A stretch of 64,000 nt of DNA from Tateyamaria sp. Alg231-49 (GTDB taxonomy: Bacteria > Pseudomonadota > Alphaproteobacteria > Rhodobacterales > Rhodobacteraceae): positions 524,387-588,386 of the forward strand of contig NZ_FRFA01000001.1 of NCBI RefSeq assembly GCF_900143535.1. Reading direction: 5' to 3'. Of this stretch, positions 1 through 64,000 are shown piece by piece; positions within the stretch are counted from its first letter, which is position 1; each line of letters starts with the position of its first letter. Below the pieces are notes generated by a model. The model was not told the DNA's origin and did not search any database. It worked only from the letters and a program-made list of their open reading frames with translations. The translations under genes were made by a program, and so were the position numbers.

Positions 1-605
1 ATGTCATCGTCGGGGCCTTCCCCGGGTAGTTGTGCGTCGCCTGCATCGATAAAGTCGCCATCAGGGTCTTCGTCGTAGACAGCGTCGATCAGGTTGGCAG
101 AATTGTCGCCTTCCACCACGCCATCCAATCCAGAGTCGTCAAACACCAGATTGTCGATTGCGCCCGACCCATTCAGCGTCACGTCCATCCGCGCTACGCC
201 ATCGATATTGAAATCCTGAATCAGCTGTCCGTTATTGTCCGTGGCACCGATGTGCACAGTCTCGATCAGATGCCCGTTGGCATCAAAAAACTTGACCGAG
301 GCACCTTCTTCAACATCAAGGAATGTCAGCTTGTTGATATAGGCCAATTCGTGGAAGTCGAACGTGATCGTGCCACCGTTGGCGTTGTCATCGGGATCAT
401 TGCTGTCACCATCTTCGGAAATGATCAGAACATTTCCGAGGTTCGTCGTTTCAAGATCATGATCACCGCCAGTTGGGTTTGCGGAGTCAAAAATCATGGC
501 CTTGCACGAACCGCCCACAGCCGAAATGGTCACGCCTTCGGACTGGAATTCGTTATCTACAACTGTGCCTGTCGCAAGGTTATTGAAATCAAACAACTTT
601 GTCAT
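1..605 (-). CDS. secreted acidic RTX/Hint-type protein, N-terminal part (cut by window edge)
   Basis: The reading frame starts at an ATG (complement of 603-605) and stays open to base 1, so the C-terminus lies outside the window. An AGGAG ribosome site sits 8 nt upstream of the ATG. The visible 201 residues have no classical signal peptide and are rich in Asp, Asn and Gly. They end in a stretch reading LIDAVYDEDPDGDFIDAGD followed by LPGEGPDDD. From memory, this Asp-rich linker is typical of large Roseobacter proteins in which such a segment leads into RTX calcium-binding nonapeptides and a Hint domain, usually exported by type I secretion through a C-terminal signal. The first 150 residues look like a beta-rich carbohydrate-binding-like module, but I cannot name the fold. 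Function is inferred from style only. Confidence 0.7.
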   Translation of the reverse strand, partial: MTKLFDFNNLATGTVVDNEFQSEGVTISAVGGSCKAMIFDSANPTGGDHDLETTNLGNVLIISEDGDSNDPDDNANGGTITFDFHELAYINKLTFLDVEEGASVKFFDANGHLIETVHIGATDNNGQLIQDFNIDGVARMDVTLNGSGAIDNLVFDDSGLDGVVEGDNSANLIDAVYDEDPDGDFIDAGDAQLPGEGPDDD

Positions 606-1489
606 GGATCGAAACTCCTAGCCGGTCGCGCAAACAACGCGCGGCGCAGCGGGAACAAACAATTGGATCGGAGTTTTTGGGGCGCGCATGAAACATAGCG
701 CGTCTTGCGCATGCTTAACCGCACACATCAGCGTAAATCGCTTCACAGTTCTTACCTCGTCACACACTCACTACCCGAACTGAAGCGATGAACCGAACAC
801 TGGGCGATCCACACATAACGCCCCGTAGGAAGGAACAGAGAGAGAAGCCGCACGAGGGCCTCGCGATACCAACTGTCTGGTATCCCTTGCTTACATACCG
901 TCGCAACGCGACTTAACGAACGCACATCTCCCGTACCTTTAACAGTACGCACAGTGCGGTCGCCCCCGTGACCAAAATAATCATCGCCCCCCAGATGGGC
1001 TAACCTTAACTACGAAGTGGTTTAAGCCAACAAAAGTAAAAAATGTATGAAAAGCTGCGGTATTTCTTTACAGCGCCGCGTTGCGGACCTGAGAGGCCTA
1101 ATGCAAACTCAATCCTGAGTAGAAGACTCCTTCTGGTATAATTTAAGACTCTTGGAACAATCACACGAAAACCGTTTGAAAATAGGGCTTTAAACAAAAT
1201 AACGTGCTATTTTCAATTCAACTTAAAGTTTGAATAGAGAAAACACAGAACAATCTGCTCACAATATGGCAAAGTCGGTCGTTTTATAACAACCATGCGT
1301 TCCAGTATGGAGATCAATCCCAAAAAAATGGGCGAATTGATGCCAAATTACGGGATTATCTAGAGCGATTTGCGAATCATTTCGTCGAAAATGTGGTGGC
1401 AATGTGAAACCCTGCACCGCCAAAGCGCCCATGCATAAAGAATGCGGAGCCTCGTCTGCGGCACGACTGAAGAAACTACCTTATGAGGC
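606..1489. other. intergenic region without a convincing gene
   Basis: About 880 bases between the RTX-like gene and tRNA-Leu. The stretch is visibly more AT-rich than the core genes further right. Two 63-66-codon open frames exist on the minus strand, but they have low-complexity, Arg/Ser-rich products and no good ribosome site. A small inverted repeat (AAAATA/TATTTT) lies at 1196-1213. Nothing else is recognised. Confidence 0.5.
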
Positions 1490-1575
1490 TGGTACCCAAG
1501 GCCGGACTCGAACCGGCACGTCCGTTAGGACGGGGGATTTTGAATCCCCTGCGTCTACCATTCCGCCACTTGGGC
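1490..1575 (-). tRNA. tRNA-Leu(CAA)
   Basis: The minus strand reads as a complete class II tRNA with encoded CCA (complement of 1490-1492). The acceptor arm GCCCAAG pairs with CTTGGGT (G:U at the first pair) and the discriminator base is A. The anticodon stem GGGGA/TCCCC encloses a loop with anticodon CAA, and a long variable arm fits leucine. The 5' half (1538-1575) is repeated exactly at 5651-5688, so this gene is the attachment site of the neighbouring integrated element. It is still intact because the element supplies an identical 5' half. Its own upstream DNA is therefore element DNA (see the attR and promoter entries). Confidence 0.95.
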
Positions 1576-1580
1576 CTCAT
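1538..1580. repeat. attL, 43-bp direct repeat (left end of element)
   Basis: Identical to 5651-5693 over 43 bases. It covers the anticodon loop to the 5' end of tRNA-Leu(CAA) plus 5 bases upstream of the mature tRNA. The bases just outside the repeat differ at both ends. Strand exchange probably falls in the anticodon-loop part, the usual place for integrases of this type, but the exact crossover cannot be read from sequence. Confidence 0.9.
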
Positions 1581-1601
1581 TGAAAACATTAGACTTTCTC
1601 T

Positions 1602-1660
1602 GTCTACTGCTTCCCTTGTCTTGGTTTATTGAGGTAATCTCGTCTACTAAATGTCTACTG
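1602..1660. promoter_or_regulatory. left arm-type integrase binding sites (candidate)
   Basis: The octamer GTCTACT(A/G) occurs at 1602-1609, 1642-1649 and 1653-1660. The 17-mer CTACTAAATGTCTACTG at 1644-1660 recurs exactly at 5582-5598 near the right end of the element. Repeats shared by both ends, directly inside the attachment sites and next to the integrase gene, are the expected pattern of arm-type sites bound by the integrase N-terminal domain. The same stretch must also contain the promoters of the integrase (rightward) and of tRNA-Leu (leftward). The only leftward -10 I can see is a weak TCTAAT (complement of 1588-1593) without a good -35. Confidence 0.65.
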
Positions 1661-1679
1661 CTGGACACAGGGGACTATT

Positions 1680-2933
1680 ATGCAAACCAAGATCACTCAA
1701 AGGGCCATCGCCAAGCTTGAATCAACTGGTAGCGTCCAATTCATACGTGATTCTGACCTTCAGGGATTTGGTATCAAGGTGACTGCCAAAGGGAAAGCCT
1801 CCTATTTCGTTGAAGGCAGGATCAAGGGAGGACGCACTGTCAGGAAGGCCATTGGCTCTGTGGATCATATCGCATTGGACCAAGCCAAGACGGACGCCAA
1901 GGGGATGCTGTACCGCCTCTCCAAAGGGATCGACATATCAAAGGAACGGACAACCCCTGCCCCATTACCCGTTGAACCTGACACGCTTCAGGATGCTCTG
2001 GACAAATACCTGCTGACCCGTGTCTCCCTCAGGGAAACGACAGTGAACGACTATAAGAAAGTGTTCGCCAACTGCTTCCCCGAATTGCTCCACATCCCGA
2101 TTGAGGACATCAGCAAAGAAACTGTAGCCGCCAAGCACAGGGAATTGACCAAGCAAGGCAAGTCTACCGCTTACGTGAACAAGGCCATGCGGACCCTGAA
2201 GGCTGTCTTCAACTCAACGGACCTCACCCGCAATCCCGTCACTCAGTTCTACAAATCATCAGGTGTCACCACCAAACCGACAGCACGACACAGATACCTG
2301 TCAGCCCATGAAATTTCAGAGATTGTCCAACTGACCAGACGGGACAAGGAAGCCATTCCCTACCCCAATGTGAACAGAGACTTTGCAGACCTGCTGATGT
2401 TCTACCTTCTGACAGGCTGTCGATTGAATGAGGCTCTTGGGCTTAGGAAGTCAGATTACAATCACCGCGAGGACACGCTTACCTTCAGGGACACCAAATC
2501 AGGACGGGACCACACCATTCCCTGCACTGGATGGATCAAACGGATTACTCAACGCTACGCCACATCAGACGACGACAGCACACTGTTTCCATTCACGTAC
2601 AGCACCTATCGCCACCAGTTCGACATTCACCGTAAGATACTTGGGTTCCACGAACCTTGGACGACACACGACCTCAGGAGGACATTTGCTGAGCATTGCC
2701 AGTTAATCGGGGTGGATCATCACGTCATATCCGCTTGTCTCAACCATGCCCCTGTCGGTGTCACAAGTCGATCATACTTGGGTGGCGGTCTTGCCAAGAA
2801 GCATATGCTGTCAGAAGTTTACGGCCAGCTACAGCGACAATACTCGGCTTACGTCATGGGATTGCCAGAGGCCAAGTACGCTCCTGAGGATGATCTGGCC
2901 ACACTGGTTGATGAGATGTATTCAGAGCACTGA
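1680..2933 (+). CDS. int: P4-type tyrosine recombinase/integrase
   Basis: A 417-residue site-specific recombinase that would insert and, with a partner, excise the element at tRNA-Leu. Residues 1-90 match the N-terminal arm-binding domain of P4-type integrases (DUF4102-like), about 100-190 the SAM-like core-binding domain, and 205-385 the catalytic domain. The catalytic set is complete: Arg248 (LLTGCRLNEAL), Lys273, His330 and Arg333 (HDLRRTF), His356 (LNH) and Tyr366 (SRSYLGG). The ATG has an AGGGG ribosome site 6 nt upstream. The gene starts 100 bp inside attL, the usual arrangement for tRNA-integrated elements. All active-site residues are present, so the enzyme may be functional. No excisionase gene is recognised beside it. 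Confidence 0.93.
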   Translation: MQTKITQRAIAKLESTGSVQFIRDSDLQGFGIKVTAKGKASYFVEGRIKGGRTVRKAIGSVDHIALDQAKTDAKGMLYRLSKGIDISKERTTPAPLPVEPDTLQDALDKYLLTRVSLRETTVNDYKKVFANCFPELLHIPIEDISKETVAAKHRELTKQGKSTAYVNKAMRTLKAVFNSTDLTRNPVTQFYKSSGVTTKPTARHRYLSAHEISEIVQLTRRDKEAIPYPNVNRDFADLLMFYLLTGCRLNEALGLRKSDYNHREDTLTFRDTKSGRDHTIPCTGWIKRITQRYATSDDDSTLFPFTYSTYRHQFDIHRKILGFHEPWTTHDLRRTFAEHCQLIGVDHHVISACLNHAPVGVTSRSYLGGGLAKKHMLSEVYGQLQRQYSAYVMGLPEAKYAPEDDLATLVDEMYSEH

Positions 2934-3332
2934 TTCGCTTATGTTCTGATCCACAGTTATGTCCACACGTCAACAATAAACTTGACTTTTGTCTCAGAAA
3001 CTGATACGCTTAATGCATGTTTTTCAAATTAACCCAACAAGCCAGGGCGAATCAGTTACCAAAATGGACGATGCTCGAACCCATACCAATCCTCTTATGT
3101 CAACAGAAACTTGACAAAAAGGAATTTTTCCCTTACACTATATGTATGGGGTGCAAGTAACCTCCAGTGATCTTTGGATCATGACCAGTACCAGATTTAT
3201 CAAAGAGCACATTACGGTGTTCTCTTTCATGAAGCTGAGTGGGCCATACTCAGAATGTTACTCCTAACCGAGTAGCGGCAAACAAGCCCAACATCCCTAC
3301 AATTAAATACCTACAATGAAGGATGCTTAGCT
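2934..3332 (+). promoter_or_regulatory. element intergenic region with two sigma-70-like promoters and a folded leader
   Basis: Non-coding 399 bp after the integrase. TTGACT (2982-2987), 17-bp spacer, TACGCT (3005-3010) and TTGACA (3111-3116), 17-bp spacer, TACACT (3134-3139) look like two rightward promoters; the second has a perfect -35. The transcript from the second would have a leader of about 190 nt before the next gene. It contains two stem-loops: AAAGAG/CTCTTT (3202-3227, with an inner CAC/GTG) and CTGAGT/ACTCAG (3235-3253). No run of T follows either, so they are not simple terminators. Function unknown. Confidence 0.5.
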
Positions 3333-3635
3333 ATGCCAAGCCGTACCCCTAAGCCATGGTCGCACTATCAGAAGATGCGCAAAGAAAACCCACGTCAGTA
3401 TCGTACTGGTGCTGTACAAAACCAGATGCTCCAAGACAGGGAATATCTAGGCCAGTCATTCTACAAAGTTCAGAACGAGGACGACAAACTACAGAAAGCA
3501 GTAAAGCTATTAGAGGAAATTGTTGGTGAGCCTAACGACACTGACAACGATGAACCTAAAGTAGTCCGTTCCTCTCTGATGTTCCGTGGGGAGGATAGGG
3601 TAGAACGCACTGAGGAGGACTATAGCAAATGGTAG
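3333..3635 (+). CDS. hypothetical protein of the integrated element (100 aa)
   Basis: A 100-residue, highly charged soluble protein with no membrane segment or signal peptide. The N-terminal third is basic and aromatic (KPWSHYQKMRKENPRQY). The rest is acidic and Gln-rich with a likely helix around residues 45-65. GAAGGA lies about 9 nt upstream of the ATG. It is the first gene behind the stronger element promoter. Its stop overlaps the start of a 24-codon membrane peptide, as in phage gene clusters. The N-terminal motif gives a phage-like impression, but I cannot assign a family. A small DNA- or RNA-binding protein is one possibility. Confidence 0.6.
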   Translation: MPSRTPKPWSHYQKMRKENPRQYRTGAVQNQMLQDREYLGQSFYKVQNEDDKLQKAVKLLEEIVGEPNDTDNDEPKVVRSSLMFRGEDRVERTEEDYSKW

Positions 3636-3703
3636 AGGCTGTCGTACTCACTTGGTTCATAATGTCTGCCGTACTTCTACTGCTCATGTGGTGGTTCAAG
3701 TAA
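3629..3703 (+). CDS. predicted 24-aa single-span membrane micropeptide
   Basis: The ATG at 3629 overlaps the end of the 100-aa gene, and a strong AGGAGG (3613-3618) stands 10 nt before it. The 24-residue product begins MVEAVVLTWF, is almost entirely hydrophobic (VLLLLMWW core) and ends in a positively charged FK. That is one transmembrane helix with a charged C-terminal anchor. Peptides like this occur as small holin-like, toxin-like or regulatory membrane proteins in phages and satellites. Evidence is the ribosome site, translational overlap and composition only. Confidence 0.5.
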   Translation: MVEAVVLTWFIMSAVLLLLMWWFK

Positions 3704-3851
3704 CTTAAAAAAGATTGGCCAATAGAGTGGGTGGGAGTCCCTCTATAGCCGATAGGCTCCTAGTCTGGTCCGCTAGTTGAGCTAAAGCTGGTCCCGGTGG
3801 ATGTTCCCCTTCCTCAGTGTCTATCGTGGCCAGTGATTACCCCTAATACAA
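3704..3851 (+). other. non-coding, possibly structured interval in the element
   Basis: About 150 bases with no good open frame, between the micropeptide and the acidic small gene. There is an inverted repeat ATAGAG/CTCTAT around a G-rich loop near 3720-3750, and further short complementary segments up to about 3800. It could be a structured leader of the downstream genes or a small RNA. No promoter or terminator is clear. Confidence 0.3.
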
Positions 3852-3866
3852 ATGAAAGAACTTACT

Positions 3867-4007
3867 ATGTCCCACGATCCTAACGATGATGAACTAGAGC
3901 AAGACTTCAACGACACTGAAGAAGACGATGAAAGCATACCTCCTGAAGCAATGTCCGAAGCTGAGCTAAGAGAGCGATATGAGAACGACCCACGGGAGAT
4001 GCACTGA
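3867..4007 (+). CDS. small acidic protein of the element (46 aa)
   Basis: An open frame of 46 codons whose TGA shares its last base with the ATG of the helicase-like gene (TGATG), implying translational coupling. An in-frame ATG 15 nt upstream (3852) would give 51 aa; neither start has a good ribosome site. The product is extremely acidic (stretches such as DDELEQDF and TEEDDES), with a few basic residues only near the C-terminus (LRERYENDPREMH). Very acidic small proteins of mobile elements are sometimes DNA mimics or polymerase/nuclease inhibitors, but nothing here identifies a target. Confidence 0.5.
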   Translation: MSHDPNDDELEQDFNDTEEDDESIPPEAMSEAELRERYENDPREMH

Positions 4008-5164
4008 TGCCCTATGACTTCACATCTACTTCAGTTCCAGCGCAGGAGGTGCAACAGCGTGTCTCCAAATTGGTCAAGAAAGCTATCAAAAAATCACTGC
4101 CAGACGGTGACAAGGAAACGTGGTTCTTCAGAAGCGATACTGGCACCGGGAAAACAACTGGCTTCATTCAGGCTATCGCGGACAGTTCAAATTCATTTGC
4201 AATTGCTGTCCCCACGATGGTCGATGTCGATAGCGTCTATGACGATTTATTCAGTCTTGGCGTGGATGTCTTCAGGTGGCATTCCAACTCTGGGACGGAA
4301 AAGAAGGACGGGAGAGGCTACCGTGTGGTTGTCGGCACTCATGCCTTTATGCTGTCAGAAAAGGATGATCCCACACGCCATATCGGGGACAAGGACATTC
4401 TGATTGTCGATGAGGTCCCCAGTACCGCTAGGGCCAAAGCTGTCCAGCATTCCGATATCGTGAAAGCGAGGGAATATGCGGAAGAATACCTATCCCAGGA
4501 ATTGAAAGATGGGTTCCGTAATCTGGAGGAATGGGTTCAACGCAGACATGGTTACGCTGTGGACGATGGGGGCAACGCTGCATTCCATCCTATCAAGGTT
4601 AAGCATAGTCCTGCCTTGCTCAGTGCTGAGAGTGAGATTGTCGAAATACCGAATGAGAGTGCCAAGCGTAAGCTGCGTGAGGTTGTCGAGTTCCTAGTTG
4701 CTGTCAGTGAACAACGGGCATTTGAACGGGTGATGCGAGGTCCCAAGGGCCATGTCATGTATTACTGTTGGTTTGCCTTCCCTGCGTACAATTTCTCAAA
4801 GCAGATTGTTTTCAGTGCGACCTGTCACTTGGACGGGCTTCAATTCAGCCCTGATGGTGGCAAGATTGTCAGCGAGTATTGTGGCTTTGACGTGGACTAC
4901 ACGAACCTGACTGTGTGGGATGTCCCGTATCCGGTGAAGGAATTCCCCAAAGCTGTGAGTAGGTTCAATCTGCCAGACTTCGAAAAGGCATACGATCACG
5001 TCATGGCGATGGTTGAACATGCTGCATTGAAGAACAGGGAAATAGTCGTTGTCTGCCCCAAGCGGATGAAAGAAAGCATCGCACACAAGAACGACATTCC
5101 CACCAGTAGCGAGACATTCACCCTGCACACGTACACGCGAGGAGACTTTCTGGGGTGTGTGTGA
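4007..5164 (+). CDS. superfamily-2 helicase-like ATPase, C-terminally truncated
   Basis: 385 residues. RecA-like domain 1 carries a Walker A (DTGTGKTT, 44-51), a DEVP box (135-138) in place of DEAD/DEAH, and an SAT motif (270-272). A start of RecA domain 2 is seen (EIVVVCPKRMKES, about 345-356, like motif IV). The protein stops at residue 385 after HTYTRGDFLG, about where motif V is expected, so motif VI with its arginine finger is missing. The stop codon lies inside the first copy of the repeat array, so the 3' end was probably lost when the array arose or by recombination there. Related proteins act as replication helicases or origin-binding proteins of phages and plasmids. Whether this version still unwinds DNA is doubtful. 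Confidence 0.7.
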   Translation: MPYDFTSTSVPAQEVQQRVSKLVKKAIKKSLPDGDKETWFFRSDTGTGKTTGFIQAIADSSNSFAIAVPTMVDVDSVYDDLFSLGVDVFRWHSNSGTEKKDGRGYRVVVGTHAFMLSEKDDPTRHIGDKDILIVDEVPSTARAKAVQHSDIVKAREYAEEYLSQELKDGFRNLEEWVQRRHGYAVDDGGNAAFHPIKVKHSPALLSAESEIVEIPNESAKRKLREVVEFLVAVSEQRAFERVMRGPKGHVMYYCWFAFPAYNFSKQIVFSATCHLDGLQFSPDGGKIVSEYCGFDVDYTNLTVWDVPYPVKEFPKAVSRFNLPDFEKAYDHVMAMVEHAALKNREIVVVCPKRMKESIAHKNDIPTSSETFTLHTYTRGDFLGCV

Positions 5165-5535
5165 AGGTCGCAAACAAGAAGCGCTTGTCGTCTAGGGCGA
5201 TAAGGCAACCAACACCCTCACACACCAAAACAGCTTATGTAACTTTCTGAGTTACGTCAATGGAACCGATGTATGTTCTCAGAGAGGGGGCGTGTGTGAA
5301 GGCACCTCTGGAGTAGGTGTTGCTCTCTGGGGAACAGAATACAAAAACCCTCACGCACCAAAACAGCTTATGTAACTTTCTGAGTTACGTCAATGGAACC
5401 GATGTATGTTCTCAGAGGGGGGGGGGGCGTGTGAAGGCCGAGGTAAAATCTACTGATCCTTGTGAGTTTGGGGCACAAAGAGCAAAAGCCCTCACACACC
5501 AACAAACGATACGTAACTTTCCTGATTGCCCCAAG
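5152..5535 (+). repeat. tandem ~133-bp repeats: conserved stems around variable loops
   Basis: Two nearly identical cores (5214-5303 and 5347-5438; about one mismatch over the central 70 bases) are followed by a third degenerate copy from 5488. A solitary end of a core (GGGGTGTGTGTGAAGGT) lies at 5152-5168. Each core ends in GTGTGTGAAGG(T/C) and the next begins (A/G)CCCTCACACACC, which is its inverted complement. The three unrelated intervals between them (45, 43 and 49 nt: 5169-5213, 5304-5346, 5439-5487) therefore sit as loops on conserved stems. The stem end changes from T...A in unit 1 to C...G in unit 3. Inside the core, GTAACT-ttctg-AGTTAC forms a second hairpin (5239-5255, and again 133 nt on). 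A G tract grows from 5 (5286-5290) to 11 (5417-5427). Role unknown: origin, packaging site or RNA array are candidates. Confidence 0.85.
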
Positions 5536-5579
5536 CGAGCATAAGGATAGGCCAGCTATACTTTCGGATAGGTGGAGAT

Positions 5580-5598
5580 GACTACTAAATGTCTACTG
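5580..5598. promoter_or_regulatory. right arm-type integrase binding site (candidate)
   Basis: Contains the exact 17-mer CTACTAAATGTCTACTG (5582-5598), also present at 1644-1660 inside the left end. It lies 53 bp inside attR, in the same orientation as the left copy, as expected for paired integrase arm sites. A single ATCTACTG at 5447-5454 within the third variable loop may be a further weak site. Confidence 0.6.
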
Positions 5599-5650
5599 GC
5601 CCTACCCTAGTGTCATTTAACATATTGTCTTTAAACGATAAGGCATTCTC

Positions 5651-5693
5651 TTTTGAATCCCCTGCGTCTACCATTCCGCCACTTGGGCCTCAT
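5651..5693. repeat. attR, 43-bp direct repeat with orphan tRNA-Leu 5' half
   Basis: Exact copy of 1538-1580. On the minus strand it is the 5' half of tRNA-Leu(CAA) up to the anticodon loop, then it runs into element DNA, so no functional tRNA can be made from it. This is the original chromosomal 5' half, separated from its 3' half by the insertion. Confidence 0.9.
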
Positions 5694-5698
5694 GAGGC

Positions 5699-5727
5699 TC
5701 TCTACACCGGGATATTGGCATGGGCAA
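5699..5727 (-). promoter_or_regulatory. probable original tRNA-Leu promoter, now orphaned
   Basis: On the minus strand TTGCCC (complement of 5722-5727), a 17-bp spacer and TAGAGA (complement of 5699-5704) end 10 bp before the first base of the tRNA-Leu 5' half in attR. That is the correct spacing for a tRNA promoter. After insertion it points into the element's right end and would transcribe the repeat array antisense. Confidence 0.5.
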
Positions 5728-5837
5728 GCGGCCCCAACCCGACCTGCGCGACATTTTTTTGGTGTCCGATGCTGGGCACTGGCACACCCTGTGTTGATTT
5801 GATACCGCAGGCCGACACGTTTGGAGATTTCAACAGC

Positions 5838-6449
5838 ATGGCGACGTTGGCGCAGGACATGGCGATCTCAGATCGACTCGCGCAATTGGTCGTAGATGCC
5901 GATGGCGATACAGTCACGCTCGAATGGATTCTAGGCCAGTTGCACGAGCGGGCCTTTGGCCTGTTCCTCCTCATTCTTGCGCTGCCCTGCTGCATCCCTT
6001 TCCTCTACGGCCTGCCGCAGGTTGTTGCCTTGCCGCTTATGTTTGTGTCCGCTCAGATCCTTTTGGGCCGCCGCGTACCTTGGCTGCCCGAAAAGCTCAG
6101 CGCGCGGACAGTGACGACACAAGGGCTCGACAGTCTTTCGCGTCGATCCGGCCCATGGCTGAAACGGATCGAAGCCATCAGCCGCCCAAGACTGACAGCA
6201 CTGACGACAAAGCCTTTGGACCGGATTGTGGGCTTGGCTCTTGTGCTGTTCAGCGCGTCGATTCTGGTGCCGTTGCCTGCCACCAATACCGTGCCCGGAT
6301 TTGCGGTGGTGATTGTGGCGATGGGTCTTTTGCAACGCGATGGCGTGCTGGTCATTTTGGGCGCCGCGCTGGGCACCGCTTGGATTGGCACGCTCATTTT
6401 TGCCGGGGCGACGCTGGCTAGCCTTATCAAAACCTGGATCGGCCTATGA
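5838..6449 (+). CDS. exoD: ExoD family membrane protein
   Basis: 203 residues with four or more hydrophobic spans. The family (exopolysaccharide synthesis, ExoD) is recognised by an N-terminal soluble part with LEWILGQLHERAFGLFLLI, then LPCCIPFLYGLPQ and LPEKL, followed by a C-terminal pair of spans with LVPLPATNTVPGFAVV. ExoD mutants in rhizobia affect exopolysaccharide and alkali tolerance; the biochemical role is unknown. I chose the ATG at 5838 (MATLAQDM) because family members begin there and GGAG lies 11 nt upstream. The frame is open back to 5589, but that part runs through attR and element DNA. The stop overlaps the dsbB start by 4 nt. Confidence 0.85.
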   Translation: MATLAQDMAISDRLAQLVVDADGDTVTLEWILGQLHERAFGLFLLILALPCCIPFLYGLPQVVALPLMFVSAQILLGRRVPWLPEKLSARTVTTQGLDSLSRRSGPWLKRIEAISRPRLTALTTKPLDRIVGLALVLFSASILVPLPATNTVPGFAVVIVAMGLLQRDGVLVILGAALGTAWIGTLIFAGATLASLIKTWIGL

Positions 6450-6919
6450 CTGTCACACGCCAACGCCTCATTTTCTGCGCCGCCCTTGGTTCTGCTCTGC
6501 TTTTGGGGGGCGCATTTGTCTTTCAGCTTTTGGGCTATGCCCCGTGCAAAATGTGCATCTGGCAACGCTATCCGCACGCAGCGGCCATAGCACTTGGGGC
6601 ACTCGCCTTCTTTGTCCCCCTGCCCGCCCTCATCGCTCTTGGAGCGCTTGCGGCCCTGACGACAGCGAGCATCGGTGGCTACCACATGGGCGTCGAAAAA
6701 GGTTGGTGGGAAGGCCCGACAAGCTGTTCTGCCGGTGCCATCGACAATATCGACCCAGATGCCCTTTTTGATCAGATTATGGCCGCGCCGCTCATTCGCT
6801 GTGATGAGATTGCCTGGCAATTGGCCGGCCTCAGCATGGCAGGTTGGAATATGGTGATTTCGTTGGTGTTGGCCGGATTGTGGATCGCAGCCCTCAGGGT
6901 CAAGCAGACTTCCGCGTAG
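6446..6919 (+). CDS. dsbB: disulfide bond formation protein B
   Basis: Inner-membrane quinone reductase that re-oxidises periplasmic DsbA. 157 residues with four hydrophobic spans and the two expected Cys pairs: CKMC (Cys34/Cys37) after the first span and Cys94 (PTSCSAG) with Cys119 (LIRCDE) in the second periplasmic loop. Length fits the short alphaproteobacterial form. Its ATG overlaps the exoD stop (ATGA), so the two are co-translated. The 3' end overlaps the convergent Lrp-type regulator by 20 bp. A DsbA-family partner lies far away at 49906. Confidence 0.92.
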   Translation: MTVTRQRLIFCAALGSALLLGGAFVFQLLGYAPCKMCIWQRYPHAAAIALGALAFFVPLPALIALGALAALTTASIGGYHMGVEKGWWEGPTSCSAGAIDNIDPDALFDQIMAAPLIRCDEIAWQLAGLSMAGWNMVISLVLAGLWIAALRVKQTSA

Positions 6920-7325
6920 ATAACAGCAGCGACGTTTCTGACGACATCACGCCTTCCAGTCGCCGGATGCGAAACAGCACGTCGTCAAAGCGTTCGAGCG
7001 TGTCTGTTCCGATCTCCACAATCACATCCCAGCGTCCATTTGTGGAATGAACACTGCGCACTTCGCTCAGGCCATTAAGCTGACGAATAATCTTTTCTGT
7101 GCCGCGCCCCTCAATCCCGATCATCATAAGACCCCGGACGGGATCGCGCAGCGTGTCTTCACGCAACACCACCGTAAAGCCAATGATCTCACCCCGCGCC
7201 CGCAGCTTTTCGATTCTCGCGCGCACTGTGGTGCGTGACAGACCAAGGGACGCGGACAATTCCGACAAGGACGCGCGGGCATCGTGGCGCAGCGCTGAGA
7301 TCAACCGGGTATCCGTATCGTCCAT
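6900..7325 (-). CDS. Lrp/AsnC family transcriptional regulator
   Basis: 141 residues from the ATG at 7325, which has GGAAG 6 nt upstream; longer starts lack this. Residues 1-55 form the AsnC-type helix-turn-helix (LSELSASLGLSRTTVRARIEKLRARGEI) and the rest a RAM ligand-binding domain. The gene is divergent from arginase and ornithine cyclodeaminase, with about 105 bp between starts. By the usual logic of Lrp-type local regulators it probably senses arginine or ornithine and controls those genes. This is inference from position. Confidence 0.88.
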   Translation of the reverse strand: MDDTDTRLISALRHDARASLSELSASLGLSRTTVRARIEKLRARGEIIGFTVVLREDTLRDPVRGLMMIGIEGRGTEKIIRQLNGLSEVRSVHSTNGRWDVIVEIGTDTLERFDDVLFRIRRLEGVMSSETSLLLSTRKSA

Positions 7326-7430
7326 TTTCAGCTTCCGTTTTGTACAATTGCCATCCGTTACGGTCATTTTGGCGACTTGTCTACGCTCCATTTCGGACAG
7401 ATGTATCACACAAGACCAAAGGAGATCGTG
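7326..7430. promoter_or_regulatory. divergent lrp-type/arginase control region
   Basis: 105 bp between the divergent starts. It must hold both promoters and the regulator binding site. An AT-rich patch around TTTTGTACAATTGCC (7339-7353) with the palindromic core TGTACA is the likeliest Lrp-type contact, but no clear consensus can be called. Confidence 0.4.
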
Positions 7431-8354
7431 ATGACATTGCAAAACATACACCTCATCGGCGTGCCCATGGACAGTGGCAAAGCCCGGCGCGGCTGCGTTA
7501 TGGGCCCAGACGCCTATCGCACCGCCGGACTGGCCGAGGCTCTACGTGATCTGGGTCATGAAGTTCTGGACACTGGCAATGTCACCCCCGGAAATTTCGA
7601 CGACGTGCCGCACCCACACTTGCACGCACTTGGCGAAACCATCGCATGGACAAAGGCGCTGTCAAAAACGGCGGAAGCGGCATTCGCCGCCTCCTTGCCG
7701 ATTTTCATGGGCGGCGATCACGCGCTCGCTTTGGGCACGGTACATGGTGCAGCCGCACATGCTAACGCCGAGGGCCGCCCTTTGTTCGTGCTGTGGCTTG
7801 ACGCCCATACGGACTACCACACACCGCAATCCACTGCCTCGGGCAATCTGCACGGCACACCAATGGGGTATCTAACAGGGCGTGCGGGCTTTGACGGGTT
7901 TCCAGCGGTTGAACATCCCATCCCGCATGATCGGATCGCAATGATTGGCTTGCGCTCAGTCGACCGTCAGGAACGCGCGGCCCTGCAGGACACTGACGTC
8001 GCCTACATCGATATGCGCCACATCGATGAACACGGAATAGCCAAGCCGCTCTCGGCCTTTCTGGATCGCGTGGCCGCCGAGAACGGCCTGCTGCACGTCT
8101 CTCTAGACGTCGATTTTCTGGATCCTTCGGTTGCGCCTGCTGTGGGCACAACAGTGCCCGGAGGCGCCACAATGCGTGAAGGTCATCTGGTGATGGAGAT
8201 GATCTGTGACAGCGGCCTTATGACCTCGCTTGATCTGGTTGAGCTGAACCCGTTTCTGGATGAACGAGGACGCACCGCGCAAGCCATGGTCGATCTGACG
8301 GCCTCCGCCTTTGGACGGCGCATCTTTGACCGCCCCACACGTGCTTACTCCTAA
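7431..8354 (+). CDS. rocF: arginase
   Basis: Hydrolyses L-arginine to L-ornithine and urea in the cytoplasm using two Mn ions. 307 residues, the usual length. The metal-binding signatures of the ureohydrolase family are all present in order: GGDHALALG, WLDAHTDYHT, GNLHGTPMG, SLDVDFLDP and LVELNP. The ATG at 7431 has AGGAG 7 nt upstream, so an open extension to 7377 is not used. The ornithine cyclodeaminase gene follows 21 bp downstream, giving a two-gene arginine-to-proline route. Closest relatives could also accept related guanidino compounds, but the motifs favour arginase. Confidence 0.92.
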   Translation: MTLQNIHLIGVPMDSGKARRGCVMGPDAYRTAGLAEALRDLGHEVLDTGNVTPGNFDDVPHPHLHALGETIAWTKALSKTAEAAFAASLPIFMGGDHALALGTVHGAAAHANAEGRPLFVLWLDAHTDYHTPQSTASGNLHGTPMGYLTGRAGFDGFPAVEHPIPHDRIAMIGLRSVDRQERAALQDTDVAYIDMRHIDEHGIAKPLSAFLDRVAAENGLLHVSLDVDFLDPSVAPAVGTTVPGGATMREGHLVMEMICDSGLMTSLDLVELNPFLDERGRTAQAMVDLTASAFGRRIFDRPTRAYS

Positions 8355-8375
8355 AACACTGCCCCGGAGGCCAAC

Positions 8376-9428
8376 ATGACCCAACTCGCCCCGTCTGACA
8401 AAGCGCTCGTTCCCTTTGTTTCTGTCGATCACATGATGCAGCTCATTCATCATGTCGGCCTGCCCGACATGCTGCGTGGCCTTGCCGCATACATTGAGGC
8501 CGATTTCAAACGTTGGGAGCTGTTCGACAAGACCCCGCGTGTGGCCAGTCATTCCGCCGAGGGCGTGATCGAATTGATGCCCACGTCAGACGGCGAAACC
8601 TACGGGTTCAAATACGTCAACGGCCACCCCAAGAACACAGCGGATGGTCTACAGACAGTGACAGCGTTTGGGTTGCTGGCGGACGTAGACACAGGTTATC
8701 CGGTCCTACTCACCGAAATGACGATGCTGACCGCCCTGCGCACGGCTGCCACGTCCGCGCTTGTTGCCAAGACGCTTGCACCCAAGGGGGCGACAACCAT
8801 GGCCATGATTGGCAATGGCGCTCAGTCCGAGTTCCAAAGCCTTGCTATGATGGCGATCGCCGGAATAACCCATGTGCGGCTTTACGACATTGATCCTGCG
8901 GCAACGGCCAAGTGCGCACGCAACCTAGCAGCAACGGGATTGGAGGTTACCCAGTGCCGCACAGCCGAAGAGGCCATCGAAGGCGCTCAAATTCTGACAA
9001 CCTGCACGGCGGACAAGGCGTACGCCACGATCCTAACCGACAACATGGTTGGCGCGGGCGTGCACATCAACGCCATTGGCGGCGATTGCCCCGGCAAGAC
9101 AGAGATCGCGCCGGGCATCCTGCAACGCGGCGACATTTTTGTGGAATACCCACCACAAACACGGATTGAGGGAGACATTCAGCAACTGGACGCCGACCAT
9201 CCGGTGACGGAGATTTGGCAGGTTCTGACCGGTCAGGTACAAGGGCGGACGTCCGAGAAACAGATCACAATCTTTGACAGCGTAGGTTTCGCGATCGAAG
9301 ATTTTTCGGCTCTGCGTTTCGTGCGGGATCGGGTGGCGGATACTGCGTTTTTTCACCCTCTCGATTTGTTGGCCGATCCGGATGATCCGCGGGATCTGTT
9401 TGGCATGTTGATGCGTTCAGAAGGGTGA
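8376..9428 (+). CDS. ocd: ornithine cyclodeaminase
   Basis: Converts L-ornithine to L-proline and ammonia with tightly bound NAD. 350 residues. The N-terminal substrate domain includes GYKYVNGHP-like (GFKYVNGHPKN) and LLTEMTMLTALRTAATSAL. A Rossmann fold follows with GNGAQSEFQ, then a second GAQILTTCTADK and HINAIGGDCPGKTE. Start supported by GGAGG 6 nt before the ATG. Directly behind arginase, so ornithine made there is used here. The family also holds alanine dehydrogenases and ketimine reductases; context makes ornithine the likely substrate. Confidence 0.92.
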   Translation: MTQLAPSDKALVPFVSVDHMMQLIHHVGLPDMLRGLAAYIEADFKRWELFDKTPRVASHSAEGVIELMPTSDGETYGFKYVNGHPKNTADGLQTVTAFGLLADVDTGYPVLLTEMTMLTALRTAATSALVAKTLAPKGATTMAMIGNGAQSEFQSLAMMAIAGITHVRLYDIDPAATAKCARNLAATGLEVTQCRTAEEAIEGAQILTTCTADKAYATILTDNMVGAGVHINAIGGDCPGKTEIAPGILQRGDIFVEYPPQTRIEGDIQQLDADHPVTEIWQVLTGQVQGRTSEKQITIFDSVGFAIEDFSALRFVRDRVADTAFFHPLDLLADPDDPRDLFGMLMRSEG

Positions 9429-9503
9429 ATGCATCGGTTGCCAGGGCTGCGCTTCAAAACAAAGCTGTCGGCCAAACGGTCGAACCATTGAGTGCCAAAC
9501 AAA

Positions 9504-9531
9504 AAGGCGTGCCGATCAAACGGCACGCCTT
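9504..9531 (-). terminator. terminator of dksA (possibly bidirectional)
   Basis: Perfect 11-bp stem AAGGCGTGCCG/CGGCACGCCTT with a 6-nt loop. On the minus strand it is followed by a T run, so it ends the dksA transcript about 90 bp after its stop. It may also stop read-through from ocd on the plus strand, though no T run follows on that side. Confidence 0.8.
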
Positions 9532-9623
9532 ACAAAGTGTTCACGAGCAAATCATCGGTGCGGCTGTTGGTTCTTTAAGAACCATCCCTTGCCACTGATC
9601 GAATTCACCTGCGTGAATTCAAT

Positions 9624-10046
9624 TTATTCGTCGCGATGTACCTTCTCGCGGCGCTCGTGCTTTTCCTGCGCCTCAAGGCTCATTGTTGCGATTGGACGCG
9701 CATCCAGACGTTTCAGTGAAATCGGCTCTCCGGTGACAGAGCAGTACCCGTATTCACCTTCATCAATCCGGCGCAGTGCGCTGTCGATTTTGGATACCAG
9801 CTTGCGCTGACGGTCCCGTGTGCGCAACTCAAGCGCGCGGTCGGTCTCTTCCGAGGCGCGGTCTGCAACATCAGGAATGTTGCGTGTTCCGTCCTGAAGA
9901 CCTTCGATCGTGTCGCGGCTTCCAGCCAGCAACTCGGCTTTCCAGCCCAGCAACTTCCGGCGAAAATACTCTACTTGGCGGTCGTTCATGAACGGCTCGC
10001 TTTCGGCGGGACGATAGTCGTCCGGCAAAAACACTTCCTGCTTCAT
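9624..10046 (-). CDS. dksA: DksA-type RNA polymerase-binding transcription factor
   Basis: 140 residues from the ATG at 10046, chosen because GAGGGG lies 6 nt upstream and the protein starts MKQEVFLPDDYRP as in relatives; an in-frame ATG at 10079 is possible. The protein has the DksA coiled coil (NDRQVEYFRRKLLGWK...DRASEETDRALELRTRDRQRKL) that enters the polymerase secondary channel and acts with ppGpp. The C-terminal region GEYGYCSVTGEPISLKRLDARP keeps only one of the four zinc Cys: the others read Thr, Ser and Ala. It is therefore a zinc-independent variant, as known for several proteobacterial DksA paralogues. Confidence 0.9.
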   Translation of the reverse strand: MKQEVFLPDDYRPAESEPFMNDRQVEYFRRKLLGWKAELLAGSRDTIEGLQDGTRNIPDVADRASEETDRALELRTRDRQRKLVSKIDSALRRIDEGEYGYCSVTGEPISLKRLDARPIATMSLEAQEKHERREKVHRDE

Positions 10047-10231
10047 TTCATTCCCCTCAACTTGGCTAGCGTTGACCATTTTTTGGTTCCCTGAGGTGTC
10101 CGGATCACTGCCCCATCCAGCTTCCTGCCGCAGCATTTATCCGAGGTGTGTTGGATTGTCACTACCCATTCCCGTGACAAGTTCGCTAAAAGCAACGTGA
10201 TGAACAAAACAGCGCAACAGGGTGAACTCAC

Positions 10232-11071
10232 ATGAAATTCCAAGGTACAGACGCCTATGTCGCCACCGACGATCTGACCATAGCGGTGAACGCCGCCGTG
10301 ACCCTTGAGAGGCCCCTGTTGGTCAAGGGCGAACCCGGTACCGGCAAGACCGAATTGGCCAAACAGGTCTCGCGGTCATTGGGCCTACGTCTGATCGAAT
10401 GGAACATCAAATCGACCACCCGCGCGCAACAAGGCCTTTATGAATATGATGCCGTTTCACGCCTGCGTGACAGCCAGCTCGGCGAAGACAAGGTGCACAA
10501 TGTTGCAAACTACATCAAAAAGGGAAAACTCTGGGAGGCCTTCGAGGCGGACGAAAAAGTTGTTTTGCTGATCGACGAAATCGACAAGGCGGACATCGAG
10601 TTTCCAAACGATCTGCTACAGGAACTCGATAAAATGGAGTTCTTTGTCTACGAGACTGGCGAGACCATTCGCGCCCGCCACCGCCCCGTCGTCATCATCA
10701 CCTCTAACAATGAAAAAGAACTGCCTGACGCGTTCCTGCGCCGTTGTTTTTTCCACTATATCCAGTTCCCGGACATGGAGACGATGAAGCAGATCGTTGC
10801 CGTGCATCATCCCGACATCAAACAGGGGTTGCTGACCACGGCCCTTACCCAGTTCTTTGAAGTCCGCGACCAGCAAGGCCTGAAGAAAAAGCCGTCCACA
10901 TCCGAAGTACTCGACTGGCTAAAACTACTCTTGGCCGAGGATATGAGCGCCGAAGACCTCAAACGCGATGGCGCAAACGCGCTGCCCAAACTCCATGGCG
11001 CTCTTTTGAAAAACGAACAGGACGTGCACCTGTTTGAACGGCTGGCGTTCATGGCGCGCGGGCAACGTTAA
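10232..11071 (+). CDS. MoxR-family AAA+ ATPase
   Basis: 279 residues. Walker A GEPGTGKTEL (about 36-45), Walker B VVLLIDEIDKAD (about 110-121), sensor region ITSNNEKELPDAFLRRC. MoxR ATPases act as chaperone-like factors together with von Willebrand A proteins in assembling or activating metal-enzyme and other complexes. The matching CoxE-like VWA protein is encoded at 13401, separated by a GNAT, a lipoprotein and a small membrane protein gene. A weak hairpin (11116-11132) lies 45 bp after the stop. Confidence 0.9.
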   Translation: MKFQGTDAYVATDDLTIAVNAAVTLERPLLVKGEPGTGKTELAKQVSRSLGLRLIEWNIKSTTRAQQGLYEYDAVSRLRDSQLGEDKVHNVANYIKKGKLWEAFEADEKVVLLIDEIDKADIEFPNDLLQELDKMEFFVYETGETIRARHRPVVIITSNNEKELPDAFLRRCFFHYIQFPDMETMKQIVAVHHPDIKQGLLTTALTQFFEVRDQQGLKKKPSTSEVLDWLKLLLAEDMSAEDLKRDGANALPKLHGALLKNEQDVHLFERLAFMARGQR

Positions 11072-11372
11072 CCGCCCAAACCCAATAGCCGCCGGTCTGG
11101 GCGAACCCAGCCAGGGCCGCAAGAAACGCGGCTTTGATCTAGCACTTTGGAAGGTCGTCTGAGGTCCGCACTCGGCCTGAGAGCCACCCCTCTGCTCACG
11201 GTCTTGCACCGCTCACAGGGGCATTTCAGCCACATGTTCGCTCGCTCTTCAGTTGCAGAACCAGCCTGTGGATAAAATGTCTTTCTTTTGCCTGAAATGC
11301 TTCATAAGTTGACCGTGATGAGAGGTGAAAACACCCGCATCCAATATGCTAAAAGGCAGGCAGGCAGTATAA
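11072..11372. other. intergenic region between MoxR and GNAT genes
   Basis: About 300 bp. GCCGC-aagaaac-GCGGC followed by TTT (11116-11135) may be a weak terminator of the MoxR gene. The rest presumably contains the promoter for the downstream GNAT/lipoprotein operon. No other feature is seen. Confidence 0.4.
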
Positions 11373-11828
11373 ATGACAGGTTCAGACGCACTTATTGTGC
11401 GCCCACTTTCTTTGTCGGATCGCGTCCAATGGGGCGATCTGTGGGCGGCCTATCTTGCGTTTTACGAAACGTCTCGTCCGAAATCGATCTTTGATACATA
11501 TTTTGCCCGCCTCCTTGGTGATGACCCACAGGACTATAATGGGCTGGTGGCCGAAGCGGATGGCAAGTTGGTCGGACTGACCCACTACGTCTTTCATCGT
11601 CATGGCTGGAAAGTCGAAAACGTCTGCTACCTGCAGGATCTCTATGCGGATCCATCCGTGCGTGGTCAGGGGGTTGGCCGCAAGCTGATCGAAGCGGTCT
11701 ACTCCGCTGCTGATGATGTTGGAAGCCCGTCCGTCTATTGGATGACGCAGGATTTCAACACCGAAGCCCGCAAGCTTTATGACCGCATCGGGAAACTCTC
11801 TCCCTTCATTAAGTATGAACGGGGATGA
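11373..11828 (+). CDS. GNAT family N-acetyltransferase
   Basis: 151 residues with the acetyl-CoA-binding motif A (YADPSVRGQGVGRKLIEAVY) and motif B ending in FNTEARKLYDRIG. Acts in the cytoplasm on an unknown amine. AGGCAG repeats precede the ATG. Its TGA overlaps the start of the DUF2927 lipoprotein gene (ATGA), so the two are coupled in translation, but nothing reveals the substrate. Confidence 0.85.
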   Translation: MTGSDALIVRPLSLSDRVQWGDLWAAYLAFYETSRPKSIFDTYFARLLGDDPQDYNGLVAEADGKLVGLTHYVFHRHGWKVENVCYLQDLYADPSVRGQGVGRKLIEAVYSAADDVGSPSVYWMTQDFNTEARKLYDRIGKLSPFIKYERG

Positions 11829-13192
11829 GTATGATGCGACGTTTTGTTCTGCCCTTCGTTCTTGCGCTTAATGCATGTGTGCCCGTGACGCCCGGTGATG
11901 TCACCACACGCGCTCTGCCGCAGTCCAGCGACCTGCCTCCGATGAAGACCTTTGGGGCGCCCGCACCTGGTGCGCCAATCAGGTCCAACAACGATCTCGC
12001 TCTGGACTTTATCGAGCTCAGCTTTCAACTGGAATCAGGCCGCGATCTGCCCGTCTTTACCCGCTTCGAAGGGCCCATTTCGGTGCGCGTTACCGGTGCC
12101 CCGCCTGCCTCACTTGGTACCGACCTGCGCCGTCTGATGCACCGGTTGCGCAATGAAGCCGGGATCGACATTTACGAGGCCGCGCCCGGTACTGACGCCA
12201 ACATCACCATTCAGGCGGTAACCCGTGCACAGATCCGGCGCGCCCTGCCCCATGCCGCCTGTTTTGTCGTGCCCAACATTACCGATATCTCGCAATACAA
12301 ACCCAATCGGCGCAGCGCACGCACAAGCTGGTCAAACCTGCGTACCCGCAATCAACTGGCCATCTTCCTGCCCAACGATTCAAGCCCTCAAGAGGTACGC
12401 GATTGCCTGCACGAGGAACTCGCGCAGGCAATCGGCCCGCTCAATGATCTCTACCGCCTGCCCGACAGTGTCTTTAACGACGACAACGTGCACACAGTTC
12501 TAACCGGCTTTGATATGCTTATTCTGGAGGCCTACTATGCACCAGAACTGCGCTCGGGCATGACGCGCGGACAGGTCGCGGCCAAGTTGCCGGGTATTCT
12601 GGCACGGATCAATCCGGCTGGCGAAAACATGGCCGCACAATTTGCAACACGCACCCCACGTGCATGGAGCGATGCGATCCAGACGGCACTCGGGCCCGGT
12701 GCAAAGCCTGCCCAACGGCGTGCGGCAGCCGCTGCAGCGCTCGAGATTGCAGAAGCAATGAGTTGGACAGACCACCGACGCGCCTTTGCCCACTATGCAA
12801 ATGGCCGTCTCTTGCAGTCCACGGACCCTCACGCCGCTCAGACCCATTTCCGCGCCGCAGACAATTATTACGCCGCCACAAAAGGTGCGAGGCTACACCG
12901 GGCCTATGTGGCCACGCAATTGGCCGCGTACGAAATTACGCGCGGCGACGGAGACTCCGCCTCTGTCCTGCTGGCGCCGCATATTGATCAAGCTGCGCGC
13001 AACGAAAACGCGGCTCTTTTGTCCACCTTGCTATTGTTACGCGCCGAGGCGCTTGATTTGCAGGGGCGTTCTGCCGAAGCCCAGAGTGTTAGGCTGGACA
13101 GCATCGGATGGGCACGCTACGGCTTTGGACCAGACTGGGCGGTCCGGGCCAAGCTGCGGGAAATCTCTTCTTTGAACCCGCTGAATGGTTGA
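11825..13192 (+). CDS. DUF2927 lipoprotein
   Basis: 455 residues. A short hydrophobic leader with a lipobox (ALNAC, Cys about residue 18) predicts a membrane-anchored lipoprotein facing the periplasm. The DUF2927 region spans about residues 50-250 and includes CLHEELAQAIGPLND, an HEExxQ-like motif that recalls zinc peptidases, though activity is unproven. The C-terminal 180 residues are alpha-helical and Ala-rich, resembling TPR-like repeats. An alternative start two codons on (MMRRF) would suit the signal peptide. Coupled to the upstream GNAT gene. Confidence 0.82.
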   Translation: MSMMRRFVLPFVLALNACVPVTPGDVTTRALPQSSDLPPMKTFGAPAPGAPIRSNNDLALDFIELSFQLESGRDLPVFTRFEGPISVRVTGAPPASLGTDLRRLMHRLRNEAGIDIYEAAPGTDANITIQAVTRAQIRRALPHAACFVVPNITDISQYKPNRRSARTSWSNLRTRNQLAIFLPNDSSPQEVRDCLHEELAQAIGPLNDLYRLPDSVFNDDNVHTVLTGFDMLILEAYYAPELRSGMTRGQVAAKLPGILARINPAGENMAAQFATRTPRAWSDAIQTALGPGAKPAQRRAAAAAALEIAEAMSWTDHRRAFAHYANGRLLQSTDPHAAQTHFRAADNYYAATKGARLHRAYVATQLAAYEITRGDGDSASVLLAPHIDQAARNENAALLSTLLLLRAEALDLQGRSAEAQSVRLDSIGWARYGFGPDWAVRAKLREISSLNPLNG

Positions 13193-13226
13193 ACTTGCCG
13201 CCCCAAGCAATTGAGAGGCAAGGATA

Positions 13227-13397
13227 ATGATAGTCATCTCTGGCGCTATTCTAGGCGCTGTGATCGGCGGATATACGGCTTACAAACGCTCAGGCAATCG
13301 CCTTGATATCGCACAATACGCGGCCGGCTACGCCTTGGCTTTTGTGGTGGTTGGCCTGATCGTCACCGTCGTGATCGACCGTATCCTGAGCGCCTGA
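13227..13397 (+). CDS. small two-span membrane protein (56 aa)
   Basis: Encodes 56 residues: a Gly-rich hydrophobic N-terminus (ISGAILGAVIGGY), a basic loop (YKRSGNRLD), and a second hydrophobic span (ALAFVVVGLIVTVVI). AAGGATA precedes the ATG. It ends 3 bp before the CoxE-like gene, so it is co-transcribed with it. From memory, small proteins of this type sit between MoxR and CoxE genes in related bacteria; they have been mislabelled as acyltransferases. Function unknown. Confidence 0.7.
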   Translation: MIVISGAILGAVIGGYTAYKRSGNRLDIAQYAAGYALAFVVVGLIVTVVIDRILSA

Positions 13398-13400
13398 CGC

Positions 13401-14588
13401 ATGTTCCTGCCCTTCTTTGAGCAATTACGGAAAGGTGGTGTGCCGGTTTCCCTGCGCGAATTCCTCGCCTTTCTGGAGGCGATGAAGGCCGGGCTTGCGA
13501 CCTATGATGTCGAGGCGTTCTACTATCTGGCCCGCACAGCAATGGTGAAGGACGAACGCAATATCGATAAGTTCGATCGTGCCTTTGCCGCTACCTTTGA
13601 GGGGCTGGAACAGATCAGCATTGAACAGGTGCTGGAGGCAGTCGACATCCCATCAGATTGGCTGGAAAAGCTGGCCGAAAAGCACCTGAGCGAAGAAGAA
13701 CGTGCCGAGATCGAAGCTTTAGGTGGCTTTGATAAGCTCATGGAAACGCTAAAAAAACGTCTTGATGAGCAAAAGGGGCGCCATCAGGGTGGCAATAAGT
13801 GGGTTGGAACCGCGGGCACCTCACCGTTTGGGGCCTATGGCTACAACCCCGAAGGCGTGCGTATCGGTCAGAACGAAAGCCGTCACAAAAAAGCGGTGAA
13901 AGTCTGGGACAAACGTGAATTCAGGAACTTGGACGACACTGTTGAACTGGGCACGCGCAACATCAAGGTCGCCCTAAAGAGGTTGCGCCGCTGGGCCCGC
14001 GATGGTGCGGCAGAGGAACTGGACCTGAACGGAACCATCCGTGCCACTGCCGAACATGGCTATCTGGATGTGCAAACCCGGCCTGAACGCAGGAACGCCG
14101 TCAAAGTGCTGTTGTTCTTTGATATTGGCGGGTCGATGGACCCTCACGTGAAGATCGTAGAAGAGCTGTTTTCTGCCGCGAAGTCCGAATTCAAACACCT
14201 TGAACACTTCTATTTCCACAACTGCCTGTACGAAGGGGTGTGGCGCGACAATCGCCGTCGCTGGGATGCGCAAACGCCAACGCACGAGATCCTGCGCACC
14301 TATGGCCCTGACTACAAATGCATATTCGTCGGGGATGCCAGCATGTCGCCCTACGAAATCGCTTATCCCGGTGGGGCAAACGAACACTGGAATGCTGAGG
14401 CCGGTCAGGTCTGGCTGGCCCGTGCGCGTGACCAGTGGCAATCAAACCTGTGGATTAATCCGGTGCCGGAAAAATATTGGGGCTACACCCACTCCATCGG
14501 CATGATCCAGGAAATCTTTGGACCCGAAGCAATGGTGCCAATGACCCTCGAAGGGTTGAGCCGGGGAATGAAAGCGCTCACGCGATAG
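13401..14588 (+). CDS. CoxE-like von Willebrand factor A domain protein
   Basis: 395 residues. The N-terminal half is helical and charged; a VWA domain follows from about residue 225. Its metal-ion site reads DIGGSMD instead of the canonical DxSxS, so the second serine contact is altered while Asp and the later Ser remain. With the MoxR ATPase at 10232 it forms the usual MoxR/VWA pair thought to remodel or load cofactors into target complexes. Targets are unknown here; no CO dehydrogenase or cytochrome genes are nearby. Confidence 0.87.
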   Translation: MFLPFFEQLRKGGVPVSLREFLAFLEAMKAGLATYDVEAFYYLARTAMVKDERNIDKFDRAFAATFEGLEQISIEQVLEAVDIPSDWLEKLAEKHLSEEERAEIEALGGFDKLMETLKKRLDEQKGRHQGGNKWVGTAGTSPFGAYGYNPEGVRIGQNESRHKKAVKVWDKREFRNLDDTVELGTRNIKVALKRLRRWARDGAAEELDLNGTIRATAEHGYLDVQTRPERRNAVKVLLFFDIGGSMDPHVKIVEELFSAAKSEFKHLEHFYFHNCLYEGVWRDNRRRWDAQTPTHEILRTYGPDYKCIFVGDASMSPYEIAYPGGANEHWNAEAGQVWLARARDQWQSNLWINPVPEKYWGYTHSIGMIQEIFGPEAMVPMTLEGLSRGMKALTR

Positions 14589-14627
14589 CGCTTTTCGGTT
14601 ACAAAAACCTCGCCTAGGCTCGCGTCC

Positions 14628-15791
14628 ATGTCAGACGCACCCGTAGTCCACATCGACCCGGCTTCCTTTCATGCCGACCCCTATCCGACGCTGGCGGATA
14701 TGCGGCGCGATACCCCTGTCTGCTTTGTCCCCGAACTTGGGGCCACGCTGTTCACCCGGCGCGATGATGTCTTCGCCGAAGAAAAGCGGATCGATCTGTT
14801 TTCCAGTCACCAACCCAACGGCTTGCTGACCCGGGTGATGGGCGAAAACATGATGCGCAAGGATGGCGACGCGCATCAAATCGAACGCAAGGCCCTGTTC
14901 CCTGCCCTGTCCCCGCGCACTGTGCGCGATGTGCTTGGCATCCAGTTCGGCGAAATCGTGCAGCGCCATATTGATCGCATCAAACCGCAGGGCACATGCG
15001 ATCTGGTGCGCGACTACGCGATGCCTGTGGCTGCAGATGCATTGCGGGTGATGACAGGCCTGATCAACATGGACGCCGCAGAGATGGATGCCGCCAGTCA
15101 GGCGATGCTCGACACGGCGGCGAATTACCAACGCGATCCAGAAATCGATGCCAAAGGCTTTGGCTATGCCACCCGTGTGCTTGAATTGATTGAGGAACGT
15201 TTGCCCGCGCTCCGTGCTTCCCCTGATCTGTCGATTATTTCGGTGCTCGATCAGGCGGGCCTCAGCCTTGATCAGATCGCGGGCAATGTCCGCGTTATTA
15301 TCGGGGGCGGACAGAACGAACCGCGTGATGCCATTGCGGGGACCATTTGGGCGCTTCTTAGCCATCCAGATCAACACCAGCTGATTACAAAGGGTCAGGC
15401 AACTTATGAGGATGCCTTTGCCGAATATGTCCGCCTGATTGCCCCGATCGGCATGTCGCCACGCCGCGTTGCGCGCAACGACACCGCTTGCGGAGTTGGT
15501 TTTGAGGCCGAAGAGCTGATTTTCTTCATGTTCGGATCAGCCTGCCGGGACGAGGCGCATTTCGAAGATCCGGACCGCTTTGACATCACCCGCGACACAC
15601 GCCCCGCCATTCCGTTTGGCGCAGGCCCCCATTTTTGCGCAGGGGCCGCGGCTTCGCGCACGCTGATTGCAGGCCATGCGGTGCCCCAGTTATTCAAACA
15701 ATTGGATGGTCTTGAGCTGGCCGGTGACGTTCCATTTGCGGGCTGGGCCTTTCGTGGTCCAACTTCCTGTCCATTGCGCTGGAAAACCTGA
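14628..15791 (+). CDS. cytochrome P450
   Basis: 387 residues, soluble bacterial P450 without a membrane anchor. The heme-binding loop is IPFGAGPHFCAGAAASR with the thiolate Cys, and the DPDRFDITRD segment matches the region before it. The I-helix, which normally reads AGxxTT for oxygen activation, is GGGQNEPRD here, so the acid/alcohol pair is replaced. This is known in some P450 families and suggests peroxygenase-like or otherwise atypical chemistry. No ferredoxin or reductase is adjacent, so electron partners lie elsewhere. Substrate unknown. Confidence 0.9.
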   Translation: MSDAPVVHIDPASFHADPYPTLADMRRDTPVCFVPELGATLFTRRDDVFAEEKRIDLFSSHQPNGLLTRVMGENMMRKDGDAHQIERKALFPALSPRTVRDVLGIQFGEIVQRHIDRIKPQGTCDLVRDYAMPVAADALRVMTGLINMDAAEMDAASQAMLDTAANYQRDPEIDAKGFGYATRVLELIEERLPALRASPDLSIISVLDQAGLSLDQIAGNVRVIIGGGQNEPRDAIAGTIWALLSHPDQHQLITKGQATYEDAFAEYVRLIAPIGMSPRRVARNDTACGVGFEAEELIFFMFGSACRDEAHFEDPDRFDITRDTRPAIPFGAGPHFCAGAAASRTLIAGHAVPQLFKQLDGLELAGDVPFAGWAFRGPTSCPLRWKT

Positions 15792-15814
15792 CGCGTTAGC
15801 CCCATATCTTTTCC

Positions 15815-16504
15815 ATGATCAAGTTAACGCCGATCCTTCTGGCCATCGTCTATGGCCTCATCATGTACCGCTTTTCCGTTTGGCGGACATCACGCAATCT
15901 GGACGCGCAATCGACAGAACTGGCCGACCCTATGTTGCGCCAGATGTGTGATCAGTTAGCGGGTGCGCTCGACCTGCCCCGGATCAAGGTGCACATCTAC
16001 GAAATCGAGCCTGTGAATGGCCTTGCCGCACCAGATGGGCGCATTTTCATTACCCGCGGCTTTTACGATCAGTTCCGCAAAGGTGCTGTGTCGGCCGCTG
16101 AAATGGCGAGCGTGATTGCGCATGAATTGGGGCATGTGGCCCTTGGGCACAGTCGTCGGCGTATGATCGACTTTTCGGGGCAGAATGCGATGCGCATGGC
16201 GATGGGCATGGTTCTGTCCCGGTTCATTCCCTTTGTCGGGGCGTGGATCGCCAACAGCCTGACAACGCTGCTGGCGGCCCGCCTGTCGCGTCAGGATGAA
16301 TACGAGGCTGACGCTTATGCAGCGGCGCTTCTGACCAAGGCCGGCATCGGGATTGGTCCGCAGATATCGCTGTTTGAAAAGCTTGAAACGCTCACCAAGT
16401 CGCGCGGGGGTGCTGCACCCGCATGGCTGCTGAGCCATCCCAAAACGCAAGAGCGGGTCAAGGCATTGCAGGCGCTTGAGGCCAAATGGCAGGTCAGCAC
16501 CTAG
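15815..16504 (+). CDS. M48 family metalloprotease
   Basis: 229 residues. N-terminal hydrophobic segment (ILLAIVYGLIMY) anchors it in the membrane. The zinc-binding HEXXH is VIAHELGHVALGHS, with the third ligand Glu in QDEYEADAYAA, both typical of M48 peptidases. A second hydrophobic stretch lies between them. Likely function is turnover of membrane or secreted proteins. The 3' end overlaps the convergent PIN-domain gene by 4 bp. Confidence 0.9.
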   Translation: MIKLTPILLAIVYGLIMYRFSVWRTSRNLDAQSTELADPMLRQMCDQLAGALDLPRIKVHIYEIEPVNGLAAPDGRIFITRGFYDQFRKGAVSAAEMASVIAHELGHVALGHSRRRMIDFSGQNAMRMAMGMVLSRFIPFVGAWIANSLTTLLAARLSRQDEYEADAYAAALLTKAGIGIGPQISLFEKLETLTKSRGGAAPAWLLSHPKTQERVKALQALEAKWQVST

Positions 16505-17049
16505 CTTAGGCGTTCTACTGCTTTGCCAAAACGCGGCAGGCGTGCCTTTTTCATTAATGAACGCAAGGTCCACGGCTCACCTGACAATCGGCGCGCTTCC
16601 TCCACGACGGCTTGCGCCACTGGAGCAACAAGGTCGGGGTTCGCCTCGGCACATCCCTGCAAGTAGCTGTCGGGGTCCGCGCGGTGCAGTCCTTCTTCGC
16701 TCAGCACATTGCGAGGGAAATCCTTGGCGTTCACCGTCATGATCGCATCAGAGGAACCAGCGATCGCGGCGGCCAGCACATGCACATCGTTGGGGTCTGG
16801 CAGCCACAAACGGTTTTCGAGTTCCGGGGGGTACCGCACTTCGGCCCCCGGCCAAGCGGCCTGCAACAACGCAATCTCACCGCGCGCCTGCGTTTCGCCC
16901 TGAGGTCCAAGCTTGATCGCAGCGCGCGCCCATTCCTCGAGGATGCGGGGAGACCATTGCGGGGTAAACAACCCGGTCTTGGCCACGCCCAGCACAACCT
17001 CCCGCATCACAGTAGGATAAAGGACATTTGCGTCGATCAGGATCTTCAT
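16501..17049 (-). CDS. PIN-domain protein (putative ribonuclease)
   Basis: 182 residues from the ATG at 17049; the open frame extends further up, but that part overlaps the methyltransferase gene. The PIN fold is marked by acidic residues in LIDANVLYP, in the central EEWARAA helix and in LPDPNDVHVLAAAI with later VNAKDFP. No antitoxin gene is adjacent. Instead the start overlaps the stop of the RlmI-type methyltransferase by 4 bp. This pairing recalls the RSP_2648-type PIN family of Rhodobacteraceae, so a housekeeping RNA-processing role is more likely than a toxin. Confidence 0.82.
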   Translation of the reverse strand: MKILIDANVLYPTVMREVVLGVAKTGLFTPQWSPRILEEWARAAIKLGPQGETQARGEIALLQAAWPGAEVRYPPELENRLWLPDPNDVHVLAAAIAGSSDAIMTVNAKDFPRNVLSEEGLHRADPDSYLQGCAEANPDLVAPVAQAVVEEARRLSGEPWTLRSLMKKARLPRFGKAVERLS

Positions 17050-18254
17050 AGGCGGAAGAACAACGCCTTGAGGTAACCGCTTTCGGCCAGTTGCGGCATC
17101 AGAGGATGATCTGGTCCGGCAAAGCCTGTGCGGATCAATGCAGGCGTGCGACCAGCCTTGCCGATCCCGCGCACGCAGGCAGTCTGGAATGCACTCAGGT
17201 CGGCTGCGTGGCTGCAACTGCACAAGGCAAGGATGCCATTTGGGGCCACCAGTGCCGCGGAAAGTCGTGCGACGCGTTCATAGGCCCGCAATCCCGCATC
17301 CAGCGCCGGTTTGGCCGGAGCAAAGGCAGGCGGGTCACAGATCACCAAATCAAACGTGCGGTTTTCCTGTCCCAAGGTTATGAGGACATCGAATGCATCA
17401 CCTTGACGTGCTTCAAAACGATCAGAGGCGTCCATGGCAGCAGCACCCTGGGTTGCCAGCGCCAAAGCAGGTGCCGAACCGTCCACACAAAGCGCAGATA
17501 TTGCCCCACCGGCCAGTGCAGCCAGTCCAAAGCCGCCCACGTGGGAAAACATGTCCAGCACCCGTGCATCGCGCGCAAGACCGGCGACAAAGGCGTGATT
17601 TGGGCGCTGGTCGTAAAACAACCCTGTTTTCTGCCCGCCCATGACATCCGCCATATACGTGGCGCCGTTCATGGGCACCGGGATTGGTGCGACAGGTGCC
17701 GTTCCTTGCAACACGGCGCTGACGTCATCGAGGCCTTCAAGGCTCCGGGCGCGGCCGCTGGCGTTCTTCAGAACCGTGCGCGCGCCGGTCACGGCCAGTG
17801 CGGCCTCGGACAGCAGGTCAATGCGGGCGTCCGCCCATGCAGCGTTTGGCTGAATCACCAACACATCATCAAAACGGTCGATGACAACACCGGGTAACCC
17901 GTCGGCTTCGGCGTGGATCAGGCGATAGTACGGGGCATCAAAAAGGCGGTCACGCAGGTTCAATGCCTTGGCCAATCGCGCCTTGAACCAGTTTGCGTCT
18001 ACATCCGCTCCGACATCCATATCGATCACGCGCGCGATGATCTTGCTGGCCGGGTTCACAGCAACCAGCGCGAGGGGAGTGCGATGAGAGTCTTCCAGCA
18101 CTGCGATCATGCCGGGCGCCATCGCCTTGGTGCGACGGTCAGTTACGACCTCGTTTGCATAGGCCCACGGAAACCCATGGCGAATGCGACGGGTGTCCAT
18201 CTTGGGACGCAGGCGAATTACGGGGCGGTCAGATGCAAGAGAGGGCGCTGTCAT
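17046..18254 (-). CDS. RlmI/RlmK-type class I SAM-dependent rRNA methyltransferase
   Basis: 402 residues. An N-terminal PUA-like domain (HPWAYxNE-type FPWAYANEV) is followed by a middle domain with GLPGVVIDRFDD and a Rossmann methyltransferase domain with GQKTGLFYDQRPN, VLDMFSHVGGF (SAM-binding) and DPPAFA. This is the architecture of 23S rRNA m5C1962-type enzymes. The motif C-S-C-S near the end (LALCSCSH) matches the family. Co-translated with the PIN-domain gene downstream. Confidence 0.9.
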   Translation of the reverse strand: MTAPSLASDRPVIRLRPKMDTRRIRHGFPWAYANEVVTDRRTKAMAPGMIAVLEDSHRTPLALVAVNPASKIIARVIDMDVGADVDANWFKARLAKALNLRDRLFDAPYYRLIHAEADGLPGVVIDRFDDVLVIQPNAAWADARIDLLSEAALAVTGARTVLKNASGRARSLEGLDDVSAVLQGTAPVAPIPVPMNGATYMADVMGGQKTGLFYDQRPNHAFVAGLARDARVLDMFSHVGGFGLAALAGGAISALCVDGSAPALALATQGAAAMDASDRFEARQGDAFDVLITLGQENRTFDLVICDPPAFAPAKPALDAGLRAYERVARLSAALVAPNGILALCSCSHAADLSAFQTACVRGIGKAGRTPALIRTGFAGPDHPLMPQLAESGYLKALFFRL

Positions 18255-18293
18255 AGCGCCCTCCTCTAGAGTGTTCGTTCAGGCGGTGAAAGC

Positions 18294-18950
18294 TCAGATT
18301 TGGTTCATCGCCTGGATAATGCCCAGTTTGGCGTTCTGGTACCCTTCCGGCGTTATCAGTTCCTGACGAATGACTTCGGCCAGAAAGGCGGAGATGCGCG
18401 CCTTTTGGGTCTCGCCACGTGCTTCAGCCGCAAGCGCCTGACTGCCACCAAAGGCAGTGAGGTCTGCGCGCACACGGCGCGTCTCACCCAGTTGAGCATT
18501 GGTGACTGCATGGCGAACGGTAACGTTAAAGTTGATGTTGTGCACACCGCCAGTGGAGTAACGCGCGCGTTCTGTCAGCGCGTGAAACCGGGTCACCTCA
18601 ATATCCAGAAATACCGGGGTCGCACCATCCAAGGCTGCAGTGCCTTTTTTCATAGCGTCATTAAAGATCGCACCAATCTGGGCATAGCGATCGCCAATTG
18701 GATCACCGCGCCACACGATGTCGGATGAGGGCAGATATCCATTGCCTTCAGACACTGTCAGCGAACGTGGCACGCGGACGGTGATGTTTTTGACGCGGAC
18801 GTCTGTGTTGTAAGCGCCGACTTGCTCGGTTGCAGCAAGCGGAAGCCCTTCGGCGTCAAATGCGGCGTTGCGGGATGTCGTGCTTGTTCCGGCGCAGGCT
18901 GACACCAAGGCGCCGATGGCCAACAAGAGAACCAATTTGATATGCTTCAT
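18294..18950 (-). CDS. DUF6778-type lipoprotein
   Basis: 218 residues from the ATG at 18950, with GGAGAG upstream. A signal peptide ends in a lipobox (LVSAC, Cys about 19), so the protein is a lipoprotein. The mature part is beta-rich and contains VRVPRSLTVSEGNGY and DIVWRGDPIGDRY, a pattern I associate with DUF6778 of Rhodobacteraceae. Function unknown. It stands alone between the methyltransferase operon and the glnE operon. Confidence 0.78.
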   Translation of the reverse strand: MKHIKLVLLLAIGALVSACAGTSTTSRNAAFDAEGLPLAATEQVGAYNTDVRVKNITVRVPRSLTVSEGNGYLPSSDIVWRGDPIGDRYAQIGAIFNDAMKKGTAALDGATPVFLDIEVTRFHALTERARYSTGGVHNINFNVTVRHAVTNAQLGETRRVRADLTAFGGSQALAAEARGETQKARISAFLAEVIRQELITPEGYQNAKLGIIQAMNQI

Positions 18951-19074
18951 TATGTCTCTCCGTTGCGGACACATTGGTCCACACTGCTCTTTTTACTCGC
19001 GCTAAGGATGCGCAAGCAGTGGGGCGGAATTGAGACATTTCCCGTTCAATTGCGGGATTGTTTCGCGGCAGTGG

Positions 19075-19353
19075 CTATTGCGGACGGGATCGGCTCCGCC
19101 ATCCACCGCGCCGTTTGGGGCTCGCGACTTGTGCGCGACCTTCGGTCAGCACTTCGGTCATCGGATGGTCAGCGTGACCTGCGCCATAACGGTCCAACAG
19201 CACATCGATCGCAGGGACTGGCCGGATGGCATCCGGCAGGCTCAATGCCCAATCCAGAAAGATCGTGCGGCATTCGGACTTGTTGATCCCGTCAATGCGA
19301 TAGGCTTCAAAGATCAGACCCTTGGGATCATGTTCATCGCCCTTTGCGATCAT
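19075..19353 (-). CDS. conserved small protein downstream of glnE (92 aa)
   Basis: 92 residues: DPKGLIFEAYRIDGI near the start, TIFLDWALSLP in the middle, and an Arg-rich tail. Its ATG overlaps the glnE stop (ATGA), so it is translated from the same message. I recall similar proteins after glnE in related bacteria. No known domain; the tail could bind nucleic acid or simply be disordered. Confidence 0.72.
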   Translation of the reverse strand: MIAKGDEHDPKGLIFEAYRIDGINKSECRTIFLDWALSLPDAIRPVPAIDVLLDRYGAGHADHPMTEVLTEGRAQVASPKRRGGWRSRSRPQ

Positions 19354-22118
19354 GGCTCCAGCCCCTTGCCAACCTTGCGCTCAATTGCAGCATCAAGCAC
19401 GTCGCCAGCCGCGTTCTGTCCCCTGCTCAGCGCGGATTCGGCTTCTGCCTGTGTGCTTGCCTCTGTTGCAGCTATCAAAACGTCCAAACCTCTTGAGCCC
19501 AACACGTCCGTGTTCAGTGCGTCGGTGCTAAGCAACCGAGCGGCCATCTGCACCCGCGCCAACATTGCATACGTATCCTGCAACACCTGCGCTTCTGCGT
19601 CACTTACTAGCCCGGCAACGACGCATGCTACGATCCCCCCTGCCACATCCTGAGGGGCCGTCGGCGACAAAAGAGCACCGGTTTGCGAAAACAGTTCGAT
19701 ATCCTGCATCCGCCCCCGTCCAACCTTGGCGTCCCAAACGGAACTTGGGGCTTTTGCCGCGGCGATGCGCGCGCGCATCTCGCTGAGGTCGCGCATAATC
19801 GCGCTGATATCGCGCACTTCTGTCAAAACGTTGTGGCGCAACTGTGAGATTTCAGCCGCCAGATCGGCTGGCCCGGCGACGACCCTTGCCCGCACAAGTG
19901 CCAAATGTTCCCAAAGCCACGCCTCATTTTGCTGGTAGTTCTGAAAGGCGGTCCAGCTTGTGGCGACTGGGCCCTGATTGCCCGATGGACGCAGACGCAT
20001 ATCGGCCTCGTAAAGGCGCCCTTTAGCAGTTTGTGCAGTGATGGCAGTGATCATCGCTTTTGTGAGACGGGCATAATAGGTGCGCACCGCTAGCGGCTTT
20101 GCACCCTCTGAGTACTCGGCCGTTCCGGGGTCATAGATCACGATCACATCCAGATCAGAATGCGCCGTCAGGACCCCCGCCCCAAGGCTGCCCATGGCGA
20201 CAATCGCCGCACCCCGCCCGGGCGGCGGACCAAACCGCACTGCAAACTGCGCCTGAACGACCGGCCACAGGGCGGCCAGGGCTGCCTGCGCGAGGTCAGC
20301 GTACTGCGTGCCTGCGTCCTGCGCCGTGGTAAGCGCGCGCAAATGATGGACGCCGATGCGAAAATGCCAATCTTTGGCCCAGTCCCGGATGGCATCCAGC
20401 TTGGCCTCATAGTCAGGCTCTGCCGCCATCCGCGCCTCGGCTTCGGCCCGCAGGGCCGCCTGCCCCGGCCAGTCGGCAAAAAAGCTGCCCCCGATGACGG
20501 CATCAAGCACAGAGGCATTGCGCGACAGATACCGGGCCAGCGCCGGTGACGTGCTGACGATATCAACCAGCAAATCAACCAGCTGCGGGTTGGCATCAAA
20601 CAGCGAAAAAAGCTGCACACCCGCAGGCAGACCCGCCAAAAACCCGTCAAAGGCCGACAACGCCTCTTGCGGTTTGCCAGCTGTTCCAAGTTGGGTCAGC
20701 AGCGCAGGTTCAATCCGTTCAAACAATGCAGCGCCCCGTTGCGAGCGCAGGGCCGGATAGCTGCGCCAGCGCGCGCGCATGGCCGGATCAACCTCTGGCG
20801 CTGTTGGCTCCGGGTCGGTGCTGGACGGTGCAAAGAAACCTTCGGTTTCGCCGTGTACAGCAGAAAGACGTTCTACCAGCTCTCCTTCGAGGTGTGCTCG
20901 ATCCATATCCATCATCGCGGCCAGCCGGTCGAACCCTTCGTCTGTGACAGGCAACTGGTGGGTCTGGGTGTCGCGCACCATCTGCACACGGTGTTCGACC
21001 GTTCGGGCAAAGCGGTAGTGATCGCTTAACGCTTCGGCCACATCCGCTTTGATCCAGCCCTTTGAGGCCAATCGCCCCAGCCCCTGAACCGTGCCACGCA
21101 CCCGTAAATCCGGGTCGCGCCCGCCTGAAATCAATTGCCGGGTCTGGGTGAAAAACTCGATCTCGCGAATGCCCCCGCGCCCCAATTTCATGTTGTGGCC
21201 CTGCAGGGTGATCGGACCGCCCGTGCCTTTGTGGGCGCGGATGGCAAGACGCATATCATGGGCATCCTGTACGGCCGCAAAATCAAGATGGCGCCGCCAG
21301 ACAAACGGGGTCAGATCAGACAGGAAGCGTTCCCCTGCGCCAATATCACCAGCGCATGCCCGCGCCTTAATGTACGCCGCACGCTCCCACGTCCGCCCAA
21401 GGCTTTCGTAATATCGCATGGCCGCCCCTGTCGACAGAACCACAGGTGTCACCGCCGGATCGGGACGGAGGCGAAGGTCCGTTCGGAACACATATCCGTC
21501 TGCTGTCATATCGTTCAGGATCGCGGACATGTCCTGCACAGCGCGAACGCATGCCTTACGGATCAGCGCGTGATCGGCAGGTGCGTGACGGGTTTCGTCA
21601 AACAAGCATATGAGGTCGATGTCGGACGAGTAATTCAACTCACCAGCACCCATCTTGCCCATGGCCAGAACGAACAGGCCTGCATCCTTGTCCGGCAGTT
21701 TGCCGCGGCGCACCTGATGTGCAAGCGCCGCATCCAAAGCAGCCTGCGTGGTCATTTCCGCAAGAGACGTTAGCGCCCCTGTGACCTGTTCCAGCGACCA
21801 CGCGCCCCCTAGATCGGCGAGACCTGCAAGCAACGCCACCCGACGTTTGGCACCCCGCAATGCGGGTCGCATAGCGTCCATGTCCCCTTCAGGTGGTCGC
21901 AAAGCCGAAGCCATCGCTGCATCCGTGTCCTCAACAGCATCCCGCAGCCACTCAGCCTCGTGCGCGATCAAACCGGCCAGATAGGGGCTGCACGACGCGG
22001 CACCATATACGAGGTCCCGCACAGGACCACTGAGACCGGGAACAGCCGCCACCGCATCCTCTCCCCGATCAGGTTGAAACGGCCGCGGGAGCCGAGTGAT
22101 GTGCTGTTCAAGTTGCAT
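19350..22118 (-). CDS. glnE: bifunctional glutamine synthetase adenylyltransferase/deadenylyltransferase
   Basis: About 922 residues with two nucleotidyltransferase halves. The N-terminal (deadenylylating) half has GAGELNYSSDIDLICLFDE and GRGGIREIEFFTQ; the C-terminal (adenylylating) half has GSLGAGVLTAHSDLDVIVIYD and GRGRMQDIELFSQ. It switches glutamine synthetase off and on by adding or removing AMP in response to PII. The start is uncertain: ATG 22118 or an in-frame GTG at 22127. The gene is divergent from the YbaK-type deacylase and leads into the 92-aa gene. Confidence 0.95.
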   Translation of the reverse strand: MQLEQHITRLPRPFQPDRGEDAVAAVPGLSGPVRDLVYGAASCSPYLAGLIAHEAEWLRDAVEDTDAAMASALRPPEGDMDAMRPALRGAKRRVALLAGLADLGGAWSLEQVTGALTSLAEMTTQAALDAALAHQVRRGKLPDKDAGLFVLAMGKMGAGELNYSSDIDLICLFDETRHAPADHALIRKACVRAVQDMSAILNDMTADGYVFRTDLRLRPDPAVTPVVLSTGAAMRYYESLGRTWERAAYIKARACAGDIGAGERFLSDLTPFVWRRHLDFAAVQDAHDMRLAIRAHKGTGGPITLQGHNMKLGRGGIREIEFFTQTRQLISGGRDPDLRVRGTVQGLGRLASKGWIKADVAEALSDHYRFARTVEHRVQMVRDTQTHQLPVTDEGFDRLAAMMDMDRAHLEGELVERLSAVHGETEGFFAPSSTDPEPTAPEVDPAMRARWRSYPALRSQRGAALFERIEPALLTQLGTAGKPQEALSAFDGFLAGLPAGVQLFSLFDANPQLVDLLVDIVSTSPALARYLSRNASVLDAVIGGSFFADWPGQAALRAEAEARMAAEPDYEAKLDAIRDWAKDWHFRIGVHHLRALTTAQDAGTQYADLAQAALAALWPVVQAQFAVRFGPPPGRGAAIVAMGSLGAGVLTAHSDLDVIVIYDPGTAEYSEGAKPLAVRTYYARLTKAMITAITAQTAKGRLYEADMRLRPSGNQGPVATSWTAFQNYQQNEAWLWEHLALVRARVVAGPADLAAEISQLRHNVLTEVRDISAIMRDLSEMRARIAAAKAPSSVWDAKVGRGRMQDIELFSQTGALLSPTAPQDVAGGIVACVVAGLVSDAEAQVLQDTYAMLARVQMAARLLSTDALNTDVLGSRGLDVLIAATEASTQAEAESALSRGQNAAGDVLDAAIERKVGKGLEP

Positions 22119-22195
22119 ACTCCACACTCACCAGTGACACGGCGCGACGTCAATGCCTCTTGCATGGCGAAGCCGGTAAGCGCACCACTGCATTT

Positions 22196-22663
22196 ATGAG
22201 TAAAAGTCTGAAACGTGTCCGCTCGGCCCTTGAGGCGGCGGGGGTAGATACCGAAATCCGCGAAACGCCATTGGCGCGTACCGCCGCTGATGCCGCCAAT
22301 GCCATCGGCTGCGAGATTGACCAGATCGCCAAGTCCATTATCTTTCGGGGTGAAAACAGCTGTGCTGCGATCCTGTTCATCACCGCAGGAGGAAATCAGG
22401 TCGACCCGGAGAAAGCGGCCCACTTGGCGGGAGAGCCGTTGGGCAAGGCCGACGCCTCGTTGATCCGGACACAAACCGGGTTTGCCATCGGAGGGGTATC
22501 GCCCGTTGGGCATCTGTCCCCGATCACCGCATTTTTTGATCCGCAGTTGGCAGAATTTCCCAATATTTGGGCTGCAGCGGGAACACCGCACCATGTTTTT
22601 CGATCAAATCCGCAGGATTTAGTGAAAATTTCTGGCGCGCAAATATCTGATTTTAAATCGTAA
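22196..22663 (+). CDS. YbaK/EbsC family aminoacyl-tRNA deacylase
   Basis: 155 residues from the ATG at 22196, which gives the usual family length (an upstream ATG at 22160 would add 12 residues). Family features: RTAADAANAIGCEIDQIAKSIIF with the conserved Lys, and the Gly-rich GFAIGGVSPVGH. These proteins remove wrongly attached amino acids from tRNA (for example Cys or Ala from tRNA-Pro). Ribosome site is weak. Divergent from glnE with under 80 bp between starts. Confidence 0.85.
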   Translation: MSKSLKRVRSALEAAGVDTEIRETPLARTAADAANAIGCEIDQIAKSIIFRGENSCAAILFITAGGNQVDPEKAAHLAGEPLGKADASLIRTQTGFAIGGVSPVGHLSPITAFFDPQLAEFPNIWAAAGTPHHVFRSNPQDLVKISGAQISDFKS

Positions 22664-22730
22664 TACCAATTTATGTAAAAAACATTCACATTATACCTTG
22701 CAGTGATCGCCTCCAGTGCCAATCTATGTA

Positions 22731-22749
22731 ATGTGAAACAGCTTCACAT
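22731..22749. promoter_or_regulatory. palindromic operator candidate before DUF2852 gene
   Basis: ATGTGAA-acagc-TTCACAT, a perfect 7-bp inverted repeat with a 5-bp centre, lies 50 bp before the DUF2852 start. A related ATTCACAT is found at about 22684-22691, and the preceding words CCAATTTATGTAA and CCAATCTATGTAA repeat about 60 bp apart. The half-site recalls CRP-type TGTGA but with spacing 7 instead of 6. The binding protein is unknown. Confidence 0.45.
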
Positions 22750-22799
22750 ACGCACTTTCCCAAGGGGCCAAACGCCCCATAGCTCTGAAAGGTATGAAA

Positions 22800-23207
22800 A
22801 TGACAACCATGTCCACCACCGCCACAGCGCAACCCCGCTCGGAAGGTTGGTTTTCGAAATCCGAACGCTGGCTTGATGAAAAGGGCAAAGGTGCCTGGAT
22901 CGCGGCCATGGTCCTCGGTTTCATCTTCTTCTGGCCCGTTGGCCTCGCCCTTCTGTTTTATATGATCTGGAGCAAACGCATGTTCAACAAGTCCTGCAGT
23001 TCCCGCCGCATGAGCACAACAATGACCACCATGCGCCCCACAGGCAACGCGGCCTTTGACGCCTACAAGTCCGACACCCTGCGCCGCCTTGAGGACGAGC
23101 AACACAACTTCGAGGCTTTCCTTGAGCGGTTGCGTGAAGCCAAGGACAAGTCTGAGTTCGATCAGTTCATGGACGAACGGGCCAAAGCGGCCAAGACCGA
23201 AGACTGA
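22800..23207 (+). CDS. DUF2852 membrane protein
   Basis: 135 residues from the ATG at 22800 (AAAGG 7 nt upstream; the ATG at 22794 is too close to it). One hydrophobic segment (AWIAAMVLGFIFFWPVGLALLFYMIW) is followed by a charged coiled-coil-like tail rich in Glu, Arg and Lys. This matches DUF2852. The arrangement resembles small phage-shock-type membrane proteins, but the function is unknown. A palindromic operator candidate lies upstream and a stem-loop just after the stop. Confidence 0.82.
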   Translation: MTTMSTTATAQPRSEGWFSKSERWLDEKGKGAWIAAMVLGFIFFWPVGLALLFYMIWSKRMFNKSCSSRRMSTTMTTMRPTGNAAFDAYKSDTLRRLEDEQHNFEAFLERLREAKDKSEFDQFMDERAKAAKTED

Positions 23208-23226
23208 TCCAGCACAAATCGCCTTA

Positions 23227-23252
23227 CCGGCCCCTGTTACGACTGGGGCCGG
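23227..23252 (+). terminator. stem-loop after DUF2852 gene
   Basis: CCGGCCCC/GGGGCCGG, 8-bp perfect stem with a 10-nt loop, 20 bp after the stop. Only a short T-rich stretch follows, so termination may be partial and the RDD gene could be read through. Confidence 0.55.
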
Positions 23253-23279
23253 GATTTGCCTTTTCTACGGAGCACCTCC

Positions 23280-23708
23280 ATGCAGCTTGCCGACCCGATC
23301 ACCCAACCTCAATTCTACCGCGACGTGGCCTCCAAGCGGTTCTTCGCATGGGTCATCGACGTGATCATAGTGGCCCTTATCAGCCTTCTCATCGTGCCCT
23401 TTACGGCTTTCGTCGCTGCGTTTTTCTTTCTGGGGCTGATGGGCGTCGTTGGGTTTATGTACCGCGTGATTACGCTCGCCACGGGATCAGCCACTTGGGG
23501 CATGCGGATGATGGCAATAGAAATCCGTGACCAACACGGCGCGCGCCTTGATCTGGGTCAGGCCTTTCTGCACACGGTCGGCTATATAGTCAGTTGGACA
23601 GTCGCGCCGCTGCAACTGATTTCGATTGTTTTGATGGCGACGTCGAACCGTGGGCAAGGCCTTACGGACGTTGTGTTGGGCACTGCTGCAATCAACCGGA
23701 AGGCGTAA
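23280..23708 (+). CDS. RDD family membrane protein
   Basis: 142 residues with three to four hydrophobic spans. The RDD signature is degenerate but visible: KRFFAWVIDVIIV (Arg and Asp in the first helix), then GSATWGMRMMAIEIRDQHG and later NRGQGLTDVVLGT. The ATG at 23280 has GGAG 9 nt upstream. Some members are Na+/H+ antiporters or transporters; the role here is unknown. Close spacing suggests linkage with the DUF2852 gene. Confidence 0.83.
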   Translation: MQLADPITQPQFYRDVASKRFFAWVIDVIIVALISLLIVPFTAFVAAFFFLGLMGVVGFMYRVITLATGSATWGMRMMAIEIRDQHGARLDLGQAFLHTVGYIVSWTVAPLQLISIVLMATSNRGQGLTDVVLGTAAINRKA

Positions 23709-23781
23709 GAGCCATGCCAGAACGTTGCACTTGCCACGCGGGCCAGCACTGGTATCATCCGGCCATTAATTCGGAAAACAC

Positions 23782-24600
23782 ATGCGCCACACGCTTCCTC
23801 TTGCTCCGCAATTCTATGTGACGGCACCTCAGCCCTGTCCATATTTGGACGGTCGGATGGAGCGCAAGCTGTTCACGGCCCTGCAAGGCGACAACGCGGA
23901 CAAGCTGAATGACTCCCTCAGCCAGCAGGGATTTCGGCGCTCTCAAAACGTACTCTACCGCCCCTCTTGCGCCGAATGCTCGGCCTGTCTGTCGGCACGC
24001 ATTGATGTCTCGGCCTTTACGGCCAGCAAAAGCCAAAAGCGAACGAACAAGCGCAATTCAGATCTGGCCCGGCGCGCGACCTCGCCTTGGGCAACAGAAG
24101 AGCAATACGATCTGTTCCGAACCTATCTCGACAGCCGCCACGCAGACGGAGGTATGGCGGATATGGACGTTTTCGAATTTGCGGCAATGATCGAAGAAAC
24201 GCCGATCCGCAGCCGAGTGATTGAATACACATCAAAAGACAGCGGCGACCTGATCGGGGTCAGCCTGACGGATGTTCTCTCTGACGGGTTGAGCATGGTC
24301 TACAGCTTTTATAAGCCAGATCATGCCCAACGCTCGCTTGGGACCTACATGATCCTCGATCATGTGGAAATCGCGCGCGAGGCGAACCTGCCTTATGTAT
24401 ATCTTGGCTATTGGGTGCAGGGCAGCCAGAAGATGGGCTATAAATCAAACTTTGCCGGGCTTGAGGTTTACCTGGGCGGAAGCTGGCAAAAGATGAAAGA
24501 CCCCAAGAACTTCCAACCCAACATGCACCCCCTTTCGACAGACCCGATTGCCGAACAAGTGGCAAACATCTCGCTGCCTGACACAAGGCCGACACGTTAG
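23782..24600 (+). CDS. bpt: aspartate/glutamate leucyltransferase (arginyltransferase family)
   Basis: 272 residues, the usual size. It transfers Leu from Leu-tRNA to N-terminal Asp/Glu, marking proteins for ClpAP in the N-degron pathway. Signatures: [17 protein letters not shown] at the N-terminus with [24 protein letters not shown] (Cys cluster of the ATE N-domain), and the C-terminal [23 protein letters not shown]. Single gene with an open upstream start at 23782. Confidence 0.92.
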
Positions 24601-24916
24601 TTCAACGGGTATGCCCCGGCTTGAGGCATATGCGCATATTCTGAAAATCAATGCGTTCCAGAGGCCGTTAAAAAGGTCCTGTTTGGTTGTGACTGTCATT
24701 TGAGTGTCCCATTGGCACCTGACCTTGGGTGCAAAGTCTTACAACACAGATACCTTTGCCCTACTGCCAAATCTTGATTGCGACCGGCCTGCTGAGGCGA
24801 TCCATGGGATGTAGAAAGTTTTGTCTGGCGTCTTTGATCATTTCTATTAATTTCTGGTTGCGCATGAACTCTAAACGACGGACACCGTGCGCCAAAACAA
24901 CATATGGAGCCGGAAT
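24601..24916. other. intergenic region bpt-mscS
   Basis: About 315 bp. A short inverted repeat TATGCC/GGCATA at about 24609-24630 follows the bpt stop and could end its transcript, but no T run follows. No coding frame or known RNA is recognised. The mscS promoter should be in the right half. Confidence 0.4.
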
Positions 24917-25723
24917 ATGGATGACGTAATGTCCAGCGTTGGAGGTCTGGGACCTCTGCTTATCAGCACAATTAAGGCACTGATTGTCCTTGTCGTCGGA
25001 TGGATTGCAGCAGGCGCAATAAGTGGGTTGGTGCGGCGTCGCGTAAAAGCCGCGCCCCACATCGACGAAACACTGGGAAATTTCGCAGCAAGCATCGTCA
25101 AATGGGTCATTCTGATCATTGTTCTGATCGCCGTGCTGGGTCTGTTCGGAATCGAAGCAACCAGTCTTGTCGCCATCCTGGGTGCTGGCACGCTGGCCAT
25201 CGGCCTCGCGCTGCAAGGCACCCTGAGCGACCTCGCAGCCGGGTTCATGCTCATACTGTTCCGGCCCTACAAGCTGGGTCAGTTTGTGGACATCGGCGGC
25301 ACATCAGGCACCGTTAAGGACCTCAATCTTTTCGTGACCGAACTGGTCACACCCGACAATGTTCAGATCATCATTCCGAACGGACAGGCGTGGGGCGCCA
25401 TCATAACCAACTTCTCGGCACATGATACGCGCCGCTGTGATCTGACTTTTGGGATCGACTATGGAGACAGCGCCGATAAGGCTGCAAAGATCATCACCGA
25501 TCTGGCCGCAGCCGACAGCCGCATCCACGACGATCCGGCCCCTTGGGTTCGCGTCACAAATCTCGGAGACAGTTCCGTCGATCTGACGGCGCGGCTTTGG
25601 TGTGATGCCGCCGATTACTGGGACGTCAAATTCGACATGACCAAAACCGTCAAGGAAGCATTTGATAAGGATGGTATCTCCATTCCTTACCCACACACTG
25701 TTGAGATCAAGAAGGCTGGCTAA
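24917..25723 (+). CDS. mscS: small-conductance mechanosensitive channel (MscS family)
   Basis: 268 residues, a minimal MscS. Start at 24917 (MDDVMSS) with GGAG 7 nt before it. Two N-terminal spans, then the pore helix TM3 with the Gly/Ala pattern AILGAGTLAIGLALQGTLSDLAAGFMLILFRPYKLGQFVDI, followed by the beta domain and a cytosolic cage. It opens on membrane tension to release solutes after osmotic downshock. A strong terminator follows. Confidence 0.93.
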   Translation: MDDVMSSVGGLGPLLISTIKALIVLVVGWIAAGAISGLVRRRVKAAPHIDETLGNFAASIVKWVILIIVLIAVLGLFGIEATSLVAILGAGTLAIGLALQGTLSDLAAGFMLILFRPYKLGQFVDIGGTSGTVKDLNLFVTELVTPDNVQIIIPNGQAWGAIITNFSAHDTRRCDLTFGIDYGDSADKAAKIITDLAAADSRIHDDPAPWVRVTNLGDSSVDLTARLWCDAADYWDVKFDMTKTVKEAFDKDGISIPYPHTVEIKKAG

Positions 25724-25740
25724 GCTGAACTGGTGCTGCC

Positions 25741-25772
25741 CCCTTCTACGCGGCATTGATCGCGTAGAAGGG
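25741..25772 (+). terminator. terminator after mscS
   Basis: CCCTTCTACGCG/CGCGTAGAAGGG, a perfect 12-bp stem with an 8-nt loop, 17 bp after the mscS stop and followed by CTCTTA. Confidence 0.8.
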
Positions 25773-26165
25773 CTCTTACAGATAACCAGCGCCGCCAACG
25801 GCGGCGTCGGGCCCAATGCGCAAATTGCAAACGATCGCCAAAGTCAGGCATTTGACCTTCGTTCTCACTGGCACTGAACGTTCACCGGAATCTATTGTTT
25901 GATCGGTCGGCAGCCATTTTGCGGCACACCTTCGACTTTTCGCGGGATCGGCGACATCAACCACGCAACTGGTGCACAAGAAGACTGTGTCTGTGACGCA
26001 GCCGTTTGCGCGCTCAATCACGGACTACGCCAACTGCCTCCAAGCAAAAGTGGGCTTGCACACCGCCGTTGGTCTTATCCCTTCCGTACTTGGATTTTTG
26101 ACCGGTCAATCCACCTCAATTGTCTGAGGCATCGAGTACCCGACTGGAACACCCAAAGACCGCCA
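25773..26165. other. intergenic region mscS-cls, possible decayed sequence
   Basis: About 390 bp without a supported gene. Open frames of 80-110 codons exist on both strands but have no ribosome site and an irregular composition. The left part (25776-25870, minus strand) has codon-like composition and could be the remnant of a gene or of a dispersed repeat. I see no terminal repeats. Confidence 0.35.
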
Positions 26166-27599
26166 TCAAAGGATCGGGCCGACTGTTGCGACCACGTTGT
26201 ACCAAGCTCTTCTTGGACGCGACCAGTCTGAAACGTCACTCAGGTCCACGGGAAATGAAGATCCCAGATAATCCTGCTGTCTGTCGCGCACGGCCGTGGT
26301 TGTGGTTTCGTCCTGAAGGAGAATGTTGTTTTCATAGTTCAGATCAAAGCTGCGCAGATCGAGGTTTGACGACCCGATCAGAGTGATCTGCCCGTCCATG
26401 GTGAGCGTCTTGGCGTGCAGCAATCCACCTTCAAACTCATGAATACTGCACCCGGCTTCCAGCAAGCGGCGGTAATAGCTGCGGCTTGCAGCGGCAACGA
26501 TCCAGCTGTCGTTTCTGGCCGGAAAGACCAGCGTCACCACAACCCCGCGATAAGCGGCAGAGCACAGCGCGTCCAACAAGGTTGCGTCGGGTACGAAGTA
26601 AGGTGTCGTGATGGTGATGGTTTCGCGTGCACAGGCGATCAGGTTGGCAAAGAGTTGCGGGGTTGCTCCTCGCCGTTCAGTCGGTCCGTCGCCGACGACC
26701 ACCGCCGGAAATCCGCCCGAAGCCAGGTCTTCTTTGCCTGCTGAAGATGCGATGTTTTCTCCGGTTGCAACCATCCAGTCCGTTGCAAACAGTTGTTCGT
26801 TCTGCGCCACGATGGGCCCTTCAAAGCGCAGCATGATATCCACCCATGGCGCGTATTTTGGTTTGACCAGAAACGCAGGATCTGCCGAGTTCCGGCTGCC
26901 GCAATAGGTGATCTGACCATCTACAATCGTAATCTTGCGGTGATTGCGCAGATCAAGCCGACTGGTCAGGATCGTGCGGATCGGCTTGTCGAGCGGTAAT
27001 GCCACGGCCAGATGCACCCCGGCTGACTGCATCCGCTGCCACAGGGGTGATCCAACAAGGGGGCGAGATCCCAGACCATCTGCCATAGCCCGGCATGTGA
27101 CGCCTCGCTGGGTCGCGCGGATAAGCGCCTCGGCGATCGTTGTTCCTGTAGTGTCATCAAGCCAGATGTAATAGAGTACGTGCACATAGTCAGTCGCGGC
27201 ATCTATGTCCTGCACAATCTCTTGCAACGTGTCCTCTGCCGAGGACATCAGGCGCGCCGTGTTGCCGCCGACAATCGGAAAACCATTGACCGAAGCGGCG
27301 TAGTCGAAGGCTGGTTGATAGTTCGGCTTAATCTGTGGCGCGACGTGCTCCAAGCGGCCGTTACCATTCTTTGTGAGCTGCTTTACTTCCGCAAATATCG
27401 CCTTGTAGCGCTGTGACGCGCGGTGCCCGATGTCGACTTCGCCAAACAGAAAATACATCACGCTACCGGCATATGGCAGGATGATCAGAACGATGAACCA
27501 TGCCGTTCGGGCGGGCGGCGAAACGTCATCCCTTAACACAATGCGCGTCATAAACCCGGCAACGATCAGTGCGTGGCAAACAGTCAGTAAAATCAGCAT
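26166..27599 (-). CDS. cls: cardiolipin synthase (phospholipase D family)
   Basis: 477 residues. Two N-terminal membrane spans (the second FIVLIILPYAGSVMYFLFGE), then two phospholipase D HKD motifs: HRKITIVDGQITYCGSRN and HAKTLTMDGQITLIGSSNLDLRSFDLNYE. It joins two phosphatidylglycerol molecules to cardiolipin at the inner membrane. Its start overlaps the stop of the upstream endonuclease/exonuclease/phosphatase gene by 7 bp, so the two form an operon. Confidence 0.92.
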   Translation of the reverse strand: MLILLTVCHALIVAGFMTRIVLRDDVSPPARTAWFIVLIILPYAGSVMYFLFGEVDIGHRASQRYKAIFAEVKQLTKNGNGRLEHVAPQIKPNYQPAFDYAASVNGFPIVGGNTARLMSSAEDTLQEIVQDIDAATDYVHVLYYIWLDDTTGTTIAEALIRATQRGVTCRAMADGLGSRPLVGSPLWQRMQSAGVHLAVALPLDKPIRTILTSRLDLRNHRKITIVDGQITYCGSRNSADPAFLVKPKYAPWVDIMLRFEGPIVAQNEQLFATDWMVATGENIASSAGKEDLASGGFPAVVVGDGPTERRGATPQLFANLIACARETITITTPYFVPDATLLDALCSAAYRGVVVTLVFPARNDSWIVAAASRSYYRRLLEAGCSIHEFEGGLLHAKTLTMDGQITLIGSSNLDLRSFDLNYENNILLQDETTTTAVRDRQQDYLGSSFPVDLSDVSDWSRPRRAWYNVVATVGPIL

Positions 27600-28279
27600 G
27601 GTGCATCCTCTGACGCCACTTCGAAGTCCAAGACAACCGGCAGATGATCTGACGCCTGCCGCGATTTGAGCGAGCGGTGCACGTAGGAATCTGTTGCTTT
27701 CACGCCGCCCACCAGAATGAACCGGTCAAGCGCAGCGATCAGTCGGCTGGCATGAAAGCTCAGACCCGGCGTGATTACCTCGTGTTGCCCGACAGGTAAG
27801 TGTCTGCCCCAATGGTTGAAGTCTCCAGCGATGATCGTGGGAATGTCAGAATGCGCGGCATGAGCACAGAGCGTTTGAAGTTGCTCGCGGCGAACCCCCG
27901 AGGTCACAGCAAGGTGCGCGCCAATCACCTTGACCTGGTGGCAGGCAAAATGCGCGCCCACTGCACCCCTTGGTTCGCGCGCCGGGATGGGTATCCTTTC
28001 TGTGGTGGGCTCAGAAAAGCCGTCGAGACGATAGAGAATGGCGTTGCCGTGCCACCCGTGGCTGCGGCTCGAAGAACTGACTTGAGCAAGGCCGTATTTG
28101 TGATCCGCAATCAACCGGTCGAGCGGGAGGACACCGGGGCGCTCGCCAAGCCTCTTGTCGGCTTCTTGCAACACGACAATATCTGCATCGATCTCGGCGA
28201 TGACATCCACAATCCTGTGCGGATCTCTGCGCCAATCAAGACCGACGGCTTTGCGAATGTTGTAGCTTGCGATGCGCAT
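27593..28279 (-). CDS. endonuclease/exonuclease/phosphatase family protein
   Basis: 228 residues, cytoplasmic (no signal peptide). Motifs of the EEP fold: RIASYNIRKA at the start, VVLQEAD with the metal-binding Glu, IIAGDFNHWG, and SDHLPVVLDF with the catalytic His. Enzymes of this fold cleave nucleic acids, inositol phosphates or sphingomyelin; the target here is unknown. Coupling to cls hints at a lipid-related phosphodiesterase, but this is only context. Confidence 0.85.
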   Translation of the reverse strand: MRIASYNIRKAVGLDWRRDPHRIVDVIAEIDADIVVLQEADKRLGERPGVLPLDRLIADHKYGLAQVSSSSRSHGWHGNAILYRLDGFSEPTTERIPIPAREPRGAVGAHFACHQVKVIGAHLAVTSGVRREQLQTLCAHAAHSDIPTIIAGDFNHWGRHLPVGQHEVITPGLSFHASRLIAALDRFILVGGVKATDSYVHRSLKSRQASDHLPVVLDFEVASEDAPC

Positions 28280-28370
28280 AAACGCCTACTGACCCAGACA
28301 GTTGCCCAAATCTCTCCAGATTTTCCGCGTGTTATGCAACCAAAGAGTCGGGGCGATACGCCCAAAACCG

Positions 28371-28396
28371 GTAGGACGGACCACAGCCCGCCCTAC
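28371..28396 (-). terminator. probable terminator of the TRAP operon
   Basis: On the minus strand, GTAGGGCGG pairs with CCGTCCTAC (one mismatch) about 10 bp after the large permease stop, followed by CGGTTTTGG. Reasonable position and stem for a rho-independent terminator with a short T run. Confidence 0.55.
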
Positions 28397-28406
28397 GCGG
28401 CCCCGA

Positions 28407-30761
28407 TCAATTCGGGATCAAATCCGGGATCAATGTGACGATACCCGGGAAGGTCCATAGCATCGCCAGACCCACCACCTGAATGATCACGAAGGGAATG
28501 ATGCCGCGATAGATGTGGCCTGTCGTCACCTCTTTGGGTGCGACGCCGCGCAAGTAGAACAGCGCAAATCCGAAAGGCGGTGTCAGGAACGACGTCTGCA
28601 GGTTCACCGCGATCATGATCGTCACCCATTTAGGGTCGAACGTGCCGCCATAGATGACCGGGCCCACAATCGGGATCACGATGTAGATGATCTCAAGAAA
28701 GTCGAGCACGAAACCCAAGATAAACAGCACCAGCATCACGATCAGGAAGACCGTGAACTCGTTGTCAAATGACTTCAGGAACTGCTGGATATAGTGCTCG
28801 CCACCGAACGAGATCACGACGAGGTTCAGCAGCTGCGAACCGATCAGGATGGTAAAGACCATCGACGTGACCTTGGCCGTTTCCCGCACGACCGGAGACA
28901 GCACCCCATTTACGTACAGAATGTAACAGCTGAACAGCAGACCGAAGAGCGCATAGAGGTAAGCAGCATAAGCGACAAAGAACGCGAACCAGCTTTGTGC
29001 TGCGACCACTTCTTGATTGATACGCAGGTCAAAATTGATGCCGACCAGAATGCAGACAATGATGGCAAGCGTGGACCAAATGATAATCTTGGGATTGCGA
29101 TCCAGATCCTTGAGCTTGCGGTAGGCGGCCAGCATGATCGCGCCCCCTGCCCCGAGCGCCGCTGCCGGCGTTGGGTTTGTGATCCCACCAAGGATCGAGC
29201 CCAGAACAGCCACGATCAGGATCAGCGGCGGGAACACCACCCGGATCAGTTCGTTTCGCGCACAGCGCTTGGTCGCCTCGACTGTACCATACAAAACCAG
29301 CGCAAACGGGAGTGCCATGACAAAGACGTAGTATCCCGACGAATTGAGCGGCCCCACAAGCGCGATGTCCGCCAGCAAAACCAGCACCACACCTATCCCA
29401 CCGATGATTAAGGGTCGCGGATCAGAGCTGGGTGAAATGCCGCGCGCTGTGGTCATGATCAGGCCCAGAATGATCAGCAGGATGGCCGTGCCGGTGCCGA
29501 TTGGGGCTGCGCTTTCGACCAGTTCGTCGAGGGCAGTGGCCAGTTCTTCTTCGCTCAACCGTTCAGATTGCTGCACACCGCCTGCAGCTGCGATGGCCTC
29601 CTGTTCAGAGATCGCTGCATCCCATGCCTCTTGACCGTGCAAGTCGATCATGGCGGCCTGGCATTCCTCGCCAACGTTTGTGCGCAAGGATGCGGATTGG
29701 CCGATGTCAGAGAAAGACGAGATCGTCGTGGACTGGCTGCCCACGATGTTGAGAGAGCCAAGCAGGATCGTGCCCGCGATCATCAAGACCGGTGCACCGA
29801 GGAACCAAGTGAACGCTTCGGAGCGCGTGACCGGTTCGGCGTTGGTCGTCCCCATTTCAACCGCGGGGGCCTTCTCCGGGTTCAACAGCGCGTAACCAAA
29901 GGCGTAGAGCGCATAGAGCAGTGCCAACAGGATGCCCGGCAACAGGGCCGCTTGGAACAAGGTGCCCACAGAAACAACGGCAGGTTCACCCAGATATGTC
30001 AGGGCGTCCGTACACCCAACGGACTGAGCGCGCGCTTCTTGAGCGGCAGAGTAAAGGTCACCGGCCAGTGTTCCGAGCAAAACGATCACGATGGAGGGCG
30101 GAATAATCTGACCCAGCGTGCCTGAGGCAGCGATGACGCCCGTCGACAGTTCGGGCGAATAGTTGTTGCGCAGCATGGTCGGCAGAGCCAGCAGGCCCAT
30201 GGTCACCACGGTCGCGCCCACGATACCTGTCGAGGCCGCAAGGAAGGCCCCCACAACCACGATCGAAACAGCAAGGCCGCCGGGCAACGGGCCAAAAACG
30301 CGCGCCATGGTGGTCAGAAGGTCATTGGCGATTTTCGAACGTTCGAGTGTGATCCCCATCAGAACGAACATCAAAACAGCCAGCAGTGTTTCAATCGACT
30401 GACCCGCCAGAACGCGTTCGTTCATCCGGTTCACAACGAAAGAAACGTTGCGGTCCAATGCGACTTCCCAGCCGCTTGGGAACACAGGTTCGGCAATGCG
30501 CGCCAGGTCAGGGTAGCGGAAAACCGAGATCGCATCCGGTTTGATCCCACTGTTCACCAGATCACGATAGGCTTGGCTGCTTTGGTCAATCGCCTGGTGG
30601 ATCAACAGTCCGGCGCTGTCGAGCGCTGCGATAATCCCAAAGGAGATGACCCCTGCTCCACCGATGGCAAAAGCCACCGGAAATCCGGAAAGAATGCCGC
30701 CAAACAGGCAGACAAAGACGATGATCAGGCCGATCTCTACGCCATCAAGTCCAAACAACAT
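28407..30761 (-). CDS. TRAP transporter large permease (DctM family, long form)
   Basis: 784 residues, clearly longer than the usual 430 of DctM. About 16 or more hydrophobic spans. N-terminal DctM half with FPVAFAIGGAGVISFG, GAFLAASTGIVGATVVTMGLLALP and SGTLGQIIPPSIVIVLLG; a soluble, charged insert at about residues 355-430; then a C-terminal half with LGSILGGITNPTPAAALGAGGA and NLQTSFLTPPFGFALFYLRG. This long form belongs to the mannitol/chloroaromatic-type TRAP systems. It carries the substrate across the inner membrane using the Na+ gradient. Last gene of the operon with its small subunit and binding protein. Confidence 0.92.
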   Translation of the reverse strand: MLFGLDGVEIGLIIVFVCLFGGILSGFPVAFAIGGAGVISFGIIAALDSAGLLIHQAIDQSSQAYRDLVNSGIKPDAISVFRYPDLARIAEPVFPSGWEVALDRNVSFVVNRMNERVLAGQSIETLLAVLMFVLMGITLERSKIANDLLTTMARVFGPLPGGLAVSIVVVGAFLAASTGIVGATVVTMGLLALPTMLRNNYSPELSTGVIAASGTLGQIIPPSIVIVLLGTLAGDLYSAAQEARAQSVGCTDALTYLGEPAVVSVGTLFQAALLPGILLALLYALYAFGYALLNPEKAPAVEMGTTNAEPVTRSEAFTWFLGAPVLMIAGTILLGSLNIVGSQSTTISSFSDIGQSASLRTNVGEECQAAMIDLHGQEAWDAAISEQEAIAAAGGVQQSERLSEEELATALDELVESAAPIGTGTAILLIILGLIMTTARGISPSSDPRPLIIGGIGVVLVLLADIALVGPLNSSGYYVFVMALPFALVLYGTVEATKRCARNELIRVVFPPLILIVAVLGSILGGITNPTPAAALGAGGAIMLAAYRKLKDLDRNPKIIIWSTLAIIVCILVGINFDLRINQEVVAAQSWFAFFVAYAAYLYALFGLLFSCYILYVNGVLSPVVRETAKVTSMVFTILIGSQLLNLVVISFGGEHYIQQFLKSFDNEFTVFLIVMLVLFILGFVLDFLEIIYIVIPIVGPVIYGGTFDPKWVTIMIAVNLQTSFLTPPFGFALFYLRGVAPKEVTTGHIYRGIIPFVIIQVVGLAMLWTFPGIVTLIPDLIPN

Positions 30762-30829
30762 CTCTTACCGTCCCCGTCTTACTTTAATTGCGCGCTGTGC
30801 GCCTGTGCCTTGCGTTGCCACCAAGCAGA

Positions 30830-31786
30830 TCAATGCGTGCCCTCATAGGCTTCTTCACCGTCACCCAAGGTGTCACGGTCCATGTATTTGCCTTCGGACG
30901 CCTCGCCCTCTTTCCATTCAAGGTAAGAGCGCATGAAGAAGGCCACCCCGTGCAGGAACACGAGCCCGGCGAATGAGACCAGAAGGATTTTGAACAGGAA
31001 GTATCCGTTGAACCCGTTCGGGCTGAACCCGATGGTTTCAACGCTCCACCTCACAGCACGCGAGGTGCGCATCAACCGCTCAAGGTCGTAGCTCGCCGCC
31101 GGATTTGGCGTGATCAGGTGGCGCCAAAGGAAATACCAGCCGTAGAGCCAGATCAAAACCGCGGTCGGTATCATGAAAATGAGCGACCCGACCATGTCGA
31201 TCACACGTTTTGTACGGTGGCTCACAGCGGCATAGATCAAGTCAACCCGCACATGCCCGCCTTGCACAAAGGTGTAGGTCACACACAAGCAGACGACCAG
31301 CGCGTTGTAGAGTTTCAGTTCTTCGGCGAACCACGAGATGTCGAACTGCAGAGGAATGCCGAACCCAAACGAGATGTCGGGGCGGGTAAAGATACGCTGC
31401 ATAAACACGATGATGATCTGTTGCAGCACCATCAAAAGGCCAGCCCATGCGAACAGGCGGCCCACTCCGTTAGCGAGCCCTTCCAGCGCGCGCACGCAGC
31501 CCCACATAAATTCATTGCGCCACATGCCGACGCCGATAACTGTCAGGACAATTGCCAGCACGGCAAAAAAGAATTCTGTCGATCCGCCATAATAGACGAA
31601 CCGCATCAGGGATTCCTTATCTTCGGTCGTGTTGGCCCAGGTCACCCAGTCCAGCCATGAGCTCGGATGTGTGATGGCGTAGAAAATGTTGTAAAATCCA
31701 AGTGCGAGGCTTTGCACAAACCAGATCAGCCCGTCAAAGACAGCTGCAAAAAAGCCGCCCGCCTCAGCGCCGTTTTCGTTTTCCAT
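30830..31786 (-). CDS. TRAP transporter small permease (DctQ family, long form)
   Basis: 318 residues, longer than the typical 170-200. Hydrophobic spans around 12-40, 65-88, 100-135, 155-185, 195-225 and 265-290, with short charged ends (DGEEAYEGTH at the C-terminus). Long DctQ subunits accompany long DctM subunits. The ATG has GGAGGGG 8 nt upstream. Lies between the binding-protein gene and the large permease gene, same strand. Confidence 0.88.
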   Translation of the reverse strand: MENENGAEAGGFFAAVFDGLIWFVQSLALGFYNIFYAITHPSSWLDWVTWANTTEDKESLMRFVYYGGSTEFFFAVLAIVLTVIGVGMWRNEFMWGCVRALEGLANGVGRLFAWAGLLMVLQQIIIVFMQRIFTRPDISFGFGIPLQFDISWFAEELKLYNALVVCLCVTYTFVQGGHVRVDLIYAAVSHRTKRVIDMVGSLIFMIPTAVLIWLYGWYFLWRHLITPNPAASYDLERLMRTSRAVRWSVETIGFSPNGFNGYFLFKILLVSFAGLVFLHGVAFFMRSYLEWKEGEASEGKYMDRDTLGDGEEAYEGTH

Positions 31787-31853
31787 GTGCGTGCCCCTCC
31801 CCGGTTTGGCTCACTCGATGGCGCGCTAACCGGTCCTCTTCATCTGTCAAGTA

Positions 31854-31881
31854 TCGGGGGCCCTGCATATAGGGCCCCCGA
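31854..31881. promoter_or_regulatory. perfect intercistronic stem-loop in the TRAP operon
   Basis: TCGGGGGCCCT/AGGGCCCCCGA, 11-bp perfect stem with a 6-nt loop, between the binding-protein gene and the permease genes. No T run follows on the operon strand. Such hairpins often protect the upstream message from 3' exonucleases or cause partial termination, so binding protein exceeds permease. This is inference. Confidence 0.7.
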
Positions 31882-31900
31882 CAATCCGTTTTGGTTTGGA

Positions 31901-32986
31901 TTAGCCGCCCAGAACGCGCACACGCTGTGCGACATAGTAGGCGTCAGACTTGTTGATCCAGCTTGCGGATGTGGCAAGGCTTTCTTCGAAGGACGCGCGG
32001 GTACGTGCGAACAGTTCGTCGTCCATGTTCTCGTCCATGACTTCTGCCGAGGCGGCGCCGAACGCATCCCAGACATCGTCGCCGAACTGCAGAGTTTTGA
32101 CGCCTTGCTGTTGCAGACGCGCAAGAGCCGCACCGTTGTTGGCCAGTGTCTCGGACAGCTGGTAGTACGTTGTGGCACGCGTTGCGTTTTGCAGGATCGC
32201 CTGATGCTGTGGTGTCAGGTCGTTCCAGACGTCGAGGTTGACGTTGGCGGCCAGAGCCGAACCTGGCTCGTGGAAACCAGCTGTGTAGTAGACTTTCGCA
32301 ACTTCTTGGAAGCCGGCGCGTTCGTCGGCCATTGGGCCAACCCACTCCAGACCGTCCAGAGCACCGGAAGACAGCGCTTGGTACAGTTCACCACCGGGAA
32401 TGTTCTGAACGGAGGCGCCCAGTTTACCCAGCACTTTACCGCCCAGACCGGGCATACGGAATTTCAGGCCGTTGAAATCGTCAGCGGACGCGATTTCGTT
32501 GCGGAACCAACCACCGGACTGTGAGCCGGAGTTACCCGCCAGCAGGCCTTTGAGGTTGAAGATCGAGCCCAGTTCGTCGTGCAGTTCCTGACCGCCGCCG
32601 TGCTCGTACCAGTTCGTGACTTCCTGCGCTGTGCCACCGAAAGGAACGGCTGTGTAGTAGGCAAATGCAGGGTGCTGACCAATAAAGTAGTAGTCAGCGG
32701 AGTGATACATGTCAGCCTGACCCGAGGACACAGCGTCGAACACTTCGAACGCGCCAACAAGCTCGCCAGGAGCTTTTTTGTCGATTGTCAGGTTGCCGTC
32801 AGACATTGCGCTGACGAATTGTTCAAGATAGCTGGCCGCGTCATCCAGAACAGCAAAGCCGCGGGGCCAGGACGTGACCATTGTCAGTGTACGCTTACCT
32901 TGGGCATATGCCGGGGCTGCGAGTGTTGTTGCGGCGGCTGCGCCACCACCAAGTGCAGACGTCTTCAGAAAAGAACGACGATCCAT
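31901..32986 (-). CDS. TRAP transporter substrate-binding protein
   Basis: 361 residues. The N-terminus DRRSFLKTSALGGGAAAATTLAAPAYA carries a twin-arginine signal with a likely AYA cleavage site, so the protein is exported folded. The mature part follows the DctP-fold pattern (TLTMVTSWPRGFAVLDDA; PGELVGAFEVFDAVSSGQADM; ALSSGALDGLEWVGP), like mannitol/chloroaromatic or 2-oxo acid binders. GGGAGGAG precedes the start. Ligand unknown. First gene of the operon and divergent from the sensor kinase. Confidence 0.92.
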   Translation of the reverse strand: MDRRSFLKTSALGGGAAAATTLAAPAYAQGKRTLTMVTSWPRGFAVLDDAASYLEQFVSAMSDGNLTIDKKAPGELVGAFEVFDAVSSGQADMYHSADYYFIGQHPAFAYYTAVPFGGTAQEVTNWYEHGGGQELHDELGSIFNLKGLLAGNSGSQSGGWFRNEIASADDFNGLKFRMPGLGGKVLGKLGASVQNIPGGELYQALSSGALDGLEWVGPMADERAGFQEVAKVYYTAGFHEPGSALAANVNLDVWNDLTPQHQAILQNATRATTYYQLSETLANNGAALARLQQQGVKTLQFGDDVWDAFGAASAEVMDENMDDELFARTRASFEESLATSASWINKSDAYYVAQRVRVLGG

Positions 32987-33238
32987 AGAGATACTCCTCC
33001 CAAATTTGATGAACGCCCCCCGCGTCTGAACGCGATAGGCGTTTCGAGTGGAGCCACACTAGCGAGGGCGTTCGGATTGGGAATACCTAGTACTGCGTAG
33101 AAAGACCGCAAAATCCGCTGTTCTGGTAAGTTTTCTGCACCAATTTAACGCGGTTCTCGTTAAGCTTGAGATCCGTTAGCGCGACCAGTTCTTTCGCAAC
33201 CCCTTTGATTCGTCCCGCTTTCATCGTATCGCAAGGGT

Positions 33239-34693
33239 GTGCGCACCTTGTTCTCTGCCCTGCGCCTGACCTATGCGCAAAAGCTGGCCCTTGTGGCCGC
33301 AATTCCGCTTGTTTTGGCGGTGGCAGCCATTGCTGCCATTGTCGGCCTTCAGGCCCGCGACTTGGCAGAGCGTGAAATACAGGCCCTCGAGACCCAGTTG
33401 ATCGAAGCCAAGAAGCGCGAGTTGCACAACTATGTCACCCAGGCGCGCAACGGGTTCTACTTTATTTACGGCACTGCCGCCCCGGATGATCAGGCGGCAA
33501 AGGATCAGGTCGCGCAGATCCTTTCGGCAATGATCTATGGGGATGAAGGGTTTTTCTTTGTCTACGATTATGATGGCACAAACCTTGTCAGCCCGCGCCA
33601 GACCGAGATGATCAACCTCAACCACATGGACCTAGCGGACAGTCAAGGCACGCCCGTGGTGGCCGACTTGATCGAGATAGCCCGCCAAGGTGATGGGTAC
33701 CTGACCCACTTGTGGCCAAAACCAAGCACCGGCCAAGAGGCCGAGATGATCACCTATGTCACGTCCTTTCCCTCTTGGCGGTGGGCTGTGGGAACGGGCG
33801 TTTTCATTGACGATGTTCTGACATCTGTGGCGGCAGCACGGTCTGAAGCCGAGGCGCGGGTACAGCGCACGTTCTACTATATCTCTGGCATCACCTTGGC
33901 GGCTCTGCTCTTGGTCTTTGGCTCTGGCATGGCACTCAACTTTCGCGAACGGCGTCTTGCCGATGCCAAGTTGAAAACGCTGACACAACGCGTGCTGGAC
34001 GCTCAGGAAGAAGAGCGCGGTCGCGTGGCCCGCGAGTTGCATGATGGGATCAGCCAGATCCTTGTGGGCGTGCGCTATGCGCTTGATTCCGCGCGGCGCC
34101 GATTTGAGAAAGGCAGCGGTGATGCCGAGACCCCGCTGAAACAGGGCATTGAAAACCTCGGCACCGCAATCTCCGAAGTCCGCCGCATCAGTCGGGACCT
34201 GCGCCCCGGCGCTTTGGATGATCTGGGCCTTGGCCCTGCCCTCAAGGCACTGGTTGAGGATTTCAGCGTGCGCACAGGCACCGAAGTCGAATTCAACACT
34301 GTGGTCTTCCGAAATCGCCTTGATTCAGAATCCAAAATCGCGCTCTACCGCATCGCACAAGAGGCGCTGACAAACATCGAGCGGCACGCGGATGCCACAA
34401 AGGTCTCGGTCGATCTGCGTGGACACAAGCGTGGCGCGACGATGCGGATTTCAGATAATGGCATTGGCCTTGATCACACACAGCGCCAGCGCGCCAACGG
34501 CATCGGCTTGCGCAATATGGCTGAACGGATCGAACAGCTGGACGGTCAGTTCCGCATTTTGTCGAGCGCAGCCGGCATCGGTGGTGGTACCGTAATTGAA
34601 GTAAGCGTACCGCTGTCTCACCTGTTGCCGCCCGAACCCGCACAGCCTGACGTCGAACCAACCCAGACTGACAAGGAGCGCGCCCGCGCATGA
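33239..34693 (+). CDS. sensor histidine kinase with Cache domain
   Basis: 484 residues from a GTG at 33239 (no ATG gives a better start). Membrane span at about 17-37, a periplasmic single Cache domain (about 40-205, with GDEGFFFVYDYDG and WRWAVGTGVFIDDV), a second span at about 212-232, then a HisKA_3 domain with the phosphoryl His268 (EEERGRVARELHDGISQ) and a HATPase domain (RIAQEALTNIERHADA; DNGIGL). Its stop overlaps the response regulator start (ATGA). The Cache domain and the divergent TRAP operon suggest it senses the transported organic acid. Confidence 0.92.
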   Translation: MRTLFSALRLTYAQKLALVAAIPLVLAVAAIAAIVGLQARDLAEREIQALETQLIEAKKRELHNYVTQARNGFYFIYGTAAPDDQAAKDQVAQILSAMIYGDEGFFFVYDYDGTNLVSPRQTEMINLNHMDLADSQGTPVVADLIEIARQGDGYLTHLWPKPSTGQEAEMITYVTSFPSWRWAVGTGVFIDDVLTSVAAARSEAEARVQRTFYYISGITLAALLLVFGSGMALNFRERRLADAKLKTLTQRVLDAQEEERGRVARELHDGISQILVGVRYALDSARRRFEKGSGDAETPLKQGIENLGTAISEVRRISRDLRPGALDDLGLGPALKALVEDFSVRTGTEVEFNTVVFRNRLDSESKIALYRIAQEALTNIERHADATKVSVDLRGHKRGATMRISDNGIGLDHTQRQRANGIGLRNMAERIEQLDGQFRILSSAAGIGGGTVIEVSVPLSHLLPPEPAQPDVEPTQTDKERARA

Positions 34694-35343
34694 CTGCCCC
34701 CAACTCTCCCGCCCGTGTCGTGATTGTGGATGACCACCCGATGGTGGCCCAAGGCGTGCAATCTGTTCTGGAAGACCATGATGGCATTCATGTTGTCGGC
34801 ACCCTCGGCACTGGCCGCGCGGTGCTTGAACAACTCGATGAACTGAACCCCGACGTAATCCTGATGGACCTCAACATGCCGGGGATGAGTGGGTTGACGG
34901 CGACAGAATTGGTTCTTGAAAAACGCCCCGGCACCCGTGTGTTGATCCTGTCCATGCATGACAGCCCGGAATACATCTCTTCCGCTCTCAGCCATGGGGC
35001 AATGGGGTATGTTCTCAAAGACGTCCCCACGGACGAAATCGCAGACGCGATTGAAACGGTGATGCGCGGAGAGCAGTATCTGTGCACCGGGGCAAAAGGT
35101 GCCATCGCACCCCGCAATGCAGATGTTCCAGGCGCTTTGACAGGGCGCGAACAGACGATCCTGCTCAAGCTCGCTCAGGGTCTGTCGAACAAAGAAGTCG
35201 CCACCGCTTTGGACATCTCTGTGCGCACGGTCGAGACCCACCGCAAAAACATCAAACGCAAGCTCGGGATCTCCTCGACCGCTGGCTTGACCCGCTATGC
35301 ATTGGAGCATGGTGTGCTGCAGGGGACTGGGCACTCGATTTAG
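34690..35343 (+). CDS. NarL/FixJ family response regulator
   Basis: 217 residues. The receiver domain has the acidic pair in VDDHPM (Asp14/15), the phospho-acceptor Asp60 in VILMDLNMPG and Lys in YVLKDVP. The LuxR-type helix-turn-helix is at about 150-210 (LTGREQTILLKLAQGLSNKEVATALDISVRTVETHRKNIKRKL). Partner of the overlapping kinase gene. The likely target is the TRAP operon promoter at 32987-33238, but no site is identified. Confidence 0.93.
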   Translation: MTAPNSPARVVIVDDHPMVAQGVQSVLEDHDGIHVVGTLGTGRAVLEQLDELNPDVILMDLNMPGMSGLTATELVLEKRPGTRVLILSMHDSPEYISSALSHGAMGYVLKDVPTDEIADAIETVMRGEQYLCTGAKGAIAPRNADVPGALTGREQTILLKLAQGLSNKEVATALDISVRTVETHRKNIKRKLGISSTAGLTRYALEHGVLQGTGHSI

Positions 35344-35502
35344 ACGGAGTGGTTGAGCCGCCGGGCAAGCCAGCACGTTCCGAGCGGTTCAGACGGCCAA
35401 AAACAGCTGCTATTTTTCAATTTCTTGCGGTTGCACCACGCAAAACGCAAGAAAATATCAAAACTTTATACGTCAGAGACACTTTTTTCTCTGTTTTGCC
35501 TG

Positions 35503-35529
35503 TTGACGCCCTTTTGGGCTGCGCATAAT
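35503..35529 (+). promoter_or_regulatory. probable ilvBN promoter
   Basis: TTGACG (35503-35508) and CATAAT (35524-35529), spacer 15 bp. The spacer is short but both hexamers match well. Transcription would begin near 35536, about 27 nt before the leader peptide start. Confidence 0.5.
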
Positions 35530-35562
35530 GTCCGTCAACGCAATGAAAGGGCCACTTGGTCA

Positions 35563-35610
35563 ATGACACCTGTCGTCGTCATTCTAGGACACACGCGCAT
35601 GGGCCGGTAA
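35563..35610 (+). CDS. ilv leader peptide (attenuator)
   Basis: A 15-codon open frame, MTPVVVILGHTRMGR, with three consecutive Val codons followed by Ile and Leu (35572-35586), the end products controlled by acetolactate synthase. GAAAGGG lies about 12 nt upstream. It sits about 90 bp before ilvB and is followed by an antiterminator/terminator pair, the classical arrangement for ribosome-mediated attenuation. When Val, Ile or Leu tRNA is uncharged, the ribosome would stall at these codons. Confidence 0.8.
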   Translation: MTPVVVILGHTRMGR

Positions 35611-35664
35611 CGGATCGCCAGACCTGACCCCATGCGCCTCCCACACCCGGGGGGCCTTTTTTTT
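35595..35664 (+). terminator. ilvBN transcription attenuator
   Basis: GCGCATGGG (35595-35603) is perfectly complementary to CCCATGCGC (35629-35637). The overlapping terminator stem GCCTCCC (35636-35642)/GGGGGGC (35649-35655) is followed by eight T (35657-35664). A ribosome that finishes the leader covers the first arm and lets the terminator form. A ribosome stalled at the Val-Val-Val-Ile-Leu codons leaves it free to pair and takes the base of the terminator stem. The model is read from sequence only. Confidence 0.75.
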
Positions 35665-35698
35665 GCTTAAACGAAACCGCAACTCGGAGCACGCGGAT

Positions 35699-37450
35699 AT
35701 GACACGTCAAATGACCGGAGCGAAAATGGTTGTCCAAGCCTTGATTGATCAGGGTGTCGACACAGTATTCGGATATCCCGGAGGAGCTGTGCTACCGATT
35801 TATGACGAGGTCTTTCAGCAGAACTCGATCAAGCACATCCTGGTGCGCCACGAACAAGGCGCTGTGCACGCCGCCGAAGGCTATGCGCGTGCCACCGGAA
35901 AGCCCGGTGTTTGCCTTGTGACGTCCGGCCCCGGTGCCACCAATGCGGTGACCGGGTTGACCGATGCGCTGATGGATTCGATCCCGATCATCGTTCTGAC
36001 GGGCCAAGTGCCGACATTCATGATCGGCTCGGACGCGTTTCAGGAGGCTGACACCGTTGGCATCACCCGCCCCTGCACCAAGCACAACTGGTTGGTGAAA
36101 GAGACAGATGCGCTGTCCGGCGTTCTGCACGAGGCCTTTCACGTCGCCACGGCCGGTCGCCCCGGCCCTGTGTTGGTCGACATCCCCAAGGACGTACAGT
36201 TCGCAACCGGCAACTATCAGACAAAGAAGCCGTCGACCTCGCATTACAAACCACAGATCAAGGGCGATATGGAGGCGATTACCGAACTGGTCGCAGCCAT
36301 CGAGACGGCCAAGCGTCCGGTCTTTTATACTGGTGGCGGTGTAATCAACTCGGGCCCTGCGGCCAGCCAGTTGCTGCGCGAGTTGGTGGAGGCAACCGGC
36401 TTTCCCATCACCTCAACCCTGATGGGTCTGGGCAGCTATCCCGCGAGCGGAGACAAGTGGATCGGCATGCTGGGCATGCATGGCCTTTATGAAGCGAACA
36501 TGGTGATGCACGACTGCGACCTGATGATTAACATTGGCGCGCGCTTTGATGACCGGATCACTGGCAGGATTGATGCCTTTTCGCCCAATTCGATCAAGGC
36601 ACACGTGGATATCGATCCGTCCTCAATCAACAAGGTGATCAAAGCCGACATCCCGATCGTCGGCGACGTCGCGCACGTGCTCGAAGACGTGCTGAAGGTT
36701 TGGAAGTCACGTGGTCGCAAGACAAACGACGGTGCGGTAAGCAAATGGTGGGGTCAGATCAACGAGTGGAAGACCGTCGACTGTCTCAAGTTCGAGCAAA
36801 AGGGTAAGACGATCAAACCGCAATACGCCTTGTCGCGGCTTGAGGCGCTGACCAAGGATCACGATCGCTACATCTGTACCGAAGTTGGCCAACACCAGAT
36901 GTGGGCTGCTCAATACCTGAACTTTGAGGATCCCAACCGCTGGATGACGTCCGGAGGGCTGGGCACTATGGGTTATGGCTTCCCTGCGTCCATTGGTGTG
37001 CAGATGGGCCATCCGGACGCTTTGGTGATCAACGTGGCCGGTGAAGCATCATGGCTGATGAACATGCAGGAACTGGGTACGGCAATGCAGTTCAACCTGC
37101 CCGTCAAACAGTTCATCCTGAACAACGAACGCTTAGGTATGGTGCGCCAGTGGCAAGAGCTGCTGCATGGCGAGCGGTATTCCCACTCCTGGTCCGAAAG
37201 CTTGCCTGACTTTGTTAAACTGGCGGAAGCGTTTGGTGCAAAGGGCATTATCTGTTCGGACCCTGATGATCTGGACGACGCGATCTTGGAAATGATCAAC
37301 TACGATGGCCCGGTGCTGTTCGACTGTCTGGTTGAAAAGCACGAGAACTGCTTTCCCATGATCCCGTCAGGCAAGGCTCATAATGAGATGCTGCTGGGCG
37401 AGGCGGATACCCAAGGTGTGATTGACGCCAAAGGAAGTGTCTTGGTGTAG
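35699..37450 (+). CDS. ilvB: acetolactate synthase large subunit
   Basis: 583 residues from the ATG at 35699 (GGAG 9 nt upstream; the frame is open further up into the attenuator). Catalyses the first common step of valine, leucine and isoleucine synthesis with thiamine diphosphate, Mg and FAD. N-terminal domain with VFGYPGGAVLPIYDE and the activating Glu in HEQGAVHAAEGYARATG; C-terminal ThDP-binding motif starting VAGEASWLMNMQELGTA. At that motif the usual GDGS reads GEAS, so the first metal ligand Asp is replaced by Glu. Partner of ilvN 85 bp downstream. Confidence 0.94.
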   Translation: MTRQMTGAKMVVQALIDQGVDTVFGYPGGAVLPIYDEVFQQNSIKHILVRHEQGAVHAAEGYARATGKPGVCLVTSGPGATNAVTGLTDALMDSIPIIVLTGQVPTFMIGSDAFQEADTVGITRPCTKHNWLVKETDALSGVLHEAFHVATAGRPGPVLVDIPKDVQFATGNYQTKKPSTSHYKPQIKGDMEAITELVAAIETAKRPVFYTGGGVINSGPAASQLLRELVEATGFPITSTLMGLGSYPASGDKWIGMLGMHGLYEANMVMHDCDLMINIGARFDDRITGRIDAFSPNSIKAHVDIDPSSINKVIKADIPIVGDVAHVLEDVLKVWKSRGRKTNDGAVSKWWGQINEWKTVDCLKFEQKGKTIKPQYALSRLEALTKDHDRYICTEVGQHQMWAAQYLNFEDPNRWMTSGGLGTMGYGFPASIGVQMGHPDALVINVAGEASWLMNMQELGTAMQFNLPVKQFILNNERLGMVRQWQELLHGERYSHSWSESLPDFVKLAEAFGAKGIICSDPDDLDDAILEMINYDGPVLFDCLVEKHENCFPMIPSGKAHNEMLLGEADTQGVIDAKGSVLV

Positions 37451-37477
37451 GGGCGTTTTCCGAAACGCAAAACAGCC

Positions 37478-37496
37478 GGAAACCGCTTCGGTTTCC
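37478..37496 (+). promoter_or_regulatory. ilvB-ilvN intercistronic stem-loop
   Basis: GGAAACCG-ctt-CGGTTTCC, an 8-bp perfect stem with a 3-nt loop, between the two subunit genes. No T run follows. It could stabilise or process the message. Confidence 0.5.
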
Positions 37497-37534
37497 GCCC
37501 TCCACCCTCAGACCACAAGGATAAGGATGCAAAC

Positions 37535-38095
37535 ATGTCAGCCCTAAAACTCAAAAAAGGCTCCACCAGCCACTCCGCCTACAACCTACGCCCAACATTC
37601 TCAGACGTTGTGGAAAAGCACACCCTCGCCGTTCTGGTCGAGAACGAACCCGGTGTTCTGGCCCGTGTGATCGGTCTGTTTTCGGGCCGTGGTTACAACA
37701 TCGAAAGCCTCACCGTCGCCGAGGTCGATCATCAAGGGCATCTGTCGCGCATCACCATCGTGACCACTGGCACACCACAGGTGATTGAACAGATCAAGGC
37801 GCAGTTGGGTCGGATCGTGTCCGTTCACGAAGTGCACGACCTCACCGTTGAAGGACCATCGGTTGAGCGCGAACTGGCCATGTTCAAAGTGTCCGGGAAG
37901 GGCGACAAACGGGTTGAAGCGTTGCGGCTGGCCGACATCTTCCGCGCCAATGTCGTGGATAGCACGCTTGAGACGTTTGTGTTTGAAATCACCGGCGCTC
38001 CGGAAAAAATCGACGCGTTCGCGGATCTTATGCGCCCGTTGGGCCTGACCCAAGTTGCGCGTACCGGTGTTGCTGCCCTGCCCCGCGGCGATTAA
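37535..38095 (+). CDS. ilvN: acetolactate synthase small (regulatory) subunit
   Basis: 186 residues. The N-terminal ACT domain (HTLAVLVENEPGVLARVIGLFSGRGYNIESLTVAEVD) binds valine and conveys feedback inhibition to IlvB. The C-terminal domain has VEREL and LADIFRANVVDSTLETFVFEITGAPEKIDAF. Length is typical. Preceded by AAGGATAAGGA. The 3' end overlaps the convergent XRE-type regulator gene by 4 bp. Confidence 0.95.
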   Translation: MSALKLKKGSTSHSAYNLRPTFSDVVEKHTLAVLVENEPGVLARVIGLFSGRGYNIESLTVAEVDHQGHLSRITIVTTGTPQVIEQIKAQLGRIVSVHEVHDLTVEGPSVERELAMFKVSGKGDKRVEALRLADIFRANVVDSTLETFVFEITGAPEKIDAFADLMRPLGLTQVARTGVAALPRGD

Positions 38096-38889
38096 CGGAA
38101 CGGGATTTCCGGCTGCAACAGGCGTTGATGAAACGGCAGCAGGTCTTCAAGCTGGCAATAACCTGATGTTTTGCACGCGGCTTTTGCTTTGCCGATCCCC
38201 GATCCGAGATGTTCGTAGACCATCCGCACAACGCGGTCGGACTCGGGCGACTCGCGCACTGTGCGCGTGACATACCCGACCCAATAGTTGTTCTCAAATG
38301 ACGTGACACGGCTCAGAAAGTTGAATGACGCGGTCATAGCGTCCTTGCGCGAGATCAGCGCAGCAATGCCGTCTTCCTGCCGAAACACCATGCCGCGAAA
38401 CTCGCGCGCGGTGCGATCCGTTGCCAAACCCTGCGACTCCATGGCTGCGCGCGCCTCGTACCCGCGAATAAATGTCGTCTGCCCGTCTCGGAACACATGC
38501 ACAAGTCCGCTGATAAACTGTTCACTGGACAGAAAACTGCGCCGAGAGAAGCGGTAGAACCCTGAGGGAAACATCGATTCTGACACGTCACTAACGCCCT
38601 GACCGACATAGCCCCGCAAAAAAGGACCTGTCATCGGATCGTTACCGCGCCCGATGTTGTCCACCGGTTCGAGCAATACACGCGCGTCTACACTGAAGAA
38701 CGAGCAGATGCGGGCCAACACGTCCGGTCTGGGAAAACTTTCGCCCGACAGATAGCGATTAAATTGCGTGCGATTGATACCCAACTGACGCGACAGTTCC
38801 GATATGGACGGGTAAGGCTGTGCCAGCAGGCGTAGATTCGCGCCGAACATGCTGCGTAATTCTGCAGGTGATCTGGGCGTTTCCGCCAT
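38092..38889 (-). CDS. XRE-family transcriptional regulator
   Basis: 265 residues. Helix-turn-helix at about 28-62 (SISELSRQLGINRTQFNRYLSGESFPRPDVLARICSFF); the remaining 190 residues form a ligand or effector domain with no motif I can name. No membrane span. Its own upstream DNA contains repeated AGCGTCA/TGACGCT half-sites, suggesting autoregulation. Targets are unknown; the gene upstream on the other strand (39117) is a candidate. Confidence 0.85.
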   Translation of the reverse strand: MAETPRSPAELRSMFGANLRLLAQPYPSISELSRQLGINRTQFNRYLSGESFPRPDVLARICSFFSVDARVLLEPVDNIGRGNDPMTGPFLRGYVGQGVSDVSESMFPSGFYRFSRRSFLSSEQFISGLVHVFRDGQTTFIRGYEARAAMESQGLATDRTAREFRGMVFRQEDGIAALISRKDAMTASFNFLSRVTSFENNYWVGYVTRTVRESPESDRVVRMVYEHLGSGIGKAKAACKTSGYCQLEDLLPFHQRLLQPEIPFR

Positions 38890-38917
38890 AACGGCCTCTT
38901 ATTGCTATCATCCTTTG

Positions 38918-38998
38918 AGCGTCGGATGACCCTAGTATTGACGCTTGTGTGGCACGGGAAAACACGAACTGACTCCATACAGCGTCAACTGTGACGCT
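38918..38998. promoter_or_regulatory. repeated AGCGTC/GACGCT operator candidates
   Basis: AGCGTC at 38918-38923 faces GACGCT at 38940-38945, and a perfect palindrome AGCGTCA-actg-TGACGCT lies at 38981-38998. Four copies of the same half-site within 81 bp upstream of the XRE gene look like two operators of one regulator, most simply that gene's own product. Confidence 0.6.
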
Positions 38999-39116
38999 AA
39001 AAGCCAACAAACACTACAACCATAGACACAAAATGCAAGCGTACGTTGCGCATCTAATTATATCCAATGCACGCAAAACTGGATTTATTTAAGTGAGTCC
39101 AACTGTGGGTAGAAAA

Positions 39117-39473
39117 ATGATCGGCATTATTTTATGGAGCGACGCGGCAGACCGCAAAGCCGTCATTTGGTGTGAAGATCAAGGTGATCTCGCTTACTTT
39201 TCCGATCCCGACCTGACGTATTCGGATGACACATTTCTTGACGTCGGCGACGTTGTCGAATTCGAGGTCAAGACACAGCGGAACATGCGTCTGGCCGCAA
39301 ACCCGCGCTGGATCAAACAGAATGCGGGCTCCACGCTGGCCGATGGGCTGCGTGCGGTCCCGATGACGCAGGACCATGTGATCAGCAATACGGCCCAAGT
39401 CATTCCATTTCGTGCTGAGCCTGCGCCACGCGCTCGGCACACCAGAGAAGATGTGAAAAAACGTCTAGGCTGA
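39117..39473 (+). CDS. conserved hypothetical protein (118 aa)
   Basis: 118 residues from the ATG at 39117; a GTG at 39093 would add 8 residues and neither has a clear ribosome site. The N-terminal 65 residues (MIGIILWSDAADRKAVIWCEDQGDLAYF... VGDVVEFEVKTQ) have the spacing of a small OB-fold similar to cold-shock domains, though the RNP motifs are not conserved. The C-terminal tail is basic. A role in nucleic-acid binding is only a guess. Confidence 0.6.
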   Translation: MIGIILWSDAADRKAVIWCEDQGDLAYFSDPDLTYSDDTFLDVGDVVEFEVKTQRNMRLAANPRWIKQNAGSTLADGLRAVPMTQDHVISNTAQVIPFRAEPAPRARHTREDVKKRLG

Positions 39474-39583
39474 CCTGTACGCCACCACTCACAGTGTCGG
39501 AGACGGAAAAGTCTGGTCGAAATTGCGCATGTGAGAGCATGGGAAACCGGTAAGATGCTTGAAACAGCATCCGGAGGCTTCTC

Positions 39584-40738
39584 ATGCACCGCACCGACCT
39601 CAGCACCGTGCGCCAGCCCATCAGCAGCGCCCATGGCCTGCCAAACGCGCACTACGTGGACCCAGAGACATTTGACGAAGAACGCGGAGCCCTGTTGATG
39701 TCAGGTTGGTCCGGTTTAGCCGTCGCTGCCGATGTTCCGGAACCCGGTGATGCGATCCCCCTCACCTTCCTGGATATTCCGCTGTTATTGGTGCGCGACC
39801 GTGATGGCGAGGTGCGCGTCTTTCATAACATTTGCCGCCATCGCGGCATGATCCTTGTGGATACGCCACGCAAAATCGAAGGAGCGATCCGCTGTCCCTA
39901 TCACAGTTGGTGCTATTCAACGAAAGGCCGCCTTGTGTCCACGCCGCATGTGGGCGGGCCGGGGCAGAACACGGCTGATGGCATTGATCGTGATCTGTTA
40001 AGCCTTGTGCCTGTGCGCAGCCACATCTGGCTGGGCGTCGTATGGATCAACCTGTCCGGAGAGGCCCCCGCCTTTGAGGATTCAAATGCCGATCTGCTTG
40101 CCCGTTGGGCCGAGTTTGACAAACCGCTGTACCATGGCGGCGCTGACAGCGCATTTCAGCTAGAAGTGAACTGCAACTGGAAGCTGGCGGTCGAAAATTA
40201 TTGCGAGAGCTATCACTTGCCGTGGGTCCATCCCGGGCTGAACAGCTATTCCCGCCTTGAAGATCACTACCACATTGAAGCGGCGGGCCGGTTTTCGGGG
40301 CAAGGCACGCTCGTTTACCGCCAATTGACAGGCGATAACGGCCAGACATTTCCCGACTTTGAAGGGCTGAGCGACAAGTGGGATACCGCGTCTGAATACA
40401 TCACCGCCTATCCCAATGTGCTGTTGGGCGTGCATCGTGACCACGCCTTTGCGATCATTCTTGTTCCGCAAGGCCCCGGGCGCACCGTTGAACATGTGCA
40501 CCTGTTTTATGCCCAGCCCGACACTGACCCCGCCTTGCGCGCCAAAAATGCCGAACAATGGAAAACCGTGTTCGAGGAAGACATCTTTGTTGTCGAAGGC
40601 ATGCAGCGCGGGCGACACTCACCCGGATTTGACGGAGGCCGCTTTTCACCGGCAATGGACGGGCCAACCCACATGTTCCATTCGTGGGTGGCCGAACACA
40701 TGGCCCTGCACCGCGCGCAAGGCAAGGCTGCGGAGTGA
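39584..40738 (+). CDS. aromatic ring-hydroxylating oxygenase alpha subunit (Rieske type)
   Basis: 384 residues. The Rieske [2Fe-2S] site is CRHRGM...CPYHSW (C-x-H-x17-C-x2-H), at about 83-105. The catalytic domain has the non-haem iron ligands in ENYCESYHLPWVHPG and a later Asp. GGAGG lies 6 nt before the start. No beta subunit, ferredoxin or reductase gene is adjacent, so it may be a one-component-type oxygenase such as those acting on quaternary amines (carnitine or stachydrine demethylase-like) rather than on aromatics. Overlaps the next small gene (GTGA). Confidence 0.88.
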   Translation: MHRTDLSTVRQPISSAHGLPNAHYVDPETFDEERGALLMSGWSGLAVAADVPEPGDAIPLTFLDIPLLLVRDRDGEVRVFHNICRHRGMILVDTPRKIEGAIRCPYHSWCYSTKGRLVSTPHVGGPGQNTADGIDRDLLSLVPVRSHIWLGVVWINLSGEAPAFEDSNADLLARWAEFDKPLYHGGADSAFQLEVNCNWKLAVENYCESYHLPWVHPGLNSYSRLEDHYHIEAAGRFSGQGTLVYRQLTGDNGQTFPDFEGLSDKWDTASEYITAYPNVLLGVHRDHAFAIILVPQGPGRTVEHVHLFYAQPDTDPALRAKNAEQWKTVFEEDIFVVEGMQRGRHSPGFDGGRFSPAMDGPTHMFHSWVAEHMALHRAQGKAAE

Positions 40739-40953
40739 GCGATCTGGACGCGCAGCTTCTTGCGGCGCACGAGGCCTATGATGTTCCGGCGTTGGTCGCG
40801 CTTTATCGGCAGGCGGCGGCCACCGCAGACAATGACGACGCCCGAGGGTTCTATCTGACCCATGCCCATGTGTTTGCTCTGGAAATCAACCATCCGGATA
40901 CCGCACGTTTGCGCGATGCATTGATTGAGATGGGGCGGGAAAGCGCGCTTTAA
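40735..40953 (+). CDS. small protein coupled to the Rieske oxygenase gene (72 aa)
   Basis: Starts at a GTG overlapping the oxygenase stop (GTGA). The 72-residue product is helical (AHEAYDVPALVALYRQAAATA, DARGFYLTHAHVFALEINHPD). Codon use matches neighbouring core genes. No known domain; tight coupling suggests a helper or an accessory of the oxygenase. The 3' end overlaps the convergent DUF2189 gene by 4 bp. Confidence 0.7.
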   Translation: MSDLDAQLLAAHEAYDVPALVALYRQAAATADNDDARGFYLTHAHVFALEINHPDTARLRDALIEMGRESAL

Positions 40954-41741
40954 CGGGCGCCAGCCGCGATCTGCGCATAGATGTGCCAAGACGCATGCCC
41001 GAGCCACGGCAGGATCACCAGCAATCCTAGCAAACCCGGCAACATTGCCAATCCTAGCATGACCACGATCACTATCGCCCAGCCGATCATTGCGCGGCTG
41101 TACTCACGCACATAGGCCACGCTGCTGAGGATCGCCGTCATGTAATCGACCTCTCGTGCAAGGAGCAGCGGCAGACCCAGAACGCACATGGCAAAGAACA
41201 GGAAGGCGAACAGGCCCCCAATCACCGTCCCCAACGCCATCATCATCAAGCCGTCAGGGCTCAGAAACACATCAAGCGACGTCGTCACATTCACCATCGG
41301 CTTCAGCCCCAGAAACAGTGCAAAGATCATGTGACCGAGGAAAAACCAGAACAAGAGAGCGACCACCATCAACATCGACAGCCACGGGATTTGTCGCCCG
41401 CGTTCGACCCGCAATCGGTATAGGACGGCGCCGAGTGACACAGGTTCACCCGCACCAATGCGCCGGGACACCTCATACGTGCCAAGCGCACAAAGCGGGG
41501 CCACCAGTGGAAAGCCAAAGACTGCCAATATGAGCCAGAATGTGTGCCCGGCCCACATCGTTAGTCCCATCAGCAACCACCCCGTCAACACAGCACTCGC
41601 GCCCGCCAGAAGGCCAAACGCGGGGCGCGCCCGGAAATCAGCCCATCCAAGGCGCAGCGCGCGGGACATAAAGCCCTCGGGGGGGGCATGAAACGGGGGC
41701 ACGCCTGCGGGCAGATCCGGGTACGGGTTGGTTTGGGTCAT
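40950..41741 (-). CDS. DUF2189 membrane protein
   Basis: 263 residues with six hydrophobic spans. The DUF2189 pattern is visible: ALRLGWADFRARPAFGLLAG at the start, FPLVAPLCALGTYEVSRR, and a C-terminal LGHASWHIYAQI. An integral inner-membrane protein of unknown function. 12 bp after the amidase start region on the same strand, so probably in one transcript with the amidase. Confidence 0.85.
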   Translation of the reverse strand: MTQTNPYPDLPAGVPPFHAPPEGFMSRALRLGWADFRARPAFGLLAGASAVLTGWLLMGLTMWAGHTFWLILAVFGFPLVAPLCALGTYEVSRRIGAGEPVSLGAVLYRLRVERGRQIPWLSMLMVVALLFWFFLGHMIFALFLGLKPMVNVTTSLDVFLSPDGLMMMALGTVIGGLFAFLFFAMCVLGLPLLLAREVDYMTAILSSVAYVREYSRAMIGWAIVIVVMLGLAMLPGLLGLLVILPWLGHASWHIYAQIAAGAR

Positions 41742-41753
41742 AGTATGTTCCCC

Positions 41754-43160
41754 CTACATTTTTGGTGGTCTGCGCCCCGGCCAGTCAGTTGCGCTGTGCC
41801 ATGCGTCAGCAAGCCTTAATAGCTTTGCGTCGCTGCCGCGCCGTCCAATCAGCTGCAACCCCATGGGCAGATCATCTGGCCCTCCGAACCCTGCAGGCAC
41901 GCAGACCGCAGGCAACCCGATCAGACTGGCGGCGATCACCACCTCCATCCACCTATGATATGTGTCCATCGCCGTTCCCGCAATCTCGCGCGGGTAATCC
42001 AGTGTCACATCAAAGGGCCACATCTGTGCGGAAGGTAGGGCCAGTACGTCATATTGATCAAACAGCGCTGCGGAGGTTTTGAACCAGTCCGAGCGGATGA
42101 CACTGGCACGGTGCACGTCCATGGCAGACAGGGCAAAGCCCCGCTCGACCTCCCAGATGGCCGTGTCCTTCAGGTGATCGCGTTGTTCCGGATCAGCATA
42201 AAGAGGGGCGAGACCGCCCGCGACCGACCAACTGCGCAAGGTGATCCACGATTCCCACAGCGCATCCCGGTCAAAAGGAGCATCCAGCGCATCAACGCTC
42301 ACTCCCATGTCCGCCATCTGACCAAGCGCGCCTTGGCACAGATCCAGAATACCCGGATCCATCGCCAACGCCCCGCCCCAATCTGCCAGCCAACCAACGC
42401 GCAATCCCTGTGCGCCACCCTCAATCTGAGGCAAAGTCGGAGCTTGTGTGACCCCATGTGGCTGACGCGAGTCTGGCCCGGCCATAGTGTCAAGCAATGC
42501 CGCCAGATCGCGTGGATTACGTGCCATCGGACCGTTGGTGGCCAGTTGGTGCAAAAACGTATCGCCCACCGGCTCAGAGGGTACTACCCCCCAGCTTGGT
42601 CGCATCCCGTAGACGTTGTTCCAGCCAGCGGGATTGCGCAGGGACCCCATCATGTCCGACCCATCCGCGACGCTCAGTATACCGGTGGCAAGCGCAACCC
42701 CTGCCCCGCCAGATGACCCGCCCGCACTGCGCGAGGTGTCATATGGGTTGCGTGTGGCGCCAAACACCGGGTTGATGCTGTGTGAGCCGAGCCCGAATTC
42801 CGGCGTGTTGGTTTTACCGATTACGATGGCTCCTGCCGCACGCAAGCGGGCAATTGCGACATCGTCGGTTTCAGCAATCGTTCCGGCAAACAATGGTGAC
42901 CCCATCGAGGTCGGCAATCCGCCAGCATTGGCCAAATCCTTGACGGCCATCGGAATGCCGTGCAGCCACCCCTTTTGGGGGCTGGCATCCGCTGACGCCG
43001 CTTCGGCCATAAGGTCATCGCTGTTACGCAAGGACACAACGGCGTTCACTGTTCCGTTTACCGCTTCGATCCGGGCCAGTGTCGCTGCCATCAGGTCTTG
43101 CGCGCTGATCTCTCCCGCGTCCATCCGCGCCCGTAGGGCGAGTGCGCCATCATCGATCAT
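41754..43160 (-). CDS. amidase (amidase-signature family)
   Basis: 468 residues from the ATG at 43160 (GAGG 7 nt upstream; ATG 43187 is possible). Ser-cisSer-Lys triad: Lys in MAVKDLANAGG, the first Ser in RSAGGSSGGAGVALATG, and the nucleophile Ser in DGSDMMGSLRNPAG. Hydrolyses an amide to acid and ammonia in the cytoplasm; substrates of the family range from simple amides to Glu-tRNA. No GatB or GatC gene is adjacent, so it is not GatA of the tRNA amidotransferase. Confidence 0.88.
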   Translation of the reverse strand: MIDDGALALRARMDAGEISAQDLMAATLARIEAVNGTVNAVVSLRNSDDLMAEAASADASPQKGWLHGIPMAVKDLANAGGLPTSMGSPLFAGTIAETDDVAIARLRAAGAIVIGKTNTPEFGLGSHSINPVFGATRNPYDTSRSAGGSSGGAGVALATGILSVADGSDMMGSLRNPAGWNNVYGMRPSWGVVPSEPVGDTFLHQLATNGPMARNPRDLAALLDTMAGPDSRQPHGVTQAPTLPQIEGGAQGLRVGWLADWGGALAMDPGILDLCQGALGQMADMGVSVDALDAPFDRDALWESWITLRSWSVAGGLAPLYADPEQRDHLKDTAIWEVERGFALSAMDVHRASVIRSDWFKTSAALFDQYDVLALPSAQMWPFDVTLDYPREIAGTAMDTYHRWMEVVIAASLIGLPAVCVPAGFGGPDDLPMGLQLIGRRGSDAKLLRLADAWHSATDWPGRRPPKM

Positions 43161-43258
43161 GTGTGCCTCGTTCTTTAACGCAGACATTGGTCATCTGCTG
43201 GCACCAGCGTCTTCCCTTTGGCACGCAAGATCAAGGTCAGCTTTGAAAGGCAGCCCGA

Positions 43259-44383
43259 TCAGTCGCCCTGCGCTTCGGCCCGGCTTTTGCCCGACACGTC
43301 CAGCGCCAGCGTTGCAGCCATAAAGCCATCAAGGTCACCATCCAGCACACCCTTGGTGTCGGATGTCTCGTAGTTGGTGCGCAGGTCTTTGACCATCTGG
43401 TAGGGTTGCAGCACGTAGGATCGGATCTGGTTGCCCCAGCCCGCATCGCCCTTGTTTTCATGCATCTCGTTGACGGCAGCGTTACGAAGATCCAACTCCA
43501 TCTGATAAAGGCGGGATTTCAGGGCCTTCATCGCAATGTCGCGGTTCTGGTGCTGCGACTTTTCCGAACTGGTAACAACGATACCTGTCGGCGCGTGCGT
43601 GATCCGCACGGCCGAGTCAGTGGTGTTCACGTGCTGCCCGCCTGCCCCGGATGAACGATAGGTGTCGATACGGATGTCCGCCGGGTTCACCTCGATCTCG
43701 ATATTGTCGTCGACCACCGGATAGACGCCGACAGAGGTAAAGGACGTGTGCCGCTTGGCCGCGCTGTCGAATGGGCTGATACGCACCAGACGGTGCACAC
43801 CGGATTCAGATTTCAGCCAGCCATAGGCGTTGGTGCCGCTGATCTTGTAGGTGGCAGATTTTATGCCCGCCTCTTCCCCAGCGGACTCGGACTGCAATTC
43901 GACCTTGTAGCCCTTCTTTTCCGCCCAACGGACATACATGCGGGCCAGCATCGAAGCCCAGTCGCAGCTTTCTGTGCCACCCGCGCCAGAGTTGATCTCA
44001 AGAAAGGTGTCGTTGCCGTCGGCCTCACCATCCAGAAGCGCCTCAAGCTCTTTTTGCGCAGCAAGATCGGCCAGTGCCCTCAATGCAGCTTCTGCATCGG
44101 CCACAACCTCGGCGTCTTCTTCCATCTCGCCAAGCTCGATCAGCTCAATGTTGTCGGTCATGTCCTGAGAAATGCGGCCATGCACTTCAAGCGCGTCAAC
44201 CAGCATTTGCCGATCGCGCATCAGTTTCTGCGCGGCCTCTGGATTGTCCCACAGGTTCGGGTCTTCTACGCGGGCGTTGAATTCTTCCAGCCGATGTTGG
44301 GCGGTCTCGATATCCAGACGTTGCGCCAACAAATCCACCGACTTTTCGATTTCGGTCACGATGTTCTGAATTTCGGCGCGCAT
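43259..44383 (-). CDS. prfB: peptide chain release factor 2
   Basis: 374 residues from the ATG at 44383 (AGGGA 7 nt upstream). Terminates translation at UGA and UAA. It has the stop-codon tripeptide SPF ([11 protein letters not shown]) and the GGQ motif ([12 protein letters not shown]) that triggers peptide release. Unlike the E. coli gene, the frame is continuous: no in-frame UGA or programmed frameshift is needed. Follows the mrcA gene on the same strand. Confidence 0.95.
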
Positions 44384-44524
44384 CACGTTTCCCTTACCTG
44401 GCGAGCCTGTGAAATAGCCCAAGCCCCTGCGCGCCACAAGCGCCCTTCACCCCGTCAGATAAACTTCGAAGCGCACGCCATCACGAGAATGGCGAGCCGC
44501 CTGCCCAACCCCGAAAACGCCGTG

Positions 44525-47035
44525 TCAGTATAGGCCACCGGAACTCAACGATCCAAAGCTGGCCTTGGGCCCCACAACCGCCTTGCGCCCTGTGGATGTG
44601 GTAACTTCTCTCCCACTGGTTTGAACCTCTTCAAACAAAGGAAGGTCTTCTCCCATCGCAAAGCCACCGTCGAAGGCCAGACCAAAGATCGGATCTTCGC
44701 CGGAGCGGAAGTATTCGGCCACCACGTTTGGCCCGCTGGCATCGTCACTAAGACGTGCACCGGTAAAGCGGTCGATCTTGATAAAGTAACCTCCCGGAGG
44801 CACCTCAAATTCGCCGCCGCCGTATTTCTTGATCGCTTCGGTCATGAACTCCTGAAACACGGGGCCGCACATGCCTCCGCCAGATGCACCGCGTCCAAGG
44901 CCGCGCGGCTGGTCATACCCGATATAGCACCCAGCCGCGATGTTGCTGGAAAACCCGACGAACCAGACGTCTTTGGCATCGTTCGTTGTGCCCGTCTTGC
45001 CCGCAATCGGCACCGGCAGGTTCACAGTCCGCGCCGCGGTACCGCGTTCGACAACGCCCTGCATCATCGAGGTGAGCTGATAGGCCGTGATCGGGTCCAT
45101 GATCTGTGCTCGGTTCGACGTGATGCGCGGGCCAAAGCCCGCATCAAGGCTCGCCAATTGCGTACAGTCATTACAGCCCCGTTCGTCGTGTCGATAAACC
45201 GTGCGACCAAACCTGTCCTGCACCCGGTCAACCAGCGTGGGCTGCACCCGCTCACCGCCGTTTGCAAACATCGCGTAGGCTGACACCATCTGATACAGCG
45301 TCGTTTCTTCGGAACCCAGAGAGTTGGCAAGGAAGGGCGACATGTAGTCATAGACCCCGAACCGCTCTGCATAGGAGGCGACTGTGTCCATCCCCACCTC
45401 TTCGGCGAGACGAATGGTCATCAGGTTCCGCGACCGTTCAATCCCGGTGCGCAAAGGTGTCGGGCCATAAAACTTGTTGGAGGAATTTCGTGGCCGCCAC
45501 AGACCCTGCGGTGTGTTGATCTCAATCGGGGCGTCCACGACGATGGTCGCAGGGGTGTAGCCGCTATCGAGCGCGGCGGCATAGACAAAGGGTTTGAACG
45601 ACGAACCGGGTTGCCGCTTGGCTTGTGTGGCCCGGTTGAACACCGAGTGCTGGTAGCTAAACCCACCTTGCATCGCGATCACGCGACCCGTGTCCACGTC
45701 CATCGCAACAAAGCCGCCTTGTGCCTCAGGCACCTGCCGCAGGGACCAACGGATAAATGCGCCGCCATCATCTTCGGTCATGGCACGCACGTGAACGACG
45801 TCACCAACTTCGAAATTGTCGACGAAATTACCCGAGATCCATTTGATGTCCTCGCGCGGGACAACCGGTTCCGGTTGACCTTCACTCCACCCTTCAATGC
45901 CAAGGCGTAACTGCTGTTCGCCGACCTCCAGCACAACAGCAGGTCGCCAAACACCATTCAGATCAATGTCGCGAGCGACGCGCAGGTTTGACAAAGCCTC
46001 CGCCCAGTTTTCCAACTGGTCGGCTTCGATCTTTTCGCCCGTTCCGCGCCACCTGCCCCGTCCTCGGTCATAGGTTTCAAGCTGTGTGCGCAGGGCCTTC
46101 GCGGCGATTGGCTGCATCTCGGCATCAATGGTGGCACGCACTGTGTAACCGCCAGTGAAAAACTCACCTTCGCCGAAATCCTCGCTCAACTGGCGGCGGA
46201 TTTCGTCGGTAAAGTAATCGCGCGGCGGCAATTCGCCTTTGAAGCTGTCAAAGTCACCATTCTGGACCGAACGCAACGGCTTCGCGCGCTCTTCGTCGTA
46301 GGTCGCACCACTGATGAAACCATTTTCCATCATTTCCTTGAGCACAAAATTGCGCCGCGCCAGCAGGCGGTCTTTGCGCCGGACGGGATGATAGTCAGAC
46401 GGGGCCTTGGGCAGCGAGGCAAGGAACGCCGCCTCGTGCGGCGCGAGCTCATCAAGGTTTTTGTTGAAATAGGTCTGGCTGGCCGCAGCCACACCATAGG
46501 AGTTCTGACCAAGGAAAATTTCGTTCAAGTACAGTTCGAGGATCTTTTCCTTGCTCAGCGCGCCCTCAACTCGGGCGGCGAGGATGATTTCCTTGATCTT
46601 GCGTTCTGCCTGACGGTCACCGGACAGAAGGAAGTTCTTCATCACCTGTTGCGTGATCGTCGAGGCGCCGCGGACATCCGCCCCCTTGGTGCGCACTGCG
46701 TCATAGGCCGCAGCCCCGATGCCGCGCAGGTCATACCCCTCGTGGGTGTAGAAATTCTTGTCTTCGGCGCTGATAAACGCCTGTTTGATCATCGGCGGAA
46801 TCGCATCGGCGGGTGCAAAAAGACGCCGTTCCTGTGCGAATTCGTCGATGATCCGCCCCTCGCCAGAATAGATGCGCGAGATCGTGGCGGGCTGATACTG
46901 CGCCAGACTCTCGTGGCTGGGCAGGTCGCGCCCGTAAATCCACAGCACCGCCCCCACAGACAGCGCAATCATCGCCGCACCCATGGTGATGGTGGTGAAA
47001 ATCCCACCGAAGAAGGACAAAATGAACCGAAGCAT
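44525..47035 (-). CDS. mrcA: penicillin-binding protein 1A
   Basis: 836 residues (start ATG 47035, or GTG 47047). A membrane anchor (FILSFFGGIFTTITMGAAMIALSVGAVLWIY) is followed by a GT51 glycosyltransferase domain (SAEDKNFYTHEGYD; GASTITQQVMKNFLLSGDR; KEKILELYLNEIFLG), then a transpeptidase domain with RQPGSSFKPFVYAAAL (SxxK), SRN and KTGTTNDAKDVWFVG (KTG). It polymerises and cross-links peptidoglycan. Upstream, on the same strand, lies the amidase AmiC, so synthesis and hydrolysis genes are clustered. Confidence 0.95.
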   Translation of the reverse strand: MLRFILSFFGGIFTTITMGAAMIALSVGAVLWIYGRDLPSHESLAQYQPATISRIYSGEGRIIDEFAQERRLFAPADAIPPMIKQAFISAEDKNFYTHEGYDLRGIGAAAYDAVRTKGADVRGASTITQQVMKNFLLSGDRQAERKIKEIILAARVEGALSKEKILELYLNEIFLGQNSYGVAAASQTYFNKNLDELAPHEAAFLASLPKAPSDYHPVRRKDRLLARRNFVLKEMMENGFISGATYDEERAKPLRSVQNGDFDSFKGELPPRDYFTDEIRRQLSEDFGEGEFFTGGYTVRATIDAEMQPIAAKALRTQLETYDRGRGRWRGTGEKIEADQLENWAEALSNLRVARDIDLNGVWRPAVVLEVGEQQLRLGIEGWSEGQPEPVVPREDIKWISGNFVDNFEVGDVVHVRAMTEDDGGAFIRWSLRQVPEAQGGFVAMDVDTGRVIAMQGGFSYQHSVFNRATQAKRQPGSSFKPFVYAAALDSGYTPATIVVDAPIEINTPQGLWRPRNSSNKFYGPTPLRTGIERSRNLMTIRLAEEVGMDTVASYAERFGVYDYMSPFLANSLGSEETTLYQMVSAYAMFANGGERVQPTLVDRVQDRFGRTVYRHDERGCNDCTQLASLDAGFGPRITSNRAQIMDPITAYQLTSMMQGVVERGTAARTVNLPVPIAGKTGTTNDAKDVWFVGFSSNIAAGCYIGYDQPRGLGRGASGGGMCGPVFQEFMTEAIKKYGGGEFEVPPGGYFIKIDRFTGARLSDDASGPNVVAEYFRSGEDPIFGLAFDGGFAMGEDLPLFEEVQTSGREVTTSTGRKAVVGPKASFGSLSSGGLY

Positions 47036-47142
47036 GACCGCTCGCACCTGTTTTAGACAAAGGTTGCTTTACGCCCTTATACGCGAGCCTTCCAGAGGCG
47101 TCAAAAGCCGCTTCCGCGACGTCTCGCCGATGTGAACTGACC

Positions 47143-48351
47143 CTACTGCCGCACCAATGGCTGGCGCGCCAGATCGGCATCGCGCCATGCGAGGATGCCA
47201 GTCGCCAACGCCTCAACCATCACTGCCCGCCAGATCGGATCGCGCAGGTTTGCCAGATCGCGCTTGTCCGACAGAAACCCGACCTCGACCAGAACGGATG
47301 GGATATCCGCACTCTTCAGCACTGAGAAGGATGCCTCGCGTCGAGGGCGCTTGTTCATTGGCCCGCCGGCCGTGGTCATCGCATCAATCAATGCGCTGGC
47401 CAGCGCACCTGTGCGCGGCATGGTTTCGACGCGCGCAAGGTCCATCAAAACCGAGGCCACCTGGTCATCTGTCCCACTCAGATCAACACCCGCGATGATG
47501 TCCGAACGATCGTGTTGGGCGGCAAGCTGGGCGGATGCCGCATCAGATGCCTCATCGGACAGGGTATAGACCGTCGCCCCGCGCGCCTGCCCCTCGCTAA
47601 GTGAATCCGCGTGCAGCGACACAAATGCATCCGCGCTGACCTGATGGGCCAGTGCTACCCGGCCAGTCAGTGAGACAAACCTGTCCGTGTCCCGCGTCAG
47701 CACCACCTCAACCCCACCGGCACGGCGCAAGACATCGCGCAAGGACAGTGCAACGCCAAGCATCAGTTCTTTTTCGGTGGTGCTGTCGCGAACCGCACCC
47801 GGATCAACGCCGCCGTGACCCGGATCGATCACGAGGACAAAGCTGTCTTCGGCAATTTCAGGCGGCGGCGCGGCGGCTTGCACACCCCAATCAGGATTGA
47901 CGGGTGCTCCGGCGCGCGCCGCGAAGGTGCCGGCATCGACGTCTTCAAGCGTGATGCTGAGCACCGCAGCCCCGGTGCTGGTGTCCACGGGCATGCCAAT
48001 CTCGACAGGCAGCATCGGACCATTCAAATCAGCCACAAGGCGCGACCAGCCCGGTTGGAACGTCCCGAAACGCGCGCTGGAAAAGCTTTCCGTCTCTCCC
48101 AGCAAGGCCTCGGCAGTGACACCGGCAAAATCAACCTCTCGGAAGTCGGCAACAAGGCGCGCGGGTTCGTCCAACACAAAAACCCGAAACGGCACCCCCT
48201 GACTGAGAGCGAGGGACAATGTGGTGCCCCCCAACCAGCCATCCTCGACCGAGCTTTGCGCCATATCCACGCGGGCCAGTCCCGATAGGTCCTGCGCGCT
48301 CGCGCTCAAAGCGCAAACCCAGATCATGAGTGCCGTGAAAAGTGCCCGCAT
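47143..48351 (-). CDS. amiC: N-acetylmuramoyl-L-alanine amidase (AmiC type)
   Basis: 402 residues from ATG 48351. Signal peptide (FTALMIWVCALSASAQ), AMIN domain at about 20-135 that binds the septal wall, and a zinc Amidase_3 domain with VLVIDPGHGGVDPGA, Glu in TTEKELML, FVSLHADS and the terminal VLVEVGFLSDKRD. It cuts the peptide from the glycan strand during daughter-cell separation. Located directly upstream of mrcA. Confidence 0.92.
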   Translation of the reverse strand: MRALFTALMIWVCALSASAQDLSGLARVDMAQSSVEDGWLGGTTLSLALSQGVPFRVFVLDEPARLVADFREVDFAGVTAEALLGETESFSSARFGTFQPGWSRLVADLNGPMLPVEIGMPVDTSTGAAVLSITLEDVDAGTFAARAGAPVNPDWGVQAAAPPPEIAEDSFVLVIDPGHGGVDPGAVRDSTTEKELMLGVALSLRDVLRRAGGVEVVLTRDTDRFVSLTGRVALAHQVSADAFVSLHADSLSEGQARGATVYTLSDEASDAASAQLAAQHDRSDIIAGVDLSGTDDQVASVLMDLARVETMPRTGALASALIDAMTTAGGPMNKRPRREASFSVLKSADIPSVLVEVGFLSDKRDLANLRDPIWRAVMVEALATGILAWRDADLARQPLVRQ

Positions 48352-48409
48352 CGCTTTGCCCGCTTTTTTTTGGGCAGCATAGGCCAATCACACCGGCACG
48401 GGAATCCCC

Positions 48410-49555
48410 CTATCTACGTTTGGCCATGAAATCGGACAATCGCCGCAACCCTTCGGATATGTCCTCGGTCTTGCGGGCATAAGAAAAGCGCAGTGTTGTG
48501 TGCCCACGCACAGGATCAAAATCCAATCCCGGCGTGATGGCCACATCCGCTTTGTCCAGTATCTCTGCTGCGAGGGCGCGAGAATCGTGCGTGATATCAG
48601 AGACATCAGCATAAACGTAAAACGCCCCATCCGGCGGCGCGATGTGCGTGAAGCCTGCCTTTGGCAGCCCTTCAAGCATGAGTGCGCGGTTGGCGCGGTA
48701 GACGTCCATATTTCCCTGCAACTCGTCATGCGCATCCATCGCGGCAAGCGCTGCGACCTGAGACGCGTGCGGCGCGCAAATGAACATGTTCTGCGCGATA
48801 CGTTCCACCACGCGCACATGATCAGGAGGCACCACCATCCATCCAACGCGCCAGCCTGTCATCGAGAAATACTTGGAGAACGAATTGATGACATAGACGT
48901 CGTCGCTGACCTCAAGGGCACTGACAGCGCGTCGCTCATATTCGATCCCGTGGTAAATCTCGTCACTGATAAAACTGATGTCGCGGGCGTGGGCTGCGTC
49001 AATTAATTCAGACATCGCGCTGCGATCCAGCATCGTGCCCGTTGGATTGCCAGGCGAAGCCACCAAAAGGCCGGCCAGATCGATATCCGCGAAATCGGCT
49101 GGCACAGGCTGCAACCGGTTGGCATCTGTCGTTGGCAGGTCAACAGGCTGGAACCCGAGTCCGGCAAGGATCTGGCGATAACTGGGATAGCCCGGCGCGC
49201 CGATGCCAACACGGTCGCCGCTGTCAAAAAGGGCATTGAAGGCGAGGATAAAGCCGCCCGACGCGCCCGAGGTTACAATCACCCGGTCCGGGTCCAGATC
49301 GACGTTGTACCACGCGCCGTAAAGCTGAGCGATACGGGTACGCAAAGCTGGCAGGCCCAAAGCGACCGTGTATCCCAATGGCCCCTCCTCCATCGCCGCG
49401 CTCAGTGCGCGGACGGCCGCTTGTGGCGCGCCTGTGCCCGGCTGACCCACTTCCATATGGATAATGTGACGCCCCGCGCTTTCGGCGGCCCGCGCCGCCT
49501 CCATCACGTCCATCACGATAAAAGGGTCGACTTCACTGCGTCTTGAGGTTCGCAT
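48410..49555 (-). CDS. class I/II aminotransferase
   Basis: 381 residues from ATG 49555 with AGGAG 6 nt upstream. PLP-dependent: the Schiff-base Lys is in NSFSKYFSMTGWRVGW, the Arg for substrate carboxylate in HTTLRFSYA, and the Asn/Tyr in SPGNPTG and FISDEIYHGIEY. The aspartate-aminotransferase-like fold I; substrate cannot be told from the sequence. It is not part of an obvious pathway cluster. Divergent from a small secreted-protein frame. Confidence 0.88.
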   Translation of the reverse strand: MRTSRRSEVDPFIVMDVMEAARAAESAGRHIIHMEVGQPGTGAPQAAVRALSAAMEEGPLGYTVALGLPALRTRIAQLYGAWYNVDLDPDRVIVTSGASGGFILAFNALFDSGDRVGIGAPGYPSYRQILAGLGFQPVDLPTTDANRLQPVPADFADIDLAGLLVASPGNPTGTMLDRSAMSELIDAAHARDISFISDEIYHGIEYERRAVSALEVSDDVYVINSFSKYFSMTGWRVGWMVVPPDHVRVVERIAQNMFICAPHASQVAALAAMDAHDELQGNMDVYRANRALMLEGLPKAGFTHIAPPDGAFYVYADVSDITHDSRALAAEILDKADVAITPGLDFDPVRGHTTLRFSYARKTEDISEGLRRLSDFMAKRR

Positions 49556-49568
49556 GCGCACTCCTATG

Positions 49569-49829
49569 ATGCTGTCCATGACCTTTCATACCTGCGCGCG
49601 TCGTGCGTCAATACTGATCCTGACCTTTGCTCTGGCATTGCCTGCGCGGGCGGTGTCGCTGCTTGGGAACGCAGACATCGAATATGCGCTGGCGCAGGTG
49701 GCCGTGGCATATGCCAAGGGCACGAACCGTGGTATGGCCTCGCTGGTCGCTGTCGAACGCTTTGCTTTACGCGGCAGTCTGGAAGACGCCGGAATTCACG
49801 CAAAAACGGACCACGGGTTTGTTACCTAA
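49569..49829 (+). CDS. possible small secreted protein (86 aa)
   Basis: Encodes a candidate signal peptide (RRASILILTFALALPARA) followed by about 60 residues with GNADIEYALAQVAVAYA. Several ATG codons are in frame (49554, 49566, 49569, 49578) and none has a good ribosome site. The divergent aminotransferase starts at 49555, so there is little room for a promoter. Codon use looks like neighbouring genes. May be real and co-transcribed with the DsbA-family gene 76 bp downstream. Confidence 0.45.
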   Translation: MLSMTFHTCARRASILILTFALALPARAVSLLGNADIEYALAQVAVAYAKGTNRGMASLVAVERFALRGSLEDAGIHAKTDHGFVT

Positions 49830-49905
49830 AGGCTCTGGACCTTGGCAACGGGCGCATGATGTGTTCCTTGCGTCAGAACGCGCTGCAAAGAGAAAGAGAT
49901 AAACT

Positions 49906-50652
49906 ATGTTTCGCACCCTCGCCGCTTCCTGCCTATTGGCGCTCAGCCTTTCCCTGCCCGCACAGGCAGTTGATCTCAGTACAATGACCGACGAAGAGCG
50001 CGCGATTTTCCGCGAGGAAGTGCGCGCCTACCTGATGGAGAACCCAAAGGTGATCATGGACGCGGTCGCTGTGCTCGAGGAACGCGAGCAAGCCGCACAG
50101 GCCCAGGCCGACCTGAGCCTTGTCAGTGACAACGCCGATGAGATTTTCAACGACGGTTACAGCTTTGTCGCGGGCAACCCCGAAGGTGACATCACGCTGG
50201 TCGAATTTCTCGATTACCGCTGTGGGTTCTGCAAACGCGCCCATGGAGAAGTCGCCAAGTTGCTGGAAACCGACGGCAATATCCGTCTGGTTGTGAAAGA
50301 GTTCCCGATCCTAGGAGAACAATCACTGCTCGCTTCGCGCTTTGCCGTGGCGACCAAACAGATTGCGGGCGACGACGCCTATGCCGGTCTGCATGATGCA
50401 CTGATGGTGATGAACGGCGATGTTAACATGCGCTCACTCAAGCGTATGGCGAGCACCTTTGGTCTGGATGCTGACGCGATCGAGGCCCACATGAACAGCG
50501 ACGAAGTCACCGAAGAGATCCGGCGCACCCGCGCGCTTGCGCAGCGGCTTTCGATCACGGGCACGCCAACCTTTGTGCTTGAAGATGAATTGGTGCGCGG
50601 GTTCCTGCCCTATGATCAGATGCAGGCGCTGATCGACGAAAAGCGCGGATGA
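49906..50652 (+). CDS. DsbA family thiol:disulfide interchange protein
   Basis: 248 residues. A signal peptide (AASCLLALSLSLPAQA), an N-terminal helical segment (about 25-70) as in ScsC/Com1-like proteins, then a thioredoxin fold with the active site CGFC (DYRCGFCKRAH) and cis-Pro loop TGTPTFV. Introduces or isomerises periplasmic disulphides. The N-terminal helices suggest oligomerisation. A DsbB is encoded at 6446. The stop overlaps the next gene (ATGA). Confidence 0.9.
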   Translation: MFRTLAASCLLALSLSLPAQAVDLSTMTDEERAIFREEVRAYLMENPKVIMDAVAVLEEREQAAQAQADLSLVSDNADEIFNDGYSFVAGNPEGDITLVEFLDYRCGFCKRAHGEVAKLLETDGNIRLVVKEFPILGEQSLLASRFAVATKQIAGDDAYAGLHDALMVMNGDVNMRSLKRMASTFGLDADAIEAHMNSDEVTEEIRRTRALAQRLSITGTPTFVLEDELVRGFLPYDQMQALIDEKRG

Positions 50653-51461
50653 ACGACACGCGCGCCCAGTTTCGCGCTCTGCACGTCGCAGGTAACCCGC
50701 TTGTGATGCCGAACCCTTGGGATGTGGGCAGTGCGCGGATGTTGGCTGCGTTGGGCGCAAAAGCGTTCGGTTCTACGAGTGCCGGAGCAGCCTTTTTCAT
50801 GGGTCGGCAAGAGGGCACACTGAGCTTTGACGAAATGCTGGATGCGGCTTGCGCGCTTGGCGACGCCACGGGCCTACCCGTCACTGCTGATCTTGAAAGC
50901 TGCGGCGGCGACGGACCGGACGATGTAGCGCGCGCCATCAAGGTCGCAGCCGCACGCCCCATCGCTGGCGCTTCTATTGAAGACATCAGCGCTGATGGCC
51001 AACCCTTTGGCTTGACACAAGCCATCGACAGGGTGAGCGCGGCTGTGGATGCAGCAAAAGACACTGGGCTGGTCATCACCGCGCGTGCTGAGGCGATGCA
51101 ATGGCCGACAGGCGATCTCGACGATGTTTGCAATCGCATCTCGGCTTTTGCCAAGGTGGGCGCAGATGTCGTTTACGCTCCGGGCCTTGGCAATGCCGAA
51201 ATGGTACGCGCCGTGGTCAAGGCAGCCGGTGATGTGCCGGTGAACATGCTCGTAGGCAGCAATGAGGGCGCGTTTAGCGTCGCATCGTTGGCCAATCTGG
51301 GGGTGGCGCGGATCAGCACGGGTGCCGCACTTGCCCGTGCGGCTTATGGTGCCGTGATCGACATGATGCGCGACGTTTTGGAGAGCGGGCGTATTCAATA
51401 TCCAGCCACAACAGCTAGCTTTGACGAAATTCAGGCCCTGCTACCTAAGTCGTCCCAATAG
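50649..51461 (+). CDS. isocitrate lyase/PEP mutase family protein
   Basis: 270 residues, TIM-barrel. Key motifs: NPWDVGSARMLAALGAKAFGSTSAG, VTADLESCGG (metal-binding Asp), AGASIEDIS and VITARAEA. The catalytic KKCGH of isocitrate lyase is absent, so it belongs to the oxaloacetate-hydrolase or carboxyphosphonoenolpyruvate-mutase-like branch with an unknown substrate. Translationally coupled to the DsbA-family gene, but a functional link is not evident. Confidence 0.88.
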   Translation: MNDTRAQFRALHVAGNPLVMPNPWDVGSARMLAALGAKAFGSTSAGAAFFMGRQEGTLSFDEMLDAACALGDATGLPVTADLESCGGDGPDDVARAIKVAAARPIAGASIEDISADGQPFGLTQAIDRVSAAVDAAKDTGLVITARAEAMQWPTGDLDDVCNRISAFAKVGADVVYAPGLGNAEMVRAVVKAAGDVPVNMLVGSNEGAFSVASLANLGVARISTGAALARAAYGAVIDMMRDVLESGRIQYPATTASFDEIQALLPKSSQ

Positions 51462-51464
51462 CGG

Positions 51465-52598
51465 TTATTCTGCCGCCTGCACGTCTTCGGCGGCGGCAGC
51501 GTCCAATTCAGCCGCCTTTTTCTCCACCTGCTCTACGATGTGGTCGACCATGCTGGCGTTGTCCTGTTTGTGGCTTTGCTTGCCCGCCAGATAGACCATG
51601 CCATGCCCGGCACCGCCGCCAGTAAAGCCGACATCCGTCATCAGCGCCTCACCCGGACCGTTCACCACGCAACCGATAATGCTGAGGCTCATGGGTGTCT
51701 TGATATGGGCCAGCCGATCTTCGAGCGCTTCAACCGTCTTGATCACATCAAACCCTTGGCGCGCGCAAGACGGGCAAGAGATGATGTTCACGCCGCGATG
51801 GCGCAGGCCGAGCGATTTGAGAATCTCATAGCCCACTTTGACCTCTTCCACCGGGTCGGCAGACAGGGACACTCGGATCGTGTCGCCAATGCCCATCCAC
51901 AACAGTTGCCCCAGCCCAATGGCCGATTTGATTGTGCCAGAGGTCAGCCCACCCGCCTCGGTGATCCCTAGGTGAATCGGGGCGTCCGTGGCGTCTGCAA
52001 GCTGCTGATAGGCGGCGGCGGCCATGAACACGTCCGACGCCTTGCAGCTGATTTTGAACTCGTGGAAATCGTTGTCTTGCAGGATCTTGATGTGATCAAG
52101 ACCGCTTTCCACCATCGCATCCGGCGTGGGTTCACCGTATTTGTCGAGCAGGTGTTTTTCCAATGATCCAGCGTTCACCCCAATCCGGATTGAACAGTTG
52201 TGATCGCGCGCCGCCTTGATGACTTCCTTGACCCGCTTTTCATCACCGATATTGCCCGGATTGATCCGCAAACAAGCGGCCCCCGCCTCTGCCGCTTCGA
52301 TCCCACGCTTGTAGTGGAAATGAATGTCGGCGACCAAAGGGACCGGGCTTTCGCGCACGATCTCTTTCATGGCCTTTGCACTGTCCTGATCCGGGACCGA
52401 GACGCGCACGATGTCCGCGCCCGCTTCGGCTGCCGCCTGCACCTGTTCAATCGTGGCACGCGCGTCGGTCGTAAGCGTATTGGTCATCGTCTGCACGGTG
52501 ATAGGGGCATCGCCCCCGACAGGCACATTGCCCACCATGATCTGACGGCTCTTGCGCCGATAGATATTGCGCCATGGACGGATGTGATTGATCGACAT
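51465..52598 (-). CDS. ispG: 4-hydroxy-3-methylbut-2-en-1-yl diphosphate synthase
   Basis: 377 residues from ATG 52598 ([12 protein letters not shown]). Penultimate step of the MEP isoprenoid pathway. TIM-barrel part with [28 protein letters not shown] and [13 protein letters not shown]-terminal [4Fe-4S] domain with [13 protein letters not shown] and [10 protein letters not shown] supplying three Cys. The end carries an Ala/Glu-rich tail. It follows the RodZ-like gene on the same strand. Confidence 0.95.
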
Positions 52599-52686
52599 GT
52601 CAGCAGCCTTGGGACGTGAAACAGTTGTCAGCCTAGATAGGCAGTCTTGCAACGCCCGGCAATGGCCGCAGGGTCGCGGTTCGGCG

Positions 52687-53886
52687 TTATTCTGAAGGGT
52701 CCGTTACAGTCGCGGCCCGCGCCTCTGCGTAGCGAATAAGGCCTTCATCGGTGCTGGCCTCGACGGGAAGATACGTCTCTTGCAGGCCTGCAATTTCCAA
52801 AGGCAGATTGGACGTGACAGCGCCTGTTTCACCGACAGGTCCATAGAACTTGTCATTCATGGCAAAATAGATCGCACCGCTCTCGCCGGTGCGAAGAGTC
52901 GGTGCTTCTTCGGTCAAGGGCGCTTCCCATGTATCGCCAGCTTGCATCGTCGCTTCGAAAATCACTGTCCCATCAGCGGCACGCACACGCACCCAAGAGG
53001 GGCGCACAGCAACCATTGTTAATGCCGCGGCCTGTGCCTCAACAACCTGAGGCACGGAGGGCGGACCAAATGGCGAAATATCCTCGATGCCCGCGACCTG
53101 AGATGTATCGGCCTCGGGCTGCGCAAAGGCACCCAGCTCGCGTGGATTGAGTGTCGCGATTGGCGCGTCGCGGGCAACCAACACAGGCACGTCCAGCGCT
53201 TGGGGACGGTAAAGTCGACCCAATACGTCAGCGCGCGGCGTTTCGATGTCTGGGCCCAAAACAGTTTCCAGAGGAGCCACGCCAGCCAATGGGTCAAGGT
53301 CTGATAGCACGACAGGAGTTTGATCGACCGGAGCGACTTGCACCCGCTGGACTTCTTGCAGGATCGAATATCCGCCAAATCCAAGCCCACCGATCAATGC
53401 CAGCAAGACCAATGTCGAACCAATCGCACGGGGTTCGATACCAGACCAAACAGCCTCGCCTGCAGGAACAAAGGGTGTATTGGTCGTGGAAAAGATATCG
53501 CCAGCGGGCCGACGGCTCATCCGCTCTTCGCGGCTGGGCTTTTTGACCACCGACGCATCTGCCGACATGCCGTGGGCAACCGAAAATCCACTTTCCTCGC
53601 AAAACGCGCCAAAAGCACGATCAGGGTCCATGTTCAGATAACGCGCATAGGAGCGTACGTAACCGGCAATGAAACCGGGAGTGTCAAAAGCGTCGGGGTC
53701 ACAGGACTCAATGGCTGCGATGTAACTTGCTTTGATCCGCAACTCGCGCTGAACATCCAGGAGGGATTTGCCAAGGGTGGCCCGCTCGCCGCGCATGACG
53801 TCGCCGAGTCGCAACTCGAAGTCGTCAAAGCTCTTTGGCTCTGCGTCAGAAGTATTCTCAGATATGACGGATTTCCGCCCGATCAT
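52687..53886 (-). CDS. RodZ-like helix-turn-helix membrane protein
   Basis: 399 residues from ATG 53886. A cytoplasmic HTH_25 domain ([28 protein letters not shown] ... [14 protein letters not shown]), a basic linker, one membrane span ([20 protein letters not shown], about 182-201), a Pro/Asp-rich periplasmic linker and a C-terminal DUF4115 domain ([24 protein letters not shown]). This is the RodZ architecture: it links MreB to the cell-wall elongation complex. Located upstream of ispG, as is common in alphaproteobacteria. Confidence 0.9.
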
Positions 53887-54000
53887 GCCACTGCCCCAAT
53901 TGTATCCTGTGTTAACGAACCTGTCCCTCACGATTCGCTCCACGCGTGTTGTTAAACACTGCGTAGCACAAGACAACGTGAATTGCGACTAAACTTGAAC

Positions 54001-55224
54001 CTATCCGGCGTTCTCAGCGCGATTAAGCGCACAATGCGACCAAAGTTCATCCATGGCCTGCACCAGAGCGTCCATTTCCTTTGGTCCGTGCACGGGCGAC
54101 GGCGTAAAGCGCAACCGCTCGGTCCCGCGCGGCACGGTGGGAAAGTTGATCGGCTGCACATAGATGCCATGGTTTTCCAGCAGCATATCGCTCAAAATCT
54201 TGGTGTGTACCGGATTGCCGACCATCACCGGCACGATGTGGCTGCCATGATCAATGATCGGCAGTCCCATCCCCTTGAGGCGCAGTTTGAGCACCTTTGC
54301 CTGCGCCTGATGATCTGAGCGCAGGTTTTCGGCCGTCTTGAGAAACGCCACCGATGCAGCTGCCCCGGCAGCCACCGCTGGCGGCAATGATGTCGTGAAG
54401 ATGAACCCCGGCGCATAAGACCTTATGGCGTCACACATTTTCGCAGATGCAGCGATGTACCCGCCCATCACACCGTACGCTTTGGCAAGCGTCCCGTTGA
54501 TGATGTCGATCCGCCCCATCAGCCCGTCACGTTCAGCCACACCGCCACCGCGCGGACCGTACATGCCGACGGCGTGTACCTCGTCGATATAGGTCAGTGC
54601 GCCAAATTCTTCTGCCAGATCGCAAATGGCTTTGATCGGACCAAAATCACCATCCATCGAATAAATCGACTCAAAGGCGATAACCTTGGGGGCGGCGGGA
54701 TCATCCGCAGCCAGCAACTCACGCAAATGATCCAAGTCATTGTGGCGGAACACTCGCTTGGCCCCGCCATTGCGGCGCACCCCTTCGATCATCGAGGCGT
54801 GATTGAGGGCATCGGAGTAAATTATGAGACCAGGAAACAATTTGGGCAATGTGCTTAAAGTTGCGTCATTCGCGATGTAAGCGCTTGTAAACAACAGCGC
54901 CGCTTCTTTGCCATGCAGATCGGCAAGTTCCGCCTCAAGCCGCTTGTGATAGACCGTGGTACCCGAAATATTGCGCGTCCCGCCAGAACCAGCGCCCGTT
55001 GCATCAATTGCCTCATGCATTGCTTTGAGAACAATAGGGTTTTGCCCCATGCCAAGATAGTCATTGCCGCACCATACAGTGATCGGCGCCTGGGTGCCGT
55101 CAGGGCGCGTCCAGAGCGCATGCGGAAACTGACCCTTTTGCCGTTCAATATCGATAAACGTGCGATAGCGACCTTCGTCGTGAAGGCGTTGCAGGGCGTC
55201 ATCCAATTGGGCTGTATAGTTCAC
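54001..55224 (-). CDS. hemA: 5-aminolevulinate synthase
   Basis: 407 residues. Condenses glycine and succinyl-CoA to 5-aminolevulinate, first step of heme synthesis by the C4 pathway used by alphaproteobacteria. PLP enzyme with [14 protein letters not shown], the HASMIEG region, [13 protein letters not shown] and the cofactor Lys in [14 protein letters not shown]. Length is normal for HemA/HemT. Divergent from the M20 dipeptidase, with about 240 bp of control DNA. Confidence 0.95.
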
Positions 55225-55310
55225 CGAACGGCTCCGTCTTGGTCATTATTTGGCACAACGTGTCCACGCTCCACCCTTTTTAGAACAGATATAGACTGCA
55301 CGAATGTCCT

Positions 55311-55324
55311 TCAATGCTAATCAA
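55311..55324 (-). promoter_or_regulatory. imperfect FNR-type site upstream of hemA
   Basis: The minus strand reads TTGAT-tagc-ATTGA, compared with the FNR/FnrL consensus TTGAT-N4-ATCAA (two mismatches in the second half-site). It lies about 90 bp upstream of hemA, whose relatives are controlled by FnrL. Weak evidence. Confidence 0.3.
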
Positions 55325-55468
55325 ATGCGCGTCATGTCGCAGGTCTGTTATTCCTGACCTGCATCAAACATGTTCTGAACTCCAGCACTATTGAACCAAT
55401 TCAAGCAGCACCTCTGGACACTGGGCACGGCAAGGATACTCTTGCCCCATCATCCAACAGGAGTCTCC

Positions 55469-56839
55469 ATGACCCTCGACGCAGTCCTCGCCCGCATCGA
55501 CGCAGACCTGCCACAAGCCACTGACCGCTTGCTTGACCTGCTGCGCATCCCTTCGATTTCGACCGACCCGGCCTTTGAAGGGGATTGCGACACCGCCGCC
55601 GACTGGCTGGTGGCTGATCTGCAAAGCCTTGGCGTGAAAGCCGAAAAACGCCCCACACCGGGGCACCCGATGGTCGTGGGCCATGTCGAGGGCGACGGCC
55701 CACATCTGCTGTTTTATGGACATTACGACGTACAACCCGTCGATCCACTCGATCTGTGGGACCGCGATCCATTTGATCCGGAAATTCAGGATACCGATGC
55801 CGGCAAGGTGATCCGAGGGCGTGGATCATCCGATGACAAGGGACAGTTAATGACCTTTGTCGAGGCGTGTCGCGCATGGAAGGCCGAACATGGCACCCTG
55901 CCCTGTCGAATCACGTTTTTCTTTGAGGGAGAAGAAGAAAGCGGCTCGCCCTCTCTTGTCCCATTCATGCAGGAGAACGCAGAAGAGCTGAAATCCGACC
56001 TTGCCCTTATCTGCGACACCGGGCTGTTTGAATCGCGCGTGCCCGCGATTGTCACCATGCTGCGTGGGTTGCTCGGAGAAGAGATCACTGTCACCGCCCC
56101 TGATAAGGATTTGCATTCGGGCATGTATGGCGGCATCGCGATGAACCCGATCCGGGTGCTGTCGCGAGTTCTCGCCTCACTCCATGACGACACTGGGCGG
56201 ATTACGGTGCCGGGGTTCTATGATGGTGTTCCAGAATTGCCCGACAACATTCGCCAGCAATGGCAGGGCCTTGCCTTTGATCACGCCAAATTCCTGGGCG
56301 ATGTGGACCTATCTGTGCCAGCGGGCGAAGTGGACCGCACTCCGATCGAAATGATCTGGTCACGGCCCACCTGTGAAATCAACGGAATATGGGGCGGCTA
56401 TACTGGTGCGGGGTTCAAGACCGTGCTGCCAAGCAAGGCACAGGCCAAAGTCAGCTTTCGCCTCGTAGGAGATCAGGATCCGCTCGTCATCCGCGAGAGT
56501 TTCCGCCAGATGGTCCGCGACGCCATGCCGCCAGATTGCGAAGTCGAATTTCACGGCCATGGCGCAGGATCCGCTTCGATCACCGAAACCACAGACCCGG
56601 CGTTTGAACAAGCACGCACAGCACTAAGCGACGAATGGAACATCCCTGCAGCCTACGTGGGCTGTGGCGGATCGATCCCCATTGCGGGCCATTTTCAAGA
56701 CATTCTTGGCACGACCCCCATGCTGGTCGGCTTTGGCAAGGACGACGACCAGATCCACTCACCAAATGAAAAGTACGATCTGGAAAGCTTTCACAAAGGC
56801 ATCCGCAGCTGGGCCCGTATACTCGACGCCCTCACTTGA
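55469..56839 (+). CDS. M20 family dipeptidase
   Basis: 456 residues from ATG 55469 with AGGAG 6 nt upstream. Two-metal peptidase: FYGHYDVQPVD (His and Asp ligands), RGSSDDKGQLMT, FFFEGEEESGSP (catalytic and bridging Glu/Asp), DKDLHSGMYGG and the final HSPNEKYDLES His. The lid domain is inserted in the middle. Cytoplasmic carnosinase/CPGL-like dipeptidase; specificity unknown. Monocistronic or with the alpha/beta hydrolase 56 bp downstream. Confidence 0.92.
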   Translation: MTLDAVLARIDADLPQATDRLLDLLRIPSISTDPAFEGDCDTAADWLVADLQSLGVKAEKRPTPGHPMVVGHVEGDGPHLLFYGHYDVQPVDPLDLWDRDPFDPEIQDTDAGKVIRGRGSSDDKGQLMTFVEACRAWKAEHGTLPCRITFFFEGEEESGSPSLVPFMQENAEELKSDLALICDTGLFESRVPAIVTMLRGLLGEEITVTAPDKDLHSGMYGGIAMNPIRVLSRVLASLHDDTGRITVPGFYDGVPELPDNIRQQWQGLAFDHAKFLGDVDLSVPAGEVDRTPIEMIWSRPTCEINGIWGGYTGAGFKTVLPSKAQAKVSFRLVGDQDPLVIRESFRQMVRDAMPPDCEVEFHGHGAGSASITETTDPAFEQARTALSDEWNIPAAYVGCGGSIPIAGHFQDILGTTPMLVGFGKDDDQIHSPNEKYDLESFHKGIRSWARILDALT

Positions 56840-56895
56840 GGTGCCGGATAAAGTCGCGGGGCGCGCACCTGTGCATATCAAAAACGTAGGTCGTC

Positions 56896-57753
56896 ATGCC
56901 GTATTTCACCACGCCTGAAGACATCACAATCGCCTATGACGTCATAGGCGATGGCCCGCCTGTCCTGTTGCTGCACGGGTTTCCGCAAACCCGCGCCATG
57001 TGGCACGCGATTGCTCCGGCCTTGGCAGAGCGTTTCACAGTCGTCTCGGCCGACTTGCGCGGCTATGGCGACAGCAGCAAACCTGATGCGATGCAGGACA
57101 TGAGCTTTCGACATATGGCCAACGATCAAGTCGCGTTGATGCAACATTTGGCATTTGAACAGTTCCATCTGGTCGGCCACGACCGAGGTGCCCGGACGGC
57201 GCATCGGTTGGCGCTAGATCACTCAGGAATGGTCAAATCCCTGACTCTGATGGATATCGTACCCACTCATCTGTTGCTTGATCAGCTGACCCAAGACGTC
57301 GCGCGTGCCTATTACCATTGGTTCTTTCTGGCCCAACCCACTCCCTTTCCCGAAACCCTGATCGGGTATGACCCAGATGCCTATTTCGAATCCTGTCTTG
57401 CGGGCTGGGGCGGAGGCATGGAGGGCTTCGACCCGTCAGCGCTAGAGGCCTATCGCAAATCCTGGCGATCGCCAGCTTGCATCAAATCGATGTGTAACGA
57501 TTACCGCGCCGGGATTGATGTGGATTTTGATCTGGATGCGCGTGACTTGGATCGACAGATCGAGGTGCCGGCACTTGTTCTATACGGTGCGGACGGAGCT
57601 ATGGGGCAGGCATACGACGTGCCTGCGACATGGCAGAATCGTTTGAGCGATATGCAAAGCGCGGGACTGCCGGGGGGTCACTTTTTTCCCGACACGAATC
57701 CCAAAGAGACGGTGTACGCCCTGCTCGAATTCCTGCGCGCCCAGACACTTTGA
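56896..57753 (+). CDS. alpha/beta hydrolase (dehalogenase/epoxide hydrolase-like)
   Basis: 285 residues. Oxyanion motif LLHGFPQTRAMWH, DLRGYGDSS, and a nucleophile elbow GHDRGAR whose nucleophile is Asp rather than Ser. The Arg after it and the C-terminal GGHFFPDTNP His complete the pattern of fluoroacetate dehalogenases and epoxide hydrolases. It therefore probably opens epoxides or removes halides through an Asp-ester intermediate. Substrate unknown. Confidence 0.88.
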   Translation: MPYFTTPEDITIAYDVIGDGPPVLLLHGFPQTRAMWHAIAPALAERFTVVSADLRGYGDSSKPDAMQDMSFRHMANDQVALMQHLAFEQFHLVGHDRGARTAHRLALDHSGMVKSLTLMDIVPTHLLLDQLTQDVARAYYHWFFLAQPTPFPETLIGYDPDAYFESCLAGWGGGMEGFDPSALEAYRKSWRSPACIKSMCNDYRAGIDVDFDLDARDLDRQIEVPALVLYGADGAMGQAYDVPATWQNRLSDMQSAGLPGGHFFPDTNPKETVYALLEFLRAQTL

Positions 57754-57798
57754 TTTGATGCACCAGTTTCCTAACTCGTAAACTGCATCCCCAAATGA

Positions 57799-57830
57799 AA
57801 AAGCCGCCCCTCGTGAGAGGAGCGGCTTTT
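57799..57830. terminator. bidirectional terminator
   Basis: AAAAGCCGC/GCGGCTTTT with an inner CCTC-gtga-GAGG stem, A run on one side and T run on the other. It ends the hydrolase gene from the left and the tRNA-Asp transcript from the right. Confidence 0.85.
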
Positions 57831-57840
57831 CTCGCAGCAG

Positions 57841-57917
57841 TGGCGCGGTTGACGGGGCTCGAACCCGCGACCCCCGGCGTGACAGGCCGGTACTCTAACC
57901 AACTGAGCTACAACCGC
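57841..57917 (-). tRNA. tRNA-Asp(GTC)
   Basis: Complete tRNA on the minus strand with encoded CCA. Acceptor GCGGTTG/CAACCGC, TAGCTCAGTTGGTTAGAGT D-arm, anticodon loop CTGTCAC with GTC, and GGTTCGAGCCC T-arm. No repeat of its halves is found nearby. Confidence 0.97.
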
Positions 57918-57992
57918 CCGCTGCGTTCTGGCGTATTATGGCGCGGGCCCGCCCTCGTCAAGCGGGGTTTTGATGCAAAAGGTGCAATTTTG

Positions 57993-58520
57993 TTAAGAAG
58001 GTTTCCCGGACACTGAAATCAGCCGGTAAACAGACGGCCACGAAACACGAACAGACGTGACCGCGACCCCGGAAATACTGCTTTCGAAGGGGGCTGATTC
58101 CATTCCTCCCCAGCTCGCATACAGTGAGCGGGCGGCCTGGTTTCCCGCCAAGACCTCCAACCAAAGCTGATCGCCCCCCTGCTGCACGACATGCCGCACG
58201 CAGGCTTCAAACAGCGCGCGCCCATATCCTGCCCCTCGATAGAGGGTGTCTACATGCAGGCTCATCAGCAACGGCCCATCCGGATGATCCAGGCACAGCC
58301 GGGCGAACCCCGTCAGAAGATCGTCCTTGATCGCAACAAGAGCGAAATCAGGCACCGATGGCACCTGTGCCCACCGTCGCGCCATGTCCCGGACCACCGG
58401 ATCCCCCAGAAAAGCAGGATCAACGAGCCCTGCATAACTTTCGCGCCAATTACGCAGATGCAGCGCACTGACGGCCGCCAGATCGCCGGTGTCCATGGCA
58501 CGGATGTGGATGTCCTTCAC
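57993..58520 (-). CDS. GNAT family N-acetyltransferase
   Basis: 175 residues. Starts IHIRAMDTGDLAAVSALHLRNWRESYAGL, the usual N-terminal motif, with acetyl-CoA motif A VDTLYRGAGYGRALFEACV and motif B AGNQAARSLYASWGG. Acceptor unknown. Start overlaps the stop of the pirin gene by 4 bp, so both are on one transcript. Confidence 0.87.
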   Translation of the reverse strand: MKDIHIRAMDTGDLAAVSALHLRNWRESYAGLVDPAFLGDPVVRDMARRWAQVPSVPDFALVAIKDDLLTGFARLCLDHPDGPLLMSLHVDTLYRGAGYGRALFEACVRHVVQQGGDQLWLEVLAGNQAARSLYASWGGMESAPFESSISGVAVTSVRVSWPSVYRLISVSGKPS

Positions 58521-59455
58521 CTGTCTGGCAGCGGGATAAATTCATCCTCATCCCCCGGAGGCAGCTTGAACCGTCCATGCGCCCAATCACCGGCGCGCCA
58601 CGCCTCTTTGGCCGCATCAATGCGTTCCTTTGAAGATGCCACAAAATTCCACCAGATATGGCGTGACCCTTCAAGCGTCGCACCACCAAGCATCATCAGA
58701 CGCGCACCTGCATCCCCTGCCCTAAGCGACATTGAATCTCCCGGACGAAACACCATCATCTGTCCAGCTGCGTAAGTCTCGCCCGCAACAAAAATCGAAC
58801 CCTCAACGACGTAGACACCGCGGTCTTCATGGTTGTCGGGCAGTGGGATGGAAGCCCCCGCCTCAAGCACGGCATCGGCATAAAACATTTCAGAAAACGT
58901 CTGCACCGGCGCGCGTTCGCCCCACGCATCGCCCAGGATCAGTCGCACTTCCTTGCCCTCACCTTGCAGAAACGGCAGATCGTCCTTCGCCGCATGCTGA
59001 AAGTCCGCCGGGTCATCCTCGGCATCCTTTGGCAGGGCCACCCATGTCTGAATGCCAAACAGATCATGCGGGCGTTTCAGCAGGTCGCCATCGGCGCGTT
59101 CGGAGTGGGTGATTCCATGACCCGCCACCATCCAGTTCACCGCCCCCGGTTCGATCCAACTGTCAGTGCCCAGACTGTCACGGTGGTGAATTTTGCCCTT
59201 GTAGAGATAAGTGACCGTGGCCAGTCCGATATGGGGGTGCGGGCGCACGTCGATGCCTTTGCCAGTGACAAACTCCGCCGGCCCCATCTGATCAAAGAAA
59301 ATGAACGGACCAACCATCTGCCGCTTTGGTGCTGGCAGCGCGCGGCGCACCTCGAATCCACCCAGATCACGGGCACGCGGAACGATGATTGTTTCAATGG
59401 CATCCACCGCATCACCCTTTGGGCAATCGGGATCGAGGACTGGGTTCCAACTCAT
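58517..59455 (-). CDS. pirin family protein (double cupin)
   Basis: 312 residues. N-terminal cupin with the metal ligands in RPHPHIGLATVTYLYKG, HHRDSLG and GHGITHSER, and a C-terminal cupin (DRGVYVVEGSIFVAGETY). Bacterial pirins include quercetin dioxygenases and regulators of central metabolism. All four metal-binding residues of the first cupin are in place, so an iron-containing enzyme is plausible. Confidence 0.9.
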   Translation of the reverse strand: MSWNPVLDPDCPKGDAVDAIETIIVPRARDLGGFEVRRALPAPKRQMVGPFIFFDQMGPAEFVTGKGIDVRPHPHIGLATVTYLYKGKIHHRDSLGTDSWIEPGAVNWMVAGHGITHSERADGDLLKRPHDLFGIQTWVALPKDAEDDPADFQHAAKDDLPFLQGEGKEVRLILGDAWGERAPVQTFSEMFYADAVLEAGASIPLPDNHEDRGVYVVEGSIFVAGETYAAGQMMVFRPGDSMSLRAGDAGARLMMLGGATLEGSRHIWWNFVASSKERIDAAKEAWRAGDWAHGRFKLPPGDEDEFIPLPDR

Positions 59456-59674
59456 CTGACGGCTCCTGTGTTGTATGTGACAAAGGTAGCGCAGCTAGCC
59501 GCGCACGCAATATGCGCCAAATGGCGGAACCTGTGCGATTATGCACATTGCGTGGCAATACCCCCATGTAACGAGGCGGTGTTCGCTGGACGATGTAAAC
59601 ATGAGGTGCGTGCGTTCTGAGCCTACGACGCGCCGTAGAGAACCATTTTTGTCGCTAAACAAGACAAGAAGGAA

Positions 59675-59750
<76 letters not shown>

Positions 59751-59797
59751 GCCTGACGGTGTTCTATGCGAGGCACGTCCCGGTCTGCAACCCCCTT

Positions 59798-60370
59798 TTA
59801 CAAGGTGCGGTGTATCCCGTTTTCAACAACGTGCACCAAGCCTTGCCCACCCGGACGGCTGCCCAAAGTCGCGGAAGGTTGATCCATGGCGACTGTGCGC
59901 AACATGCGCGAGGTAATGCCATGGGTCACACAAAGCGTCGGACCCGTCAGATCGCCCAGAAATGCAGTGCAGCGCGCCCGCAAAGCGGCAAAGCCCTCAC
60001 CACCCGGTGCATGTTCGTAAAGAGCGATGGGGCCGTCTGGTGTGTCTTCCAACACCAGCCCACTCGGGGTGACATCGGCGCGCACCTGCCCTGACCAGTC
60101 GCCAACCTCGATCTCGCGCAGGCGATCATCCGTGCGCAAAAAGTTAGCCCGACGGGCCAGCGCGATAGCTGCTGTTTCAAATGCGCGCCCCTGTGGGCTG
60201 ACCCGGATGTCGAATTGATCGATATCCACCGCCTCCAGCGCTTGCGCCAAACGGCGCGCCTGCTCTTGTCCCAGTTCCGTAAGCGGAGAGTTCAATGCAC
60301 CCTGAAACCGCCCTTCGGCATTCCATTGGGTTTCCCCATGCCGCATCACATAGATTGGATGGAAGGGCAC
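59798..60370 (-). CDS. histidine phosphatase family protein
   Basis: 190 residues. The catalytic RHG motif is MRHGETQWNAEGRFQG (His about 10), with Arg in SPQGRAFETA, Glu in LREIEVGDWSG and the second His in VTHGITSRM. Phosphoglycerate-mutase-like or phosphatase; substrate unknown. It is the last core-type gene before the tRNA-Val(CAC) remnant. Confidence 0.9.
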   Translation of the reverse strand: MPFHPIYVMRHGETQWNAEGRFQGALNSPLTELGQEQARRLAQALEAVDIDQFDIRVSPQGRAFETAAIALARRANFLRTDDRLREIEVGDWSGQVRADVTPSGLVLEDTPDGPIALYEHAPGGEGFAALRARCTAFLGDLTGPTLCVTHGITSRMLRTVAMDQPSATLGSRPGGQGLVHVVENGIHRTL

Positions 60371-60575
60371 GAGTTTTCTCCTGTTGTGGGCGTGATATGG
60401 ATCCCAGGGACCCGAGGGTGTTCAAGGGCGTTGTGGCGACGGATCAGGGCGCGCGCAAGGGCACGCAATGGCAAAAATGTTCGGAGTTAAAGGATCATCC
60501 AAAGGAATGGGTAAACGCCGCGTCGGACGGCCAATCAACTCAATGCCAAAACCAAGAAGCATCTAGAGAGAGCTT

Positions 60576-60640
60576 TGGTGGGTGATAAGAGATTTGAACT
60601 CCTGACATCTTCGATGTGAACGAAGCGCTGCACCCAACAC
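60576..60640 (-). pseudogene. 5'-truncated tRNA-Val(CAC) remnant
   Basis: The minus strand ends ...CTTATCACCCACCA with an intact T-arm and an anticodon arm GCTTCGTTCACATCGAAG (anticodon CAC). Upstream of the anticodon stem the sequence departs from a tRNA: the D-arm and 5' acceptor strand are missing. A 3' tRNA half next to accessory genes is the usual scar of an integrated island or of its excision and rearrangement. Confidence 0.8.
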
Positions 60641-60993
60641 ACTCATGCATAATCTAGACTTCCGCTTGTCACCGTGAGACACTGAATACCCAATGATGTC
60701 AACGCTGTGTAATGTCGCACACATCAGTACGCAGAGCAACAATCCATGCAGTGTCGTCATCTATTCTCTGCGTCCATTTCATTGCAGCTTGCAGCGGAAG
60801 TGCAGCCGTGTCGTTTGTAACGACGACAAACACGTTGATAACGCTGACCAAACGAAGTGCGCGGTGCGGACGTTGAGGCATTTGTCACGAGTTGTGCATT
60901 GCCCGTGACCGACTGACCCGCCACCCACTTGTCCAGCACTCCCCCGCGTAAAAGCAAAACACGGGTGCTTTAGATGCGCGTCTGGCGGGAGGG
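60641..60993. other. intergenic region at the island border
   Basis: About 350 bp with several overlapping short open frames on both strands, none with a ribosome site. No known RNA or repeat is recognised. It presumably contains the promoter of the three-gene operon that begins at 60994. Confidence 0.4.
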
Positions 60994-61341
60994 ATGTCGG
61001 ACGTGCACCCCTTTGCGGTATGCCATTGCAACAGATGCGATGCAAAACGTGTGTTCATGCGTGTGCAGCAAGACAGGCGACGACGCATTGTCGGCCTTTC
61101 CATGCAAGCCCAATGTCCCGCGCAAACCCGCTTTTGGCGTAAATTCAAAAAAGATTGGCCCAAACTCCAATGCAGACCCGAAGCTCATTGCCCATGTCCT
61201 GAGTGTAATGCCGAGCAAATGTTATCGGAAGATAGGCTAACATCAATTGGTGTTAGCCGCCCAGCTTTGCTCATCTGCAATTTTGCGCCCAGAGGCTCTG
61301 CTACGACGGAGCGCATTCTCAAAGTGGAGTATTTAAAATGA
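60994..61341 (+). CDS. small Cys-rich (zinc-ribbon-like) protein
   Basis: 115 residues with two Cys clusters, CHCNRC (about 10-15) and HCPCPEC (about 64-70), each able to give paired zinc ligands. Between them is a basic stretch (RVQQDRRRRIVGL; FWRKFKKDWPK). A purine-rich GGAGGG lies immediately before the ATG, closer than usual, so the start is not certain. The stop overlaps the start of the membrane-protein gene (ATGA). That coupling, and a second ATGA overlap further down, is the main support for it being a real gene. A zinc-binding nucleic-acid or adaptor protein is plausible. Confidence 0.55.
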   Translation: MSDVHPFAVCHCNRCDAKRVFMRVQQDRRRRIVGLSMQAQCPAQTRFWRKFKKDWPKLQCRPEAHCPCPECNAEQMLSEDRLTSIGVSRPALLICNFAPRGSATTERILKVEYLK

Positions 61342-61871
61342 CAAGTGCAGTTCTTCCATTTGTGATCATACTTGCGATACCGCTGATGATTGGATTTGTT
61401 TTCCGAGACCTTCAGGCGAAGTGGGTAGGATTTGTTTTTGCAGGCCTTGTTGCCGCTTCGAGCACAGGCAATCAATTTGTCCTCAGGTCACTTGATTACA
61501 CTGGTGCACGCATAAGCGTTCCAACGGATGAATGGTTGATCGGAATGATCTTGGCCGCTGGCTTCTGGGGAGCTGTGGCGTACGGGATCACGAAACTGGG
61601 TAGCAAACTACGGTATGCTCAGGACGAACGGCGCGGTTTGATCGCCGAAGATCACAATGGTGCTTCGGTCAAATCCGATTGCGGTCAAGACTACCTCGCC
61701 TCGCAAGCGAAAGTGATGAGCGATCCAGCTTACAAATACATCCCGAAGCCGAAGAAACCCAAAGCCCGAGCAGAGCAAGGGAAGGCGCAAAAAATGTCAG
61801 ATGCAGAAATTGAGCGTCAAAAACGAGACCCTGCATACAAATACATCCCGAAGCCAAGAGGCGCGCAATGA
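61338..61871 (+). CDS. membrane protein with C-terminal DPAYKYIPKP repeats
   Basis: 177 residues. Three hydrophobic spans (about 3-22, 28-46, 66-86) are followed by a cytoplasmic-looking tail in which DPAYKYIPKP occurs twice (residues 129-138 and 164-173), separated by a Lys/Ala/Gln-rich linker. The two DNA copies are nearly identical, pointing to a recent internal duplication. Both ends overlap neighbouring genes by 4 bp. No family recognised; the repeat may be a docking motif. Confidence 0.7.
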   Translation: MTSAVLPFVIILAIPLMIGFVFRDLQAKWVGFVFAGLVAASSTGNQFVLRSLDYTGARISVPTDEWLIGMILAAGFWGAVAYGITKLGSKLRYAQDERRGLIAEDHNGASVKSDCGQDYLASQAKVMSDPAYKYIPKPKKPKARAEQGKAQKMSDAEIERQKRDPAYKYIPKPRGAQ

Positions 61872-62587
61872 AGACAGAATCCGTTTCGTTGATTGTCAGT
61901 GTGGCGATTGCATTTGCAATTACCACTGCGCAGCCCGCATCCGCAAACTGGGTTTCGAAGCTCGCGAACAAGCTTGCAAATGAAGCTGTGGAGAATGCTC
62001 CGAATGCAGCTGGTCACGCAGAGCGCGCAGCTGGCAGACGTTCCAGCCAAACTCAAGCTGAGCATGGTGAAACGGATGCTGAAATTCACAACAATGGTGT
62101 GGTTTCGCAGTATGTCAGCAAGGAACATGGTTTCCGCTTCAATTTCCCGAGCAACTGGAAAATTGTGAGTGCGGGTGTGCGCGGAACTGAAGTCATGCTG
62201 GTTTCTGGCAGTGCATCCGGCATGAGTTGCAACGTTGTATTGCAGTACATTCCCGCTCTGGAAGGCATGCATAGAAAGGAGCTGGATGATTTGATCTCGA
62301 AAGAGGCATACAATGCTGAATACTGGTCCGACTTATTCGCAATGTACAACGAGGTTCAAATCCGAAAACATGATCTTGGTATGATGCCGGGTAGCAAGGC
62401 TCAGTATGTTCTTGCTGACGTAGTTTACAATTCGTTTGAAAAGCTTGAGCACCTTACGCTCTTGCAGGCCGTTACGTACCAATCAGGCAAGGCTACATGG
62501 ATTGGTTGCTCGGCCCGCTCAGGTTACTGGGAAGAAGTATCAGACCTTGCGCTGCTCCCACTTCGCACCTTCACTGTCGAGTATTGA
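61868..62587 (+). CDS. secreted protein with a PsbP/DUF1795-like domain
   Basis: 239 residues. A signal peptide (SLIVSVAIAFAITTAQPASA, cleavage about 26), an Ala/Asn-rich helical linker (27-65), then a beta-rich domain that begins GFRFNFPSNWKIV (88-100), a pattern seen in PsbP- and DUF1795-like proteins that often mediate envelope or secretion-related contacts. Two Cys in the C-terminal domain could pair. Last gene of the coupled trio; no terminator is clear behind it. Confidence 0.7.
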   Translation: MKTESVSLIVSVAIAFAITTAQPASANWVSKLANKLANEAVENAPNAAGHAERAAGRRSSQTQAEHGETDAEIHNNGVVSQYVSKEHGFRFNFPSNWKIVSAGVRGTEVMLVSGSASGMSCNVVLQYIPALEGMHRKELDDLISKEAYNAEYWSDLFAMYNEVQIRKHDLGMMPGSKAQYVLADVVYNSFEKLEHLTLLQAVTYQSGKATWIGCSARSGYWEEVSDLALLPLRTFTVEY

Positions 62588-62725
62588 CAAGATACCGTAG
62601 TGGCTCAGACCAAGCGCCAGCAGAACTATTTTTCGGGGGCGCACTCCGACTAAAGATGTTGTGACCCACTCAAGGCAGCGTGATCGTAAGACTGTTGAGA
62701 TACAATTTGCTGAAAGGATCCACAG

Positions 62726-63079
62726 ATGCCAATTCCGTTGTTTTTTCGCGCAGCTGCATGTTGCCTCACGAGTATCATCTTGTGTAATCACGCGGTTGCC
62801 GACGGTTGGGAACTTCTTGAAACGGGCGTAACAGAAGCCCAATCTGGAGCAACCATGAACTTGTTCTTCCAGTTTGACAATGAAGCTGGCCGTTTTTGGG
62901 TCAGGACAGAATTTGTTGATGGAAATGATCTCGTAGAAAACGGCGCTGTACTCGTCACGTATTTCGACATCGACTGCGAGAAGCGCATTTTCTTTTGGGA
63001 AGATGGAGGCAGGGATGAATTCACCGACTACCCTCCTGGAAACAAAATTCGAACTCGTGTCGAAGAGTTTTGCGACTGA
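62726..63079 (+). CDS. small secreted protein (117 aa)
   Basis: 117 residues. Signal peptide (FFRAAACCLTSIILCNHAVA) followed by about 90 beta-rich, acidic residues with two Cys near the end (DIDCEKRIFFWED; EEFCD) that could form a disulphide. Downstream of the coupled trio by 140 bp, same strand. The pattern of aromatic residues and a terminal Cys pair recalls small periplasmic or outer-membrane-associated domains of unknown function. Confidence 0.6.
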   Translation: MPIPLFFRAAACCLTSIILCNHAVADGWELLETGVTEAQSGATMNLFFQFDNEAGRFWVRTEFVDGNDLVENGAVLVTYFDIDCEKRIFFWEDGGRDEFTDYPPGNKIRTRVEEFCD

Positions 63080-63400
63080 TCAAAACGTAAGTTGGACTGC
63101 TCGTTTGCAAATGGGTCACCAAGAGCCACTGAGCCTACACTCAAAAAACTGTTTCGTGTACTTTACCTCGGCAATTGAACTGGCTTGAAACCCTCAAGGC
63201 CCGAGACCTCGGTCTGACAATATTCCTGCTCAGCTTCTCGCCACCGCTGTTCCAACCACTCGGCCAAACGGATCGCTGCACCATACCGGCTCTCTGTCTG
63301 TGGTTAAGTCAAGTGTGTTAGGTTCTGTGTCTTCCGGGTCCGTGGTTCTCTACGAGGTCAGGGATTATCCTGCCTCCTGATGGCGTACGGGACTGATCTG
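63080..63400. other. non-coding interval left of the IS110 element
   Basis: About 320 bp with no supported gene. GGCCCGAGACCTCGGTC at 63199-63215 is an imperfect inverted repeat. The IS110 left or right end probably falls inside this interval or just beyond, but IS110 elements lack classical terminal inverted repeats, so the border cannot be fixed by eye. Confidence 0.4.
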
Positions 63401-63527
63401 CCAAAATGTCACTCACGAGGTTGGGAGTTGCCCACCTCAGCCGGTTGGCTGGCTCGATCTGCCTCCGTCCCGGAGGACGTCGAACCTACCCCTTGTCTCT
63501 CGGGCAGGTATTCAAAATCTCAATCTC
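63401..63527. ncRNA. strongly folded IS110 flank, candidate bridge RNA region
   Basis: Directly after the transposase stop (transposase on the minus strand) three stems follow each other: GAGGTtGGG/CCCACCTC (63417-63438, one bulge), CAGCC/GGCTG (63438-63451) and CCTCCG/CGGAGG (63462-63476). IS110-family elements encode a bridge RNA in a non-coding end; in the IS1111 subgroup it lies downstream of the transposase, as here. The strand of the RNA is not determined. Confidence 0.45.
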
Positions 63528-64000
63528 TCAGCTGGCACCCTCCATTCTTGGCTCAAACACGGTTTCGTTTCGCCAGATGCTATGCAGGATGACCGCAATT
63601 TTTCGAGAGGCGGCTACGGCTGCTTTCTTGTGCCCCTTGCGCTCGGCTAACTTTGCTGCCCATTCTTTCAAACGAGAGGGCTTCCTCGTGCAACTGATCA
63701 ATGTTGACGCCGCTGAGTATAATAATCGGCGCATATCGCAATCACCGCATTTGGATATTTTACCCGACCAATCCACCTCGCCGGACTGATGGCGTTTTGG
63801 CGTGAGACCGAGGAACGCGCCGACATCGACCGATTTCCTGAACCGCTTTTCATCGTCCAGTGTCGCGATGTACGCCAAGGCAACAATGGGCCCAACACCC
63901 GGAACGGTCATCAGTCGGCGCGCTAGATTACTTTCGCGCGCTATGGTCCTGACCTCGTCGTCCAGCGCGTCTCGGGCAATGCAAAGCGTCTTATGCAGAG
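63528..64000 (-). mobile_element. IS110-family transposase, C-terminal part (cut by window edge)
   Basis: The frame is open through the right edge, so the N-terminal RuvC-like DEDD domain is outside the window. The visible 157 or so residues show the IS110 C-terminal pattern: LMTVPGVGPIVALAYIATL, RFRKSVDVGAFLGLTPKRH, SGEVDWSGKISKCGD and RRLLYSAAS with the Ser expected to take part in recombination. The internal Met at 63911 is not a start. A bridge-RNA-guided recombinase that inserts without classical inverted repeats. Confidence 0.85.

Follow-up and report, generated by a model that had tools for sequence, protein, structure and literature searches.

A tandem array of near-identical cores and unrelated intervals, possibly encoding hairpin small RNAs, in a degenerate-looking tRNA-Leu integrative element of Tateyamaria sp. 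Alg231-49

The small RNAs NgncR_162 and NgncR_163 of Neisseria are encoded in tandem. Together with AbcR1 and AbcR2 of Sinorhizobium meliloti they represent sibling small RNAs (PMC9973317 and PMC3712013). Hairpin RNAs are also carried by mobile elements in the form of RNA anti-CRISPRs (Racrs), or solitary repeat units, which mimic a CRISPR repeat, often immediately follow a predicted promoter and lie apart from cas genes (PMC10651486). Furthermore, tandem repeats with unrelated intervals are found in type IV CRISPR arrays, and two of these, at loci L018 and L011 of other genomes, were compared with the locus described here.

The window, i.e., the whole analysed stretch of 64,000 nucleotides, is located on a 740,553-bp contig of the 4.5-Mb assembly of Tateyamaria sp. 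Alg231-49. Its array, at positions 5152-5535, consists of two complete cores between a solitary right arm and a diverged left half (Table 1), and on the minus strand it reads as three homologous tandem units, A, B and C, each predicted to fold into a hairpin on that one strand. As in the sibling small RNAs, similar small RNA units stand side by side, those of the array being known by prediction only; unlike the siblings, the array combines a near-constant candidate promoter and outer stem with unrelated middles, and resides on a mobile element. The combination of a mobile element with a hairpin RNA, here a predicted one, is shared with Racrs, whereas the array has three units, no detected likeness to a CRISPR repeat and a host genome in which no Cas1 was found. 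Some CRISPR repeat families are included in Rfam, and at gathering score only three tRNAs were matched in the whole window, the array being without a match. As to the type IV arrays of L018 and L011, the helicase is common to these loci and ours, as are the integrase and tRNA gene in the case of L018; their repeats differ from the array in having a 64-67-bp unit, a hairpin within the repeat (by eye) and adjacent cas genes. We tentatively read the array as three small RNA genes, arranged in tandem and read from the minus strand, within a decayed tRNA-Leu integrative element, an interpretation that we consider possible and somewhat short of probable.

Table 1. Features of the array and of the integrative element, with positions in the window
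Feature	Position	Strand	Details
Integrative element in tRNA-Leu(CAA)	1538..5693		4.1 kb
Attachment repeats	1538-1580 and 5651-5693		43/43 identical, local blastn of the two flanks
tRNA-Leu(CAA)	1490-1575	minus	
Tyrosine integrase	1680..2933	plus	417 aa; Phage_integrase E 4.7e-14, Arm-DNA-bind_3 E 5.2e-8
100-aa protein	3333..3635	plus	
SF2 (DEAD/DEAH-type) helicase	4007..5164	plus	385 aa, C-terminal part missing; DEAD 26.2 bits, barely over the cut-off of 26
Lone right arm	5152-5167		
Complete core 1	5215-5302		88 bp
Complete core 2	5348-5437		90 bp
Diverged left half	5489-5535		47 bases
Unit A	5425..5535	minus	-35-like TTGGGG 5534-5529, 17-nt spacer, -10-like TATCGT 5511-5506
Unit A stem		minus	5' arm 5500-5489; 51-nt interval 5488-5438; 3' arm from 5437
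Unit B	5290..5394	minus	TTGACG 5393-5388, 17-nt spacer, TAAGCT 5370-5365
Unit B stem		minus	5' arm 5359-5348; 45-nt interval 5347-5303; 3' arm from 5302
Unit C	5155..5261	minus	TTGACG 5260-5255, 17-nt spacer, TAAGCT 5237-5232
Unit C stem		minus	5' arm 5226-5215; 47-nt interval 5214-5168; 3' arm from 5167
Palindrome GTAAC-N7-GTTAC	5239-5255		operator-like; in promoter spacer of unit C
Palindrome, copy	5372-5388		in unit B
11-G run	5417-5427		between unit A 3' arm and unit B promoter

Aligned with each other, the two complete cores agree at 84 positions and differ by 4 mismatches and 2 gap positions, and the diverged left half is identical to the corresponding bases of these cores at 32 and 33 positions. 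The core starts are 133 and 141 bp apart, in agreement with the first-pass annotation of this DNA, which had reported cores of about 90 bp at 133-141-bp steps. On the minus strand the inverted arms, GGTG[T/C]GTGAGGG and CCTTCACAC, enclose the intervals; the three variable loops reported earlier are there, and the lengths of 43-49 nt that had been assigned to them depart from those in Table 1 due to a different definition of the arm ends. Equally real are the arms themselves, which had been described as the end of each core forming the inverted complement of the next core's start. The same arms, however, also bound each core, so that, by geometry, a hairpin could enclose the core just as well as the interval. 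The order candidate promoter, arm, interval, arm is kept even by the partial copies at both ends of the array. With up to two mismatches permitted, the stem motif was matched nine times in the window, six of these matches being inside the array. It should be noted that the 11-G run is a possible slippage or assembly site; only one other run of at least 8 G or C occurs in the window (8 G at 41679).

Fold prediction for the whole 401-nt stretch gave a modest z of -2.24 on the minus strand (2 of 100 shuffles as good) and -0.44 on the plus strand (33 of 100). For the single units, with 500 shuffles each, the predicted z was -4.95, -2.60 and -2.17 on the minus strand and +0.40, -0.37 and -1.72 on the plus strand, i.e., lower on the minus strand in all three. 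Over 12 positions, the arms of units A, B and C pair at 12, 10 and 11 on the minus strand (33 of 36) and at 10 each on the plus strand (30 of 36), and at the innermost position of the interval the paired bases are C:G, U.G and U:A on the former and C:G, C x A and U:A on the latter, the strand differences in pairing depending on few positions. Predicted folding and pairing favour the minus strand, the evidence being modest. The change from T:A to C:G at the inner pair had been taken as a sign of kept pairing; this argument omitted the middle unit, the one with C x A on the plus strand, and did not stand, as covariation at one position in three paralogous units proves nothing. The intervals of A, B and C folded alone (z -1.2, -2.2 and +1.0 on the minus strand; +1.0, -1.0 and -2.5 on the plus strand) agree on no strand, which counts against the small RNA interpretation.

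All three minus-strand units have two promoter-like hexamers 17 nt apart, followed by the stem 5-6 nt past the -10 box; these spacings are identical throughout, diverged unit A included, and the candidate promoters of units B and C are identical to each other. The promoter-like scores of A, B and C were 7, 8 and 8 of 12, values attained by 9.3%, 1.6% and 1.7% of positions picked at random in the window; upstream of the plus-strand arms, the corresponding scores were 6, 6 and 5 of 12 (attained by 32%, 33% and 67%). Compared with shuffles of the same 50 bases, the minus-strand scores were unremarkable (0.21, 0.11 and 0.11), and a promoter scan with a 9-of-12 cut listed none of the unit promoters, their scores being below that cut. 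The -10 box of Rhodobacterales is said to be loosely conserved, and each unit appears to begin with a weak, sigma-70-like candidate promoter. In units B and C the full palindrome stretches across the promoter spacer; unit A retains only its right half. At up to one mismatch the window has two palindrome sites against 0.55 expected; as many or more occur in 10 of 100 shuffles, so that the number by itself is unexceptional. No terminator-like site was found in the array on either strand, which counts against small RNA genes; transcripts might therefore pass from unit to unit and then become antisense of the helicase gene.

If the units are indeed small RNA genes, transcription would start at the first G of the stem, and each RNA of approximately 75-80 nt would fold into one long hairpin presenting its unit-specific middle. 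The palindrome would be an operator repressing units B and C, and the diverged unit A, with half a palindrome only, would escape this repression. Transcripts of the host or of competing elements may be what the middles act on, either through base pairing or by serving as decoys. An elaboration that we regard as improbable is a Cas-free RNA cassette array, in which identical, co-repressed promoters and clamp stems would be combined with middles swapped against different rival elements. Were the array transcribed, we would be dealing with a mobile element encoding a number of hairpin RNAs distinguished solely by the middle that they present, i.e., with a simple modular RNA regulation, in an element family with one other member carrying type IV CRISPR-Cas; were it not, it would be nothing unusual, a repeat belonging to an origin or a regulatory region within a degenerate element.

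The intervals align with one another no better than dinucleotide shuffles do (fractions 0.119, 0.129 and 0.353 of 1000 shuffles at least as good). Nothing convincing was matched by them elsewhere in their own genome (16 bases at E 0.56 at best), in phages (the lowest E among the matches listed being 0.2, for 25 bases from a Synechococcus phage) or in plasmids (E 3 at best among those listed). Their complementarity to the element or the window, self-matches apart, was not beyond that of shuffles (lowest fraction 0.06), and antisense action against the element's own genes was rejected on this ground. The comparison of the loops with phage and chromosome sequences, which the first-pass annotation had proposed, thus returned neither donor nor target for any interval. 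Its notion of a structured RNA with constant stems and variable loops fared better, the layout being real and the single-unit folds favouring the minus strand, although plain iterons or operators, against which it had argued, are still to be reckoned with. The "exchangeable content" that it had suggested can be deduced only from the near-identical cores with unrelated intervals; no donor, target or second array was found in the collections searched. Such a pattern would be unlike the leftovers of plain tandem duplication. Its simplest account may be that copies which had already diverged recombined through their cores, the intervals having probably grown apart in separate lineages before this reshuffling.

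Among the competing explanations, the foremost, double-stranded DNA sites of the iteron or operator kind beside the helicase gene, with a role in replication origin function, partition or regulation and with the intervals serving as neutral spacing of approximately constant length, is somewhat unlikely. The spacing of the cores, the helicase gene adjoining the array and the intervals without a sign of selection would all suit such sites, as would the presence in each complete core of GTAAC-N7-GTTAC and a weaker GAAC-N8-GTTC, about two helical turns apart (by eye). The arms, however, pair better as RNA on one strand, a bias that double-stranded sites do not need, and neutral spacers between near-identical tandem cores would be expected to be near-identical too; moreover, the array as a whole shows no A+T enrichment over the element (G+C 49.5% and 48.8%, respectively). 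Decaying leftovers, namely a MITE-like unit of 88-90 bp inserted or duplicated near a deletion junction, would explain stems and spacing as a by-product of inverted ends, and these are present on each complete core, with the helicase homology ending at or shortly before the first arm. We consider this origin unlikely: no target-site duplication was seen around the cores by eye, no further copy of the core was detected in the 4.5-Mb assembly at E 0.001, and the unit order preserved in the partial end copies speaks against it as well.

The near-identical repeats with unrelated intervals also recall a CRISPR-like array of RNA guides whose intervals would be spacers from other elements, all the more as type IV CRISPR-Cas genes occur at L018 and L011 together with arrays of 64-67-bp spacing. 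Such an identity is nevertheless very improbable here, as the repeats are not short (88-90 bp), the arms flank the interval, none of the three annotated element genes is a cas gene, and no interval is convincingly matched by phages, plasmids or, as above, the genome. The search that found no Cas1 in the genome was positive in 9 of 14 control genomes; type IV CRISPR systems are often without Cas1. Short peptide genes through the intervals are scarcely credible. GTG frames on the minus strand are open from the stem through the interval for 43, 33 and 35 codons (A, B and C), and on the plus strand two ATG frames, both starting MEPMYVLR, are open too; against coding, the frames of A and B exit the interval in different reading frames and have different ends, no ribosome-binding site was seen by eye, and such lengths are estimated to be common by chance. 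Integron attC sites were rejected, since the 45-51-bp intervals hold no gene and the element's integrase, at 18 bits, stays below the 265-bit cut-off for integron integrases.

Returning to the array as putative small RNA genes, no convincing homologue was found in 393 other genomes of the family, either by sequence or with covariance model R1, nor in 375 other genomes of the class, both sets being samples from larger groups. The DNA search of the family (394 genomes including its own) gave one foreign match, of 22 bp at E 0.004 in L003, where no further copy was noticed by eye; it was taken as chance. That of the class (376 genomes including its own) gave two, of 33 and 35 bases at E 0.005 and 0.007 per genome, which over so many genomes is about chance level. 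In the 394 family genomes R1 recovered the three own units, by construction, and one more place in the own genome (E 0.22); single matches in 16 other genomes at E 0.076-0.91 per genome were taken as chance, this search having used stricter filters by which weak matches are lost. R1 returned nothing in the 10 related loci besides the window, exact-match scans with array patterns nothing in IMG/VR and GTDB contigs, and distant blastn with the array no match in phages and plasmids. Word matching in the open-licence PMC literature revealed no description of a comparable array in titles and the beginnings of abstracts, a result that applies to these text parts and not to print as a whole.

The element carries the integrase, the 100-aa protein, the helicase gene and the array, and its assignment is based on the integrase beside tRNA-Leu, the duplicated attachment site and the empty site in relatives. 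Of 10 congeners searched for ExoD, which flanks the element, three gave a match, and each of these has a single tRNA-Leu(CAA) directly before ExoD, inside which the element's left and right flanks overlap. At E 0.001 the element had no match in 19 other genomes of the genus; by this sequence comparison its distribution is patchy. The 100-aa protein had no match in Pfam, PHROGs and NCBIfam, and its N-terminus (residues 1-44) recurs with 43-55% identity at L018, L011 and L019, the last being one place with L023. Between the 100-aa and helicase genes (3640-4006) no open reading frame of at least 80 aa starts on either strand.

Helicase relatives were found in 3 of 393 other family genomes, and three such relatives have 554, 565 and 579 aa. 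Homology of the window helicase ends at 5086-5128 with respect to these three and at 5149 with respect to a remnant in L012, and its stop codon falls within the first array arm; a search of the rest of the genome did not recover the missing C-terminal part. The array begins at or just past this truncation point, and the element therefore looks like a deletion derivative; its degenerate look counts against the small RNA interpretation. The best solved-structure matches of the helicase profile were helicase domains of reverse gyrase (E 0.005). A weak match to type IV DinG (E 0.0024), confined to the nucleotide-binding part, was given no weight.

No relative of the helicase was found by tblastn in phages and plasmids, and none of helicase or integrase was confirmed in IMG/VR contigs; in GTDB contigs 43 stretches matched the integrase alignment pattern, with 3 relatives confirmed. 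L019 and L024 have no comparable array, L024 spanning just about 1 kb beyond the integrase, and the dispersed repeats of L020 (46-300 bp) have a layout unlike that of the array. The closest integrase, with 48-49% identity, is encoded by an element that occupies tRNA-Leu(CAA) of Aestuariivita boseongensis (NZ_JXYH01000002.1; L018). This 15.5-kb integrative element (L018:2344-17905) also encodes the helicase as well as the N-terminal stretch of the 100-aa protein, and PADLOC assigned type IV CRISPR-Cas to it (Cas5, Cas6, Cas7 and DinG models), with an array of 8 repeats at 10975-11474. One related element is thus equipped with RNA-guided cargo, which says nothing on the array described here being of the same kind. 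In another genome, type IV CRISPR-Cas was assigned by PADLOC to L011:1039-5750 (Cas5, Cas7 and DinG models), with an array of 5 repeats (3719-4027) between the Cas7 and DinG genes; L011 is treated as a locus, no tRNA having been found there. By eye, the C-terminus of the L011 DinG is HNH-like; a DinG-HNH system is described for Sulfitobacter sp. JL08 (PMC10910872). The remnant of the same helicase in L012 (7510-7677) contains an in-frame TGA, and about 0.85 kb before it there is an open reading frame that by eye resembles a serine recombinase (L007:110-664).
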